Of a DNA stretch of 64,000 bases, positions 1 to 64,000 are shown piece after piece. Position 1 is the first letter of the stretch. Every line of letters starts with the position of its first letter. The notes under the pieces are model-generated. The model did no database searches and was not told the DNA's origin. It saw only the letters and a program-made list of their open reading frames with translations. The stretch is taken from assembly GCA_963989385.1 (NCBI GenBank), contig OZ022506.1, forward strand, positions 65,297,434 through 65,361,433. Reading direction: 5' to 3'. The DNA comes from Ctena decussata. Its lineage: Eukaryota; Mollusca; Bivalvia; Lucinida; Lucinidae. The position numbers and the translations under genes are program-made.

Positions 1-2004
1 AAGACCAGTGGGCCGATCGCAATCAAATTTAATCTGAAGCATCATTTGGGTGGGGGAAAGGCTGCATTAGGTTTTGGTGCCGATCAGCTCAGAACTCTGG
101 TTTCCATGGCAACAGATAGCCCCCATAGGGTTATAATGGGGAAAACGGCGTCATCACGTTTTCTCGACTGTTTTTGATTAGATCCTTATCATACTTGCAG
201 GTAATGATGACATACACAAGAGCTTGGATGAGTTCGAAATTTGGCCGGATTCGAGCACAGACTACGGAGTTAGCTGCCCTTGAGCGTTTGAAAAAAATCC
301 CGCAGGGTTATAAACGGGAAAATTGCGTCATCACGTTTTCTCAACTGTTTTTGCTTAGATCCTTATCATACTTGCAGGTAATGATGACATACATAAGAGC
401 TAGGATGAGTTCGAAATTGGCCGGATTCGAGCACCGACTACGGAGTTAGCTGCCCTTGAGCGTTTGAAAAAAATCCCATAGTGTTATAATGGAGAAAACA
501 ACGTCATCACATATTTTTAGAAAAACTTTGTCATCGCTCTATTGCCTACATTTCTCAACGGATTTTAAAATAACTTTACACAAATGTAGGGCGTGACAAT
601 ATCTCGAGCAAGTTCGACTTTCAGGATGCTGCGCCCAAGGTCAAGGTCACTGTGGCTATTTTTAGAAAAACTTTGTCAACGCTCTAGCACCTACATTTCT
701 CAGCAGATTTTAAAATAACTTCACACAAATGTAGGGCATGACAATATCTCGAGCAAGTTCGACTTTCAGGATGCTGCACCCAAGGTCAAGGTCACTGTGG
801 CTATTTTTAGAAAAACTTTGTCAGCGCTCTAGCACCTACATTTCTCAGCAGATTTTAAGATAACTTCACACAAATGTGGGGCATGACAATATCTCGAGCA
901 AGTTTGACTTTCAGGATGCTGCGCCCAAGGTCAAGGTCACTGTGGCTATTTTTAGAAAAACTTTGTCAGCGCTCTAGCACTTACATTTCTCAGCAGATTT
1001 TACAATAACTTCACACAAATGTGGGGCATGACAATATCTCGAGCAAGTTCGACTTTCAGGGTGCTGTGCCCAAGGTCAAGGTCACTGTGGCTATTTTTAG
1101 AAAAACTTTGTCATCGCCCTAGCACCTTCATTTCTCCATGGATTTTTAATCAACTTCACACAAATGTAGGCTATGACAATATCTCAAGCAAGTTCGACTT
1201 TCAGGATGCTGTGCCCAAGGTCAAGGTGACTGTGGCTATTTTTAGAAAAACTTTGTCAGCCCTGTAGCACCTACATTTCTCAACGGATTTTAAAATAAAT
1301 TCACACAAATGTAGGGCATGACAATATCTCAAGCAAGTTTGACTTTCAGGGTGCTGCAATCAAGGTTTTTGATTAGATCCTAATTATACTTGCAGGTAAT
1401 GATGACATACATAAGAGCTTGGATGAGTTCGAAATTTGGCCGGATTCGAGCACAGACTACGGAGTTTGCCGCCCTTGAGCGTTTGAAAAAAATCCCATGG
1501 TCTTATAACGGAGAAAACAACGTCATTACATTTTCATTTTTCATCGGATCCTCTTCATACTTGCAGGTAATGAGGATATGCATAAAAGCTTGGATTAGTT
1601 AGCATTTCGGCTAGATCCCACCACTGACTATGGAGTACCTGCCCTGAGCATCCAAAAAATCAATGTCGCCACTTTTTCTTGGTTTCTACTGATCCGATCC
1701 TTTTCAAACTTGCAGGTAATGAGGAAATGCATGATATCTTAAACAAGTTCAAATTTTGGCCAGATCAGGCCAACCACTACGAAGTTAGCTGCCCTTGACA
1801 GCTCTGTCTATTGTGCTCTTGATCGGATACTTTTTAAACTTGCATATATTAAATGAGGGCATACATAATGTTTTGGATGAGTTTAATTTTCAGCCTGATT
1901 GGACCACTGACTGTGGAGTTAGCTGCCCTTGAGCATCTTAAATATCCCTATAGGTTTACAATGTCTCTCAGGTGAGCAATTGTTGCCCTTTGGGCTACTT
2001 GTAT
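1..2004. repeat. Modular non-coding element, copy a (left end outside window)
   Basis: Blocks in order: a unique leader (1-170), two copies of a roughly 170-bp block beginning TTAGATCCTTATCATACTTG, about six units of a 146-bp tandem repeat (about 510-1365), another copy of that block, then degenerate blocks ending CTCAGGTGAGC plus GCCCTTTGGGCTACTTG. The same order recurs at 3890-6628. Open frames across it follow the repeat period and are not genes. Confidence 0.85.
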
Positions 2005-2005
2005 T

Positions 2006-3889
2006 AGATCCTTATCATACTTGCAGGTAATGATGACATACACACAAGAGCTTGGATAAGTTCGAAATTTGGCCGGATTCGAGCACAGACTACGGAGTTA
2101 GCTGCCCTTGAGCGTTTGAAAAAAATCCCATAGTGTTATAATGGGGAAAACAACGTCATCACATTTTTTTTAGAAAAACTTTGTCATCGCTCTAGCGCCT
2201 ACATTTCTCAATGGATTTTAAAATAACTTCACACAAATGTAGGGCATGACAATATCTTGAGCAAGTTCGATTTTCAGGATGCTGCGCCCAAGGTCAAGGT
2301 CACTGTGGCTATTTTTAGAAAAACTTTGTCAGCGCTCTAGCATCTACATTTCGCAATGGATTTTAAAATAACTTCACACAAATGTAGGGCATGACAATAT
2401 CTCGAGCAAGTTTGACTTTCAGGGTTCTGCGCCCAAGGTCAAGGTCACTGTGGCTATTTTTAGAAAATCTTTGTCATCGCTGTAGCACCTACATTTCTCC
2501 ATGGATTTTAAAATAACTTTACACAAATGTAGGGCATGACAATATCTCGAGCAAGTTCGACTTTCAGGGTGCTTTACCCAAGGTCAAGGTCACTGTGGCT
2601 TTTTTCAGAAAAACTTTGTCATCACTCTAGCGCCTACATTTCTCAACATATTTTAAATCAACTTCACTTAAATGTAGGGCATGACAATATCTCAAACAAG
2701 TTTGACTTTCAGGATGCTGCCCCCAAGGTCAAGGTCACTGTGGCTATTTTTAGAAAAACGTCAGTGCTCTAGCACCTACACTTCTCAATGGATTTTAAAA
2801 TAACTTCTCACAAATGTAGGGCATGACAATATCTCGAGCAAGTTCAACTTTCAGTGTGCTGCACCCAAGGTCAAGGTCACTGTGGCTAATTTTAGAAAAA
2901 CTTTGTCATGGCTCTAGCACCTATATTTCTCCATGGATTTTGAAATAACTTCACACAAATGTAGGGTATGACAATATCTCGAGCAAGTTTGACTTTCAGG
3001 ATGCTGCGCCCAAGGTCAAGGTCACTGTGGCTTTTTTATGAAAAACTTTGTCAGCGCTCTAGCATCTACATTTCTCCATGTATTTTGAAATAACTTCACA
3101 CAAATGTAGGGCATGACAATATCTTGAGCAAGTTTGACTCTCAGGGTGCTGCACCCAAGGTCAAGGTCACTGTGGCTATTTCTTCGTCATCCCTCTAGCG
3201 CCTACATTTGTCAACAGATTTTAAATCAACTTCACTCAAATGTAGGGCATAACAATATCTTGAACAAGTTTGACTTTCAGGGTGCTGCGCCCAAGGTCAA
3301 GGTCACTGTGGCTATTTTTAGAAAATCTTTGTCATTGCTCTAGCACCTACATTTCTCCATGGATTTTAAAATAACTTTACACAAATGTAGGGCATGACAA
3401 TATCTTGAGCAAGTTCGACTTTCAGGGTACCCAAGGTCAAGGTCACTGTGGCTATTTTCTGAAAAACTTTATCATCACTCTAGCGCCTACATTTCTCAAC
3501 CGATTTTAAATCAACTTTACTTATATGTAGGGCATGACAATATCTCAAACAAGTTTGACTTTCAGGATGCTGCGCCCAAGGTCAAGGTCACTGTGGCTAT
3601 TTTTAGAAAAACGTTGTCAGTGCTCTAGCACCTACATTTCTCAATGGATTTAAAATAACTTCACACAAATGTAGGGCATGACAATATCTCGAGCAAGTTC
3701 AACTTTCAGGGTGCTGCACCCAAGGTCAAGGTCACTGTGGCTAATTTTAGAAAAACTTTGTCATGGCTCTAGCACCTACATTTCTCCATGTATTTTGAAA
3801 TACATTCACACAAATGTAGGGTATGACAATATCTCGAGCAAGTTCGACTTTCAGGGTGCTGTGCCCAAGGTCAAGGTCACTGTGGCTTT
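2006..3889. repeat. Modular non-coding element, copy b, dominated by the 146-bp tandem array
   Basis: Starts inside the TTAGATCCTTATCATACTTG block and then holds about twelve units of roughly 146 bp (about 2165-3885). Each unit carries ACACAAATGTAGGGCATGAC, a CGAGCAAGTTCGACTTTCAG-like stretch and CAAGGTCAAGGTCACTGTGG. It lacks both the AGCTCACCTGAGC start and the terminal block, so it is an internal fragment between copies a and c. Confidence 0.8.
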
Positions 3890-6628
3890 TTAGCTCACCT
3901 GAGCCGAAGGCTCAGAGGTGAGCTTATAGGATGGGAGTCGAGCCGTCGTCCGTGCGTGGGTGGGTGGGTGGGTGCGTCAACACTTTCAAACATAAATATC
4001 TCCGAAACCAGTGGGCCGATTGCAATCAAATTTTATCTGAAGCATTATTTGGGTGGGGGAAAGGCTGCATTAGGTTTTGGTGCCAATCAGCTCAGAACTC
4101 TGGTTTCCATGGCAACAGATAACCCCCATAGGGTTATAATGGGAAAAAATGGCGTCATCACGTTTTCTCGACTGTTTTTGATTAGATCCTTATCATACTT
4201 GCAGGTAATGATGACATACACAAGAGCTTGGATGAGTTCGAAATTTGGCCGGATTGGAGCACAGACTTCAGAGTTAGCTGCCCTTGAGCATTTGAAAAAA
4301 AATCCCATAGGGTTATAATGGGGAAAATGGCGTCATCACGTTTTCTCAACTGTTTTTGCTTAGATCCTTATCATACTTGCAGGTAATGATGACATACATA
4401 AGAGCTTGGATGAGTTAGAAATTTGGCCGGATTTGAGCACAGACTACGGAGTTAGCTGCCCTTGAGCGTTTGAAAAAAATCCCATAGTGTTATAATGGAG
4501 AAAACAACGTCATCACATATTTTTAGAAAAACTTTGTTATCGCTCTATTGCCTACATTTCTCAATGGATTTTAAAATAACTTCACACAAATGTAGGGCAT
4601 GACGATATCTCGAGCAAGTTCGACTTTAAGGATGCTGCATCCAAGGTCAAGGCCGCTGTGGCTATTTTTAGAGAAACTTTGTCACTGCTCTAGCACCTAC
4701 ATTTCTCTGCAGATTTTAAGATAACTTCACACAAATGTAGGGCATGACAATATCTCGAGCAAGTTCGACTTTCAGGATGCTGTGCCCAAGGTCAAGGTCA
4801 CTGTTGCTATTTTTAGAAAAACTTTGTCAGCGCTCTAGCACCTACATTTCTCAGCAGATTTTCAAATAACTTTTAAAATACATTTCTCGGCAGATTTTAA
4901 AATAACTTCACACAAATGTAGGGCATGACAATATCTCGAGCAAGTTCGACTTTCAGGGTGCTGTGCCCAAGGTCAAGGTCACTGTGGCTATTTTTAGAAA
5001 AACTTTGTCATCGCCCTAGCACCTTCATTTCTCCATGGATTTTGCAATAATTTGACACAAATGAAGCGTATGACAATATCTCAAGCCAGTTCGACTTTCA
5101 GGATGCTGCGCCCAAGGTCAAGGTCACTGTGGCTATTTTTAGAAAAACTTTGTCAACGCTCTAGCACCTACATTTCTCAGCGGATTTTAAAATAACTTCA
5201 CACAAATGCAGGGCATGTCAATATCTCGAGCAAGTTCGACTTTCAGGATGCTGCGCCCAAGGTCAAGGTCACTGTGGCTATTTTTAGAAAAACTTTGTCA
5301 ACACTCTAGCACCTACATTTTTTAGCAGATTTTAAAATAAATTCACACAAATGTAGGTCATGACAATATCTCGAGCAAGTTCGACTTTCAGGGTGCTGTG
5401 CCCAAGGTCAAGGTCACTGTGGCTATTTTAAGTAAAAACTTGGTCATCGCTCTAGCTCCTACATTTCTCAACGGATTTTAAATCAACTTCACACAAATGT
5501 AGGGCATGACAATATCTCAAACAAGTTTGACTTCCAGGGTGCTGCGCCCAAGGTCAAGGTCACTGTGGCTATTTTTAGAAAAACTTTGTCAGCGCTCTAG
5601 CACCTACATTTCTCAATGGATTTTAAAATAAATTCACACAAATGTAAGGCATGACAATATCTCGAGCAAGTTTGACTTTAAGGGTGCTGTGCCCAAGGTC
5701 AAGGTCACTGTGGCTATTTTTAGAAAAACTTTGTCATCGCCCTAGCACCTTCATTTCTCCATGGATTTTGAAATAACTTGACACAAATGTAGGGTATGAC
5801 AATATCTCAAGCAACTTCAACTTTCAGGATGCTGTGCCCAAGGTCAAGGTCACTGTTGCTATTTTTAGAAAAACTTTGTCATGGCTCTAGCACCTACATT
5901 TCTCAACGGATTTTAAAATAAATTCACACAAATGTAGGGGATGACAATATCTCGAGCAAGTTTGACTTTTAGGGTGCTGCAATCAAGGTTTTTGATTAGA
6001 TCCTTATCATACTTGCAGGTAATGATGACATACATAAGAGCTTGGATGAGTTCGAAATTTGGCTGTATTCGAGCACAGACTACGGAGTTAGCTGTCCTTG
6101 AGCGTTTGAAAAAAATCCCATAGTCTTATAATGGAGAAAACAACGTCATCACATTTTCAAATTCTTCAGATCCTCTTCATACTTACAGGTCATGAGGATA
6201 TGCATAAAAGCTTGGATTAGTTAGCATTTTGGCTAGATCCCACCACTGACTATGGAGTACCTGCCCTGAGCATCCAAAAAATCAATGTCGCCACTTTTTC
6301 TTGGTTTCTACTGATCCGATCCTTTTCAAACTTGCAGGTAATAAGGAAATGCATAATATCTTAAACAAGTTCAAATTTTGGCCAGATCAGGCCAACCACT
6401 ACGAAGTTAGCTGCCCTTGACAGCTCTGTCTATTGTGCTCTTGATCAGATACTTTTTAAACTTGCATATATTAAATGAGGGCATACATAATGTTTTGGAT
6501 GAGTTTAATTTTCAGCCTGATTGGACCACTGACTGTGGAGTTAGCTGCCCTTGAGCATCTTAAATATCCCTGTAGGTTTACAATGTCTCTCAGGTGAGCA
6601 ATTGTTGCCCTTTGGGCTACTTGTTTAA
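3890..6628. repeat. Modular non-coding element, copy c (complete)
   Basis: Begins with a palindromic end (AGCTCACCTGAGC, then GCTCAGAGGTGAGC) and a CGTCCGTGCG/GGGTGGGT leader. It then has the same block order as copy a, with about nine 146-bp units (about 4530-5970). It ends with CTCAGGTGAGC, inverted relative to the start, followed by GCCCTTTGGGCTACTTG. No protein is coded. Confidence 0.85.
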
Positions 6629-6757
6629 TACATGCCAACATATGAGGACAAGTTCAAGCTGTATTTCTTACCACCTCATTCCATTATCACTCTCTGTAAT
6701 ACGTTTTAGTCCATCTCAATCTGTTATCAATCTGAAACAACATAGTATACATGATAT

Positions 6758-7300
6758 TTAATCTACAGTAGAAATAACCCTCAAGAAAAAATAGCGCAAC
6801 CTGTTTGACCCTTCAGTGTTCAAATGCAAACCTTTGTCAAGTTTTGCAAATAAATATCTTCTGAAGGTACCAAACTTCACAACAGCCTTGTATGAGGAAA
6901 TGAATTTAAAATTCAAATCTTGACTCATAACAGTGTCCAAATGACTATTTACTTTCTTAATCATCGGATCTGTAATATTATGTTCTATAGGTCTAGGCAA
7001 AATGGAAGAAAGAATTATTCTGATATCTTGATTTTGACGGCGTATTATTGCTATAAGGTTAGCATAATCAGATATTATATTATCAAAGCTGTCACGTTTG
7101 CCAATATTATTTGTACCAACATGAATTATCATGTAATCAAAGTCCTTCAAATCAATGCTGCCATTAGATATCAATATGGCTAATTTCCCAATTGTGGCAC
7201 CTGGAAATGCCTTAAGAGTGACTCCATCAATGTGTGAAATATCCTTAATAATGGAATCTCCGACAATCACAACTTTTCTGCATTCTGCAAAATATAGAAA
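6758..7300 (-). CDS. SGNH-fold hydrolase domain of the Ngaro-like element
   Basis: About 170 residues matching the SGNH/GDSL esterase fold. Counting from the GTG at 7270: GDS with Ser6 (block I), AFPGAT (Gly, block II), HVGTNN (residues 50-55, block III) and DKGLHLN near 145-151 (block V). Block V is odd: Asp145 and His149 are one residue further apart than the usual DxxH, and the position that aligns with the usual Asp is Lys146, so activity is uncertain. The frame is open only back to a TAA at 7301-7303 and has no ATG before GDS. A TTTTGCAG acceptor-like site ends at 7285, so this may be a spliced exon. Role in transposition is unknown; such domains may deacetylate or cleave esters. The opposite-strand frame here is a shadow. 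Confidence 0.75.
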   Translation of the reverse strand, partial: FLYFAECRKVVIVGDSIIKDISHIDGVTLKAFPGATIGKLAILISNGSIDLKDFDYMIIHVGTNNIGKRDSFDNIISDYANLIAIIRRQNQDIRIILSSILPRPIEHNITDPMIKKVNSHLDTVMSQDLNFKFISSYKAVVKFGTFRRYLFAKLDKGLHLNTEGSNRLRYFFLRVISTVD

Positions 7301-7479
7301 TTATGATTTATAAAAACCATGTAAAAATAAATGTACGCATTAAATACAAACAAATTTTCATGAATGAATTCCCTTTCACAAAGATGCCTCTCCTTAGATG
7401 CCATCTGATCATCCAATTAATAAATACACTTAACTAACAACTATCAGCTGCAACATACCAAACTACATAAGGTACATGA

Positions 7480-8165
7480 TAAATATTGTCAGAAGATGTT
7501 ATCAGTCAGATAACCCAATCAATGAAAACTTTTAATTGACAGTTATCTACTTCACCTGTCTAGTAGAAGCTCACATCTCTGCTAATATTTACTGAAATAA
7601 ATATTCATATAAGAGAAAATGAAATATTGTCAGAAGATGTTACCCGTCAGATAGCCCAATTAATGAAAACTTTTAATTGACAGTTATCTACTTCACCTGT
7701 CTAGTAGAAGCTCACATCTCTGCTAATATTTACTGAAACAAATATTTACATAAGAGAAAATAACTGAAATAATGTCAGAAGATGTTATTAGTCAGATAAC
7801 CCAATTAATGAAAACTTTTAATTGACAGTTATCTACTTCACCTGTCTAGTAGAAGCTCACATCTCTGCTATTATTTACTGAAACAAATATTCATATAAGA
7901 GAAATATTGTCAGAAGATGCTACCAGTCAGATAACCCAATTAATGAAAACTTTTAATTGACAGTTATCTACTTCACCTGTCTGGTAGAAGCTCACATCTC
8001 TGCTAATAGTTACTGAAACAAATATTTACATAAGAGAAAATAACTGAAATAATGTCAGAAGATGTTATTAAACAGATAACCCAATTAATGGAAACTTTTA
8101 ATTGACAGTTATCTACTTCACTTGTCTGGTAGCAGCTCACATCTCTGCTAATATTTACAAAACAA
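7480..8165. repeat. Five-unit tandem array inside the Ngaro-like element
   Basis: GTCAGAAGATGTTA-type motifs start at 7488, 7629, 7774, 7909 and 8054, giving spacings of 141, 145, 135 and 145 bp. Each unit includes CAGTTATCTACTTCACCTGT and AGAAGCTCACATCTCTGC. Units 3 and 5 are preceded by TAACTGAAATAAT and the others are not, which suggests a dimeric higher-order pattern. The array lies between the recombinase and hydrolase frames. Confidence 0.9.
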
Positions 8166-8560
8166 ATCATTTTTTCATCACAGAAGCAATGCAGATGTTA
8201 ATATGTATCTTTGTGATAATTCAAAACTTTTAAGCTATCATCAAGTTCAGTCAAATGATCCACATTACTTCTGTTATGAAACTGTAATATTTACACAAAC
8301 ATTCCCTGATGCTCTGAATTCAGTTTGCTTACTTCCATTATCTATGACTATTAACCTACTTCCACTTCATGGAAGTTTATCTGCAGAGTGTGCCAGAAAA
8401 TTGCAATCACTATTTAAAGCGGTTAAATTTTACTTCCATTTGTTAGAAGCTTAGTTGTGGAATGTTCTGAAGCGATTGCAACCGCTGATTCCACACCCGC
8501 AAAGGCTACCTCCATGATGTGGAAGCTTATCTGCAGAATGTGTAAGAACGATCATACTAA
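8166..8560. other. Spacer 3' of the recombinase; no gene seen
   Basis: Two diverged copies of a short block (TGGAAGTTTATCTGCAGAGTG near 8370 and TGGAAGCTTATCTGCAGAATG near 8520) are visible. The block may be terminal-repeat material of the retrotransposon, but I found no matching copy near its 5' end. Confidence 0.4.
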
Positions 8561-9571
8561 TTAGGAGCTGACAGAGGACTGTTTTTGAATGAATCGCCTC
8601 ATTTCTTTGGCAACAAGTAATTTATCCTCAAATTCAAAATTCAAATATTTTCTATAACAGTCCGATTTCCAGTCACCTAACAGTTTAATTTTATCTGCTG
8701 GAATTTTAGCCCGAAAGGCAAGACTTGCACCACCCCTCCTAAAGGAATGAGTGGAATAAAGACTGGGATTCAGTCCAATTTTTTCAACACACTGTCTCAA
8801 TTTATTCTGAAACTGAGTATATGTAACTATACTCATATTTGGTAATAAAAATAAAGCGTTATCCTGAGAACTTGGAACTGCTTTACACATATTTCTATAC
8901 GCTTTAACTGGGCATAAAATGGAGTCTTTAATTTTAACCAAGGGAATTTCAAGCTTTCTTTCACCTTTTTGAATTGTTTTTGTCCAGCTGAAAGTGACTA
9001 TTAAGTAGTTACCAAAATCTTTAACATCTCGTCTAAGAAGGAAATGTTTTAAACACAAGTCACTTTTTGAGGCTGGCACCAAATTTGATTTTCTTGCTAA
9101 TAAGAAAAAGGCAAAAAGAAACAAACACCAGAAAACTATATCAGACTTGTCAGATAAATTTAAAACAAAACCGATTTGAACAAGTATGCGCGGAGTTAAC
9201 GCTTCAGCTTGTTTAACACAATGCTGTTTAAGTCTAGCTATTCCTCTGTATGACAAATTTAAAATGAATTTATTTATTTGCTCTACTGGATGCCCTAAGA
9301 TTAAATGCATTGTCTTAACACCATTAATGTAATTTTTTATTGATTCCACTGATTTAAAAGTTCTACTTAAAAACTGAGCATACAATTGTAACGTCTGAGT
9401 GGAAACTGGTAAACTAACAAACTGAAAGTAATAACAGAATAATAGAAAAGACTCCCATTGTGTTCTTAAATTCTTTCTCGTCCCCAATGCAAAGGCAGCT
9501 TGATTTGAATGGTGCAAATCTTCTCTCAGAGCTCGTAGCTGACTCTCTGAAAAAACAATTACCATCCTCAT
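8561..9571 (-). CDS. Tyrosine recombinase (integrase) of the Ngaro-like element
   Basis: 336 residues, intact. The C-terminal half carries the phage-integrase-type catalytic set: Arg in LLARKSN (about residue 160), HSFRRGG (His and Arg of HxxR), GDWKSDCYRKYL with the Tyr nucleophile, and a Trp at the usual H/W position. The N-terminal part is the helical core-binding region. Such enzymes integrate a circular cDNA without staggered target duplication. It starts at ATG 9571, in the same frame as the upstream RNase H but behind TAATAG (9583-9578), so it is translated separately or by re-initiation. Confidence 0.92.
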   Translation of the reverse strand: MRMVIVFSESQLRALREDLHHSNQAAFALGTRKNLRTQWESFLLFCYYFQFVSLPVSTQTLQLYAQFLSRTFKSVESIKNYINGVKTMHLILGHPVEQINKFILNLSYRGIARLKQHCVKQAEALTPRILVQIGFVLNLSDKSDIVFWCLFLFAFFLLARKSNLVPASKSDLCLKHFLLRRDVKDFGNYLIVTFSWTKTIQKGERKLEIPLVKIKDSILCPVKAYRNMCKAVPSSQDNALFLLPNMSIVTYTQFQNKLRQCVEKIGLNPSLYSTHSFRRGGASLAFRAKIPADKIKLLGDWKSDCYRKYLNFEFEDKLLVAKEMRRFIQKQSSVSS

Positions 9572-9580
9572 AGCATACTA

Positions 9581-10117
9581 TTACCAGGAATTAATAAACT
9601 GAAAATGTGATTCATCAACAAAATATTCTTTTAAAACATGTTCCTTTGTCAGCTCTAAGAAGCACTGCTCATGTATTGGACTTTGATGCCATCTTGACAA
9701 ATGATCTGCCAAACGGTTAGAACATGTATCTAAATGCTGAACTCGTATTTCAAACTCATACAGAGCAGCAATAAAACAAATCTCTCTCAAACATTCCTGC
9801 AGAATTGTACATCTTGATCTGCCAGAATTGATAAGTTGACAAGCAGCCATATTGTCACAAAACACTACTATTCTCTTGCCTTTGTAATTCTTGCCCCAAA
9901 GCTTTAGACATATAATAATGGCTATGACTTCTAATGCTGTGATATGGAAAGCTTTGTCTCTAAATTGAGATGGAAATTGAACATGAACAAAGGATCCCAT
10001 CCAAAATCCCCCACAACCTTCCAAACAAGCATCAGAAGAAAATACAGAATCCGGAGCTGACCACTGTTCAACCTTCATCATGGAAATGCCATTGTACAAA
10101 GGCAAAAATCTATGCCA
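9581..10117 (-). pseudogene. RNase H domain, split from RT by an indel
   Basis: The reading begins in the WWHRFLPLYNG motif that normally follows RT in the same DIRS/Ngaro polyprotein. It then shows the RNase H acidic residues: Asp in FSSDACLEGCGG, Glu in ALEVIA, Asp in FCDNMAA and Asp in LADHLSRW. The domain removes RNA from the RNA-DNA hybrid during cDNA synthesis. RT ends at a TAG at 10110 while this frame reads the same bases one register off, and no start codon fits, so a small indel near 10117-10123 has broken a fused RT-RNase H frame. The domain itself has no stops. Confidence 0.85.
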
Positions 10118-11336
10118 CCAAATCAGGTCTTTTTTTCACAAACTCTGGAATAACATGCTGCTGTAATTTGGAACCATGAATGGACCTAAGCCACCACAAC
10201 AATCTTGAAACAAATATTCTGCTAGGCTTGACACAAGCTGCAACAAAATTCAGCTTACCCAGTAAAGACTGTATTTGCTTAAGAGTGGCAGAAGTCTTGC
10301 CTAACCACATATGCACCAAGTCTTTAATTTCCACAAATCTATCAGGAGTAACCTCTATAGTCATGGTAATAGTGTTAAATAACACTCCCAGAAATACCAT
10401 AGTTTGTGACGGAGGCACAGATTTATCCAGTGTTTCCTCAATGCCACATTTCTGTAAAACAGCACCTAAACAGTGATATGCAAAAAAGGCCCTATTTTGT
10501 GTTTCAGCACCTGCCAGATCATCTAAGTAATTCAAAATTGAAATTCCTATCTGAAACATCATAAAGGAAATAGCGTTTGTCACTCTTTGACAGATATGAG
10601 CCGCAGACCGTAAGCCCATACTTAAAACTGTATCACAAAAAATGTGTTTTCCCCAGATAAAAGATACTAAATTGTAGTTAGATGGACATATACTAATTTG
10701 TCTGTAAGCCTTTCTTAAATCTTTTTTAAAAAGAAAACAGCCTTCACCTTTCGTTTTAATCAGTTCTACTAAATCATCTACTTTTGGAAATATGACTGAA
10801 ACTTTCTCATTCAAATAAATGTCCTTATTTATATTGTCATTAATAGAAGCTGTTTTGGGGTAACTTAAATCTAAAATGACTCTTCTTTCTGATGAATCTT
10901 TCTTTGGAACAGAATTTAATGGCGACAAGATTAAGTTATTAGAAAAAGGATTTGATTTAAAAGGACCTAAAATAGAATTTGTTTTGCTTTCTTTTTCTAA
11001 ATATTGATTAATTTCATCTGAAAATTCAGAAGCTCCTTTATGATTTTTATATTGCCAAATATGATCATGTTTTGGCAATGAATTTTCATTACCTGAAAAT
11101 CCTATGGGGAATCCAAATTCTAATAAATCACATACCAAAATGTCCTTATAATCCCTTAGCATTTTTCTCATATAATTTACATTGATCCTATTATTGACTG
11201 GAATTCGACAGTGTTGAAAATTAAATTGTCCTGATTCTTTAACCAATTCGTGAATGTAAACTTTATTTTCGGTATCACTTACAGATAAACCTTTAACTGA
11301 ATTGCAAATTTTACAAGAATTTGAATGGCGACACAT
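10110..11336 (-). CDS. Reverse transcriptase of the Ngaro-like element
   Basis: 408 residues from ATG 11336. RT motifs in order: LSPLNSVPKKDSSERRVILD (fingers), FLFKKDLRKAYRQI (motif A, catalytic Asp), FIWGKHIFCDTVLSMGLRSA (motif B region) and LNYLDDLAG, the YxDD catalytic box. A thumb/connection segment follows (LGVLFNTITMTIEVT). The N-terminal CRHSNSCKIC is cysteine-rich. It copies element RNA to cDNA. The frame stops just before the WW motif that starts the RNase H segment, where an indel has shifted the frame. Gag lies about 100 bp upstream in other frames. Confidence 0.93.
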   Translation of the reverse strand: MCRHSNSCKICNSVKGLSVSDTENKVYIHELVKESGQFNFQHCRIPVNNRINVNYMRKMLRDYKDILVCDLLEFGFPIGFSGNENSLPKHDHIWQYKNHKGASEFSDEINQYLEKESKTNSILGPFKSNPFSNNLILSPLNSVPKKDSSERRVILDLSYPKTASINDNINKDIYLNEKVSVIFPKVDDLVELIKTKGEGCFLFKKDLRKAYRQISICPSNYNLVSFIWGKHIFCDTVLSMGLRSAAHICQRVTNAISFMMFQIGISILNYLDDLAGAETQNRAFFAYHCLGAVLQKCGIEETLDKSVPPSQTMVFLGVLFNTITMTIEVTPDRFVEIKDLVHMWLGKTSATLKQIQSLLGKLNFVAACVKPSRIFVSRLLWWLRSIHGSKLQQHVIPEFVKKRPDLVA

Positions 11337-11440
11337 TTTAGATTTTGTTTTGTACTGGAGCTATTACTGTTAATATAACTGGGCAAAAAACTATCTGCTA
11401 CAGGATTATGTAAAGTCTCTGTACTAATAGTAGTTGCCAG

Positions 11441-12950
11441 TCACTGAGAATAATGAGGACATGCAGATGAACATTCTGGATGTTCAAGTTTCTTGCTATC
11501 TTTCTGCCAGCAAGAAGCACAAATATGTTAGGCATGTCTGGCCTGACCTTTAATAACCAAAATATGACTGCCTTTACTATGACATTTGTTTCTTTGGTAT
11601 TGGGAGCAAAACCATACCTTTTCTTCTGTGTCGTTAGTTTCATTTTGCTTCTTTTTCTGATATTTTGCAGCAAAGGATTTCCTAGGATGGAAGGAACTTT
11701 TGTTTTTTGGTGTATGTTTGGACAATATGGCTGCCTCTATATACTGAAAATCATCTGACCAAGATTTCTTGCCTAGTTCAATCTCTCTAAGAACTGCTGC
11801 ATAATATGACTTTAAAGTATTAAAGTCATAGGAAGTGCTTAAATACATGATTTTTTAAGAAGATCTAATCTACCATTTCTTTCTTTATCCTTAGTACGGA
11901 CGTCAGTAATAATCTCAAGCTCCCCTGCCACAAATGAATTTAAATCTAATTTGTCAAAGGTAACATTAGCACTGACAAATTCAAAACGAAGGTGAGCCTG
12001 AGGATATCTCTGACTTTTCCGTACTGAATCAGAAGCCTTTGCTTTAATGCCAGACTTGATTTTTTTCTTACTTTTTTTCTTTTTCTTTTTCTCATCCGAC
12101 TCATCGGAATCTGATGAGCTAAAGGAATACAGAGAATCTGAATCTGACTCTGAATTTTTTTTACCTTTACTTTTCTTCTTAGACTGAGACGAACTTTCAA
12201 CAACTTTAGAATTCACATTTTTCTTACTACTCTTCTTCTTCTTACTCTCTTTTGAATTATCAGACTCATAAGAACTGTAAGAATACTGAGAAGTAGAATC
12301 TGAAGGTTCACTACTCAGAATCACTGCCTTTTTCTTCTTTTTCTTACAGTCAGTAGCACCTTCAGACAACTTCTCAGCACCTTTAGACTCACGCTCACTA
12401 CACAAACTCTCCTGACTTGATTGGTCACATTCCATTTCATCCGCATTTACCAGTCCCAACTGTTTCATTTCTCTGTTAACCTTACGCCTTAAACTTCTTG
12501 AATGCCTGAGAGTCAAAATATTAACTTCATCATTACTTCTTTCTTTTTTCGCTTTCGAGTGTTTTTCGAAGGATTAGTTAATTTACCTCTCAGCGCAACC
12601 ACCGACTTTCTTTTCTTAGCCACCTGTCGCCGTAAGTCATCTGCTTCCTTTCTTGCATGTAGACTTTCTTCTTCTTTAGAAAGCGCTGCCAATTCTCGCC
12701 TCAGTTTGTGTAATTCTGCGAGGTCAGTCATGACAGGCATGGGTTGTTTCCCTTGAAGATGATGCAATTCAGCCTCCGAGGTACCCGGAGGGATTTGTTG
12801 TTTATCTGTATCCGATCCCGAACCGGCATCATAGCAACTGTAGTCACCCTCACTAAACTTCTTATAGTCTATACTTGGCAAATTTCTCAATGTACGCCCT
12901 GAACCTGACCGGTCTTTGGGCTTTGCCCCACTTCCATCTTCTGTAGCCAT
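11441..12950 (-). pseudogene. Gag-like protein of the Ngaro-like element, broken in three places
   Basis: Starts at ATG 12950 (MATEDGSG). Segment 1 (12950-12513) is charged and helical. Segment 2 (12516-11839) is Lys/Ser-rich, with long acidic-basic low-complexity runs, then a folded-looking region. Segment 3 (11848-11441) ends in a Cys/His cluster (CSQYQRNKC, then HICASCW and HPEC) resembling the zinc-binding tail of DIRS/Ngaro Gag proteins. Breaks: a -1 shift near 12516, a -1 shift at an A6 run near 11850, and an in-frame TAA at about 11528 within the zinc region. Either the copy is decaying or one shift is programmed; the stop favours decay. Confidence 0.75.
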
Positions 12951-13500
12951 TATAAAGTACAATGCAATGCAATACAATGCAATAATTGTAGTGAAATCAC
13001 GTTTGCAATCCTTGAGTTTGCGTATTGCAACAATTGTTGCACAAGTCAAGAAAAGTTATTACAATCACAGGAAACGGTTATTCTGTCATACTGACCACTT
13101 TGTAATGATAAGAATGTAAATATTCTGAAAGTTTAAATTATTGAGACTGAAAGCAGCAACAGTTAAGACCACATTTCTCAAAAAGTCTCAGATTTTAGAG
13201 CAAACCTCTTATCTTCAAAAATTTCTGTCAACACATCAACAAAGAAAGCTCAAACTGTGTGGAGGCGCGGGAAAAATTCCCTTAAATACCCCCGCAAGGA
13301 ATTTTGACCAATCAGAAAATTATTATACATTAACATCTTAGGATTGGGACTAAATATCTACAAGAAGTCAATTTTGCAATGATCAAAATAATTAAACATT
13401 TTAATTTGTAATTAAAATTAGTCCATTTGAGACTACACTGCAAGTTTTTTTTAATGGAGTGGACCATGTAAACCAGTTGTCTTTGATAGACAAATGACAG
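12951..13500. other. Upstream (5') flank of the retrotransposon; no gene seen
   Basis: On the minus strand ATAAAGTAC/TTTATAAT-like AT-rich sequence lies just before the Gag start. A GC-rich palindromic stretch (GGGAAAAATTCCC, then CCCCGC) sits near 13265-13300. It probably holds the element's 5' terminal repeat and promoter, but no repeat partner was found at the other end. Confidence 0.35.
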
Positions 13501-14272
13501 TCCGTAGAAATACTGGAATGCACCAAAACACTTGAATGCACCTGTAATTACCGGAACACAGTTCAGCACACTTTGAAATATATATTTTCCCATACAAATA
13601 ATGGTTATCTGGGTTTAATATGAAATGTGCATTTTGCTTATTTGGTGAAAAGCCTTATTTGAACTCTATTATAAATGTCATTGTGTACCAGAATGATACA
13701 CATGGTACCCTTGAGTATTCATGTGTGTTATTCTATTGCACAATATATTCCATCCAACTGAATACCAGTAAATTGGTAGCTCAGTGGTTAGCGCACTTGC
13801 CTCTGATGCTAAAGGTCCCAAGTTCGAACCCGGGTAACGGCGTTTGAATTTCGGTGTCCAAACACGCTTCCTTAATGTCATTTGCAGGGATGACATTAAA
13901 AAAGTGTGCTGTCCTTCGGATGGGGACGTTAACTGGAGGCCCCCTGTGCAGGGAGAGACATCCCCTGTGCAGGTTAAAGATCCCTTCTATAGTTACATGG
14001 CTACAAGGAGGTTCATCCTGCAAAACTGGAGTGTACATCGTACACCTGCTCATAATCCTCGAGAGAGGGTGTAGCAGTATACGAAGAAAAAAATTGTATC
14101 ATAATGAAAATAAAATTAATTTTATATGTATTTGATAACCTAATTTATCATGGATCCATTTAATACCAAGAAACAATACAGGTTAAGGACAACCCCATAT
14201 TTATGGTGTGTTCCGGTAATTACAGGTGCATTCCGGTGTTTTGGTGTGCTCAAGTATTTCTATGGACCTGAC
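13501..14272. mobile_element. Foldback/MITE with about 62-bp terminal inverted repeats, holding a SINE
   Basis: 13501-13563 (TAGAAATACT...CACCTGTAATTACCGGAACACA) and 14209-14272 are inverted copies with few mismatches. Without the SINE the element would be about 400 bp. No coding capacity. Confidence 0.8.
13770..14125 (+). mobile_element. tRNA-derived SINE
   Basis: The head has A-box-like GGTAGCTCAGTGGTTAGCGC and B-box-like GTTCGAACCC separated as in tRNA. It is followed by a body with GTGCTGTCCTTCGGATGGGG and GTGCAGGTTAAAGATCCC, resembling the conserved central domain of widespread invertebrate SINEs, and an A-rich tail near 14085-14115. Family name not assigned. Target-site duplications were not resolved. 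Confidence 0.8.
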
Positions 14273-14876
14273 AAATAATAGGAATCTCAGGGATGCACAT
14301 TATTTGCATTTCTAAGCTTTCTCAATTTCTAGGTGGGAATGGAATGGCACGTTGGGTAGCGATAATAATAGTCGCAGGGGACACTGCGTCAAGGTAGGTA
14401 GCTCCAGTCGTTTCTTGGCAGATTTTTTTCAAACCAAAAGTAGGTATAAAACAGGTTGTTAATCTGAAGATCTGTAATTATTTTCGCTAAAAATCTTGTT
14501 AGTGTATGCCTGTTTATGTGTTGGGTAAGTTCTACATTCGATGACACATAATTTCGTGATTTTAACTGTGCTAATTTCCGGGTTCCAGGATTCCGGACCG
14601 TTCCGGAAATAGGATTATGTCCCTTTCCCATGTTAGGTATGTTTTGAAAGTTGAAACTATTTTTCTAATTTCCCCGTTTTTAGCGCGTTAATAAGTGTGT
14701 TTCTGGAATTTTCTCCCTCAAGAGAAGGACATTGTTCAACCATTACTAACGTTTTGGGTCATTGAATTTGGTCATACAAAGTGGACAGGTAAATTCACAG
14801 GTGGATGACCTTACTATGCATATGCAAATTTTTCATCAAAGATTTCTTCACAACCATACAAGCTAGACTGGTCATA
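14273..14876. other. No gene seen
   Basis: AT-rich sequence with no repeats I can assign and no credible exon. Part of it begins the block that recurs at 15180-15560 (ATTTTTCATCAAAGATTTCTTC near 14825). Confidence 0.4.
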
Positions 14877-15053
14877 CAGTAGAACTTCAATGGCTCGAAC
14901 CCTGATGGCTCATTCACCCTGCCTGGCTAGAACTCTTTTCTTGGTCCCTAGACGTCACTTTATATGGAAACTTACCCTGGATGGCTAGAACTACCCTTGG
15001 CTGGAACTAATTTTCATGGTCCCAAGCCTGTTCGAGCCAATGAAGTTCTACTG
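14877..15053. mobile_element. Short MITE with TA target duplication
   Basis: The ends are CAGTAGAACTTCAATGGCTC and its inverted copy GAGCCAATGAAGTTCTACTG, each flanked by TA. CAGTAGAAC ends with a TA duplication are typical of pogo/Tc1-mariner MITEs. 177 bp, non-coding, with internal copies of TGGCTAGAACT. Confidence 0.85.
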
Positions 15054-15059
15054 TATTTG

Positions 15060-15640
15060 GCATAAAGGTTGATGACGACATGTTGTATTTGGGGATAGAG
15101 AACCAGCCTTCTCCTGCTTATTCTTCCCTGTATTTGTTTAATTTTCTTTCTTTCCATGCTTTGAATAATGAAATTTTACATCAAAGATTTCTCTTCAACC
15201 ATTCAAGCTAGAGTAGTCATATTTGGTATGCAGGTTGATGATGACATGTAGTATCATGGGATTGAGAACCAGCCTTCTCCTGCTTATTCCCTGTATTTGT
15301 CCAATATTCTTTCTTTCCATACTTTGAATAATGAATTTTTTCGTCAAAGATTTCTCCAAAACCTTGCAAGCTAGAGTAGTCATATTTGGTATGCAGGTTA
15401 ATAATTACGTACTGTATCGTGGGACTGAGAACCAGCCTTCTCCTCTTTTTCTTCCCTGTATTTGTCCGATTTTCTTTCTCTCTTTACTTTGAATAACGTA
15501 ATTTTTTGTAACAGATTTCACAGCAACCATTCATATTTGGTATACATGGTAACAGTGATTTCTCTCTCTCTCTCTATGCTGTTTGTTACGAAAATAACAC
15601 CATTTGATTTAAGCAGTTAAGCGGGGGTATAGTCGGATTC
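15060..15640. repeat. Tandem modules of about 170 bp
   Basis: About three to four units share CAAAGATTTCTC, AACCATTCAAGCTAGAGTAG, TCATATTTGGTATGCAGGTT and GAGAACCAGCCTTCTCCTGC. The last is degraded and runs into a TCTC microsatellite near 15560. Confidence 0.8.
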
Positions 15641-16395
15641 GCCAACAGTTCTACTTAATTATAGAGTGGTTGCATCTGTTTGTCTGCCTGTCTATCCTTT
15701 TGTAAACAATTTTGTTCATTCTGTAACTCCTTTAGGACATTGAAACGGGCGTATTATGCGCCGCTTGTGAAGCCCTTGTTATTTATCTCCAATATCTGTC
15801 AAATTAAACTTCTGTCACAGATATCTCAGCAACCACTATAGCTAGGATTTTGAAATTTGGTACAAACACTAGACATGAATAGTTGCACCGTGTAAGAGAG
15901 AATCAGCATGATCCAGCTTATCTGTTCCTTTGTTTGTCCAGTTTTTCTTTCCCTCCAATATCTCTCAAATTAAATTTCTGTCAAAGATTTCTCAGCAACC
16001 ACTACAGCTAGGATTTTGAAGTTTGCTACAAACATTGGGTATGACTGGTTGTACTGTATAAGAGAGAATCAGCTTCTTGCTGCTTATCATACCCCCATTG
16101 TTCAGTTTTTTTCTTTCTCTCCAATTCATTTCTCAGGAACCATTACAGCAAGGATTTTGAAATTTAGTATTAATACAGGGTATGTCTAGTTTAGTTGTAT
16201 TGTGTAAGAGAGAATCAACCGCCTTCTGCTTATCATTCTCTTTGTATGTCCAGTTTTTTTTTTCTCTCCAATTTAATTTTTTGTCACATATTTCTCAGCT
16301 TCTGTAAGAAAGTGTGTATACATGTTGAAACTGGACAAGTATATTGTGGGAAAGAAAAACAAGAGATGAGATTTATTTTGGCTCCTTTTTCCATT
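15641..16395. repeat. Element tail (CGGGCGTATTATGCGCCGCTTG) plus about 185-bp modules
   Basis: 15650-15783 matches 63057-63176 (ATAGAGTGGTTGC...AAGCCCTTGTT), which is the 3' end of the CGCCCGTTT-type modular elements. From 15790 there are three to four units with TCTCAGCAACCACTATAGCTAGG, TTTTGAAATTTGGTACAAAC and GTGTAAGAGAGAATCAGC. Confidence 0.75.
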
Positions 16396-18125
16396 TTTAG
16401 CTCACCTGAGCCGAAGGCGTCCGTCGTAGGTCGTCCGTCAACATTTTCAAACGACATCTCCTCTGAAACTACAAGGCCCATTGTAACTAAGTTTCATATA
16501 TAGCATCTATAGGCAGGGGGAACCAATAATACTGTTTTTTATCCAAATTGCTTCGGAACTTTGGTTGCTATGGCAACTTAAAGTGTCCATTGACTTGTAC
16601 GGGAAAAATTGAAAATTTGCATTTATTGCTATGTCACTGCAGATATTTTGACAAAACTTTTGCAGAAATGTTCCTTGAGTAGTCCTCCATCAACCACATG
16701 AAATTTTTGTCTATTGCACAATTTTGCTGGTTGCCATGGCAACCGAATGGTTAGAAATAGAAAAAAAATATTCAAAATTCATCTCCTCAGAAACTATGCA
16801 ACCAATAAAGCTTAAACTTCACAGAAAGGATCTTGGCACTGCCCTCTATAAAAGTACTGTTTTTCTTGGCAATTGCTCTAGCAGTTTGGTTGCTATGGGA
16901 ACTTAAAGTTGCCACTGACTTATAATGGCAAAATAGAAAATTTGCATTTATTGCTATGCCACTGCAGATATTTTGACAAAACTTTTATAGAAATGTACCT
17001 GGAGTAGTCTTTAACCAGCCTTGTTAAATTTATACAAATTGGGCAATTTTTCTGGTTGCCATTGCAACCGAATAGTTAAAAATGGAAAAATATTAAAAAA
17101 TCATCTCTGCATAAACAGTGTGGCCAATAAAGCTCAAACTTTACAGAAAGAATCTTAGTACTAGCCTCTATAGAATTACTGTTTTTCATGGCAATTACTC
17201 CAGCAGTTTGGTTGCTATGGCAACTAAGAGTTTCCATTGACTTATAATGGGGAAAATGGAAATTGGCAATTTTTGCTGTCTCACGGCTTTTATTTAGATT
17301 TTCTTTCTACAGAAATGTTTCTTGAATAGTCCTTTATATTTCATATGAATTTTCTCCAAATCGCTGAATTTGATTGGTTGCCATGGCAAAATATAGGGTA
17401 AATTTTCGAAAAAAAAAAGAAAAAAATGAAAAAAAATCTTCTGCTCAGAAGCCATATGGGGGATGAAGCTGATATTGTGCAAACATGTTGATGACAGAAG
17501 CCTCTACATGAATTTTGTTTTTTCTTCCAACCCAATAAGAACTTTGGTTGCTATGTCAACTTATAGTTTCCATTGACTTATAATGGGGAAAGTGAAGCCA
17601 TGAGGAGGATGAAGCTGATACTTTGCATACATATTAATAACATTAGCCTCTACCTAAAGTATATTTCATAATTATCATTGCCCATGTGAACTGGTTGCTA
17701 TGGCAACTTAAAGTTTCCATAGACTTACAATGGGGAAAGTGGACATTTGGTATTTATTTCTGTGTTACGGCAGATATTTTGACAAAAGCTTTACAGAAAT
17801 GTTCCTAGAGTAGTCCTCTATCAGCTATAAGAATTTTGCCCAAAGACCTGATTTTTGATTGGTTGCCGTTGCAATTGAAGGGCCAAATTTTCATTTTTTT
17901 CATTTTTTTTTTTTTGCCAAAGATCTTCTTCTCAGAAGCCATTAAGGGGGGGGGGGGGATAAAGCTTATTTTTTGCATAAATGTTTGTGATATTATCCTC
18001 TACATAAATGGTGTGTTTTATTGCTGTTGTGTATGTTGTTTTGTTGCTGTGGCAACTTAGTTTTTCCAACATAACCTCAGTGCTCAGGTGAGCGATATAG
18101 GGCCATTGGCCCTCTGGTTCCTTTT
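16396..18125. repeat. Modular element, AGCTCACCTGAGC family
   Basis: Starts TTTTTAGCTCACCTGAGCCGAAGGCGTCCGTCG and ends GCTCAGGTGAGCGATATAGGGCC then GGCCCTCTGGTT. The interior has about seven modules of about 170 bp built around TGGTTGCTATGGCAACTTAA and CCATTGACTTATAATGGGG. A G-run lies at 17946-17959. Confidence 0.85.
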
Positions 18126-18839
18126 TTCCATCTCTCACTCCAATGTAATAAATGGGAAAATTTATGTCGAAGACTTCTCAGATTGCTTTATTACTAGGTT
18201 CAAGTAAAGGTTGAAACTGATTAGTTAACATCATCTGGGTGTTGCTGCTGACTGTAGGTCAAAGTCACAAACATAGAAGTTTATATAGATTTTTGTTGAA
18301 GTTTTGTGTTAAATTTGTATAATATTTTGCTTATTGCAAATTTTTAATAGAATGTTTTGGTATGAGTATGCCTTTCACTGGGTTTGTTATTTGTCTGTTA
18401 TTTGACATTTGCTTTAAAGTTTTGTATGAAGTGTGTTTTTATTAGGCAGTGCCGCTGGCCGGGGGTGTACGTGAGCCACTGCTCACATGCTCTTGTTTTG
18501 TTTCTTTCTGCTATGCAACTCTTCCAAAAACTCTGCTTGTTAAAGTGCAATGCCATCACAATTCTGGTCCATCCGGCTTACAGTCAGCGAAAAACGTCAA
18601 ATTTTGCTTGATCAAAAATCTTTCACTGTCTGTATTTCTGCCGGAATTGAGAGCAAGTCATGCATAACTGTATATTTCTTTTAGTATCTGAGACTTGCAT
18701 CAAGCCATCACAAACTATATACATTCATTGTCATTATGAACAGTGGGTTTTGTGGGGTATGTTAGAGGTTTGAATTTTTCTAAGGAGAACTGTTTTTTCT
18801 GACACTGCAGTTGATGTCATTTCACTGGGCCGGTATTGC

Positions 18840-19440
18840 CCATATTAAACTTGAGCTTGGTAAAGTCAAACTCCGGCTTTATTGTCCTGTGACAGTTCCT
18901 GTTTTCAGAGTTATAGCCCTTTGAAAATTTCAGCTTTTTATATATATAAAAACTTTTCAGCAAGATTTCTCAAAAAGTGTTGGAGCTAGGGACTTGAAAT
19001 CAGGTCAGCTGATTCGAAATGATGGATAATTAACTGATTATCATTTGAACATTTGAACAAATTTCTTCATTTTTTAGTACAGACCATGCCCTTAAGTGAC
19101 ATGTCCCTTAAGGGTCTGGAATATGGTTAGGGGCATAGTATTATAGAAACACTTCTTCTAGCTATCATTATTTTTGGATTCTTTGTTGAAAATTACTTAC
19201 TAGCGAACAAAAAATCCAGTTTCTACGACTTACGGTTTTAGAGTTATAATCTTTGCAGGCAGCATGACCTCAAAGTGTATGTATGTCAGTGTGACCTATA
19301 TTTAGTGTCCAATGATTTTGCCTCATGGCTTACTTACCGACAGAATTACCTGCAAAAAGTCACATAGCTATCATTTCGGTATAGTGTTTGACCTCAGAGG
19401 CAAAGACAAAAGCCCCCACCACAGGGGCCTTTGTGTACTT
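18840..19440. repeat. Fragment of a modular element
   Basis: Contains TTATAGCCCTTTGAAAATTTC, CAGCAAGATTTCTCAAAAAG and TTGGAGCTAGGGACTTGAAA as in 22450-23200, and ends near AAGCCCCCACCACAGGGGCC. Between 18126 and 18840 I see no gene or assignable repeat. Confidence 0.7.
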
Positions 19441-19571
19441 AAGAACATATGTCTAGTTGTAACATGTACAGTCACACTGTGTTTATAGATATATAATAAT
19501 AGAAGACAGAAAATTCAGTTTATGTTTGTTCACTGCAAGTGACTAACATTTTTTTATTTGTTTTTAATTAG

Positions 19572-19651
19572 AGAGTGATGATAAAAACAACAACATGATG
19601 AATCTGACAGACAGGGAGAACCACATGGAGCTGTATCAACCATTTGATTCG
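19572..19651 (+). CDS. BTB zinc-finger gene, exon with likely start codon
   Basis: A polypyrimidine tract and TTTTTAATTAG precede the exon, and GTAAGC follows it. Tandem ATGs at 19595 and 19598 open a frame of 19 codons (from MMNLTDRENH) that ends in phase 0, matching the phase 0 start of the BTB exon at 23781. The frame is also open back to the acceptor, so coding could begin in an exon upstream of this one; I chose 19595 because a short N-terminal tail before the BTB fold is normal. No promoter was identified. Confidence 0.72.
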
Positions 19652-19663
19652 GTAAGCATGTCA

Positions 19664-19888
19664 GAGCTCTAGACAAGAGGTAGTATTTGGTGATAATTAG
19701 GGATAAGTTTTATTAATCATGCATGAAAACATATGTTGTAACCCCTCATCTGAACCGTCTCGACTCCTCATTTGAACCATCTCGATTATACGGTTCAGAT
19801 GAAGGGTCACAACATTATGGTTTCAATGAGAAATAAAAATATTATCCCTCAGTTGTCATCAAATACCCTTCTTATCTAGCGCTCTGGG
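19664..19888. mobile_element. Foldback MITE, about 100-bp inverted arms
   Basis: The left arm from CAGAGCTCTAGACAAGAGG to CTCATCTGAACCG is mirrored, with mismatches, by the right arm from CGGTTCAGATGAAGGG to CTAGCGCTCTG. It starts 12 bp past the splice donor of the preceding exon. Confidence 0.8.
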
Positions 19889-19914
19889 CCATGTTGTTCA
19901 ATATTCTGACAAAG

Positions 19915-20440
19915 TATGGTATTAATCCTAACAAATGGCCCTGCTCTCAAAAGGCAGGGGACATTTATTAGAGCAGGGGTGTTTATTAGGATATGCCCTA
20001 ACAATCGCACATCATGGGAATTTCTGAGGCATATGATTATTAGCGCACATATTTTTACTGATTTATCTCTTTGATTGATTGTTTGCCAGTGCTAAAAAAA
20101 CCTATAAAATCTTCAAGTTTTCAAGTACAAAGCTTCTCCATCTTACATGACTATAAGCAGCTTTTCTCTGATGCTGAAGAAACATTAAATTCTGTTTGTT
20201 TCTGTATACAATAACTCATTGAAATGTGTGCTTATTAGGAAGAAAGCCTTGCAAGTATTTAATGCCATTTTGAAAATGAAAAGCGTACAGTGTGCTAAAA
20301 GAGTTGAATATGGTAAATTTAGCCTGATCAGATATAATGGCTCTGAAAATACCATATCAATCCTAATAAATTATGCCCCTGCTCTAATAAATGCCCACTG
20401 CCTTTTTAGAGCAAGGGGCATTTATTAGGTTAATATTGTA
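19915..20440. mobile_element. MITE, about 65-bp inverted ends
   Basis: Left end AATCCTAACAAATGGCCCTGCTCT... and right end ...AGAGCAAGGGGCATTTATTAGGTTAAT are inverted copies. Each also carries an internal second motif, ACATTTATTAGAGCAGGGG. Non-coding interior. Confidence 0.8.
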
Positions 20441-20876
20441 CTTTGCCTTTCCACTAGCACGTCATGGGTGTTCCATTTGTGGGTAAATTAGGTTTGTTCA
20501 TCTTGTAGGATGCTGTTTTCTTGCACACCCGATAGAAAATGCCATTCTTTTCACCTGGGATAGAAAATCTTATCTTACCCTGGTGTTCTGACCCAGGACC
20601 GGAAAAAATCACGAGCTGTCAATGCATTGGGTGTATAGGAGCTCACGTACCAGCGTCGTCAAGTGACGTTGGCTTTTTAGATGATGACGTCACGAAGACT
20701 GCAAAAATGACGTCAGTTTATGCACGCCAGTCGTTAACGCAAAGAGCCGAATGGCGCTCGTTGAAAGCGGCAACTTCTTTCAAAATCAAATTGAAACCTC
20801 TCAAGCAGTAGAATTATGCATTTTAACAAGTTCTAAAATTAAAATAAAACATGGTGTGCAAGAAAAAGTATCTTTC

Positions 20877-21010
20877 ATGGGTGTGAGGTGTGGATAGAAA
20901 AATCCGTCACTCGAGATCACTGTTCGGCATCACTCGGCAAGCCTCGTGATGCCGAACAGTGACCCTCGTGACAGATTTTTCTATCCACACCTCACACCCA
21001 TGATAGATAC
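20877..21010. mobile_element. Palindromic foldback, loop ACTCGGCAAGCCTCGT
   Basis: Arms of about 55 bp (ATGGGTGTGAGGTGTGGATA... and its complement) flank the loop. It is flanked by AT-rich sequence with several TGACGTCA sites (20650-21240). No coding frame. Confidence 0.85.
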
Positions 21011-21527
21011 TTATATTCCCCCACCTTTGCCTATATAAGATAGGCTCTCAGCTCATATAAGAAATTTCTATCTTATACCTGGCAATTTCTTATATTAGCA
21101 ACCAGACTTTTTCATTTTTTGACTAATATTTTAATATTAAATGAACAAAATGGACACGCAAGCATGTCGGATGACGTTTGATAGCAGATCATGGGTTTGT
21201 GACGTCACTCAATTTTAATGACGTCACTAAAACAGGTTTAAAACGTCGCTAGCAAACTTGACGCGCGTGACGTGAGAGGCTAAGTTGCATTTTGTTTTTG
21301 CCCTCTGGAAGATAAAATAGTCCACATATCGTGTTTTCCATCTAATTTTGAGGTGCAAACTGTGTTAACACCCATTTTAGGACCCGATAAACACACTGGG
21401 CTGGTCAAAATTTACTTCAGATCATTGGTTAAAAAGTTAGAATTTTCCTGTTCTGAAGTCAAATTAGACTTTAGGTTTAAAATCCGCTAAGAGTGGGAGA
21501 AAAATGATCCATCATGAGCCAGTCCAT

Positions 21528-21640
21528 GTAGGATAGGTAAATCTCACCCTCGGGGTCGGAATTTCAACCAGGGACTCGGCAAGCCTCGTCCCTGGTTGAA
21601 ATTCCGACCCCTCGGGTGAGATTTCCCTATCCTACATGGA
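21528..21640. mobile_element. Second palindrome with the same loop
   Basis: Arms of about 50 bp (CATGTAGGATAGGTAAATCTC... and its complement) have a sequence different from the element at 20877 but flank the same ACTCGGCAAGCCTCGT core. Confidence 0.85.
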
Positions 21641-22235
21641 TACTCATGATGGATTGTTATAATCTTCGTATGTTTTATGGGTTATTAATAAAATACTTCA
21701 ACATGATATGTAGTATTTGGGCTGCTTTTACGTTTTGCAGGAATAAAAAAAAAAGAAAGCCGACCTACATGTACCAACCCTAAGAAATTATCCTTGGTCG
21801 ACAACTGCAAACAAAATATTTTTCATGCTTGGCCTTGGTGTGCAAATTACAACTGACAATGGATATGGCATTGGTTATACCGTACTGCCAATTCACCTTT
21901 CAGAGCTGCACCCAGAATGTCACTCAAAAGTCTTTTGTTTAGTGTATGACTACTGGCCAATGCGCCAACAACTTAGCATTTGACATAGTCCCACAAACAA
22001 AATCGCAGGTAGTGAATGTTCCAGAATAAGTCCAAGATTTTACCATACAGTGAATGGAGGGATGTATACCTGTTTAAAGAAGGCGTGGTTTTGGAAAGGT
22101 TTATTTGATACTCAGTTGATAGTATCTGACCAGGGTTGTTTACCATTAAGGTTGGCAGTTGATTAAAGTCATGTAATAAGGGGGGCATTGCTATTTTTCT
22201 GACAAGGCTCCTAAGGGTTTGATAATCTGTGATAA
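21641..22235. other. Intron sequence, nothing recognised
   Basis: No exon-like frame with splice sites and no repeat I can assign. Confidence 0.4.
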
Positions 22236-23235
22236 TTTTCATGCCCCCAACTTCGAAGAACTTGAGGGGGCATATTGCTTCTGGGTTGTGTGTCCATCCG
22301 TGCATGCATGCATGTGTGTGTCACACATACCATGTCGTAGGAACATTGCATGCTAGAGTTTTGAAATTTCATACATGGATTCAACATAAAAAAATAGCTG
22401 ACCTTAATTTTTTTGTCCGAGTTGTCTCCCTTTGTGGAGTTATGTCCTAGGAAAAACACTAATGAAATCTTTCAACAGGTTATCTCGAAAAGTATTTTAG
22501 CTAGGGGCTTGAAACCTTCTCAGCTTATTTTAGATGATGAGTAGATGAATTAATTAACTTATGAAAACATTCCGTCCATTTTTTACGGAGTTATTGTCCT
22601 TTGAAAATTTTTACATTTTAAATTAGTCAGCAAGATATCTCAAAAAGAATTTGAGCTAGGAACTTGAAACTTAGCCAACTGATTGGAGATAATGAATAGA
22701 TGAACTGATTATGTTTTGAACTCATTGCATCCATTTTTTTCGGAGTTATTGCCCTTTGAAAATTTCGGCTTTTTAAATTTGTCAGCAAGCTATCTCGAAA
22801 ATTATTTGAGCTAGGGACTTGAAACTTAGTAAACTGGTTGGAGATGACAAGTTGATGAATTTATCAACTTTTGCACAATTCTATCACTTATGGTTCTTTG
22901 AAAATTTTGTCATTTTAAACTTGTCAGCAAGGTATCTCGAAAGTGTTCGAGCTGGAGGCTTGAAACTTAGTCAGCTGATTTGAGATGATGAGCAGATGAA
23001 GTGATTATTTTTTGAATGAATTCCGTTCTCTTGTAGTTATGGCCCTTTGAAAATTTCAGCAGTTTAAACTTGTCAGCAATATTTCTCAAAAAGTGTTTGA
23101 GCTAGAGACTTGAAACTTGGCCTGCTGATTGGAGATGATAATTTACTGAGTAGCTTTTAAACAATGTTTGTAAATAGTTTTTAGTACCCACCATTCCCTT
23201 TTAGGGTCAGGCATATGGTTGGAGGCATAGTGTCT
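22236..23235. repeat. Modular element with CCCCC/GGGGG terminal hairpin
   Basis: Starts CATGCCCCCAACTTCGAAGAACTTGAGGGGGCATATTG, then GCATGCATGCATG. It then has about six modules of about 125 bp, each with GAGTTATTGCCCTTTGAAAA, CAGCAAGATATCTCAAAAAG and GAGCTAGGGACTTGAAACTT. Confidence 0.85.
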
Positions 23236-23412
23236 TACAAACACCTATTTCAGTTTTCATTTTGTTGCAAAATTATGAAAATGTATATTGTGGCATGGTG
23301 TTTAAATGGCTTTGCCAAGACAATTCTAATGAGATGCACAATGCATTAACAAATACCTATGGAAATTTACCGCAGATTATCATTAGACACTCCAATTTGT
23401 CTGAAACTCATA

Positions 23413-23780
23413 TGTTGTTTTTCCTTTCTTGTATACAGTGAAACCTCATTCTAATGCACTTACAAATATAACGCGACGTCTGATTGGATAACGTAAAAAA
23501 TTTGCGACAGTATATTCTGTGATATACTGTTGCAAACCCTACGTCATTTAGAAACCTTGCTTCTCATTGGCTGGCGCATAGTTTTATGCAGCTGAAAGCG
23601 CTTGCTATGGGTGCAAAGTAGCACTCTTTTATGTCGCAGTAAAACGAAATTTCCGACCATAAAACCGACGATTTACCTACCCAAATTACAATTTTGAATA
23701 CAGTTATCCCCTAATTTGTTGTTTTTCCTTTCTTGTATATAGTGAAACCTCATTTGTTGTTTTTCCTTTCTTGTATACAG
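23413..23780 (+). promoter_or_regulatory. Triplicated 3' splice-acceptor sequence
   Basis: TGTTGTTTTTCCTTTCTTGT followed by ATACAG or ATATAG occurs at 23413-23438, 23717-23742 and 23755-23780. The third copy is directly before the BTB exon. Copies 2 and 3 are a 38-bp tandem duplication. Between copies 1 and 2 lies about 280 bp that looks inserted, with a 30-bp palindrome near 23503-23535. Use of copy 2 in phase 0 would meet TGA at once. Confidence 0.8.
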
Positions 23781-25035
23781 GACTGTGACACGTTACTTTT
23801 GGAATCTTCAGCATATTCATCACAGATGTTGAAAGCATTTCATACAATGCAAAAGGAGGAAAAATATTGTGATGTTCACCTTGTGACTCCTTTGAAGATA
23901 TTTCCTCTTCATAGAATAATAGTAATGGCCACTGCACCATCATTATTGAATATACAACAGCCAAGTATGAATAACAAATATATTGTATATGTTATGAATG
24001 TTGTACCGTCAGTCATTGAGGCCGTGATACACTTTATGTATACAGGTGAATTGAAAGTGAAAAAGTCTGAAGCTTCGCTAATGAAAACTTTTTGTGAAAC
24101 TTTAGAGCTCAGAAGTGCTCTTGAATTACTCATGAGCTATTCAGAGCAACCACGAGCAGCTTCAGATAGTCGCAAGGAAGATGAATGGATATCGGATTCA
24201 GTAAATGCTTCTATCATTGAGGGAAAAGATAAATCGGCCAAGGAAGAAAATCTAAGTGATAAGTCAAATGTTTTAAAAAAAGGAAATGTTACTGAAAGTT
24301 CTATGGTATCCAAACCAATGCCAGCCAGACTAACGCAATCCCTTGTGGAGAAGAAAGAAACTAACAGTCACTTGAAAAGTTTAATTTTAAAATCAAAATC
24401 TAATGAACAAAATGTAAATATTCAGAAAAGGATGCACAATAATTTAAAGAGGGTAAACACATCATCTCTTTCATGTAAAGACAAAAGACAAGAACTTAAA
24501 CATAAAAACTTTAAAGGATCAGGAAGTAATAATAGCGAAAAGAGAGGAGAAGTCAATAAAAAGTCAAAAGATTCAAACAGTAGTAGTGGAGAGAGTGAAA
24601 AGGTACGTAAAAAGCCAATTGAATCAAATAGTGATAATGGAAAAGAGACAGAGAAAATCCATAAAATGACCGAAGATTCAAACTGTAGTAGTGGAGAGGG
24701 TGAAAAAGTATGTAAAAAGTTGATGGAATCAAATAGTGATAATGGAAAAGTGACAGAGAAAAAACATAGAATGACCAAAGATTCAAATAGTAGTAGTGGA
24801 GAGAGTGAAAAAGTATGTGAAAAGTCGATATTTGGAAAAGAGGTAGGGAAAATCCACAGAATGACCAAAGAATCAAACAGTGCTAAAGAAGGCAGAAAAC
24901 GCTTGCGTAAGAGAAAATATAAAAGAAAGAAAGCTCCTAGACTGTTTGATCCAGAATGTGATCATAATTATGCAATACCCGGTGGTAAAAAACATATTAT
25001 TATTGTTGGTAATCCAGCTGTAAATGGAAGAGATG
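23781..25035 (+). CDS. BTB zinc-finger gene, BTB/POZ and linker exon
   Basis: Encodes about 418 residues, phase 0 in, phase 1 out (donor GTGAGT at 25036). Numbering from ATG 19595, residues 30-140 form a BTB/POZ fold: KYCDVHLV with Asp50, FPLHRIIVMATAP with His63, and AVIHFMYTGEL around 106. BTB domains dimerise and recruit co-repressors or cullin-3. The linker is Ser/Lys/Glu-rich and holds two and a half to three tandem 35-residue repeats (SNSSSGESEKV...ESNSDNGK, about 24570-24870). A basic cluster (GRKRLRKRKYKRKK) that probably is a nuclear localisation signal comes near the end. The antisense frames are shadows. Confidence 0.9.
24565..24880 (+). repeat. Coding minisatellite in the BTB-ZF linker
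   Basis: 105-bp units, two full and one shortened by about 15 bp, encode a 35-residue Ser/Lys/Glu-rich repeat. The period is a multiple of three, so the frame is kept. Copy number may vary between alleles. Confidence 0.85.
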
Positions 25036-25439
25036 GTGAGTAGAGAGAAAATTCAGGTTTCTTTTATGCTTTCCAGACGAATATAGAGATTTCTCAATGA
25101 AACAAATCTTGATAAACAGTAAAAGACAAAAATTCTCTTATTCACTCAGTGGATTTTTACTGTTATTTTTTCTTTTTTGTAAGATTCATCTGATTTAGTT
25201 ATTGATAATTGGCTGAAACCAGTGAAATGTCAGAAATTGCTCGACATTCGATCACATGCTGTGATGATATTCACGACGTCACTTATAGCGCTTTCATACT
25301 TGTTTACAGTGCATATTTTACCTAATAAATATCTGCACTCCACCGAATGCGCACCTAGGAGAAAAGCTGATTTTCTATGATGATAATTATTGATTGAAAA
25401 GAGCCAAATTGTTGTGGTTGTGAGCATAAAAGAAACAGG

Positions 25440-25610
25440 AAATTTGATTTTTTTTTCTTTCAGTATCAGATAGAATTTTATTTCACTCATGATAAAACTA
25501 GATCAGAGTGCTATTTTTACTTATGGCTATGCAACTAGTGAAAATAGTGCTATTGGTGTTTATCTGGTGAAATAAAATTTGATCTTTCACTGAAAAAAAA
25601 ATCAAATATC
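25440..25610. mobile_element. MITE-like inverted repeat in intron
   Basis: AATTTGATTTTTTTTTCTTTCAG...TTTTATTTCAC is mirrored by GTGAAATAAAATTTGATCTTTCACTGAAAAAAAAATCAAAT. It ends about 40 bp before the next exon. Confidence 0.7.
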
Positions 25611-25649
25611 CTCTATGACTTCTACTGTTCTAAAAAGTGATCACTGCAG

Positions 25650-26104
25650 CAGATGAGGAAACAAGACTTGTTTGCACTGTTTGTAAGAAAAGATTTCTTG
25701 CAGAAAGAAATCTACGGCTACATATGATTAGAATACATGAGATAGATGAGGATAAAGATAAGTTTCAGGTCTTAAGATGCAACTTATGCAGCTATAAAGT
25801 TTTTAGAACACAGAAACGGCTTGCTCAGCATATGATAAATGATCATGGAGTAACAGATACCAAGTATACAAAGATTGCAAGGAAAGTTACTTGCCGAACA
25901 TGTCAGTATGTGTCAAGTACTTATCGAGGACGGCTACGGCATGAATACGTTAAACATGGTGTTCAGTACAACTATGGACTGAAGGTTGCTTTCCGGTGTT
26001 CTGTATGTGGGAAAGTTTTGTCGTCAAGTAAGAGACTGAAACTCCATCAAATGAAATACCACGGCCTGAAGAGAAAAGTGATGACATGCCCATGTACGTT
26101 TGAG
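25650..26104 (+). CDS. BTB zinc-finger gene, zinc fingers 1-4 and start of 5
   Basis: The acceptor CACTGCAG precedes 25650 and the donor GTAAGT follows at 26105. Phase 1 in matches the previous exon (G plus CA gives Ala); phase 0 out. Four C2H2 fingers, all with HxxxxH: LVCTVCKKRF..HMIRIH (Cx2Cx12H), LRCNLC..HMINDH (x13), VTCRTC..HEYVKH and FRCSVCGK..HQMKYH. The exon ends after CPCTFE, giving the first Cys of finger 5, which the exon at 38953 completes. These fingers would bind DNA. Confidence 0.92.
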
Positions 26105-26164
26105 GTAAGTTTGGGGTTGTGGTTGGGCCATGGTGCTGGTTATAACTTCCAGTGCCAGGGCGTC

Positions 26165-27265
26165 CTACTTATTATACCCCTACCGAAAGGTTCGGGGGAT
26201 ATAGTGATGAGCCTGGCATCTGTTTGTCTGTCCGACCATCTGTCTGTCTAACTGTCTGTCTGTAAATATTTTCTTGTCATATATCTTGAATACCCTGTGG
26301 AATATTTTGATGATATTTCACAGGTCATGACGATGTGTCACATAAAAAAATGGCAACTCCTGCTGTCATTGTCCTTTTTGAGTTATTTCCCCTTTGGTGA
26401 TTTTCTGGCAGATTCATGTCCGTTCTATAACTTGAATACCCTTGCAGATATGTAGAACAGGTCATGACGATGTGTGGCGAACAAGATTGACACCTTTTGC
26501 TTTCTTTCTTTTTTTTGAGTTATTCCCCCTGATGGTTTTAGGTATGATTTCAGGTCTGCTTTGTAACTTGAATACCTTTTGAAATATTTTTCTTGATACG
26601 TCACAGATATGTAGAACAGGTCATGATGCTGTGTTGCAAACAAGAATGACAACTCTTACTTTGTTACTTTTTTAGTTATCTCCCCTTGGTGGTTTTAGCT
26701 GTGATATCATGTCCGCTCTATTTCTTGAATACCTTTTGAAATGTTTTCATGATACTTGACAGATATGTAGAACAGGTCATGACAATGTGTCGAGAACAAG
26801 AATGACAATTCTTGCTTTCTTCCTTTTTGAGCTATTTCCCCTTTGTGGTTTTAGGTGTGCACTCCATAACTTAAATACCCTTTGAAATATTTTCATGATA
26901 CTTTACAGATATGCAGATTATGTCATGACAGTTTGTCTCATACAGGAATGACAGCTCTTGCATTCATACATTTCGAGTTATTTCCCTTTTGAAGTTTAAG
27001 CTGCAGTTTGTGTCTCTGCTCCATGTCTGCATGACCTGGGCCTGCCCCACAATTTTAATACCCTTATAACTTTTAGAATATTGATGATCATGTCATGATA
27101 GCGTATCAGTGTTCCTAGCCCTCTGTGACCCCACAGCATCCGAATTGATTGTTTATTTTTTGTTTTATTGAGGTATGAAGGAAACCCCAAAGTGCACATT
27201 GTAGTTCTTCATACAAAAGAGTTCACAAGGTTTTATGCTCCCCCCCCCCCATCAGCATGACCGAG
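26165..27265. repeat. Modular element, ATACCCCTACCGAAAGG type
   Basis: Starts TTATACCCCTACCGAAAGGTTCGGGGGATATAG and a GTCTGTCTGTC leader. It has about five modules of about 150 bp with TAACTTGAATACCCTTTGAAAT, ATATGTAGAACAGGTCATGA and GAGTTATTTCCCC. It fades out near a C-run at 27240. Confidence 0.8.
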
Positions 27266-27700
27266 TGTTCATAGACTATTGTTCCAGACTTCTGGTCATG
27301 CGTGGAAGTTATTACATATGTCTGGCCATACGTCCGTGATCCTGTTAGACTCAGGTTAAATTTTTTTGCAACAGGTAGATTTCAGGGTTCCTATTATAGG
27401 CTATTTGCTGTCTATAAAACAGGTCATTTTGCAGATTTTCTCTTCTATTACTGGTGATAAAACTTTTTGTTCTCCACTTGTATTGTCAAACTAATACATA
27501 ACTTGAAACTGACTTTCAGAATTTTATCTTGTCGATATTTGCTTTTGTCTATTAAATCCTTTACAAAAATTTACAAAATTTTCAGCTTAATTAAAGGCAA
27601 ACAATAATTTAATGTATATAAGCAATGCCCATATTATACAGATAAATTAATCCTATTCATCACCAATCAATTCTCTTTGCAACCGAAAAATAAGTCAACT
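27266..27700. other. Intron sequence, nothing recognised
   Basis: Contains a short stretch (CCTGTTAGACTCAGGTTAAA, GGTAGATTTCAGGGTTCCTA) shared with the modules at 36800 and 57080, otherwise unassigned. Confidence 0.4.
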
Positions 27701-28502
27701 TCATTTTTATTTAGATGAAAAGATTAACAGGTATACACGTGCCATTTAGTAACTCTGTACAATAAACATACAATTGACATAGATAAATATGGACCATTCT
27801 AAGGCTGTAACATAAATATAAGTGGGATAGAATGGCTGCAACTTTGCCCGTACTCCTGATGTTCAGGTTATCGGCATTAGAAAGCGCAAATACTATTGGC
27901 AGCATACCTGACTAGTTTTGTCCAATAGTGTGGACTTCATCAGAGGATTTACAGCCTGCTTATGAGGCGATCTGCTCAGTATTTATAGCATCAGGGCGCC
28001 GGTGTACCGGCGCCAATTGTGACGTCATCTCCGGCCCCTGTGGCCGGTTTTGTTTGGTGTATCACGTGACTGGCGCTGAGGAACTGGTGGGAAGATCACA
28101 CCGGCCCCCGGGGGCCGTAGACATGAATTACCGCCATATTGCCATTGTTACCCGACGAAATCACGTCCAAGTGTTGTCATGAGAACCAGCGACATATGCG
28201 TCGCCATTATTGTCCGTTACAGAGTGATACTCGTCAGCAGTAACTTGTGGCTTAGTTTTTGACAAAATTGCAATAATAGTGAGCGATAGTAAAGTAACAC
28301 CCTTTCAGCTGTGGTTTCATGCAGACCTATTTTCGATCTGTCTTATCATGTCAATTTGCAATTTGCGATATTCACATATAAATGTAGGTATACGACTTCT
28401 CAAGCTTTTTTACTCAGAAAAACACGTCACCACAATGAAAGTATTAAGCTTTTCTATCGGTCGCATATTCTCGCGGTAAATTGGAGTGGAAATCAAGTTT
28501 GA
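27700..28502 (-). mobile_element. Penelope-like non-coding element, copy A, with promoter motifs and hammerhead
   Basis: Minus-strand copy of the unit also seen at 34042-36488. On the minus strand: AACTTGATTTCCACTCC start, a conserved body, TGACGTCA (28020-28027), the GC palindrome GGCGCCGGTGTACCGGCGCC (27995-28014), a TATA motif (27980-27987) and a hammerhead motif (27899-27959). No RT or GIY-YIG frame is present, so it is non-autonomous or a fragment. Assignment to Penelope-like elements rests on the hammerhead type and tandem arrangement. Confidence 0.65.
27899..27959 (-). ncRNA. Type I hammerhead ribozyme motif, probably inactive
   Basis: On the minus strand: CTGATGA, an extra A, stem II GTCC/GGAC, AAAA in place of GAAA, then stem III ACT/AGT and the cleavage triplet GTC. 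Stem I pairs CCT/AGG inside and GCAG/CTGC outside an internal loop. The change at the first base of GAAA (G12, the general base) should abolish or strongly reduce cleavage. Confidence 0.8.
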
Positions 28503-29207
28503 AAAAACATAAGAAATTGTGGCTGCAAACTCCTATTTACTCAAGAATATAGATCCTGACAGCATGGGATATTAAGCTATTTGACTGGATTGTTTGTCAT
28601 TCCCGCCATGCTCGGCTTGAATATGCAAATGGCGTCAATTATAAGTCTTTCACCTTGACCCTTAGCTACTGATGTTCCATGCCGTCCAAATGGGGAATCC
28701 AATGACCTTGTGAGATTGCAAACGATTCAATCCTAACAGGAGGAGAAAATAATGACAACCAGTCATACCGATAGCACGCACACCACCATCTTATTCTCAA
28801 ATAACACACATATGTGAGAGAATGGGATTATGGGAGAAGCGTTATAAGACAGTCAACAATGTAGCTCGTCTGCATGTACACACATTTGAAAGAATAACCT
28901 GTCTTATATAGGAAGCCGACCGACGGCTGAGTGCATGCAATACGGGTACTGAAGATGACAGTTTTCATCTCGAAAGCAGTGATATGTAGGCACATGTAAC
29001 TCGCAATATTGCTTGTTTACCTATTCACTGCAATGCACAAACATTTAGGTTTTATTTAGACTTATAATTGACGCCGTTTGCATATTCAAGCCGAGCATGG
29101 CGGGAATGACAAACAATCCAATCAAATAGCTTAATATCCCATGCGGTCAGGATCTATATTCTTGAGTGAACTGGAGTTTGTAGCCACAATTTCTTATGTT
29201 TTTTTGG
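28503..29207. mobile_element. Related element with about 145-bp inverted ends
   Basis: The left end (AAAAAACATAAGAAATTGTGGC...GGCGTCAATTATAAG) is the inverse of 29062-29205. The interior (28640-29060) matches the body of the copies at 34719-35278. It abuts copy A at 28502, as units abut at 35278 and 36128. Confidence 0.7.
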
Positions 29208-29676
29208 CTTGCGCTCTCGGGCGCAAGCCAGTATTCAAGTGGTTTAGTGATACCTAGTTACTTTCGGAAGAAACGATAAGTGACGCTTAGTCGGAAAGTA
29301 CCAGGAGAGTGTGTACTGCAACGATTCGTTCTAAACTTTTTTTAGGGCCGCAATTAAGCCAAAGGGATCGGAAAGTTTGTTCCGGTTTGAGACAGCATTT
29401 CTTCATTATTTTCTTCACAGACATAACAAACAAAGACCTCGTCCGATATTGTCTATTTTTATCCATATCCAATTTGCCTCATTGACTAACAATAACAGAT
29501 GGAAACTTTATTCTAGTTTTGATAGTACATGTACTTTTTTTTTTTTTTTTAATATTTCCGTTTAAGAGCACGTTTTAATTTCTTTTACTAGTGCCTTGAA
29601 CTTGGCCACATTTCTTTTGCTTTTTTATAAACTGATTGCATAAAAAAATGAAACTCTGAATACAATGCAAAGTATT
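29208..29676. other. Intron sequence, nothing recognised
   Basis: A short hairpin GGCTTGCGCTCTCGGGCGCAAGCC sits at about 29206-29230, and there is a T-run at 29535-29550. No exon. Confidence 0.4.
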
Positions 29677-31305
29677 TATGCCCCCGTGACGATAGTCAGG
29701 GGGCATTTAGATTTGCCCCTGTCTGTCCGTCCGTCCGTCCGTTTGTCACACTTTTCGGTATAGAGTTTGTGTATGTAATCAATTCCTCCCACAGTTTTCA
29801 GTGGATCTTTTTCAAACTTCGCATTCATGTTGTGGACATATTGAAGATTGCATGTGGGTTTTTGTTGGAGCTAGAATTAATTTTGACAGAACTACGGCCT
29901 TTTGAACTTAGTCATTTTAGGCAAATTTTTGCATTGTAGGGTATGTAGTTTGTGTAATCAACTTCTCCCACAGTTTTCATAGGATCTTTTTCAAACCTTG
30001 CATACATGTTGTGGACATATTGAAGATGTGCATGTGGGTTTTTGTTGGAACTAGAATTTTTGAACTTAGTCATTTTAGGCAAACTTTTGCATTGTAGTTT
30101 ATGTAGTTTGTGTAATCAACTTCTCCCACAGTTTTCATAGGATCTTTTTCAAACCTTGCATACATGTTGTGGACATATTGAAGATGTGCATGTTGGTTTT
30201 TGCTGGAACTAGAATTGATTTTGACAGAATTATGGCCTTTTGAACTTAGTCATTTTAGGCAAATTTTTACATTTGTATGGTGTGGAGTTTGTGTATTCAA
30301 CTACTCCCTCAGTTTTCAATCGATCTTTTCCAAACTTCGCATACATGTTATGGACATATTGAAGATTGTATGTGGGTTTTTGTTGGAGCTAAAATTAATT
30401 TTGACAGAATTATAGCCTTTTGAACTTAGTCATTTTAGGCAAATTTTTGCATTGTAGGGTATGTAGTTTGTGTAATCAATTCCTCCCACAGTTTTCATAG
30501 GATCTTTTTCAAACCTTGCATACATGTTGTGGACATATTGAAGATGTGCATGTGGGTTTTTGTTGGAACTAGAAATGATTTTGACAGAATTATGGCCTTT
30601 TGAACTTAGTCATTTTAGGCATACTTTTGCATTGTAGGGTATGTAGTTTGTGTAATCAACTTCTCCCACAGTTTTCATAGGATCTTTTTCGAACCTTGCA
30701 TACATGTTGTGGACATATTGAAGATGTGCATGTTGGTTTTTGCTGGAACTAGAATTGATTTTGACAGAATTATGGCCTTTTGAACTTAGTCATATTAGGC
30801 AAATTTTTACATTTGTATGGTGTGGAGTTTGTGTATTCAACTACTCACTCAGTTTTCAATCGATCTTTTCCAAACTTTGCATACATGTTATGGACATATT
30901 GGAGATATGCATGTGGGGTTTTGTTGGAGCTAAAATTAATTTTGACAGAATTATAGCCTTTTGAACTTAGTCCATTTAGGCATATGTTTGCATTGTAGGG
31001 TAAGTACTTTGTGTAATTAACTCCTCCCACAATTTTCATTGGCTGTTTTTCAGACATTGGAGACTTGCTTTGGACATAGTGAAGATGTGCATGTTGGTTT
31101 TGATAGGTAAAAATAATTCTGAAGGAATCATGGACTTTTAAACTTAGTCATTTTGGGCTGCATTTTGCACTGTAGGGTATAAAGTTTTTGTAATGTTTTC
31201 AGTGGATTCTTTGTAAATAGCATTTGTGCTTGAAAGGTGCTTTAGGGATGTACACATGTCCTGTGACAGGTGCTGCACGGGGGCATCATTAGTGTCTAAC
31301 AGACA
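29677..31305. repeat. Modular element, GCCCCCGTGACGATAGTCAGGGGGC type
   Basis: A terminal hairpin and a GTCCGTCCGTCCGTCC leader are followed by about eight modules of about 180 bp (TTTTGAACTTAGTCATTTTAGG, TTCTCCCACAGTTTTCATAGG, CATGTTGTGGACATATTGAAG). The end is CACGGGGGCATCATTAGTGTC. Alternating module variants make an apparent 540-bp higher-order repeat (30200 and 30740 are near-identical). Confidence 0.88.
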
Positions 31306-32685
31306 CAATTTTCTAGTTGGCTTTGCATCCTAAGAAATATACCAAAACTTGTGTAAGAAACAGTGTTTATATATAGCTTAGCGCAAAGCATTAGCTTTTC
31401 CAAAAAAACCATGCAGCGGCGTCGCGAAACATAGGCCTTAGGGCATCGCATAATCTGACTAGTCAGAGCAGCCGGCATACTGTCCAGCGCCGATGCATTC
31501 ATTGGATCTGATCAGTCTTTTTCGGCATATGTATATTCTTCATCTTTCATGCTGAGGCTAGACTGATCAGACTGCGCTTATGCCGGAGTGGGCTGATCTG
31601 TGTATCAGTGTAAACTTTGAAAGAGCAGAGTTCAAATTTATTGTTTAAATTTAAAAACAAGCGCTTTTGACGATTTTCTTCCCATATCACATTTACTGAA
31701 AAAAAATGTATCCCATGTATCTGTGTGTGTGGCTTATATGTTCAACGGACCGTGTTATGTATGTAAAAGTCGGTAATGTCGGTGAGTAATTAACGCATAC
31801 GCATTGCAACTGGCATTTCCATGGCACAAAGCGATATATACTGACACGAAAAAGAAATGTCCGTTTTATAAGTTTCTGTATCTTATGAACCAATAAAGTT
31901 GTCAGCCAAAAGAATAAAACAAAATGTTTTCCGAACGTCTGAATCACATAAAACTGCGACCGTTTTAATGTTTGTCCATAACCACTAGGGCTATCGAACC
32001 TCATGTGAAAACAGCTTTTTTCATCCTCAGTAGCATTTTATTCACTAAAACATGAAACGTTTTACGTTAAACGACGGTCAGAAATGTCGTTAAACATAAA
32101 ACAACTTTAAAAAATCAAAAGCAGTTGATTAAATGAACAATAAAGCAGCCCGAAGTCTTTCATTAATGAAATTATCTCCCTTTAAATTAAATCAATAACG
32201 ATTTCAGAACTTCCATATCTCCATAGCCGCTCATCATTTTGAGGCCGTTTTTGTTTTAATTGGTTATTCTTGTGTACGACAATGGCAACATGCACCAGAA
32301 AACCAAAATTAAGGCAGAAATAAAAAATCGGAGTTCACTAAGTTCGGTTTTTATCACCCAATCTCTTACAGAACAGTAATCAAGTAATTTTGCAACCAAC
32401 ATTTCCCAAGCTGAGTTATGCATGTTCCAATGATGATGGCTAGAAATGAAATGTGTAGTAGTTCTATGCCATTGGCTTCCAAACGAATGGACCAACAAGG
32501 TACTGTCTGTGTGTATCTAAGCCAAGTCATGATCGACGTTTTGTGACGTCACTTAGCGTTACAGATTTATGCCAGTGACGATGACAGTGAGGAATTCATC
32601 TAGCACTCATAGAATTTCAGCAGCGTGTCTGCTCAGTGATGCTGGGATGTGCTGCGATCGTTAAAACATGAAGAACTAACTTAGA
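31306..32685. other. Intron sequence, mostly unassigned
   Basis: 31440-31620 has AGACTGATCAGACTGCGCTTATG-type sequence that recurs in other forms at 57780 and at the window end (CCCAGTCTGATCAG). From 31625 to 32685 I see no gene and no repeat. Confidence 0.4.
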
Positions 32686-32775
32686 TGGAGTTAGCTGCCC
32701 TTGTGCATCTTAAATATTCCTATAGGTTTACAATGTCTCTCAGGTGAGCAATTGTTGCCCTTTGGACTACTTGTT
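32686..32775. repeat. Tail fragment of the 146-bp-array element
   Basis: GGAGTTAGCTGCCCTTG...TTACAATGTCTCTCAGGTGAGCAATTGTTGCCCTTTGG...CTACTTG matches 1915-2004 and 6538-6628. Confidence 0.85.
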
Positions 32776-33779
32776 GTTTGGTGCATACCATAGCTAAATG
32801 ATGGACGTTATTGAAACAAAACACATGAATGAAATACCTGCATGTCTTAGTAATTAACATACACAAATGTCAAGCGGACGTTTCTTGTTTGTGTCAGTAT
32901 ATTATGGACACATTTTTAGCATCTGATAAATTTCCTATTGGCCATCAACGTGTTCATGAATAGCATGAACTGGAAGCCTCTTACAATGACACAGGTACAG
33001 AAAAGGGGGACAATTCAGAATTGTTAAAATCTGAAACTGCTAGGGATTCATTGACAGCTCTATGACAATGGAGGGGTTGGTTGGATGGTGCATTGATGCT
33101 GGGTATAACTTCCAGTGCCGGGGCGTTCTACTGATTTGGATGATAGTAGGTGCGGGTGGTGGTTGCATGGACACTTTTCTTGCTTTTATAACACTCTCTA
33201 ATGTTGCCTTCTTACTTCAGCTATACAAATATACAGAGAATTTTTTACACTCTTCGACGATTGCCTTAGATGAACCTATACTCGGCTGACGTTGTTCATA
33301 CATCCAAGAACAACAAGAACAACACACATTCATGCAATCTTACGCGTAAGCAACGTCATGGATAATTCAGCTAGATGATTGGCCGACGTAACGTTTGATA
33401 TATGTCATGTCATATTGACGGCTGCTGTACTTCATTACCAAACACGTTGGTTAATAACTATTTTTCGTCCTTTGCTTGGCGTTAAAATAGTCAGAACCTC
33501 GCGAATGAGTAACAAAATTGATGTAAAAACATAGCATACATATAAAAGATAAATTTCATTTGTCGGGAGTTCATGGAAATACGAACGCAATGGGTTCCGT
33601 GCTTTGTTGTTCCCAAATGGTGTAAAGCAAGTTATTGTCCCAAACAACAGCAGCATGCATTTTCTTCTCAGAGTGTCAAAATTTTGTTCCAGTCACTGCC
33701 ACTGATGCCACTTAAACCAAAAATAAACTTCAGTAAATATAAATTGGAAAACTGTTTTTTTTTTGTTTTGTTGTTGTTG

Positions 33780-33825
<46 letters not shown>

Positions 33826-34041
33826 AAATATTTCTTCAATTTGTTTTTCAAATAAATTCTACTCTTGTTTTTAATTACACCCGTAGATAGTGCCACCATT
33901 CAATAAGTTAGAAATTTAATACTTTGCTAAATAAAAGTTAGCAACAGAAAGTGCACCAACAATCGGGTTCACTTCAATAACAGCTCATGAAAATTTCACT
34001 GTCTTAGCTGGGCAAGCCTTCCTTTTAAAAGGAAATCTTAT
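32776..34041. other. Intron sequence with a (GT)n microsatellite
   Basis: 33763-33822 is (GTT)n then (GT)n, about 60 bp. A block near 33075-33135 (GGTATAACTTCCAGTGCCGGGGCGTTCTACT) also occurs at 26140-26165. No exon. Confidence 0.6.
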
Positions 34042-34505
34042 CAAACTTGATTTCCACTCCAATTTGCCGCGAGAATATGCAACCGATAGAACGCTTAATA
34101 CTTTCATTGTGGTGACATGTTTCTCTGAGTAAAAAACCTTAAAGTCCTATACCTACATTTTAGGTGAATATCGCAAATTGGCATGATAAGACAGATCGAA
34201 AATAGGTCTGCATGAAACTACAGTTGAAAGGGTGTTACTTTACTACCGCTCAGTATTAAGACACTTTGGTCAAAAACTAAGCCACAAGTTACTACCGACG
34301 AGTATCACTCTGAAACGGACAATAATGGCGACGCATATGTCGCTGGTTCTCATGACAACACTTGGACGAGATTTCGTCAGATAACAATGGCAAAATGGCG
34401 GTAATTCACGTCTACGGCCCCCGGGGACCGGAGGTGATCTTCCCACCGGTTCCTCAGCGCCGGTCACGTGATACAGCAAACAAAACCGGCCCCGGGGACC
34501 GGAGG

Positions 34506-34553
34506 TGACGTCACAATTGGCGCCGGTACACCGGTGCCCTTTTGCTATAAATA
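34506..34553 (+). promoter_or_regulatory. CRE and TATA motifs upstream of hammerhead B
   Basis: TGACGTCA at 34506-34513 and TATAAATA at 34546-34553. With usual TATA spacing, transcription would start near 34575, essentially at the first base of the ribozyme (34574). The same motifs sit in mirror position in copy A. Confidence 0.65.
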
Positions 34554-34573
34554 CTGAGCAGATCGCCTCATAA

Positions 34574-34634
34574 GCAGGCTGTAAATCCTCTGATGAAGTC
34601 CACACTATTCGACGAAACTAGTCAGGTATGCTGC
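34574..34634 (+). ncRNA. Type I hammerhead ribozyme, probably active
   Basis: CTGATGA plus an extra A, stem II GTC/GAC (3 bp), intact GAAA, stem III ACT/AGT, and cleavage after GTC at 34623. Stem I: inner CCT/AGG and outer GCAG/CTGC around an internal loop. All core residues are present. The extra A between CTGATGA and stem II is unusual. Confidence 0.82.
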
Positions 34635-36488
34635 CAATAGTATTTGCGCTTTTTAATGCCGATAAGCTGGACATGAGGAGTACGGGCCAAGTTGCAACTA
34701 TTCTTTCCCACTTGTTGATAAGTCTTTTACCTTGGCCCCTAGCTCCTGATGTTCCATGCCGTCCAACTTTTGAATCCAATGACCTTGTGAGATTGCAAAC
34801 GATTCCCTCTTAACAGGAGGAGAAAATAATGACAACCAGTCATACCGATAGCACTCACACCACCATCTTATTCTCAAATAACACACATATGTGAGAGAAT
34901 GGGATTATGGTAGAAGCGTTATAAGACAGTCAACAATGTAGCTCGTCTGCATGTACACCCATTTGAAAGAATAACTTTTCTTATTTAGAAAGCCGACCGA
35001 CGGCTGAGTGCATGCAATACGGGTACTGAAGATGACAGTTTTCATCTCGAAAGCAGTGATGTGTAGGCACATGTAACTCGCAATATTGCTTGTTTACCTA
35101 TCCACTGCAATGCACAAACATTTAGGTTTTATTTAGACTTATAATTGACGCCGTTTGCATATTCAAGGCTAGCTTGGTGGAAATGACAAACAATCCAGTC
35201 AAATAGCTTAACAGCGGTCAGGATCTATATTTTTGAAGAAATTGGAGTTTGCAGCCACAATTTCTTACGTTTTTCCAACTTGATTTCCACTCCAATTTAC
35301 CGCGAGAATTCAACCGATAGAAACGCTTAATATTTTCATTGTGGTGACATGTTTCTCTGAGTAAAGAAGCTTGAGAAGTCCTATGCCTACATTTTTAGGT
35401 GAATATCGCAAATTGGCATGATAAGACAGATCGAAAATAGGTCTGCATGAAACCACAGTTGAAAGGGTGTTACTTTACTATCGCTCACTTTTATGACAAT
35501 TTTGTCAAAAACTAAGCTACAAGTTACTGCCGACGAGTTTCACTCTGAAGCGGACAATAATGGCGACGCATATGTCGCTGGTTCTCATGACAACACTTGG
35601 ACGTGATTTCGTCAGGTAACAATGGCAATATTGCGGTAATTCACGTGACCGGCCCCCCGGGTTCCCACCGGTTCCTCAGCGCCAGTCACGTGATACAGCG
35701 TTATAAAGACAGTCAACATGTAGCTCGTCTGCATGTACACCCATTTGAAAGAATAATCTTTCTTATTTAGAAAGCCGACCGACGGCCGAGTGCATGCAGT
35801 ACGGGTACTGAAGATGACGGTTTTCATCTCGAAAGCAGTGATGTGTAGGCACATGTAACTCGCAGTATTACTTGTTTACCTATCCACTGCAATGTACAAA
35901 CATTTAGGTTTTATGGCACATGTAACTCCCAATATTGCTTGTTTACCTATCCACTGCAATGTACAAACATTTAGGTTTTATTTAGACTTATAATTGACGC
36001 CGTTTGCATATTCAAGGCTAGCTTGGTGGGAATAACAAACAATCCAGTCAAATAGCTTAATATCCCATGCGGTCAGGATCTATATTCTTGAAGAAATTGG
36101 AGTTTGCAGCCACAATTTCTTACGTTTTTCCAACTTGATTTCCACTCCAATTTACCGCGAGAATTCAACCGATAGAAACGCTTAATACTTTCATTGTGGT
36201 GACATGTTTCTCTGAGTAAAGAATGCAATACGGGTACTGCAGATGACAGTTTTCATCTCGAAAGCAGTGATGTGTAGGCACATGTAGCTCGCAATATTGC
36301 TTATTTACCTATCTACTGCAATGTACAAACATTTAGGTTTTATTTAGACTTATAATTGACGCCGTTTGCATATTCAAGCCGAGCGTGGCGGGAATGACAA
36401 ACAAACCAGTCAAATAGTTTAATATCCCATGCGGTCAGGATTTATATTCTTGAGTAAATTGGAGTTTGCAGCCACAATTTCTTATGTT

Positions 36489-37775
36489 ACATAAATATAC
36501 GTACCCCATTGTAAAGTACAGTTAAAATATCTTCCAAAAATGGACAGTTTTCAAAAGAAACTTTTTAGTTTCAAAATATAATTTTAAGGAAAATTATAGA
36601 TTAGTTATATATAAGATAGACATTAAAGATGTGCTTTACTTCACAGTGATAGCTGTGGTAGTTTTAGAGCTGTTTAGCTAAATGACCTATTTCATAGACA
36701 ACAAATGGCCTATACCATGATTACTGTAGCAAGCTGAAATTTCGTATTAAGATTTATATCTATGAGTACTACAGGAATTCACAAAAGTCAGGGTATGACG
36801 ATCTGTATGTCATGGTCCACTGACTTTGGACTAAGGCCAATTTTGCAAGGTTAAGATTTTTGTAAGAGATAGATTTCAGGGTTCTTATTAGGGTTCTTAT
36901 TATTGTAGCAACTTGAAATTTTGTATGAGGATTTCTATCAGTAAGTAAACCAGAAATACATAAGAATCAGGGCATAATGATCCAATGTCACAGTCAGCTG
37001 ACCCAGGACTTAGGCTGATAGTGCAAGCTTAAGATTTTTGTAAGAGGTAGATTTCATGGTTCCTATTATTGTAGCATCTTGAAATTTTGTATGAGGATTG
37101 ATATAACAAGAATTGACAAGGATCATATCAGATGTATTAAAGGATTTCGACAGCATTCTTTTTGTATCAGATGTATTGATCCTTGGAATAGTTTGCCTTC
37201 AAAAGTAGTCAATTCCAAAACAGCGACGGAATTTAAAAATCAACTGGATATAACCTGGAAACATCAATATTACGCTGTAAGTGGAGTTTATTAGGGTCTC
37301 GTAACGAGTGGCTAGTAATTGTTTTGTTAAGAAATGAGCAACAGTATTTCCATATATGAGCATGAACCTGAAGTGATTGATCACACTAAGTTTTACTAAT
37401 ATTGGCGGTGAAGACAAGCCGAAAGGGCTTAAAGAGTCACTGTTGGATCAAGTACGTATATTATCCATATGTCACACACAGTCCACTGACTTCGGACTTA
37501 ATCTAGCTGATGATTTTGCAAGGTTAAGATTTTTGTAAGAGGTAGATTTTAGGGTTCCTATTATTGTAGCAATTGATTCAAATTATTTTGAAATTTTGTT
37601 TAAGGATAATATTGTCTATGAATATAACAGAAATATACACGAATCATGTTATCATGATTCATGACCCATATGTTGAGGTCCACTGATGCTTACTGCAATC
37701 CTGTGCACAGTTGTATGGAGGTACCCATGGTGGGGGCATCTGTGTATGTTGGACACATTTCTAGTTTCTTTCTTA
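36489..37775. repeat. Modular element with GGTAGATTTCAGGGTTCCTATTATTG units
   Basis: About five modules of about 180 bp (GTATGAGGATTTCTATCAGTAAG, TGATCCATATGTCACAGTCCAC, TTGCAAGGTTAAGATTTTTGTAAGAG). The end is GGTGGGGGCATCTGTGTATG...GGACACATTTCTAGTT. The LINE fragment at 37096-37440 interrupts it. The same family is at 56990-57775. Confidence 0.8.
37096..37440 (+). mobile_element. 5'-truncated LINE 3' end (CR1/Jockey-like)
   Basis: An open frame to 37294 reads through the conserved end of a non-LTR reverse transcriptase ORF: RCIDPWNSLPSKVV, then TEFKNQLD and a Trp, followed by a stop and about 145 bp of 3' UTR (ends GGCTTAAAGAGTC). This Arg-x-x-x-x-WNSLP...FKxxLD pattern is typical of CR1/RTE/Jockey-type elements. 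Only about 65 residues remain. Confidence 0.8.
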
Positions 37776-38952
37776 CCTCGAAGAAACAATCAGTAAATAT
37801 TCAATTCTTATACATGTAACTTAATTTTATATCACTTGCATCTGAAAAAGTAGCATCAGGAAAAAGATGATGCAGGAATGTGACCATTTATTAGCCTGGT
37901 CAGATCAGAGACTTCTCTATCCCATTAGAGGTAGCTTAGTCCCTTAGCTACCAGTTAAGCAGGTAAGACTGAGCACATGCACAGGCTGATATAATGATTC
38001 GTCACGTGGCGCACATTCCACTTTGTTGGTTTTGCTGTGTCACGGCTCAAATGTCCGCCTTAAATTTTTTTCTTTATCAGCATTATTACTCAAGGGTGAC
38101 AATCTACGTCATAGCGCTGACGTCATAATCGTTTTATCAGCGGCCTTAATAAGGTAACTGGCTTGCATAACGAAGGCTTGGCAAACACTGAAACAACCAA
38201 CTATCTAGTCGATCTGGTGCCTATAGATGTTTTGGACTCAATATTACCAGAATTTACCATAAAATACTTGCTTAATCTAATAACGCTTCACCACAGTGAT
38301 CTATATCGACGCTGCCTTAATGCATGTTTATCTCAGCTGTCCATATAAAAAATTCTGGTGAGGCGTATTATAATTTCCCACCCTTTGAAGAATCATGCCC
38401 TATGTATCTGGACCATATGTATATGTTGGCACCAACTCGCCGTTTTATCTTGTGTTAAAATCCTGTCTCTCATATGTTACAAACGGAAAATCTGTCAGAG
38501 TTTCTTCAAAATGGCCGTCGAATAAATAATTCTGTCACGCGCGCTTTGGCATGGGTTGTTACCCCTGATTACTTGTTAGCCTTTGTTGCAAAGGGAACAA
38601 CTCTGGTCTCAGTGGAGCGATATATGACCATCATGGTCCTCAGGTTTTGTATCGCTGAACAGTAATTGTAATTACTATCTTTGCATTCATTCCAAATTCT
38701 GCCATAATTGTTCTCAGTGGCAGTGATAACTAACAGTTATTTGCATACCCACAGGTCTGTAGTGTCTAATGTTAGTTGCTGGAGAAGAATTAAGGAGATG
38801 ACTTTCATAAAAGCGTTTCTCTTACCGTCAGATCCTGTGCCATAGTGTATATTGTACTGTATTGTAACCATGTAGTTTATAGCAAATAAATATTGTTTAA
38901 ACCAATTAAGAATGCTTTGCCAGATCCATACAAGGAATGTATCTTATTTCAG
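37776..38952. other. Intron sequence, nothing recognised
   Basis: No assignable repeat and no exon. A short block near 37895-37990 resembles AGATCAG-type repeats elsewhere. Confidence 0.4.
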
Positions 38953-39153
38953 AATTGTACTTTCTTCGGCCGTGACAGGCATGCCTTGGAAATGCATGTA
39001 CGGGGTATTCATAGCAACGGCCGCCCTTACAGTTGTGAAGTGTGTGGAAAGGGGTTTAAATTTCTGAGACAGGTAGAGAAACATGTTAAGAATGTCCATA
39101 AAAAAACATGTCGAATCTGCGATAAAGAGATGGAATCACAGGCTGCCTTGAAG
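38953..39153 (+). CDS. BTB zinc-finger gene, end of finger 5, finger 6, start of 7
   Basis: The acceptor TCTTATTTCAG precedes it and the donor GTGAGA follows. 67 codons, phase 0 both sides. The first residues (NCTFFGRDRH..HVRGIH) complete finger 5 as Cx4Cx12Hx4H with CTFE of the previous exon. Finger 6 is YSCEVCGKGF..HVKNVH. Finger 7 starts TCRICDKEMESQAALK, and its two histidines lie in the exon at 58042. The intron before is about 12.8 kb and the intron after about 18.9 kb. Confidence 0.92.
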
Positions 39154-39309
39154 GTGAGATTGAATTAGAGATTCAGTCTTGGTAAATTTGGACAGGTTAA
39201 ATGTAGACAACAGCAAATAAAGACTCTAGAAAGGTGTATTTTTGCTGACATCCATATTTACCAATCTGGGCCTGGTTGTTCAAACTAACAACATCGTAAG
39301 TTAACGAGA

Positions 39310-39513
39310 TGGATGGATGGATGGATGACTTGCGATTTTACGTCCTTTTCAACAGTATTTCAGTCATATCAGGACGATGGGCTTGTGATAATGAAAGGCT
39401 GTGTGCAATGGAACCCCGTTTACGATGGAAAGAACTCCGCCTCCAGCGGGGCTCGAACCCGCGACCGCTAGATCAGTAGGCCAGCGCTTAACCCACTGAG
39501 CTACCGGGGCTCC
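39310..39513 (-). mobile_element. tRNA-derived SINE, about 204 bp, with 13-bp target duplication
   Basis: On the minus strand: GAGCCCCGGTAGCTCAGTGG, a tRNA-like head with B box GGTTCGAGCCC, and a (ATCC)n tail. Flanked by TAAGTTAACGAGA at 39297-39309 and 39514-39526. Same family as 44086-44290. Confidence 0.9.
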
Positions 39514-39841
39514 TAAGTTAACGAGACGTTAAGATTTTAGAAGTAAATATCTCAAATACGCCATTATTTTTTTATTGAAAAAATGAGAGAAGCTTTTGCA
39601 CTGCAAAAGCTTCTCACATTTTTTCAACAAAAATATCAGTGTATCTGGCTCTAAAGTTGTAAAACACTTTATGGGTTGACCTCTTAACAAGCCTATTAGG
39701 CTAACAATGCTTCAAACAACTGGGCCCTGTAAATTAGGCACAGAAGGGGTAAATATAGATGATTTTAGCAAGTCACATCTAGAAAGTTAAGGTGTTTATT
39801 TGCTACCCATCTGTAGAAAGTCCATGTACTCAGAAGACATT

Positions 39842-40030
39842 GTCCGGCTGGAATATTGGAACAAGGGTCCCTGGACAATGTCCACTCAGTCCGTGGACAA
39901 TGTCCACTCAGTCCCTGGATGTTTTTTCCCTTGACAATGTCAGGCTGGAGTATTGGAACAAGGATACCTGCACAGTGTCCACTGAGTCCAGGGAGAATGT
40001 CCACTCAGTCCCTGGATGATGTTCCCTTAC
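39842..40030. repeat. Two diverged about 95-bp tandem units
   Basis: TGTCCGGCTGGAATATTGGAACAAGG...ACTCAGTCCCTGGATG recurs from 39937 as TGTCAGGCTGGAGTATTGGAACAAGG...ACTCAGTCCCTGGATG, with internal TGTCCACTCAGTCC repeats. Frames through it are artefacts. Confidence 0.8.
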
Positions 40031-40404
40031 ATTTTACGTAGTGATAAATTATAGCAATCCAACCAAACTGAATTCATACATCTAGTTCACAATGCATGTC
40101 ATTTATATTTCATGCCAAGAGTGTCCATCTATAATGGTTGATAGGATGTCTATAATCCCTCTGCCTTACAGGCAGATCCCATAAAAACAAACTACATAGA
40201 TTTGATATCGTAGTAGTAGTATTTGAATTCTCATATCGACGTTGCCCCCGCACCTCAGCGGAACGAATCCATAGCCGCAGTAACGGGGCGCCGAGCGTCC
40301 GTCCATATTGTTCTGTTATATTCTGTTTATAACATTCTTAAAAATCATAACTACTTGGTGTTCAAAGTGTTGTTGTCAAATTGCATGAATAATGACATGT
40401 CAAG

Positions 40405-41824
40405 GTGAGCTTAAATTATAGGCTTGGTCAGTCGTAAGTTGGCGTCAATGGCGTCTACACTTTTAAACGCCAGTGTTTCCTAAACCGCCTTGCCAATCAT
40501 GGTCAAATTTTATGCGTAGCAATATGTTCGGATTGGAACTCTGGTTGCCATGGCAACATAAAGCTCCCGAAGACTTTTAATGAGAAAAACTTCAAAATCT
40601 ATTTCTCTGCAACCATGAGGCCAAGAGCTTATGTATTTAGTATGTATTAATGTATAGTGGTCCTGTACACAAATCCTGCAAATCAAGCCCCTGGGGTTCA
40701 AACTGGCCACACCCCGGGATCATTTGCTCCCATAGACTTGTAATGGGAAAAACTTAGAAAAATTTCCTTCTCTGAAACCATGAGGCTCAGAGCTTATGTA
40801 TATATCATGTAGCAATGTCAAGTAGTTCCCTACTTCAATCCTGCCAACCATGTCCCTGGGGTCCACACTGGCCATCCCCCCAGGGGGCCTATGCTCCCAT
40901 AGACTTACAATGGGAAATTCTTAAACAACTATTTTCCTTGAAACCATGAGGCCCGGAGCTTATGTATTTAGTATGTAGCAACGTTTAGTGGTCTCCTACT
41001 TTAATCCTGCTAACCATGCCCCTGGGGTCCAAACTTGCCATGCTCTGGGGGTCATTAGCTTTCATAGACTTATAACGGGAAAAACTTAAAAAATCTTCTT
41101 CTCTGAAACCATGAGAACCAGAGCTTATATAGTTAGTATGTAGGAAACTTTAAGGGCCTGCTACATTAATCCTGCCAACCATGCCACCCGGGTCTAAATT
41201 GGCTATGCCTTTGGTGCCATTAGCTCCCATAGCCTTACAGTGGGAAAATCTTAAAAAACTTCTTCTCTGAAACCATGAGGCCTAGAGCTTATGTAATTAG
41301 TAGTCTGTATGTAGCAATGTTTAGGGGCCTGCTACATAAATACTGCCAACCATGCCCCTGGGGTCTAAATTGTCTACGCCCAGGGGTTAATTGGCCCCGA
41401 TAGACTTACAATGGGAAAATCTTAAAGAAATCTTCTTCTTTGAAACCATGAGGCCCAGAACCCATATATTTAAAATGTAGCAATGTCTAGTGGCCTCTGT
41501 CACATAAATCCTGCCAACCATGCCCCTCGGGTCTAAATTAGCCATGCCCTGGGGGTCATTAGCTCCCGTAGGCTAACTATGGGGAAAACTTAAAAGATCT
41601 TATTTTCTGAAACCATGGGGCCTGGAGCTTATATACATGTCCTTAGTTTGTAGCAATGATTAGTAAGACTGTGCATAAATCCTGCCAGTCATGCCCCTGG
41701 GGTGCAGACTGGCTAAGCCCGGGGTCATTTATTAATATTGCGCTTTAGAGCTAAAATGTAAAATGTCTTCTTCTCTGAAATCACTGCCAACCATGCCCCT
41801 AGAGTCAAAAGGGGGGGGGGGGGG
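40405..41824. repeat. Modular element with ACCATGAGGCCCAGAGCTTATG units
   Basis: About seven modules of about 178 bp (CTGCCAACCATGCCCCTGGGGTC, CCCATAGACTTACAATGGGAAA). Starts with an AAGGTGAGCTTA remnant and ends at a G-run (41811-41824). Confidence 0.85.
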
Positions 41825-42498
41825 GTATCAATAAGGTGTGTTTTCTGCATCCTACCAAAGTTTTATTTTTTTGACTGGTGGTATACTCCAGTGTGTCTAG
41901 TTTATTGAACCATATGTGACTTTGGTCGAAAAGCCCTAGTTACTGAGCTATTGGTCCACAGAAGTGGGTAAGGTAATTCAGCATGGTTTTAGCTGCCTGG
42001 TCTTGTAAAAATAGTCTCATTTGGTAGAAAAGTACAACAGACAGCAGACAGTGTTAGATAAAATGATAAACAGAACATCTAAAATGTATTTCCATATCAT
42101 TTTATTTTGTTTAATTTGAATATATTTGGTCAAAAAAGACTTCCTTTGGCGTTCAGCATGTTTTGATGTTTTTGTCCTCTATTTTCAATATTTCTTTACA
42201 TCATTGCTAAATATACTGACCAGTAATCATCAAACTCATGTCAAGGAAGCACCTTGACCAGTACCATTCGGTGATGTGACCAGAATTTTACAATGGCCTA
42301 GTTTTCATGGTTGACTGAACACAAACGTGCTTAAAAGATGGTTATAGTAAATTTTATGACCTTGAATTACGAAATTTTGGTCAAATTAATATCTTAACTG
42401 CTATATTATGCCCCACACCCCCGCCACTAAAGGTGAGAGAATATATACTGGCTTCAGGTCACATGATCAACATGGCCACAATGCCCATATATGGTAGA

Positions 42499-42961
42499 AA
42501 ATAATGATAAAAGTTTAGATCCTTTAAGAGCAAAGAAAACATTCATAAGTAAGAAGTTGGGCCATACCGCGGTTTCGGCTATTCAAGCCTCATCAGTGAC
42601 CCTTTAAATCTGGCACAAGGAGCCAGAGGAAAAAAACAGTAAATTTGCAGGTTTAACATGGCAGTCGTCTCAAAGACTGATATAAGTCGAAAAATACCAA
42701 AATATTTCAAATTTGTTTAGAAAATGAATCTAAACGTATGATCATTTCTGACTTCTCAGAATATATTCCATGATCTCAAAGGACCAAAAGGAAAATATAA
42801 TCTGCACTATAGATGAGTGCGGGGAGACTTTTTACGGCCGCCACACGGCACAACATCCAGCTGCAGTGATAGTAAATAATGATAAAAGTTTAGATCCTTT
42901 AAGAGCAAAGAAAACATTCATAAGTAAGAAGTTGGGCCATACCGCGGTTTCGGCTATTCAA
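42499..42961 (-). mobile_element. Retrozyme-like insertion: 1.2 units of a 375-bp hammerhead monomer
   Basis: 42499-42586 and 42874-42961 are identical 88-bp direct repeats, 375 bp apart, so the insertion is a full monomer plus a partial one in tandem. The complete unit junction carries a perfect type I hammerhead on the minus strand. The other arm of the surrounding inverted repeat lacks the insertion (continuous ATGGTA...AACTTTAAAAATC), which fixes its borders. Small size, tandem form and no protein match metazoan retrozymes; the frame at 42770-42991 is not convincing as coding. Confidence 0.85.
42559..42602 (-). ncRNA. Type I hammerhead ribozyme, complete
   Basis: Read on the minus strand: stem I GGGTCA / TGGCCC (6 bp, one G-T), core CTGATGA, stem II GGCT-TGAAT-AGCC (4 bp), GAAA, stem III ACCG/CGGT, then A as residue 17. 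Cleavage is expected between 42565 and 42564, after GTA. All invariant residues are present. Confidence 0.93.
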
Positions 42962-43511
42962 ACCTTTAAAAATCTTCTTAAAAACAGTTGACCAATGGCC
43001 TTGAGACTTGCTATGTAGCTTCAGGTACTCAAGTTCTTTCAAGATTGTTCAAATGATGACCTTGGATTGACCTTGACCATTTTTTACGGCAAGGTCAAAT
43101 ATTGGAAAACGCTAGAACATAAGATTTCATGGGAAGTTTTGAAGATTTTGGCTTAAAAATTGGTATATACAGTTGACTTAATGACATGGCCACAATGCCC
43201 ATATATGGTAAAAACCTTTTAAAATCTTCTTCTTAAGAACTAGTTGACCAATGGCCTTGAGACTTCGTAAGTAGCATCAGATACTCAAGTTCCTCCGAGA
43301 TTGGTCAAATGATGACCTTGATTTGACCTTGACCTTTTTTACGGCGAGGTTAAATATTGAAAAATGCTAGAACATAAGATTTTATGGGAAGTTTTGAAGA
43401 TTTTGGCTTAAAAATTGGCATATACAGTTGTCTTAATGAGCTCATGAAGAATTATGAGTACAAGAGGTCAAGGTCATTCTTTGACCTTTGACCCATGTTT
43501 CTCATATTTTG

Positions 43512-43790
43512 GCCGGGCCGCGTAGCGCAATCGGTAGGGCACCTGACTCATAAGTCAGAGGTCCTGGGTTCGAAACCAGGTCTGGCCATTTACCTTCGTT
43601 TCTCCTTCCGCTGATTCAAGAAGGGCAGTTGTCAGCTACTGGCGAAAGTATGTGCACTTAGTACTGGTTAACCGCTGAGGAGGTCTTAGCCTGCCCAGGA
43701 ATAGTGTGGTTAGGTTAACTGACCGTCCCGACATGACTATAGCTGTTTACCGTGGACGTTAAGCACCAAATCAAACAAACAAAAACAAAA
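43512..43790 (+). mobile_element. tRNA-derived SINE with Met-like head (CAT anticodon position)
   Basis: The head pairs GGCCGGG with TCTGGCC as acceptor stem, with A box GTAGCGCAATCGGTAGGGC and B box GGTTCGAAACC. An extra base distorts the anticodon arm. A body of about 190 bp follows (GACATGACTATAGCTG, GACGTTAAGCACC), then a (CAAA)n tail. CATATTT-like flanks may be the target duplication. An independent functional tRNA gene is less likely. Confidence 0.8.
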
Positions 43791-44085
43791 TCACATATTT
43801 GACATTTTCAGACATTTCCTCGAAAGCCAAAGGGCCAATAACTATTGTAAACACATTTCATTTAGAGCCTCCAGGGGTTGATAGAACAAAAATTTGTTCA
43901 ACCGGCGGTCCAGGTCAAATGACCAACGTGGCCGCCATACCCATTTATGGTATAAACCTATAATATTTTCTTCTCCAGAACCAATACACCTATGGCCTTG
44001 AAACTTGGTGAGTAGGATGGAGTACTAGAATACTACCAATACTATTCATATGATGACCTTGGGTTAACCTTGACCTTTTTTGCGG

Positions 44086-44290
44086 GGAGCCCCGGTAGCT
44101 CAGTGGGTTAAGCGCTGGCCTACTGATCTAGCGGACCGGGTTCGAATCCCGCTGGAGGCGAGAATCTTTCCTACCGTAAACGGAGTTCCATTGCACACAG
44201 CCTTTCATTATCAACTTCCCATCGTCCTGATATGACTGAAATACTGTTGAAAAGGACGTCAAATCGCAAGTCATCCATCCATCCATCCAT
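44086..44290 (+). mobile_element. tRNA-derived SINE, 205 bp, with perfect 12-bp target duplication
   Basis: GGAGCCCCGGTAGCTCAGTGG head, GGTTCGAATCCCGC B box, (ATCC)n tail. Flanked by CCTTTTTTGCGG at 44074-44085 and 44291-44302. Same family as 39310-39513, opposite strand. Confidence 0.93.
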
Positions 44291-45307
44291 CCTTTTTTGC
44301 GGCATTGTCAAATATGGGAAAATGATAGAACATATAATTTCATGGTTCTTAAGAAGAAGATTTTTTAAAGGTTTTCACCATATATGGGCATTGTTGCGAT
44401 GTTGTGGCCATGTCATTAAGTCAGCTGTATAGTTTTAAGCCAAAATTGTCAAAAAATTCCCATGAACTTTTATGTTCAAGCGTTTTCCAATATTTGACCT
44501 TGTCGTAAAAAAGGTTAAGGTCAATCCAAGGTCATCATTTGAACAATCTTGGAAGAACTAGAGTACCTGATGCTACTTAGCAAGTATCAAGGCCATTGGT
44601 CAACTGGTTTTAAGAAGAAGATTTTTAAAGTTTTTTTACCATATTTGGGCATTGTGGCCATGTTGATCATGTGACCTGAAGCCAGTATGTATTCTCTCAC
44701 CTTTAGTGGCGGGGGTGTGGGGCATAATATAGCGGATAAGATATCAATTTGACCAAAGTTTCGTAATTCTAGGTCATAAAATTGACTATAGCCATCTTCT
44801 AAGCAAGTTTATGTGTTTAGTCAACCATGAAAACTTGGTCATCGTGAAATTCTGGTCACCTCATCCAATGGTACTGGTCAAGGAGCTTCCTAGACATGAG
44901 TTTGTTGATTACTGGCTAGTTTATTTAGCTTTGATGCCAAGAAATATTAAAAATAGAGGACAAAAATATCAAAAAATGCTGAATGTCAAAGAAAGTCTTT
45001 TTTGACGACATGTGTTCAAATTAAACCAAATAAAATGATATGGAAATACATTTTAGATGTTCTGTTAATCATTTTATCAAACACTGTCTGTCTGTTGTAC
45101 TCTTCTACCAAATGAGAACATTTTTACAAGACCAGCTAAAACCATGTTGAATTACCCCACCCACTTCTGTGGACCCCTAGCTCAGTAACTAGGGCTTTCC
45201 GACCAAAGTCACATATGGTTCAATAAACCAGACACACTGGAGTATACCATCAGTCAAAAAAATAAAACTTTGGTAGGATGCAGAAAACCCACCTTATTGA
45301 TACCCCC

Positions 45308-45596
45308 TCCCTTTTCTGGGGAGTGGGTGGATGGGTGTTTGGCTCACATTGGTACTCCTTGGTAATCAAGGGGTCTTTCATATGACTTGTAGCAGTTAAG
45401 AATCTGTATGGAAGGTAACTATTTGTATGTTTCACTTTCATCAAACTTTTGATTATACATTGTAATCAGTAATCAAAAGGGTTGCCTTTTTCAGGCTCCA
45501 TATAACAAGGAGTATTTGAAGATAGTTAAGGATAATTTTTCTAACATTTCAAAAGAGGGTATTACTTATACAAATTACTATGTACATGTACTTTTT
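45308..45596. other. Spacer, nothing recognised
   Basis: No repeat or exon seen. Confidence 0.4.
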
Positions 45597-47600
45597 ATAC
45601 GCCCGTTTGAAAAACGGGACATATATTGTTATGGCGCTGGCGTCCGTCCGTCTGTCCGTCCATCCATCTGTCCGGCGTAAATTTTTCGTTTCCGGATAAC
45701 TCCTCCTACAGTTTACATCCGATCGAGCTGAAACTTGGTATATAATAAGACTATGAGGTGGACCAGTGCATATTCTTTCGAGGTTACGCTCCAATGATTT
45801 TTAGCGGAGTTACAGCTCTTTACTTAGAATTTTTGGGGTGTACATTTCCGGATAACTGCTGCTATAGTTTTCATCCAATTAAGCTGAAACTTTGTAATCA
45901 GTAAGATGACGATGTGGAGTAGCGCATATTATAAGGAAATTTTGCTTCGATGATTTTTTAGCGGAGTTACAGCCCTTCGGAAAAACGCGTCTATGGCAGT
46001 TGTATGGCAATTCTTTAGCATTCATTAACTTGGTTACTCTTTGGAATATCGTGATGAAACTTTATAACAATGTATATGAGGTTAAGACAGCGTGTCTAAA
46101 TTAAGAATGGTTACTCCCCTTGACTTAGATTTTGAGTTACCTCCCTTTGATTATTTTGTCAGACTATATTTGTACACCTCATATCTAACTAACCCTTTGG
46201 ACTATTGTGATGAAACTTGATAGTGATGTATATTTGGTTGACACAATATGTCACATATACGAACGATTGCCTCCCCGTACTTATTTTTGGAGTAACCTGC
46301 CTTTGAATATTTTCTAAGGCTATTCTTATGCAAGCGATAAGTAGGCAACCGTATGGAATATCTTGATGAAAATTTATAGCAATGTGTATTAGGTTGAGAC
46401 TGTATGTCTTATATAAGAATAACTGCTCCCCCTTCCTTATTTATGGAGTTACATCCCTTTGATTAATTTCTACGGCTATTCTTGGGCAAGTCATTACTAG
46501 GTAACTGTATGGAATATCTAGACGAAACTGTATAGCAATCTGTATTAGGTTGAGACAGTTTGGCTAATAAAAGAAAAATTGCTACCCCTTCCTTATTATG
46601 CTCCCCGAAGGGTGAGCACTTCGGGGAGCATATAGTTGCCGCTTTGTCCGTCCGTCCTTCCATCACACTTTTGTCCGGAGCATATCTCTGAAAGTATAAT
46701 GGGGAACTAAATGAAACTTCACACATAGATAGAGGACAATGAGGGAAAGTGCAGTGCACAAAACCGTAACCCTGTCGCAAGTATTTACGAAGTTAGCTCC
46801 CTTTCCAGTTTTTCCAATATTTTGCTTGTCCTGAGCATATCTCTGAAAGTATAAGTGGGAACTAAATGCAACTTCACTCATTAATAGAGGTCAATGAGAG
46901 GAAGTGCATTGCACAAGAACCGTAACCCTGTCACACGCTTTTACGAAGTTAGCTCCCTTCCTAGTTTTTTTTGCATATTTTGCTTGTCCGGAGCATATCT
47001 CTGAAAGTATAAGGGGGAACTAAATGAAACTTCACACATTGATAGAGGACAATGAAAGAAAGTGCAGTGCACAAAAACTGTAACCCTGTCACAAGTATTT
47101 ACGAAGTTAGCTCCCTTTCCAGTTTTTTTTTCAATATTTTGCTTGTACGGAGCATATCTCTGTAGGTATATGGGGGAACTAAATGCAACTTCACACATTA
47201 ATAGAGGACAATGAGAGGAAGTGCATTGCACAAGAACCGTAACCCTGTCACAAGTATTTACGATGTTTGCTCCCTTCCTAGTTTTTTTTTTTTTTGCATA
47301 TTTTGCTTGTCCGGAGCATATCTCTGAAAGTATAAGGGGGAACTAAATGAAACTTCACACATTGATAGAGGACAATGAAAGGAAGTGCAGTGCACAAAAA
47401 CTGTAACCCTATAACAAGTATTTACGAAGTTAGCTCCCTTTCCAGTTTTTTTTCAATATTTTGCTTGTACGGAGCATATCTCTGTAGGTATATGGGGGAA
47501 CTAAATGAAACTTCACACATTGATAGGGGACAATTAGAGGAAGTGCAGTGCATAAGAACCGTAACCCTGTCCATGTATTTACGAAGTTAGCTCAATTTCC

Positions 47601-49376
47601 TTTTTTAGCTCACCTGAGCCAGAGGCTCCGGGGGAGCTTATAGTATGGTCAGGCTCCGTCGTCCGTCGTCGTCCGTCCGTCCGTCCGTCCGTCCGTCGTC
47701 CGTCCGTCAACATTTTCAAACAACTTCTCCTCTGAAACCACTGGGCCAATTGTAACCAAATTTCATATGTAGCCTCCTGGGACCTCAGGAACGAAAAATT
47801 GTTCAAACGGTCCTGGTCACATGACCAACATGGCCGCCATGCCCATATATGGTAAAAACCTAAAAAAATCTTCTTCTCCAGAACCAGTAGGCCGATGGCC
47901 TTGAAACTTGGTATGTAGCATCAGGTACGCGAGTACTACCAAGATTGTTCAAATTATGACCTTAGGTTGACCTGGACCTTTTTTACCGTAAGGTCAAATT
48001 TTCTTCCTTGTGCTTTTCTATGGTAAAATGCTAGAACATAAGATATCTTGGAAACTTGAAAATTTTGGGCTAATAATTGGTATCTATAGTCATCTTAATT
48101 AGTACATGAAGATTTATGAGTACAAGAGGTCAAGGTCATTCTTTGACCTTTGACCCAGAACTCTCATATTTTGACAATTCCAAACAATCTCCTCAAAAGT
48201 CCTTGGGCCAATTGAAACCAAATTTCATATAGAGCCTCCAGGAGTTGAGGGAACAAAAACTTATTCATACGGTCCAGGTCACATGACCAATATGGCTGCC
48301 ACGCCCATATATGGTAAAAACCTTTGAAAATCTTCTTCTCCAGAACCAATTGACCGACGGCCTTGAAACTTGGTATGTAGCTTTGGGTACTCAAGTACTA
48401 TCAAGGTTGTTCAAATTATGACCTTTGGTTGACCTTGATCTTTTTTACGGCAAGGTCAAATGTGGGAGAATGCTAGAACATAAGATTTCATGGAAAGTCC
48501 TGAAGATTTATGCCTAAAAATTGGTATATACAGTTATCTTTATGAGTACATGAAGATTTGTGAGTACAAGAGGTCAAGGTCATTCTTAGACCTTTGACCC
48601 AGAACTCTCATATTTTGACAATATCAAACAATCTCCTCAAAAACAACTGGGCCAATTGTAACCAAATTCCATATAGAGCCTCCAGGGGTTTGAGGGAATG
48701 AAAATTAGTTCAACCGGTCCAGGTCACATGACCAACATGGCCGCCAGGCCCATATATGGTAAAAACCTTTAAAAATCTTTTTCTCCAGAACCAATTGACC
48801 GATGGCCTTGAAGCTTGGTATGTAGCATTGGGATCTCCAGCACTGTCGAGATTGTTCAAAATGATGACCTTGGGTTGACCATGACTATTTTATGGCAAGG
48901 TCAATGTTCAAAATGATGACCTTGGGTTGACCATGACTATTTTATGGCAAGGTTAAATGTGGGAAAATGCTAGAACATAAGATTTCATGGAAAGTTTTGA
49001 AGATTTATACCTAAAAATTGATATCTACAGTCATCTTAATGAGTACATGAAGATTTATGAGTACAAGAGATCAAGGTCATTCTTTGACTTTGACCCAGAA
49101 CTCTGTCATTTTGACAATATCAAACCATCTCCTCAAACGCCCCTGGGCCAGTTTTGAAACCAAACTTCATATAGTGCCTCCAGGGGGTTGAGGGAAAGAA
49201 TTTTTTTTCAAATGTCCAGGTCACATGACCAACATGTCCTCCATGCCCATATATGGTTAAAACCTTTAAAAATCTTTTTCACCAGAACCAGTTGACCGAT
49301 GGCCATAGAGTAACTTACCTTAGAGTACTGAGGCTGAATGGACTCGGGTGAGCTACAGGACCAATGGTCCTCTTGT
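47601..49376. repeat. AGCTCACCTGAGC-family element, nested copy 1
   Basis: TTTTTTAGCTCACCTGAGCC start, CGTCCGTCCGTCCGTCCGTC leader, modules with CATGACCAACATGGCCGCCATG and GACCTTGGGTTGACCTTGACC, and end GGGTGAGCTACAGGACCAATGGTCCTCTTG. A 58-bp stretch is duplicated near 48845-48960. Confidence 0.88.
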
Positions 49377-51157
49377 TTTTTTTAGCTGACCTGAGCCAGC
49401 GGCTCCGGGGGAGCTTATAGGATGGTAAGGCTCCGGCGTCCGGCGTCCGTCCGTCCGTCAACAATTTCAAACGACTTCTCATCTGAAACCGCTGGGCCAA
49501 TTGTAACCAAATTTCATATGTAGCCTCTAGGGGACTTAGGAACGAAAAGTTGTTCAAACAGTCCTGGTTACATGACCAACATGGCCGCCACGCCAATATA
49601 TGGTAAAAACCTAGAAAAATCTTCTTCTCCAGAACCAATAGGCCGATGGCCTTGAAACTTGGTGTGTAGCATCAGTAACGCGAGTACTACCAAGATTGTT
49701 CAAATTATGACCTTGGGTTGACCTTGACCTTTTTTACGGTAATGTCAAATTTGCTATCTTTAGCCTTTATATGGGAAAATGCCAGAACATAAGATTTCTT
49801 GGAAACTGTTGAAGATTTAAACCTGAAAATTGGTATATACAGTCACCTTAATGAATGCATGAAAATTAATGCGTACAAGAGGTCAAGGTCATTGTTTGAC
49901 CTTTGACCCTGGTCTCTCATATTTTGACAATTTCACACATCTCCTCAAAAGCCACTGGGCCAATCGTAACCAAATTTCATATGGAGCCTCAGGAGGCTGA
50001 GGGAACGAAAAGTTGTTCAAAGGGTCCTAGTCACATGATCAACATGGCCGCCATGCCCATATGGTAGAAACCTAGATAAATCTTCTTCTCCAGAACCAAT
50101 AGGTCAATGGCCTTGAAACTTGGTATGTAGCATCAGGTACGCGAGTACCACCAAGATTGTTCAAATTATGACCTTGGGTTGACCTTGACCGTTTTTACGG
50201 TAAGATCAAATTTCCTTTTTTAGCTTTTACAGTCCAACCTGTATTAAGCAAGCACCTAAGGGATAAAAAAATCTGCTTGCTGAAGACATGTGCTTTCTGA
50301 ATACAGGTACATGTCAATGTATTTGCCTGTTTTGGTGACTGAATACATGCTTGCTTAATACAGGTTGCTTGCTTAATACAGGTGGCCCCAAAGACAGGTT
50401 TGGGAAAATGCTAGAACATAAGAATTCTTGGAAACTGTTGAAGATTTAAACCTGAAAATTGGCATATACAGTCATCTAAATGAGTACATGAAAATTTATA
50501 TGTCCAAGAGGTCAAGGTCATTCTTTGACCTTAGACCCTGGTCTCTCATATTGTGACATCTGCTCAAAAGCCACTGGGCCAATTGTAACCAAATTTCATA
50601 CAGAGCCTCTAGGGACTGAGGGAAAGAAAATTTGTTCAAACAGTCTTGGTTACATGACCAACATGGCCGCCATGCCCATATATGGCAAGAACCTTTACAA
50701 ACCTCCTTCTCAAGAACCAAGTGATCGATGGCCTTGAAACTTGGTATATAGCATCAGGTACTTGAGTACTATCAAGATTATTCAAATGATGACCTTGGGC
50801 TTACTTGATCTTTTACAAGGCAAGGTCAAGTATGGGAAAGTTGTAGAACATAAGAGTTCATGGCAAGTTTAGAAGATTTTGGCCTAAAAATTGGTATATA
50901 CAGTCATCTTAGTTAGTACATGGAAGATTTGCGGGTACAAGAGGTCAAGGTCATCCTTTGACCTCTGACCCAATGTCTCTTATATTTTGACAATTTAAGA
51001 CGTCTTCTCAAAAGCCACAGGGCCAATCGTAACCAAATATCATACACAGCCACCAGGGGCAGATGGAACGAAAATTTATCAAGCGGTCTAGGTCACATGA
51101 CCTACATGGCCACCATACTCAGGTGAGCGGTTCAGGGCCTCGTGGCCCTCTTGTTTT
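49377..51157. repeat. AGCTCACCTGAGC-family element, nested copy 2
   Basis: TTTTTTTAGCTGACCTGAGCC start, directly after copy 1 across a T-run. Same modules; end CTCAGGTGAGCGGTTCAGGGCC, then GGCCCTCTTGTTTTT. Contains the MITE at 50229-50396. Confidence 0.88.
50229..50396. mobile_element. MITE inside nested copy 2
   Basis: AACCTGTATTAAGCAAGCACC at the left is mirrored by GCTTGCTTAATACAGGT at the right, present twice. Sister modules (49750, 48000) lack it, giving an empty site in CTTTTATATGGGAAAATGC-like sequence. A TA target duplication is likely. Confidence 0.78.
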
Positions 51158-51835
51158 TCAATATTAAGCTTGTCCGGTGCATATCTCCAAAAGTATTAAG
51201 GGGAACTTAATGAAACTTCATACATTGAAAGAGGGCAATAAGAGAAAGTGCAGAGCACAAGACCCATTACCCTGTCTTAAGTATTTACAAAGTTAGCTCC
51301 CTTCCTATTTTTCAGTATTTTGCATCTCCAGAACATATCTCTGAAAGTATAAAAGGGAACTTAATGAAACTTCACACACTAATAGAGGGCAATGAGTGAA
51401 AGTGCAGAACATAAGAACCATAACCCTGTCATAAATAATTACAGAGTTAGCTCCCTTCTTAATTTGTGCTTTATTTTGCTTGTATGAAGCATATCTTAGG
51501 AAGTATTGAAGGAAACCAAACGAAATTTTACACATTGATAGTTGGTAATGCAAGAAAGTTCAGAGCTTAAGAACTATAACATTACCTTTAGTAAATACGG
51601 AATTAGTGCCCTTCCTATTTTTTCAGTTATTTAGCTTGTCTGGGGTATATCTCTGTACATATTTAAGGGAACATGAATAAAACTTCTTAAATTGATAATA
51701 GAGGGCAATGACAAGAAGTGCAGAGCAGAAGAACCATAGCTGTATCCCAAGTTATTTTGGAGTTGTTTCCCTTCTTATTTTTTCTCCATTGTATGCAGGT
51801 CTAGAGCATTGCTCTAAAAGTATTGAAGAGAATTA

Positions 51836-52936
51836 CTTTTTGTCACCCGACGTAGGCGGAGGGGGACTATAGAAATGACCCTCGTTCGTCCGTGTGTGCG
51901 TCCGTCCTTCCAACCGTCCGTCCGTCCGTCCGAAATCTTGTCCCCGCAACTCCTCCTACGTCTTTCATCGGATAGTTTTGAAATTTTACAGATTGTATTC
52001 TTATGATATGAAGATGTGCATGTGGTTTTCGATTTTTGTTTCGGCCATTTTTGATGGAGTTACAGCCCTTGCTGACTCGGACCTTCCGAAATCTTGTCCC
52101 CGCAACTCCTCATACATCTTTCATCGGATTGATTTGAAATTTTACAGATTGTATTCTTACGATATGAAGCTGTGCATGTGGTTTTTTATTTATGTTTCGG
52201 CCATTTTTAATGGAGTTACGGCCCTTGCTGACTTAGACCTTGTCCCCGCAACTCCTGCAACATCTTGTATCAGATTGACTTGAAATTGTGCAGAATGTTT
52301 CATCATGATCTGAAGATGTGCATGTGATTTTGGAATTTCAATTGTCCTATTTTTCACAAAGTTATGGCCCTTTGTCGGTTTTTGATATTTTTCCAACTTT
52401 TGAACCGTTTGACCGAGAGAGTTGAAATTTGGTATGCTATTAGCATTTGGTAAATTGATTATTTTGATTATTGTTAGGATGTGCTAAATTATAAGTGACA
52501 GAGTTATTCCCCTTTCATAGATAATAGACATTCACTTAAAGGTAAAGGGATAACTCCAGAACTATTCATATTAATGGGCTGAATTTTCATAAATGCATTC
52601 TTCATTTTTCATCAGATTCATATAAGCAGGATTATGGCTCTTGTTTTTTTGATACTGGGTATACAGTCTTGATGTTTTGGTCATTTTGTAAGGGCCTATA
52701 GTTTCAGTAACCTGATTTTACACATATATGCCCAGTTCTGAACTTAAGTATTTTATAAAGAGGCCCAGTAATTGGGTATATGTCTTTGCATATGTTCAGT
52801 TATCATTTGCTTACCAGGTTCTGTAATATATATATTTTCTGTTTTTGGCCATGCATTTACTCTGAAACAGAATAAAGGGCTGAAGTTTGTGACACATTTC
52901 AAACGTCGGGTGACACTTGGCCAATGGCCCTTTTAT
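51836..52936. repeat. GTCACCCGACGTAGG-type modular element (third-level nest)
   Basis: Starts TTTTTGTCACCCGACGTAGGCGGAGG, has a CCGTCCGTCCGTCCG leader and modules of about 130-150 bp (CCCCGCAACTCCTCCTACG, TTTCATCGGAT, GATATGAAGATGTGCATGTG). Ends ACGTCGGGTGACACTTGGCCAATGGCCCTTTTATT. A sister fragment is at 61771-62120. Confidence 0.85.
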
Positions 52937-53212
52937 TCCATTTTGAATTGCATTGAGTTTACACAGAAAATCACTCCTTCACCAGGAAACCCATTGTCCT
53001 ATTCCAAGCCTTCGTGGAGCATCCGTCGGTTCCACCGATTTTCATGTTTTTTTTAGTTACATCCCTTTGATTACTTTTTAAGGCTTTTCTTTTGAGAACC
53101 TTAATGTTAGGAATGTCTTGATAAACTTGATAGCAATGTAGACAAGGATGAAACGGTGCAAAAAAAAATATTCAGAAACGGGCGTATATTGCCCCGCTTG
53201 CGGACCTCTTGT

Positions 53213-53920
53213 TAAATAACTTTCCCAGGTTATTGATGGCTCTTGAAGTTGTTTCTTGGTTGCTTCCCTTTGTCCGCGTTTCTATGAATAACTTTTACTG
53301 GTCAGTTATTTTGTTCATTTATATCCTCAATTAAGGCTATTTGTGCCATCTAGATTAATTATCACAAACTATTGCAGCTTTTGCTCATTCTATATGTCAA
53401 AGTTTACTATCACAGACAGTTATGGCACAACCTGGTAAGCAAAAAAGATTCATGTTTTGTTATATAATAGGTCAGAATTCAGAAACTGTGTTCTTTGGAT
53501 CTCTTGGGGTGCGCAGTAAGGTCAGTTACACAGTTGTAAAGTGAAGTAGGTTAATTGCCTTTTATAAAGAATCAAATGTACCAAAGTGTAAACTGAGTTT
53601 GAAAATAGATGAAAATAATGTGTGCAAGATAAAATCACTTGTATACGTTATTCAGTGACTTTTTTCACTTTTGGTATTTTCCTGTTATAAATATTAGCTT
53701 GTTAGTTTTCTGTATTTGGCATATCTTTTCAAAAATGTTATCATGATACAGCAGTTTTCAAATAAGCATTTTAATTAAAATATTACTACATATACTAGGT
53801 AATAGAAAAATAACTTTTGCAAGTTATACCCCTAACTGTATACATTGTGGCCTCTTTTCAGAATGGCCTCGGCCAGGTGATTCTGATGAGATTTCTTAAT
53901 GTGTTATTCATTGGAACTAT
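53213..53920. other. Intron sequence, nothing recognised
   Basis: AT-rich; no repeat or exon assigned. Confidence 0.4.
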
Positions 53921-55927
53921 ATACCCTTGCAAAAAAAACCCCAGCTTTTCTACAGCTGTAGTGCAGCTTTGAAAGCTGCACAGAAGCTTCGCAAAAGCCG
54001 GCGGTATTGGCACCTGCGTATTTGAGCTGTAGCGAAGCTAGCTTTTCTGCAGAGCTGCAGAAATGCCGGCTTTAATGCAGCTTTATACAAACCTGCAGAA
54101 AAGCCGGCTTTAACGCAGCTTTAACGAAGCTCTAACACAGCTTTGACGCAGTCACATAAAAGCTGCGTTAAACTCAAAAGCTGCGTTTAAACTGCAGAAA
54201 CGCAGATTTTCTGCAGGTGCCAATACCGCCGGCTTTTCTGCGGCTTTAACAAAGCTTTTCTACAGCTCTGATTCAGATCTGTATTAAAGCTGCGTTTCTG
54301 TAGCTAAAAAGCAGCTTTATGTCAAAGCTGCGTTATAGCCGCGACAAAAGCTGCATTTCCGCAGCTTCAGTGCAGCTTTAGGTCAAAGCCGCGCCAAAGC
54401 TGTGTTTCCGCAGCTTCAACACAGCTTTAGATCAAAGCTGCGTCAAAGCTGCATTTCTAGTTCGTGAAAAGCAAACATGTGTAAAAGTTGCGTAGCTGTC
54501 AGAAACCCGCGTCTTTAAAAGTTCTGGATGAGGCCAGAAAAACAGAAAGGACAAAAATAAAAACAAATAGAATTTAATATGATAGAACAGTGCTATACAA
54601 AAACCTTTTATAGGTAACAACAGTGAGATGGTAAATTATCAGATAGCTGACTAGAAATCATGCAGTGACAAAAATACAAACTGAGCATAAAACTATTAAA
54701 TTTCAGTGCTTATCCCATTCCCTTGACTTTTACTCACAGATAATGATGAATTTAGGGGGAAAACAATCAAAAGGAATTCAAATTCAAGTCTTTCCCATTT
54801 TGTGTGTGTGTGTGGGGGGGGGGGGGAGTTGGGGGGGGAGTGCTTGCATGCATGCCTGCCTGTCTGTCTGCTTGTATGTCAGTTTATCTATCTGTCCATG
54901 GTCTGAAATAATGCAAAATTTATAAGATTAAGAATAAAATGAAATTCTAGAAATATCAAATCCAGTGAAAATGAACAAGTTACAAACATAATCTCCACAT
55001 GTTTAGCCTTAAAGTCACTGTTTTCTCTTTATTTGACTCTTTATAAATGATGACTTCAAACGTTTTTTTGGAAATATTTTTATGCCACATGGCCCCCTAG
55101 GGGAAAATTGCCATAGCAACGAGGTAATATTGCTTAATATTACATAATACCAGATTAATGTTGATGAATTTACGCGGCTCTGCAGAGCTGCGCAAAACTG
55201 TGTTTCTTTATATTCTTTATAAAATATGCACCCAATCAATTCAAATTATTCCGAAACAAATGTAGCTAGGCCCCTGTGTCCATGTGTGAAGCTAATGTTC
55301 AGATATTCATTTTTCCGTAATTTAAACCAAAAATGTTGATCTTCATGCAATTCTAATTTGTAGAACAAATTTTCCTTTTGTGCTCAAAATCATTAGAAAC
55401 TAAAGATAGAAAATTAACAAAAATATACCGTACCCAACCGACATGCCACAACCCTAGATATTGTATGTAGTCCAACATGGCAAAACAAATCTCAGTTTTA
55501 GGTGAGGCAATTGTTGAAAATTTAAATATGCAGCTTTTAAAAGCTGTAGAATAGCTGCGTCTTTATGTTTAAGATGATTTGGACTTAAATTTAAGTAATA
55601 CGCAGCTTTTCTACAGCTCTCAGGAGCTGCAGATTTTATCTTTATGATTTATTTGTTGAATAAAAAAGAATATTCAGCTTTTCAACAGCTTTTAGACTTA
55701 AAGACGCAGCTTTCTGAAATTAACCAAATTAAATATCCAGCTTCTGCACAGCTCACACAAAAAATACAGCTTTTCCGCAGCTATTTGAAAAGATCTACAG
55801 CTTTTCCGCAGGTCTGAAAAGAAACGCAGCTTTTCTACAGCTTTTTAAAAATACACAGAAAAGCTGCAGAAAAGCCGGCTTTTGCGCAGCTTTTATACAG
55901 AGCTGCGTTTAATTTTCGCAAGGGTAT
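53921..55927. mobile_element. 2-kb DNA element with CCCTTGC ends and dense subterminal GCAGCTTT motifs
   Basis: Ends are TATACCCTTGCAAAAAA and TTTTCGCAAGGGTATA. 53940-54470 and 55545-55915 are packed with GCAGCTTT, AAAGCTGC and GCCGGCTTTT in both orientations. A perfect 21-bp inverted pair (GCCGGCGGTATTGGCACCTGC) sits near 53998 and 54215. The middle (54480-55540) is AT-rich with a G-run at 54813-54838 and no transposase. TATA may be the target duplication. Superfamily not assigned. Confidence 0.8.
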
Positions 55928-55929
55928 AG

Positions 55930-56075
55930 AGAAGACCATGTTAGTGTCTTTTGATATCAAGTCTATCAGGCGAGACCACAAACAGAGTAGGAATGGCGAG
56001 GCTTGCCAAGCCAGTCCGACATGTGTCTGGTCGAGCCTGATAAACTTAATATCAAAAGACACTTACATGGTTTTC
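55930..56075. mobile_element. Third palindrome with the CTCGGCAAGCC-like loop
   Basis: ATGTTAGTGTCTTTTGATAT and ATATCAAAAGACACTTACAT bound it; the centre has GGCGAGGCTTGCCAAGCC. Arms are imperfect. It starts immediately next to the 2-kb element's right end. Confidence 0.7.
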
Positions 56076-56989
56076 TATTTATCTTGCATTATAAGAAGAT
56101 TTTAAGGCGTAAAGAGAGTAAAACTAGACACATTGAGCAACACCTAATCTTCCATGAGGCCCTCACTAACTACAAATATATACATACAGAAATTGAATAA
56201 AAATATATATATATATATATATATTTACATGGAAAAGTATACAAATAAGTTTACATAAAAAAGGAAAAACAAAAACAATATATATTTACATGGAAAAAAT
56301 ATACAAATAAATTAACATAAAAAAAAAAGGAGGAAATAAAGATTATTTATATGATGTTCAAGCGTTACTAGTTGATGGACATTTTATCCATTTTATGCAG
56401 CGTCTATAGAAAGAATCAACAGAGTCAGAGTTTTTTAACCAAGCTGGTAAATTATTCCAGATTAACTGGCCCAGAGTTGATATTATTATTCTTATTATTA
56501 TTATAACAATGAAAAGCAAACAAAGTTTTGTTCGAACTTGCTGACGTCACCTATGCATTATGGCATAGGTGTTTGAGGTAATTTAACCAATCGAACATTG
56601 TTATCAGGGCAAATGTCGGTATAATAGCCAATCGTCTTCAGAGATCGCTTCTAAAGGCATCGCCTGATAATATACGCGCATGCGCAGATCTACATTGACA
56701 TGATATCACATCATGTTATCATACCCCGGTTACCAGGTGAGTTTTGCAGCAGATGCATGATAAAGAAAATTATCATCAGATTCTCCTTGTTATCTGGAGC
56801 TCTTCCTTTTCCATAATTTCCAATGCTACATGAATCATAGAAACTGTGAGAAAAATTCCTTTGGGCATGTGGGACCATCAAAGACTTGTTTTTTTATGTG
56901 TATGTTTGTCCTACTTCTGTTTCACTTGGTGTTGTTAGTGGGCTGATAATTATGATAGTGGCACACCCTGGACCTTTATGACAATTTTA
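56076..56989. other. Intron sequence with AT microsatellite
   Basis: (AT)n at about 56200-56224, followed by two near-copies of TATATTTACATGGAAAA. Otherwise nothing assigned. Confidence 0.5.
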
Positions 56990-57775
56990 TGCGCCTGCAT
57001 ATGATGCTGGGGGCATGTAGTGTTTTGGTCGTGTATATGTTAGTACGTTATTGTGTCCGTCTGTATGTATGTGATCCTGTTAGACTCGGGTTAAGATTTT
57101 TGAAAGAGGTAGATTTCAGGGTTCCTGTTATTGTAGCAACTTGAAAGTTTGTATGAGGATTTCTGTCTATACAGAACTATACAAGAATTAAGGGATGATG
57201 ATACGTATGTCATGGTCCACATACTTAGGACTTAAGCTAACTTTTGCAAGGTTAGATTTTTGTAAAAAGGTATGTTTCTATTATTGTAGCAAATAGAAAT
57301 TTTGTATGAGGATTTCTGTCTATAAGTACAACAAGAATACACAAGAATCGGGGAATGATGATCCATATATCACAGTCCACTGACTTCAGACTTAGGCAAA
57401 TTTTGCAAGGTTAAGATTTTTGTAAGAGGTAGATTTGAAGGTTCCTATTATTGTAATAACTTGAAATTTGGTATGAGGATTTATGTCTATAAGTACAACA
57501 GAAATATACAAGAATCAGTTCATGTTGATCAATGTATCATGGTCCACACACTTTCTACTTTGGCCATACAGTGACTCTAAAACTGTATAAAGGGCTACAG
57601 TTTGTGTCATATTTCAAACTTTGGCCGACAATTGGCCTATGGTCTTTTATATTATACAAGCCTGCCTCTATAATCCTAATTTTCCTACATGTGCCAGTAC
57701 TTTAATGAAGGTGTCATCTTACTTCAGGCACTAGGCAGGGGAATCCATGTAATGTGGACACATTCTAGTTAAGAT
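56990..57775. repeat. Modular element, same family as 36489-37775
   Basis: TGCTGGGGGCATGTAGTG start, modules with GGTAGATTTCAGGGTTCCTG and GTATGAGGATTTCTGTCTAT, and end AATGTGGACACATTCTAGTTAAG. Directly followed by an AGCCTGCACATCCACCCAGTCTGATCAG block also found at the window end. Confidence 0.8.
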
Positions 57776-58041
57776 CAGCTTGCACATCCAGCCTGCACAT
57801 CCACCCAGTCTGATCAGTCATTGCTGATCACATGTAGTATCTACAGGGCCTTGGCTTTTCGTACAGCCTATAGTGAAGATGCCAGTATGACTGCACTGAT
57901 GCGTGGGCTAATCTTAGTCTCCCCTGGTCGCAAATGTCAGGAGGGACACTTTCTTGAGGCACAACCCATATGTCTAGATGGGAAATTGAAGAAAATTTAT
58001 TTGTAATATGACTTGCTTAAATGTTAGTCTTTATTTTTCAG

Positions 58042-58190
58042 ACACACTTGCTTGTAGAACATACAAGAGAAGAGAGACAACCCTTTCTTTGCCACATTTG
58101 TTCAGTTAGCTTTCCATATTTACGCAATCTACAAGTGCATCTCTCCAGTGTTCACAATCAGCCATTACCAGAGGGGGTTAAATGGAAATG
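58042..58190 (+). CDS. BTB zinc-finger gene, end of finger 7, finger 8, start of 9
   Basis: The acceptor CTTTATTTTTCAG precedes it, phase 0. THLLVEH supplies the histidines of finger 7 at exactly x12 and x4. Finger 8 is FLCHICSVSF..HLSSVH. The donor is GTTAGT at 58191, leaving TG of a codon; a C or T in the next exon would give Cys after KWK, the usual start of another finger. That exon is not in the window. Confidence 0.88.
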
Positions 58191-58710
58191 GTTAGTTTTA
58201 ATACATCATACATGGTTTTCTATGCAGTAACATTTGATGGGTCCCAAGGAAGGTGTTAATACCACCGTACATATGGTCGGGTATCACCACCTTCTGAGGT
58301 ACTCAACAACCATAAATCCATTGAAAACCTGGCCCCGAAGTTATAAAACATTCTCAAACTCAAAATAAATCACACTGATTGGCTGCTTCCGTGCACAGCC
58401 AGTCAGTGAGCTTTATTTTGAGTTTTAGATCATCCTCAAGTTCTATAACCTCGAGCCCATGTTTGGTCATTATTATTGCATAAAATTTTGTCTTTGATTT
58501 GAGGAAAAACTATAAAACTGTGGCAAGCAGCGGAATTTGCTCAATCATAATGCTCTTCTTGAGCAGCGTTGGCTTTCTTTGATGTTTGAGCTGGCACGTG
58601 TCAAAGAGATTGCTCACTTTGGGGACCTATCTTGCCTTGGCAATTTTTCAATCAGAAACATGCACTTTGAGCAGGACTTTGATGTTTCCCATTGCAGATT
58701 TTAATATTTA
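58191..58710. other. Intron sequence, nothing firmly recognised
   Basis: An inverted pair GAAGTTATAAAACATTCTCAAACTCAAAATAAA / GCTTTATTTTGAGTTTTAG...TTCTATAACCTC (58337-58452) suggests a small MITE. Confidence 0.5.
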
Positions 58711-61700
58711 TTATGCCCCTGGCATTTGTAATGGGGGAGGCATATAGTATCACCGCTGTCCATACAGACGGGGTCATATAGTCATACCACTGTCCGTACA
58801 TACTTCCGTACGTCCCAAAAATATTTTCCAGTCGATATCTTTAGAAAGCATAAGTATATTGAATTCATGTTGTATACACAGGTATATAATCATAAAATAA
58901 AGGTCAAGGTTGATTTAGGGTAAAATCCATCAATTATTACTGGAGTTTTGGCCCTTTTTCTACAAAAAAAATGTTTCCATTAATTAACTTCTGAAAGATT
59001 AGTGTATTGGATTCATATTTTATACACAGTTATATAATCATAAAATACAGGTCAAGTGTGATTTAGGGTAAAATCTGTCAGTTGGGTATTATGGGAGTAA
59101 TGGCCTTTTCCATGCTTCATTTTGTATGAAAAAATGGTTTCTTTTCGTTACCTTGTGAAAAGATTAGTATATTGGATTCATATTTTATGCACAGGTATAC
59201 AATCATAAAATACAGTTCAAGTTCGGTATAGGGTAAAATTCGTCAATTATTATGCGAGTTATGGCCCTTTTTCAACTACATTTTGTAAAAAAAAAGAGTT
59301 GCTGTTCAATATTTTTGGAAAAGCTTAGTGTGTTGGATTTATATTTTATACACAGGTATATAATCATAAAATACATGTTAAGTTGGATTTAGGGTTAAAT
59401 CTGTCAATTATTATGGGAGTTATGGCCCATTTTCGTCTTCATTTTATATTAATGTATTGGATATATATTTTAGGCACAGGTATATAATCATAAAATACAG
59501 GTCAAGATTATTTTAGGGTAGAATCCATCAATTATTATGGGAGTTATGGCCCTTTTTGGACTTCATTTTGTACACAAAAATTGTTTCCATTCATTAACTT
59601 TTGAAAGATTAATAAATTGAATTCATATTTTATACTCGGGTTTATAATCATAAAATACAGGTTAAATGTGATTAAGGGTAAACTCTGTCAATTATAATGG
59701 GAGTTATGGCCCTTTCTCGGCTACTGAAGATTTATTTCAGTTGCAAATATTGATATTCTTCATCTCTAGACCAATGCCTTGAAAGAATCGCTCATTCAAT
59801 GTCACAGTAATCTATCATAATGCGTATGTCAAGCATATTTTCGTTAAAAGTAAAACAATAGACAATGATCATGGACTTATACAGTCAGATCCTACATCCT
59901 GCTCACAAAACCAAAATGGAAGTAATTATATAGATACATTGACAATAGTTCATAAAAGACACACATGGTAAACTGAATAAACAGCTACCCGAACCCCCTT
60001 TGATCCGCCACTGCTACAGGCAAGTGGACATTAGAACACATAAAATTGATGATTAACAACAGAAATCCATATTCCAAAGCATATCATCTCAAAGAGTTAT
60101 TGCCTGTTTTGTTTCCCATCTGTTAGTCACACCTACCAATCGCTCGCATGCGAAACCGCAGTTCAGAACGCAAATCCATGCGAGGAGTTTCTGGATGGAT
60201 TTGCAGAAGGGGAGTGGAAAAAGTAAACAAATCTTACATCAGCTGAAGTTATGGGTTATTTGTTTTCTCTAAACACTATTTATGCAAAATACAAGACGTA
60301 TATAGATTGCTTCTTTCACACATTAAAAGATGAGACACATGGTCTTGCATTTTTCCAAATATTCATTTAATAGACGAAGCATGTGTTCAAAGTCAGTAGC
60401 GACGGTACATACATGTAGGGAAAAATCACATTCTCTCACTTGATTTTGAGTCTCTGACCTTGTCAAGATGCATAGAAGTGAACAGAGCTACTGTATGCCT
60501 GAATCTAAATGTTTGAAGTAAGCTTCAGTGATGGGTGGTTTAGCTGATAGAAAATATATGCAAGATCTTGGCATCCTCAGCCCGGTGCAGCATGAGATAA
60601 CTGAATAAATAAAGATTTTTTTTATAAACACCAAAACAGCTTCTGAACAATAACTGGATCTACACTAACATAAATTTTGCAAGCATTCGATAGAAGTTTG
60701 TGAACTCTGTGCACGAAAGGCCAAAATTCAGATTAATTTACATCCATAGGTAAATAAAATAGAAAACAATATAATTTTGAGTCCTCAAATAACACACATA
60801 GAAGACTCTTTGCAAAAGGCCTCTTAAACAGATAAACGGGGAATAAAAACAGCCAGAAAATCATCTGCAATGTACAACATAATGATAGAGTTCATGTTAG
60901 TTCAGATCCAACTGTTGTTTGAATTCTGTTGGGTGTTTGATAAGAATTTTTCATTTTTTCTGTACTCTCATGCGGAACCGGCCTGACAATGCCAAGGTTT
61001 TGCAAATATTTTCTGTATGCTAAATTGTCCGTCATGGAAAGCTTACTTCCAATGTTAGGATTCACGCATATCGTAGTTATGATCACTTCTTAGCTTCTGA
61101 CAATGTCAGAGACACAAAATCAAGCGAGAGAATGTGACTTTTTCCTACTTGTATGTATTCCCGAGACTGACCTTGAACACATGCTTCACAGTACTAAATG
61201 AATATCTGGAAAAGTGCACGGTGATGTACCTAATCCTTTAATGTGCGGAAGAAGCAATCTATATGCGACAAAATAGCATTGTTATATTTTGCATAAATAG
61301 TTTTTAGAGACAATAAATTACCCAAACATTGAGCCAATGTCAAATTTGTTTACCTTTTTGGCAACCTGTCACAACCGATAATCAGTACCTCAGCTGGAGG
61401 TACCTGTGATAGTTTACCAGGCATGAATATGGGAATATGGCTCTTTTTTGTCTTCATTTCGTACGAAAATACAGTTTCCGTTCATAACCATGGGAAAAGC
61501 TTAGTGTTTTGGATTCATATTTTATACACAGATCTATAATAATAAAATAAAGTTTAAGTTGGATTTAGGGTTAAATCTGTCAATTATTATGGGAGTTATG
61601 GCCCTTTTTTCGACTTCATTTTGTACTAAGAAATGGTTTCCATTTGTTATCTTTTGAAAAGGTCAGTGTATGGGATTTATATTATATACACAGGTATATA

Positions 61701-61770
61701 ATTATTAACTACAGGTTAAGGTTAATTTTGGGTAAAATCCGCCAATTATTATGGGAGTTATGGCCCTTTT
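58711..61770. repeat. Modular element (TATGCCCCTGGCATTTG type) split by a foldback insertion
   Basis: Start ATTATGCCCCTGGCATTTGTAATGGGGGAGGCAT. Modules of about 150 bp (TATACACAGGTATATAATCATAAAATACAGG, GGGTAAAATCTGTCAATTATTATGGGAGTTATGGCCC) at 58711-59720 and again at 61430-61770. The gap between holds the element at 60214-61375. Confidence 0.82.
60214..61375. mobile_element. Foldback element with about 240-bp imperfect inverted arms
   Basis: 60225-60470 (AAAAAGTAAACAAAT...CACTTGATTTTGAGTCTCTGAC) is the inverse of 61100-61365 (GTCAGAGACACAAAATCAAG...ATTTGTTTACC). The interior is AT-rich with no transposase. The minus-strand frame at 60892-61086 is unsupported. Confidence 0.78.
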
Positions 61771-62120
61771 TGTCATCCGGCCTAGGTGGAGGGTGACTAT
61801 AGAAAAGACCCTGTCCGTCTGTGTGTGCATCTGTGCTTCCGTCCAGCCTTCTGTTTGTCCGAAATCTTGTACCTGAACTACTCCTATGTCTCTTTATCGG
61901 ATTGATTTCAAATTTTACAGATTGTATTCTTAGATGAAGATGTGCATGTAGTTTTTGAATTTTGTTTCGGCCATTTTCGATAGCGTTACAGCCCTTGCTG
62001 ACTCAGATCTCGTCCCCGCAACTCGTACTATATCTTGTTTCAGATTGGCGTGAAATTGTGCAAAATATTTTATCATGATCTGAAGATGTGCATTTGATTT
62101 TGGAATTTCAATTGCCCTAT
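61771..62120. repeat. Fragment of GTCACCCGACGTAGG-type element
   Basis: TTTTTGTCATCCGGCCTAGGTGGAGGG start and the same modules as 51836-52936 (TTTACAGATTGTATTCTTA, GAAGATGTGCATG). Cut by the next element at TTTTTATTCGCC. Confidence 0.8.
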
Positions 62121-63178
62121 TTTTATTCGCCTGTTTTGAAAAAACGGACGTAATATGTCGTGGCGCTGTCCGTCCGACCGTCTGTCCATCCGTCTGTCCG
62201 TAAACATTTTTGTGTGCACCATAACTCAGTAACCATTTGGGATATCTTCATGAAGTTTGTAAGGCATATGTATTAGGTTGGGGGAACGTGTCGCGTATAA
62301 GAATGGTTGCTCCCCCTTTCTTAGTTTCGAAGTTATGTCCCTTTGATTAATTTTTCCCTGCAACTCTTGTGCGTGCCATAACTAGATAACATTTTGGGAT
62401 ATCTTTATAAAACTTCATAGCAATGAGTAAGAAGTCCTAACAATGTGTCGCGTACAACAATGGCTGCTCTCTCCTTCTTCGTTTTAGAGGTACATCCATT
62501 TCATTAGTACTTCTAGGCTATTTTGGTGTATACTTATCTTGTGCATGCCATAACTTGGTAACCGTTTGTTATATCATGATGAAACTTTATAGCAATGTGC
62601 ATGATCACAAGACAATGTGTCATATATAAGAATGGTTGCTCCCCCTTTCTTAATTTTGGAGAAGCCTCCATTTGATTAGTATTTTTAGGTGTTTCTCATT
62701 CACTCCATATCCCCTGAATCTTTTGAAATATTAGGATGAAGCTTTGTAGGAAAGTGTATAATAATGGGGCAATGTATCCTGAACAAGAACCACAACTCTG
62801 GTTTACTTACTGAATTATTTGCCCTTGCATAAATTTCCTGTTTACTCTAACTTTCTAACCATTCAAAATATATGGTGATATGATGTATATTATAAATCAT
62901 TTCAAGGGAATGTAATAGAACAAAAAATTGTATATCTAGTATATTTTATTTATCTCCTTTGTATGGTTTTGGCAAGCAACTGACCTTAGAAGCTGATTTT
63001 TGGTATACTAATAGTATTTGATGTGTTAAATATATAAATAATGTTGCAGTCATTAATTATAGAGTGGTTGCCCCTGTTTGTCTGCCTGTCTATCCTTTTG
63101 TAAGCAATCTTGTTCATTCTGTAACTGCTTTATGACATTTAAACGGGGTTATTATGCACCGCTTGCTAAGCCCTTGTT
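62121..63178. repeat. CGCCCGTTT-type modular element
   Basis: ATTCGCCTGTTTTGAAAAAACGGACG start, a CCGTCCGACCGTCTGTCC leader, and modules with CATGCCATAACTTGGTAACCG and ATAAGAATGGTTGCTCCCCC. End AAACGGGGTTATTATGCACCGCTTGCTAAGCCCTTGTT. After the end the interrupted module resumes (ACAAAGTTATGGCCCTTTGTC). Confidence 0.85.
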
Positions 63179-64000
63179 TACAAAGTTATGGCCCTTTGTC
63201 ATTTTTGCCATTTTTTGTCGAGCCCGCTTGCAGTCAGCCAGACATAATCACCCCTTTGGTGTTGGTCCAACCGTCTATGTTCGTCCATCTGTCCGTCAGT
63301 CAGTCCTTCCATTTACAGTCATATCTTGAGTTTGATAGACCCTAGGACCTTAAAACTTCATCACAATATGAACCACAAAAAAAGTAAGTAAAATACAGGT
63401 TGTTCAAAAATAGAGGTTATTTGTTAGTTTTGTCAAGAGCTAGGGTCCCAAAAAGCCATAAAATATTGAAAAAATATGGTTTCTGCTCACCAAGTGCATG
63501 ATTTGCTAGTGCTGTTCTATGTTGGCTAATGGGACCAGTGTTGGCTCTAAACTGTGTTACAGATAGATTTTGTGTGTGTGTATGTGGGGAGGGGCGGGGG
63601 GGAAGGAGCGTTCTAGTAAGCCCTGTTTACTGCATTTCTAGTTTTTTCGTTAAAGTGGGAAGTACACGGGCTTGTTGTTTATCAAAACAATACTTGCTTT
63701 CGAGGCCAAAGCTAGGCATCTAAAATATCAAAGCCCATGCTCGACCATGCAGGACTATGACAATACTTGCAACACATGCTTTTAACATTTAAGATTAATA
63801 GAAGCATGTTGCTGGAATTTGAAAACTTCCATCGGCGTTGTTTGCTCTTCTACAAAATTTATTTCCCTTTGTTTAAATGTCTGCCTATACTGGCGATGTT
63901 CCCAAACCGTAATATGGGCCGCGACACAAAAAAACCAACAATGTGGTTGTGCGACCAGCACAGACTCAGATCAGCCTGGGCATCCACCCAGTCTGATCAG
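63179..64000. other. Repeat remnants; no gene seen
   Basis: CGAGCCCGCTTGCAGTCAGCC and a GTCCGTCAGTCAGTCC leader suggest the start of another modular element at 63217. GT/GGGG runs at 63570-63603. The last 30 bp (CATCCACCCAGTCTGATCAG) repeat a block at 57800. Confidence 0.5.

Follow-up and report, generated by a model that had tools for sequence, protein, structure and literature searches.

The 64,000-nt stretch of Ctena decussata DNA analysed here (the window) carries a recently active retrozyme belonging to a new family of the metazoan non-LTR kind, a kind of element already known. Across one hundred insertions of one genome the start is defined, the stops are dispersed and the ribozyme is a likely site of pausing, and we consider it probable (roughly 0.78) that an RNA circle is copied from a fixed internal start over a variable number of turns, giving partial and tandem insertions. 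The family has one type I hammerhead per unit and tandem repeats within the ~150-450 bp typical of the class, from dimers upward, with GC under 50%. Its size, hammerhead type, low GC and tandem layout thus fit the metazoan type I hammerhead retrozymes among which the preliminary description had placed it (PMC7229834, cited here and below from its available text).

The window insertion and its hammerhead

The borders of the insertion were read by alignment with 11 unfilled copies of the host repeat in the window. When the flanks are joined at AAA the host repeat is recovered with no base lost or added, and the unfilled copy at 50030 has the same GGTAGAAACC variant as the joined flanks. The net gain at the locus is 462 bp, that is, a 459-bp body plus a 3-bp duplication. 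The preliminary description had reported a 463-bp insertion; the insertion itself stands but its size is corrected here, because A's common to the element and the target had been counted at both ends. Its account of 1.2 copies of a 375-bp unit with identical ends holds, the period being exact over 88 of 88 bp (42499-42586 = 42874-42961), as does its observation that the opposite arm of the inverted duplication lacks the insertion: the empty site is seen in that arm, as a gap between the arm matches, and in ten further copies of the host repeat in the window. The unit, numbered from the first base past the ribozyme cut (nt 1), has a GC content of 37.6%, and no open reading frame of at least 110 aa overlaps 42501-42959.

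Between the two arms of the inverted duplication, 71 of 872 aligned bases (8.1%) have diverged, compared with none of 88 between the two unit ends; the latter has a probability of 5.7e-4 if the ends are as old as the arms. The insertion is therefore younger than the duplication, the order originally proposed, unless gene conversion acted.

Table 1. Features of the retrozyme insertion, in window positions
Feature	Position	Strand	Basis or remark
Retrozyme insertion body, ~1.2 units	42501..42959 (459 bp)	- (sense strand = minus)	375 period; joined flanks restore host repeat
Target duplication AAA, 3 bp, left copy; doubles as element microhomology	42498..42500		Comparison with 11 unfilled copies
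Target duplication AAA, 3 bp, right copy	42960..42962		Comparison with unfilled copies
Full 375-nt unit, cut to cut	42565..42939	-	nt 1 = 42939, nt 375 = 42565
Complete type I hammerhead (from sequence)	42559..42602	-	Predicted cut 42565/42564, GUA triplet
5'-truncated hammerhead copy	42934..42959	-	Broken off in loop II; cut site 42940/42939, stem III and 3' strand of stem I present, CUGAUGA absent; pairs with core of complete copy in predicted minimum-energy fold of transcript
Weak predicted hairpin, -4.8 kcal/mol, unit nt 19-58, just upstream of start site	42507..42546	-	
Element 3' end = inferred reverse-transcription start, unit nt 64-66	42499..42501	-	Empty site fixes window copy; 98/100 loci agree
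Putative start-site sequence of unit			AUUAUUUACU
Empty site, inverted arm	44619..44631	-	Gap separating arm matches; alignment

The predicted hammerhead is composed of a 6-bp stem I, CUGAUGA, a 4-bp stem II, GAA and a two-pair stem III (A-U, C-G) capped by a palindromic CGCG loop, an arrangement described for invertebrate hammerheads (PMC7229834). A strict stem-and-core scan matched the window only at this motif, which had been called a complete type I hammerhead and whose core and stems appear intact; 6 matches were obtained in 200 first-order random windows. Rfam returned no hammerhead at the gathering score, nor at E <= 5 in 42450-43010, nor at E <= 10 in the whole window, so that the Rfam hammerhead models miss the motif despite a core that, judged by its letters, is complete. 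The hammerhead pattern gave no match in viral contigs and 17 in prokaryote genomes, none of them having stem I and stem II together.

Several neighbouring features of the window were also recorded. At 8561-11360, adjacent minus-strand frames carry a reverse transcriptase (PF00078) and weakly match, below cut-off, a tyrosine recombinase (PF00589); they are accompanied by a GDSL-lipase-like frame at 6758-7297. We take the 8561-11360 frames to resemble a DIRS/Ngaro-type retrotransposon. Three tRNA-like sequences lying within repeats (39438-39510, 43516-43588 and 44089-44160; two over the Rfam cut-off and one just under) are possibly SINE heads. At 23715-26251, a long frame whose beginning is BTB-like is followed by a C2H2 zinc-finger-like frame, these domains being named by eye.

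One fixed and one dispersed end

In the genome (1,657,992,415 bases, or 1.66 Gb, in 245 contigs) the hammerhead 38-mer is found 1163 times without mismatch and its reversed control not once. Tandem 375-bp copies, whose absence from the rest of the genome was to count against the proposal, were found in arrays of up to 10.75 units. Among 1285 first-look candidates, 40 scored loci contain 54 units identical to the window unit, itself included. To these 40 loci, which include the window, we added 42 from contig C1 (the remainder of the 48 arrays of that contig holding the exact 38-mer), 8 from contig C2 and 10 further, short C1 loci picked by an exact tail word and without an exact hammerhead. 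The resulting 100 insertions were thus selected by unit identity, exact hammerhead or tail word, and include at least one duplicated locus (L111/L112). They range from 0.15 to 10.75 units in length (56 to 4032 nt), and 27 of the 57 C1 loci are shorter than one unit. Two loci of the sample, L040 and L059, have 3' flanks that are 99.9% identical over 796 bp and unrelated 5' flanks.

Under strict alignment the 3' end falls within unit nt 61-72 in 98 of the 100 loci, most often at nt 65 (30 loci), nt 67 (20) or nt 66 (18); with a less strict alignment, 85 of the first 90 loci have it in the fixed zone. The exceptions are L107, which stops at nt 44, and L113, which is ~9% diverged and without a clear end; with L085 these two were excluded from the counts made on 97 loci. 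The elements end in this fixed unit sequence, without poly(A). We found no description of a fixed 3' end of metazoan retrozymes in the available text of PMC7229834, PMC11167929, PMC7761336, PMC4918200 and PMC8490949.

The 5' ends, by comparison, are scattered over the unit (Rayleigh p 0.88, n = 90; 0.78, n = 87; 0.14, n = 97, including the ten short loci). Among the 97, five end at nt 366 and four at nt 10, two pile-ups that flank the hammerhead strands (p 0.0014 for the coincidence; Poisson p multiplied by 375 positions, 0.003 and 0.057, respectively), in a sample that favours 5' ends near the hammerhead because the ten short loci were chosen without an exact one. These pile-ups look like enzyme pauses at the ribozyme stems.

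A copy-number step independent of the fetched sample was seen across the whole genome. Counted at <= 2 mismatches, the 33-mer of nt 33-65 is present in 1459 copies versus 718 for the 33-mer of nt 75-107 (controls 0). The step would correspond to ~740 insertions, and part of it may be owed to the two words being unequally conserved. Altogether, the ends suggest a fixed starting point for reverse transcription, ~65 nt beyond the ribozyme cut on its 3' side, and termination at almost any position.

Template, target and a model for insertion

The ribozyme cut is traversed by each of the 72 loci that span one unit or more, and the 5' end lies within 5 nt of the cut in only one of them. Since 5' ends do not accumulate there, the template must have been joined across it, either as a ligated circle or as an uncut multimer. 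In favour of a circle, no array mixes alleles at the two commonest SNPs (nt 51, 0/65 arrays; nt 289, 0/48; five with the minor allele in each case; permutation p < 1/20000). Three arrays are uniform at a spacing of 374 or 376 bp, and among the arrays with at least two spacings 14/24 are uniform and 10/24 mixed. Excluding L085 and L113, 30 variant sites within arrays are common to all covering units and 133 occur in part of the units; at seven family-polymorphic sites, the tally is 14 shared and 11 mixed. The excess of mixed variants and the mixed spacings speak against a circle. New mutations account for part of this mixing, and the test does not separate a circular from a multimeric template. 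The circular minimum free energy of the unit is -88.9, versus -75.0 +/- 4.8 for 100 shuffles, and circular RNAs of such elements have been published for a mussel (PMC7229834).

Immediately beyond the start, flanking bases match the unit more often than background (63% versus 31% at nt 66; 56% versus 32% at nt 67), and readable empty targets agree with the start over a short T/A-rich stretch (window, TTT; L028 and L049, TTTTC; L099, TTA). L028 and L049 have different 5' ends and struck the same base of a ~168-bp satellite, the neighbouring units of which provide the empty site. The AT excess of the flanks in general is small. Duplications of at least 9 bp were found at 2/97 loci (17 and 19 bp; control 0) and of at least 6 bp at 8/97 versus 2.5 expected, and the long duplications of L063 and L118 also contain a match to the start site. 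A search for target-site duplications in the first 40 loci gave no excess over shuffled pairs, L063 excepted. The duplication in the window is 3 bp long; for metazoan non-LTR retrozymes more than 4 bp is expected when one is present.

Two other origins of these insertions were weighed. In one of them, which we regard as improbable, the template would be a linear, uncut or incompletely cut multimer with an RNA 3' end at nt ~65 made by processing or termination, copied by ordinary target priming with no circle. A defined RNA end would equally yield the fixed 3' end, but we found no cause for an end at nt 65. Hammerhead mutants of a Penelope-like element of Anolis leave in vitro insertion unchanged, unprocessed RNA being taken as the substrate (PMC11167929), whereas the hammerheads of published metazoan retrozymes cleave co-transcriptionally (kobs ~0.1-0.8 per min) and their circles are abundant (PMC7229834). 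The uniformity of the arrays at two common SNPs fits a single circle, although a uniform donor array would produce it too. Repair-mediated insertion of pieces of satellite arrays or of extrachromosomal circular DNA, without reverse transcription, is hardly credible: tandem units, little target duplication and junction microhomology are all in keeping with it, but random pieces should not give one fixed and one dispersed end (98/100 loci), nor is a twofold copy-number step across ten bases expected.

In the favoured reading, that is, copying of an RNA circle from a fixed start, the hammerhead would cut transcripts of genomic copies into 375-nt RNAs that are then ligated into circles. A nicked target end with a short T/A-rich match would anneal to the circle ~65 nt 3' of the cut, and the reverse transcriptase would start there and run for 0.15 to ~10 turns, as the fixed 3' and dispersed 5' ends indicate. 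Insertions made in this way would be partial or tandem and would duplicate the target little or not at all, and the window copy would be a product of 1.2 turns.

With a start downstream of the hammerhead, products longer than ~450 nt hold one core and two cut sites. The same layout of a single core and two sites is seen among the 97 loci in L080 (449 nt) and L105 (464 nt), while L074 (446 nt) starts just within the cut-site strand. As the window copy has one catalytic core, it could release a 375-nt RNA only if the upstream partial copy acts as a substrate. Ensemble prediction for the transcript plus 100-nt flanks has the core forming stem I with the upstream site at a probability of 0.85 (15°C), 0.96 (25°C) and 0.98 (37°C), alongside a stem III of 8 bp (0.92-1.0 at 37°C); pairing of the core with its own site is predicted at <= 0.02 while the upstream part is present. 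Once the upstream part is removed at the cut, the core's own stem I is predicted to form at 0.90 (15°C), 0.86 (25°C) and 0.53 (37°C). The single core may therefore cut the upstream site, refold and then cut its own, releasing 375 nt. We put this ordered two-cut model forward as a hypothesis, because the programs omit the tertiary fold and disfavour the native stem III of a single hammerhead; for the isolated hammerhead, the drawn fold has -10.7 kcal/mol versus -14.4 kcal/mol for an alternative minimum-free-energy structure.

A wider joint reading is offered tentatively, as one that we would not yet back. The mobility of animal retrozymes may depend on a circle that is made by the ribozyme and reverse transcribed in rolling fashion from a fixed start ~65 nt 3' of the hammerhead, a Penelope-like geometry that would call for a Penelope-type partner. 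The smallest heritable product would then be a 1.2-mer, whose one core would cut two sites in order, with an 8-bp stem III spanning both copies and then alone, and so free one circle-ready unit.

The autonomous partner and known systems

Authors of the retrozyme family describe repeats without a conserved motif indicating an autonomous partner (PMC7761336, available text), and Penelope-like elements have been proposed as a strong candidate (PMC7229834). By analogy, an internal start 3' of the hammerhead would support the published proposal that retrozymes are mobilised by Penelope-like elements. LINE-type machinery in place of a Penelope-like one seems to us doubtful, yet it has points in its favour in the two loci of 97 with long duplications (17 and 19 bp) and in the 15-bp duplications of Nematostella repeats, which were termed LINE-like (PMC4918200, cited here and below from its available text). 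Most loci, however, show no duplication above control, the elements terminate in unit sequence rather than poly(A), and one Penelope-like element is reported to start internally, 3' of its hammerhead (PMC11167929).

No autonomous partner was found by a GIY-YIG search of the same genome among the 150 scored of 926 candidates. A reverse-transcriptase fragment (P0001) gave at least 899 candidates, 150 of which were scored, so that a minority of the Penelope-like families was covered. Two abundant families of this type, with frames of 774 and 766 aa (L125 and L126), were rejected as partners, having no significant sequence in common with the unit and no hammerhead, and again on their target, since their 3' ends lie in (TA)n. 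These ends are at position 270 (5 loci) and 315-316 (5 loci) in the 774-aa family and at position 230 in 4/5 loci of the 766-aa family, the fifth running on. Neither a hammerhead nor a tail in common with the unit was present in the upstream sequence of four more GIY-YIG loci (L142-L145).

The 774-aa family is of some interest in its own right. Compared with L125, the ten loci L127-L136 have two alternative 3' ends 45-46 nt apart, five loci each and always in (TA)n, which resembles the two start sites and 'tail' of Anolis (PMC11167929). Tandem Penelope-like elements at a 3681-bp spacing, many with an open 774-aa frame, form two opposed arrays at C2:2587885-2621697.

The partner question is now one of direct biochemistry, namely which reverse transcriptase starts on a 375-nt RNA at nt 65, and the pattern of fixed start and dispersed stops is a genomic signature to seek in other animals.

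Among known systems, plant LTR retrozymes are likewise non-autonomous and hammerhead-processed, with a proposed circular RNA intermediate; they differ in having type III hammerheads within LTRs, a PBS and PPT, and 4-bp duplications (PMC4918200), and the one fixed and one dispersed end of the present family are unlike LTRs. By their description, the retrozymes of Mytilus galloprovincialis resemble the present family in having a type I hammerhead, ~350-390 bp repeats, low GC, thousands of copies and no LTR reported; in contrast to it, the available text makes no mention of a fixed 3' end (PMC7229834). The criterion of a Penelope-like element is a coding sequence for reverse transcriptase and GIY-YIG, which the present family lacks, and only its internal start resembles one. 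Anolis PAc, the only Penelope-like element studied in vitro, encodes its own enzyme, whereas nothing obvious is coded in the 375-nt element, and the PAc hammerhead consists of stems I and II (PMC11167929). The two share a start inside the RNA 3' of the hammerhead, partial-tandem copies and an AT-rich target. In PAc the cut is at +26 and the start at +111-118, that is, 85-92 nt apart by subtraction, compared with ~65 nt here, and its start site is said to be non-homologous to the cleaved DNA (PMC11167929), whereas short matches are seen in the present family.
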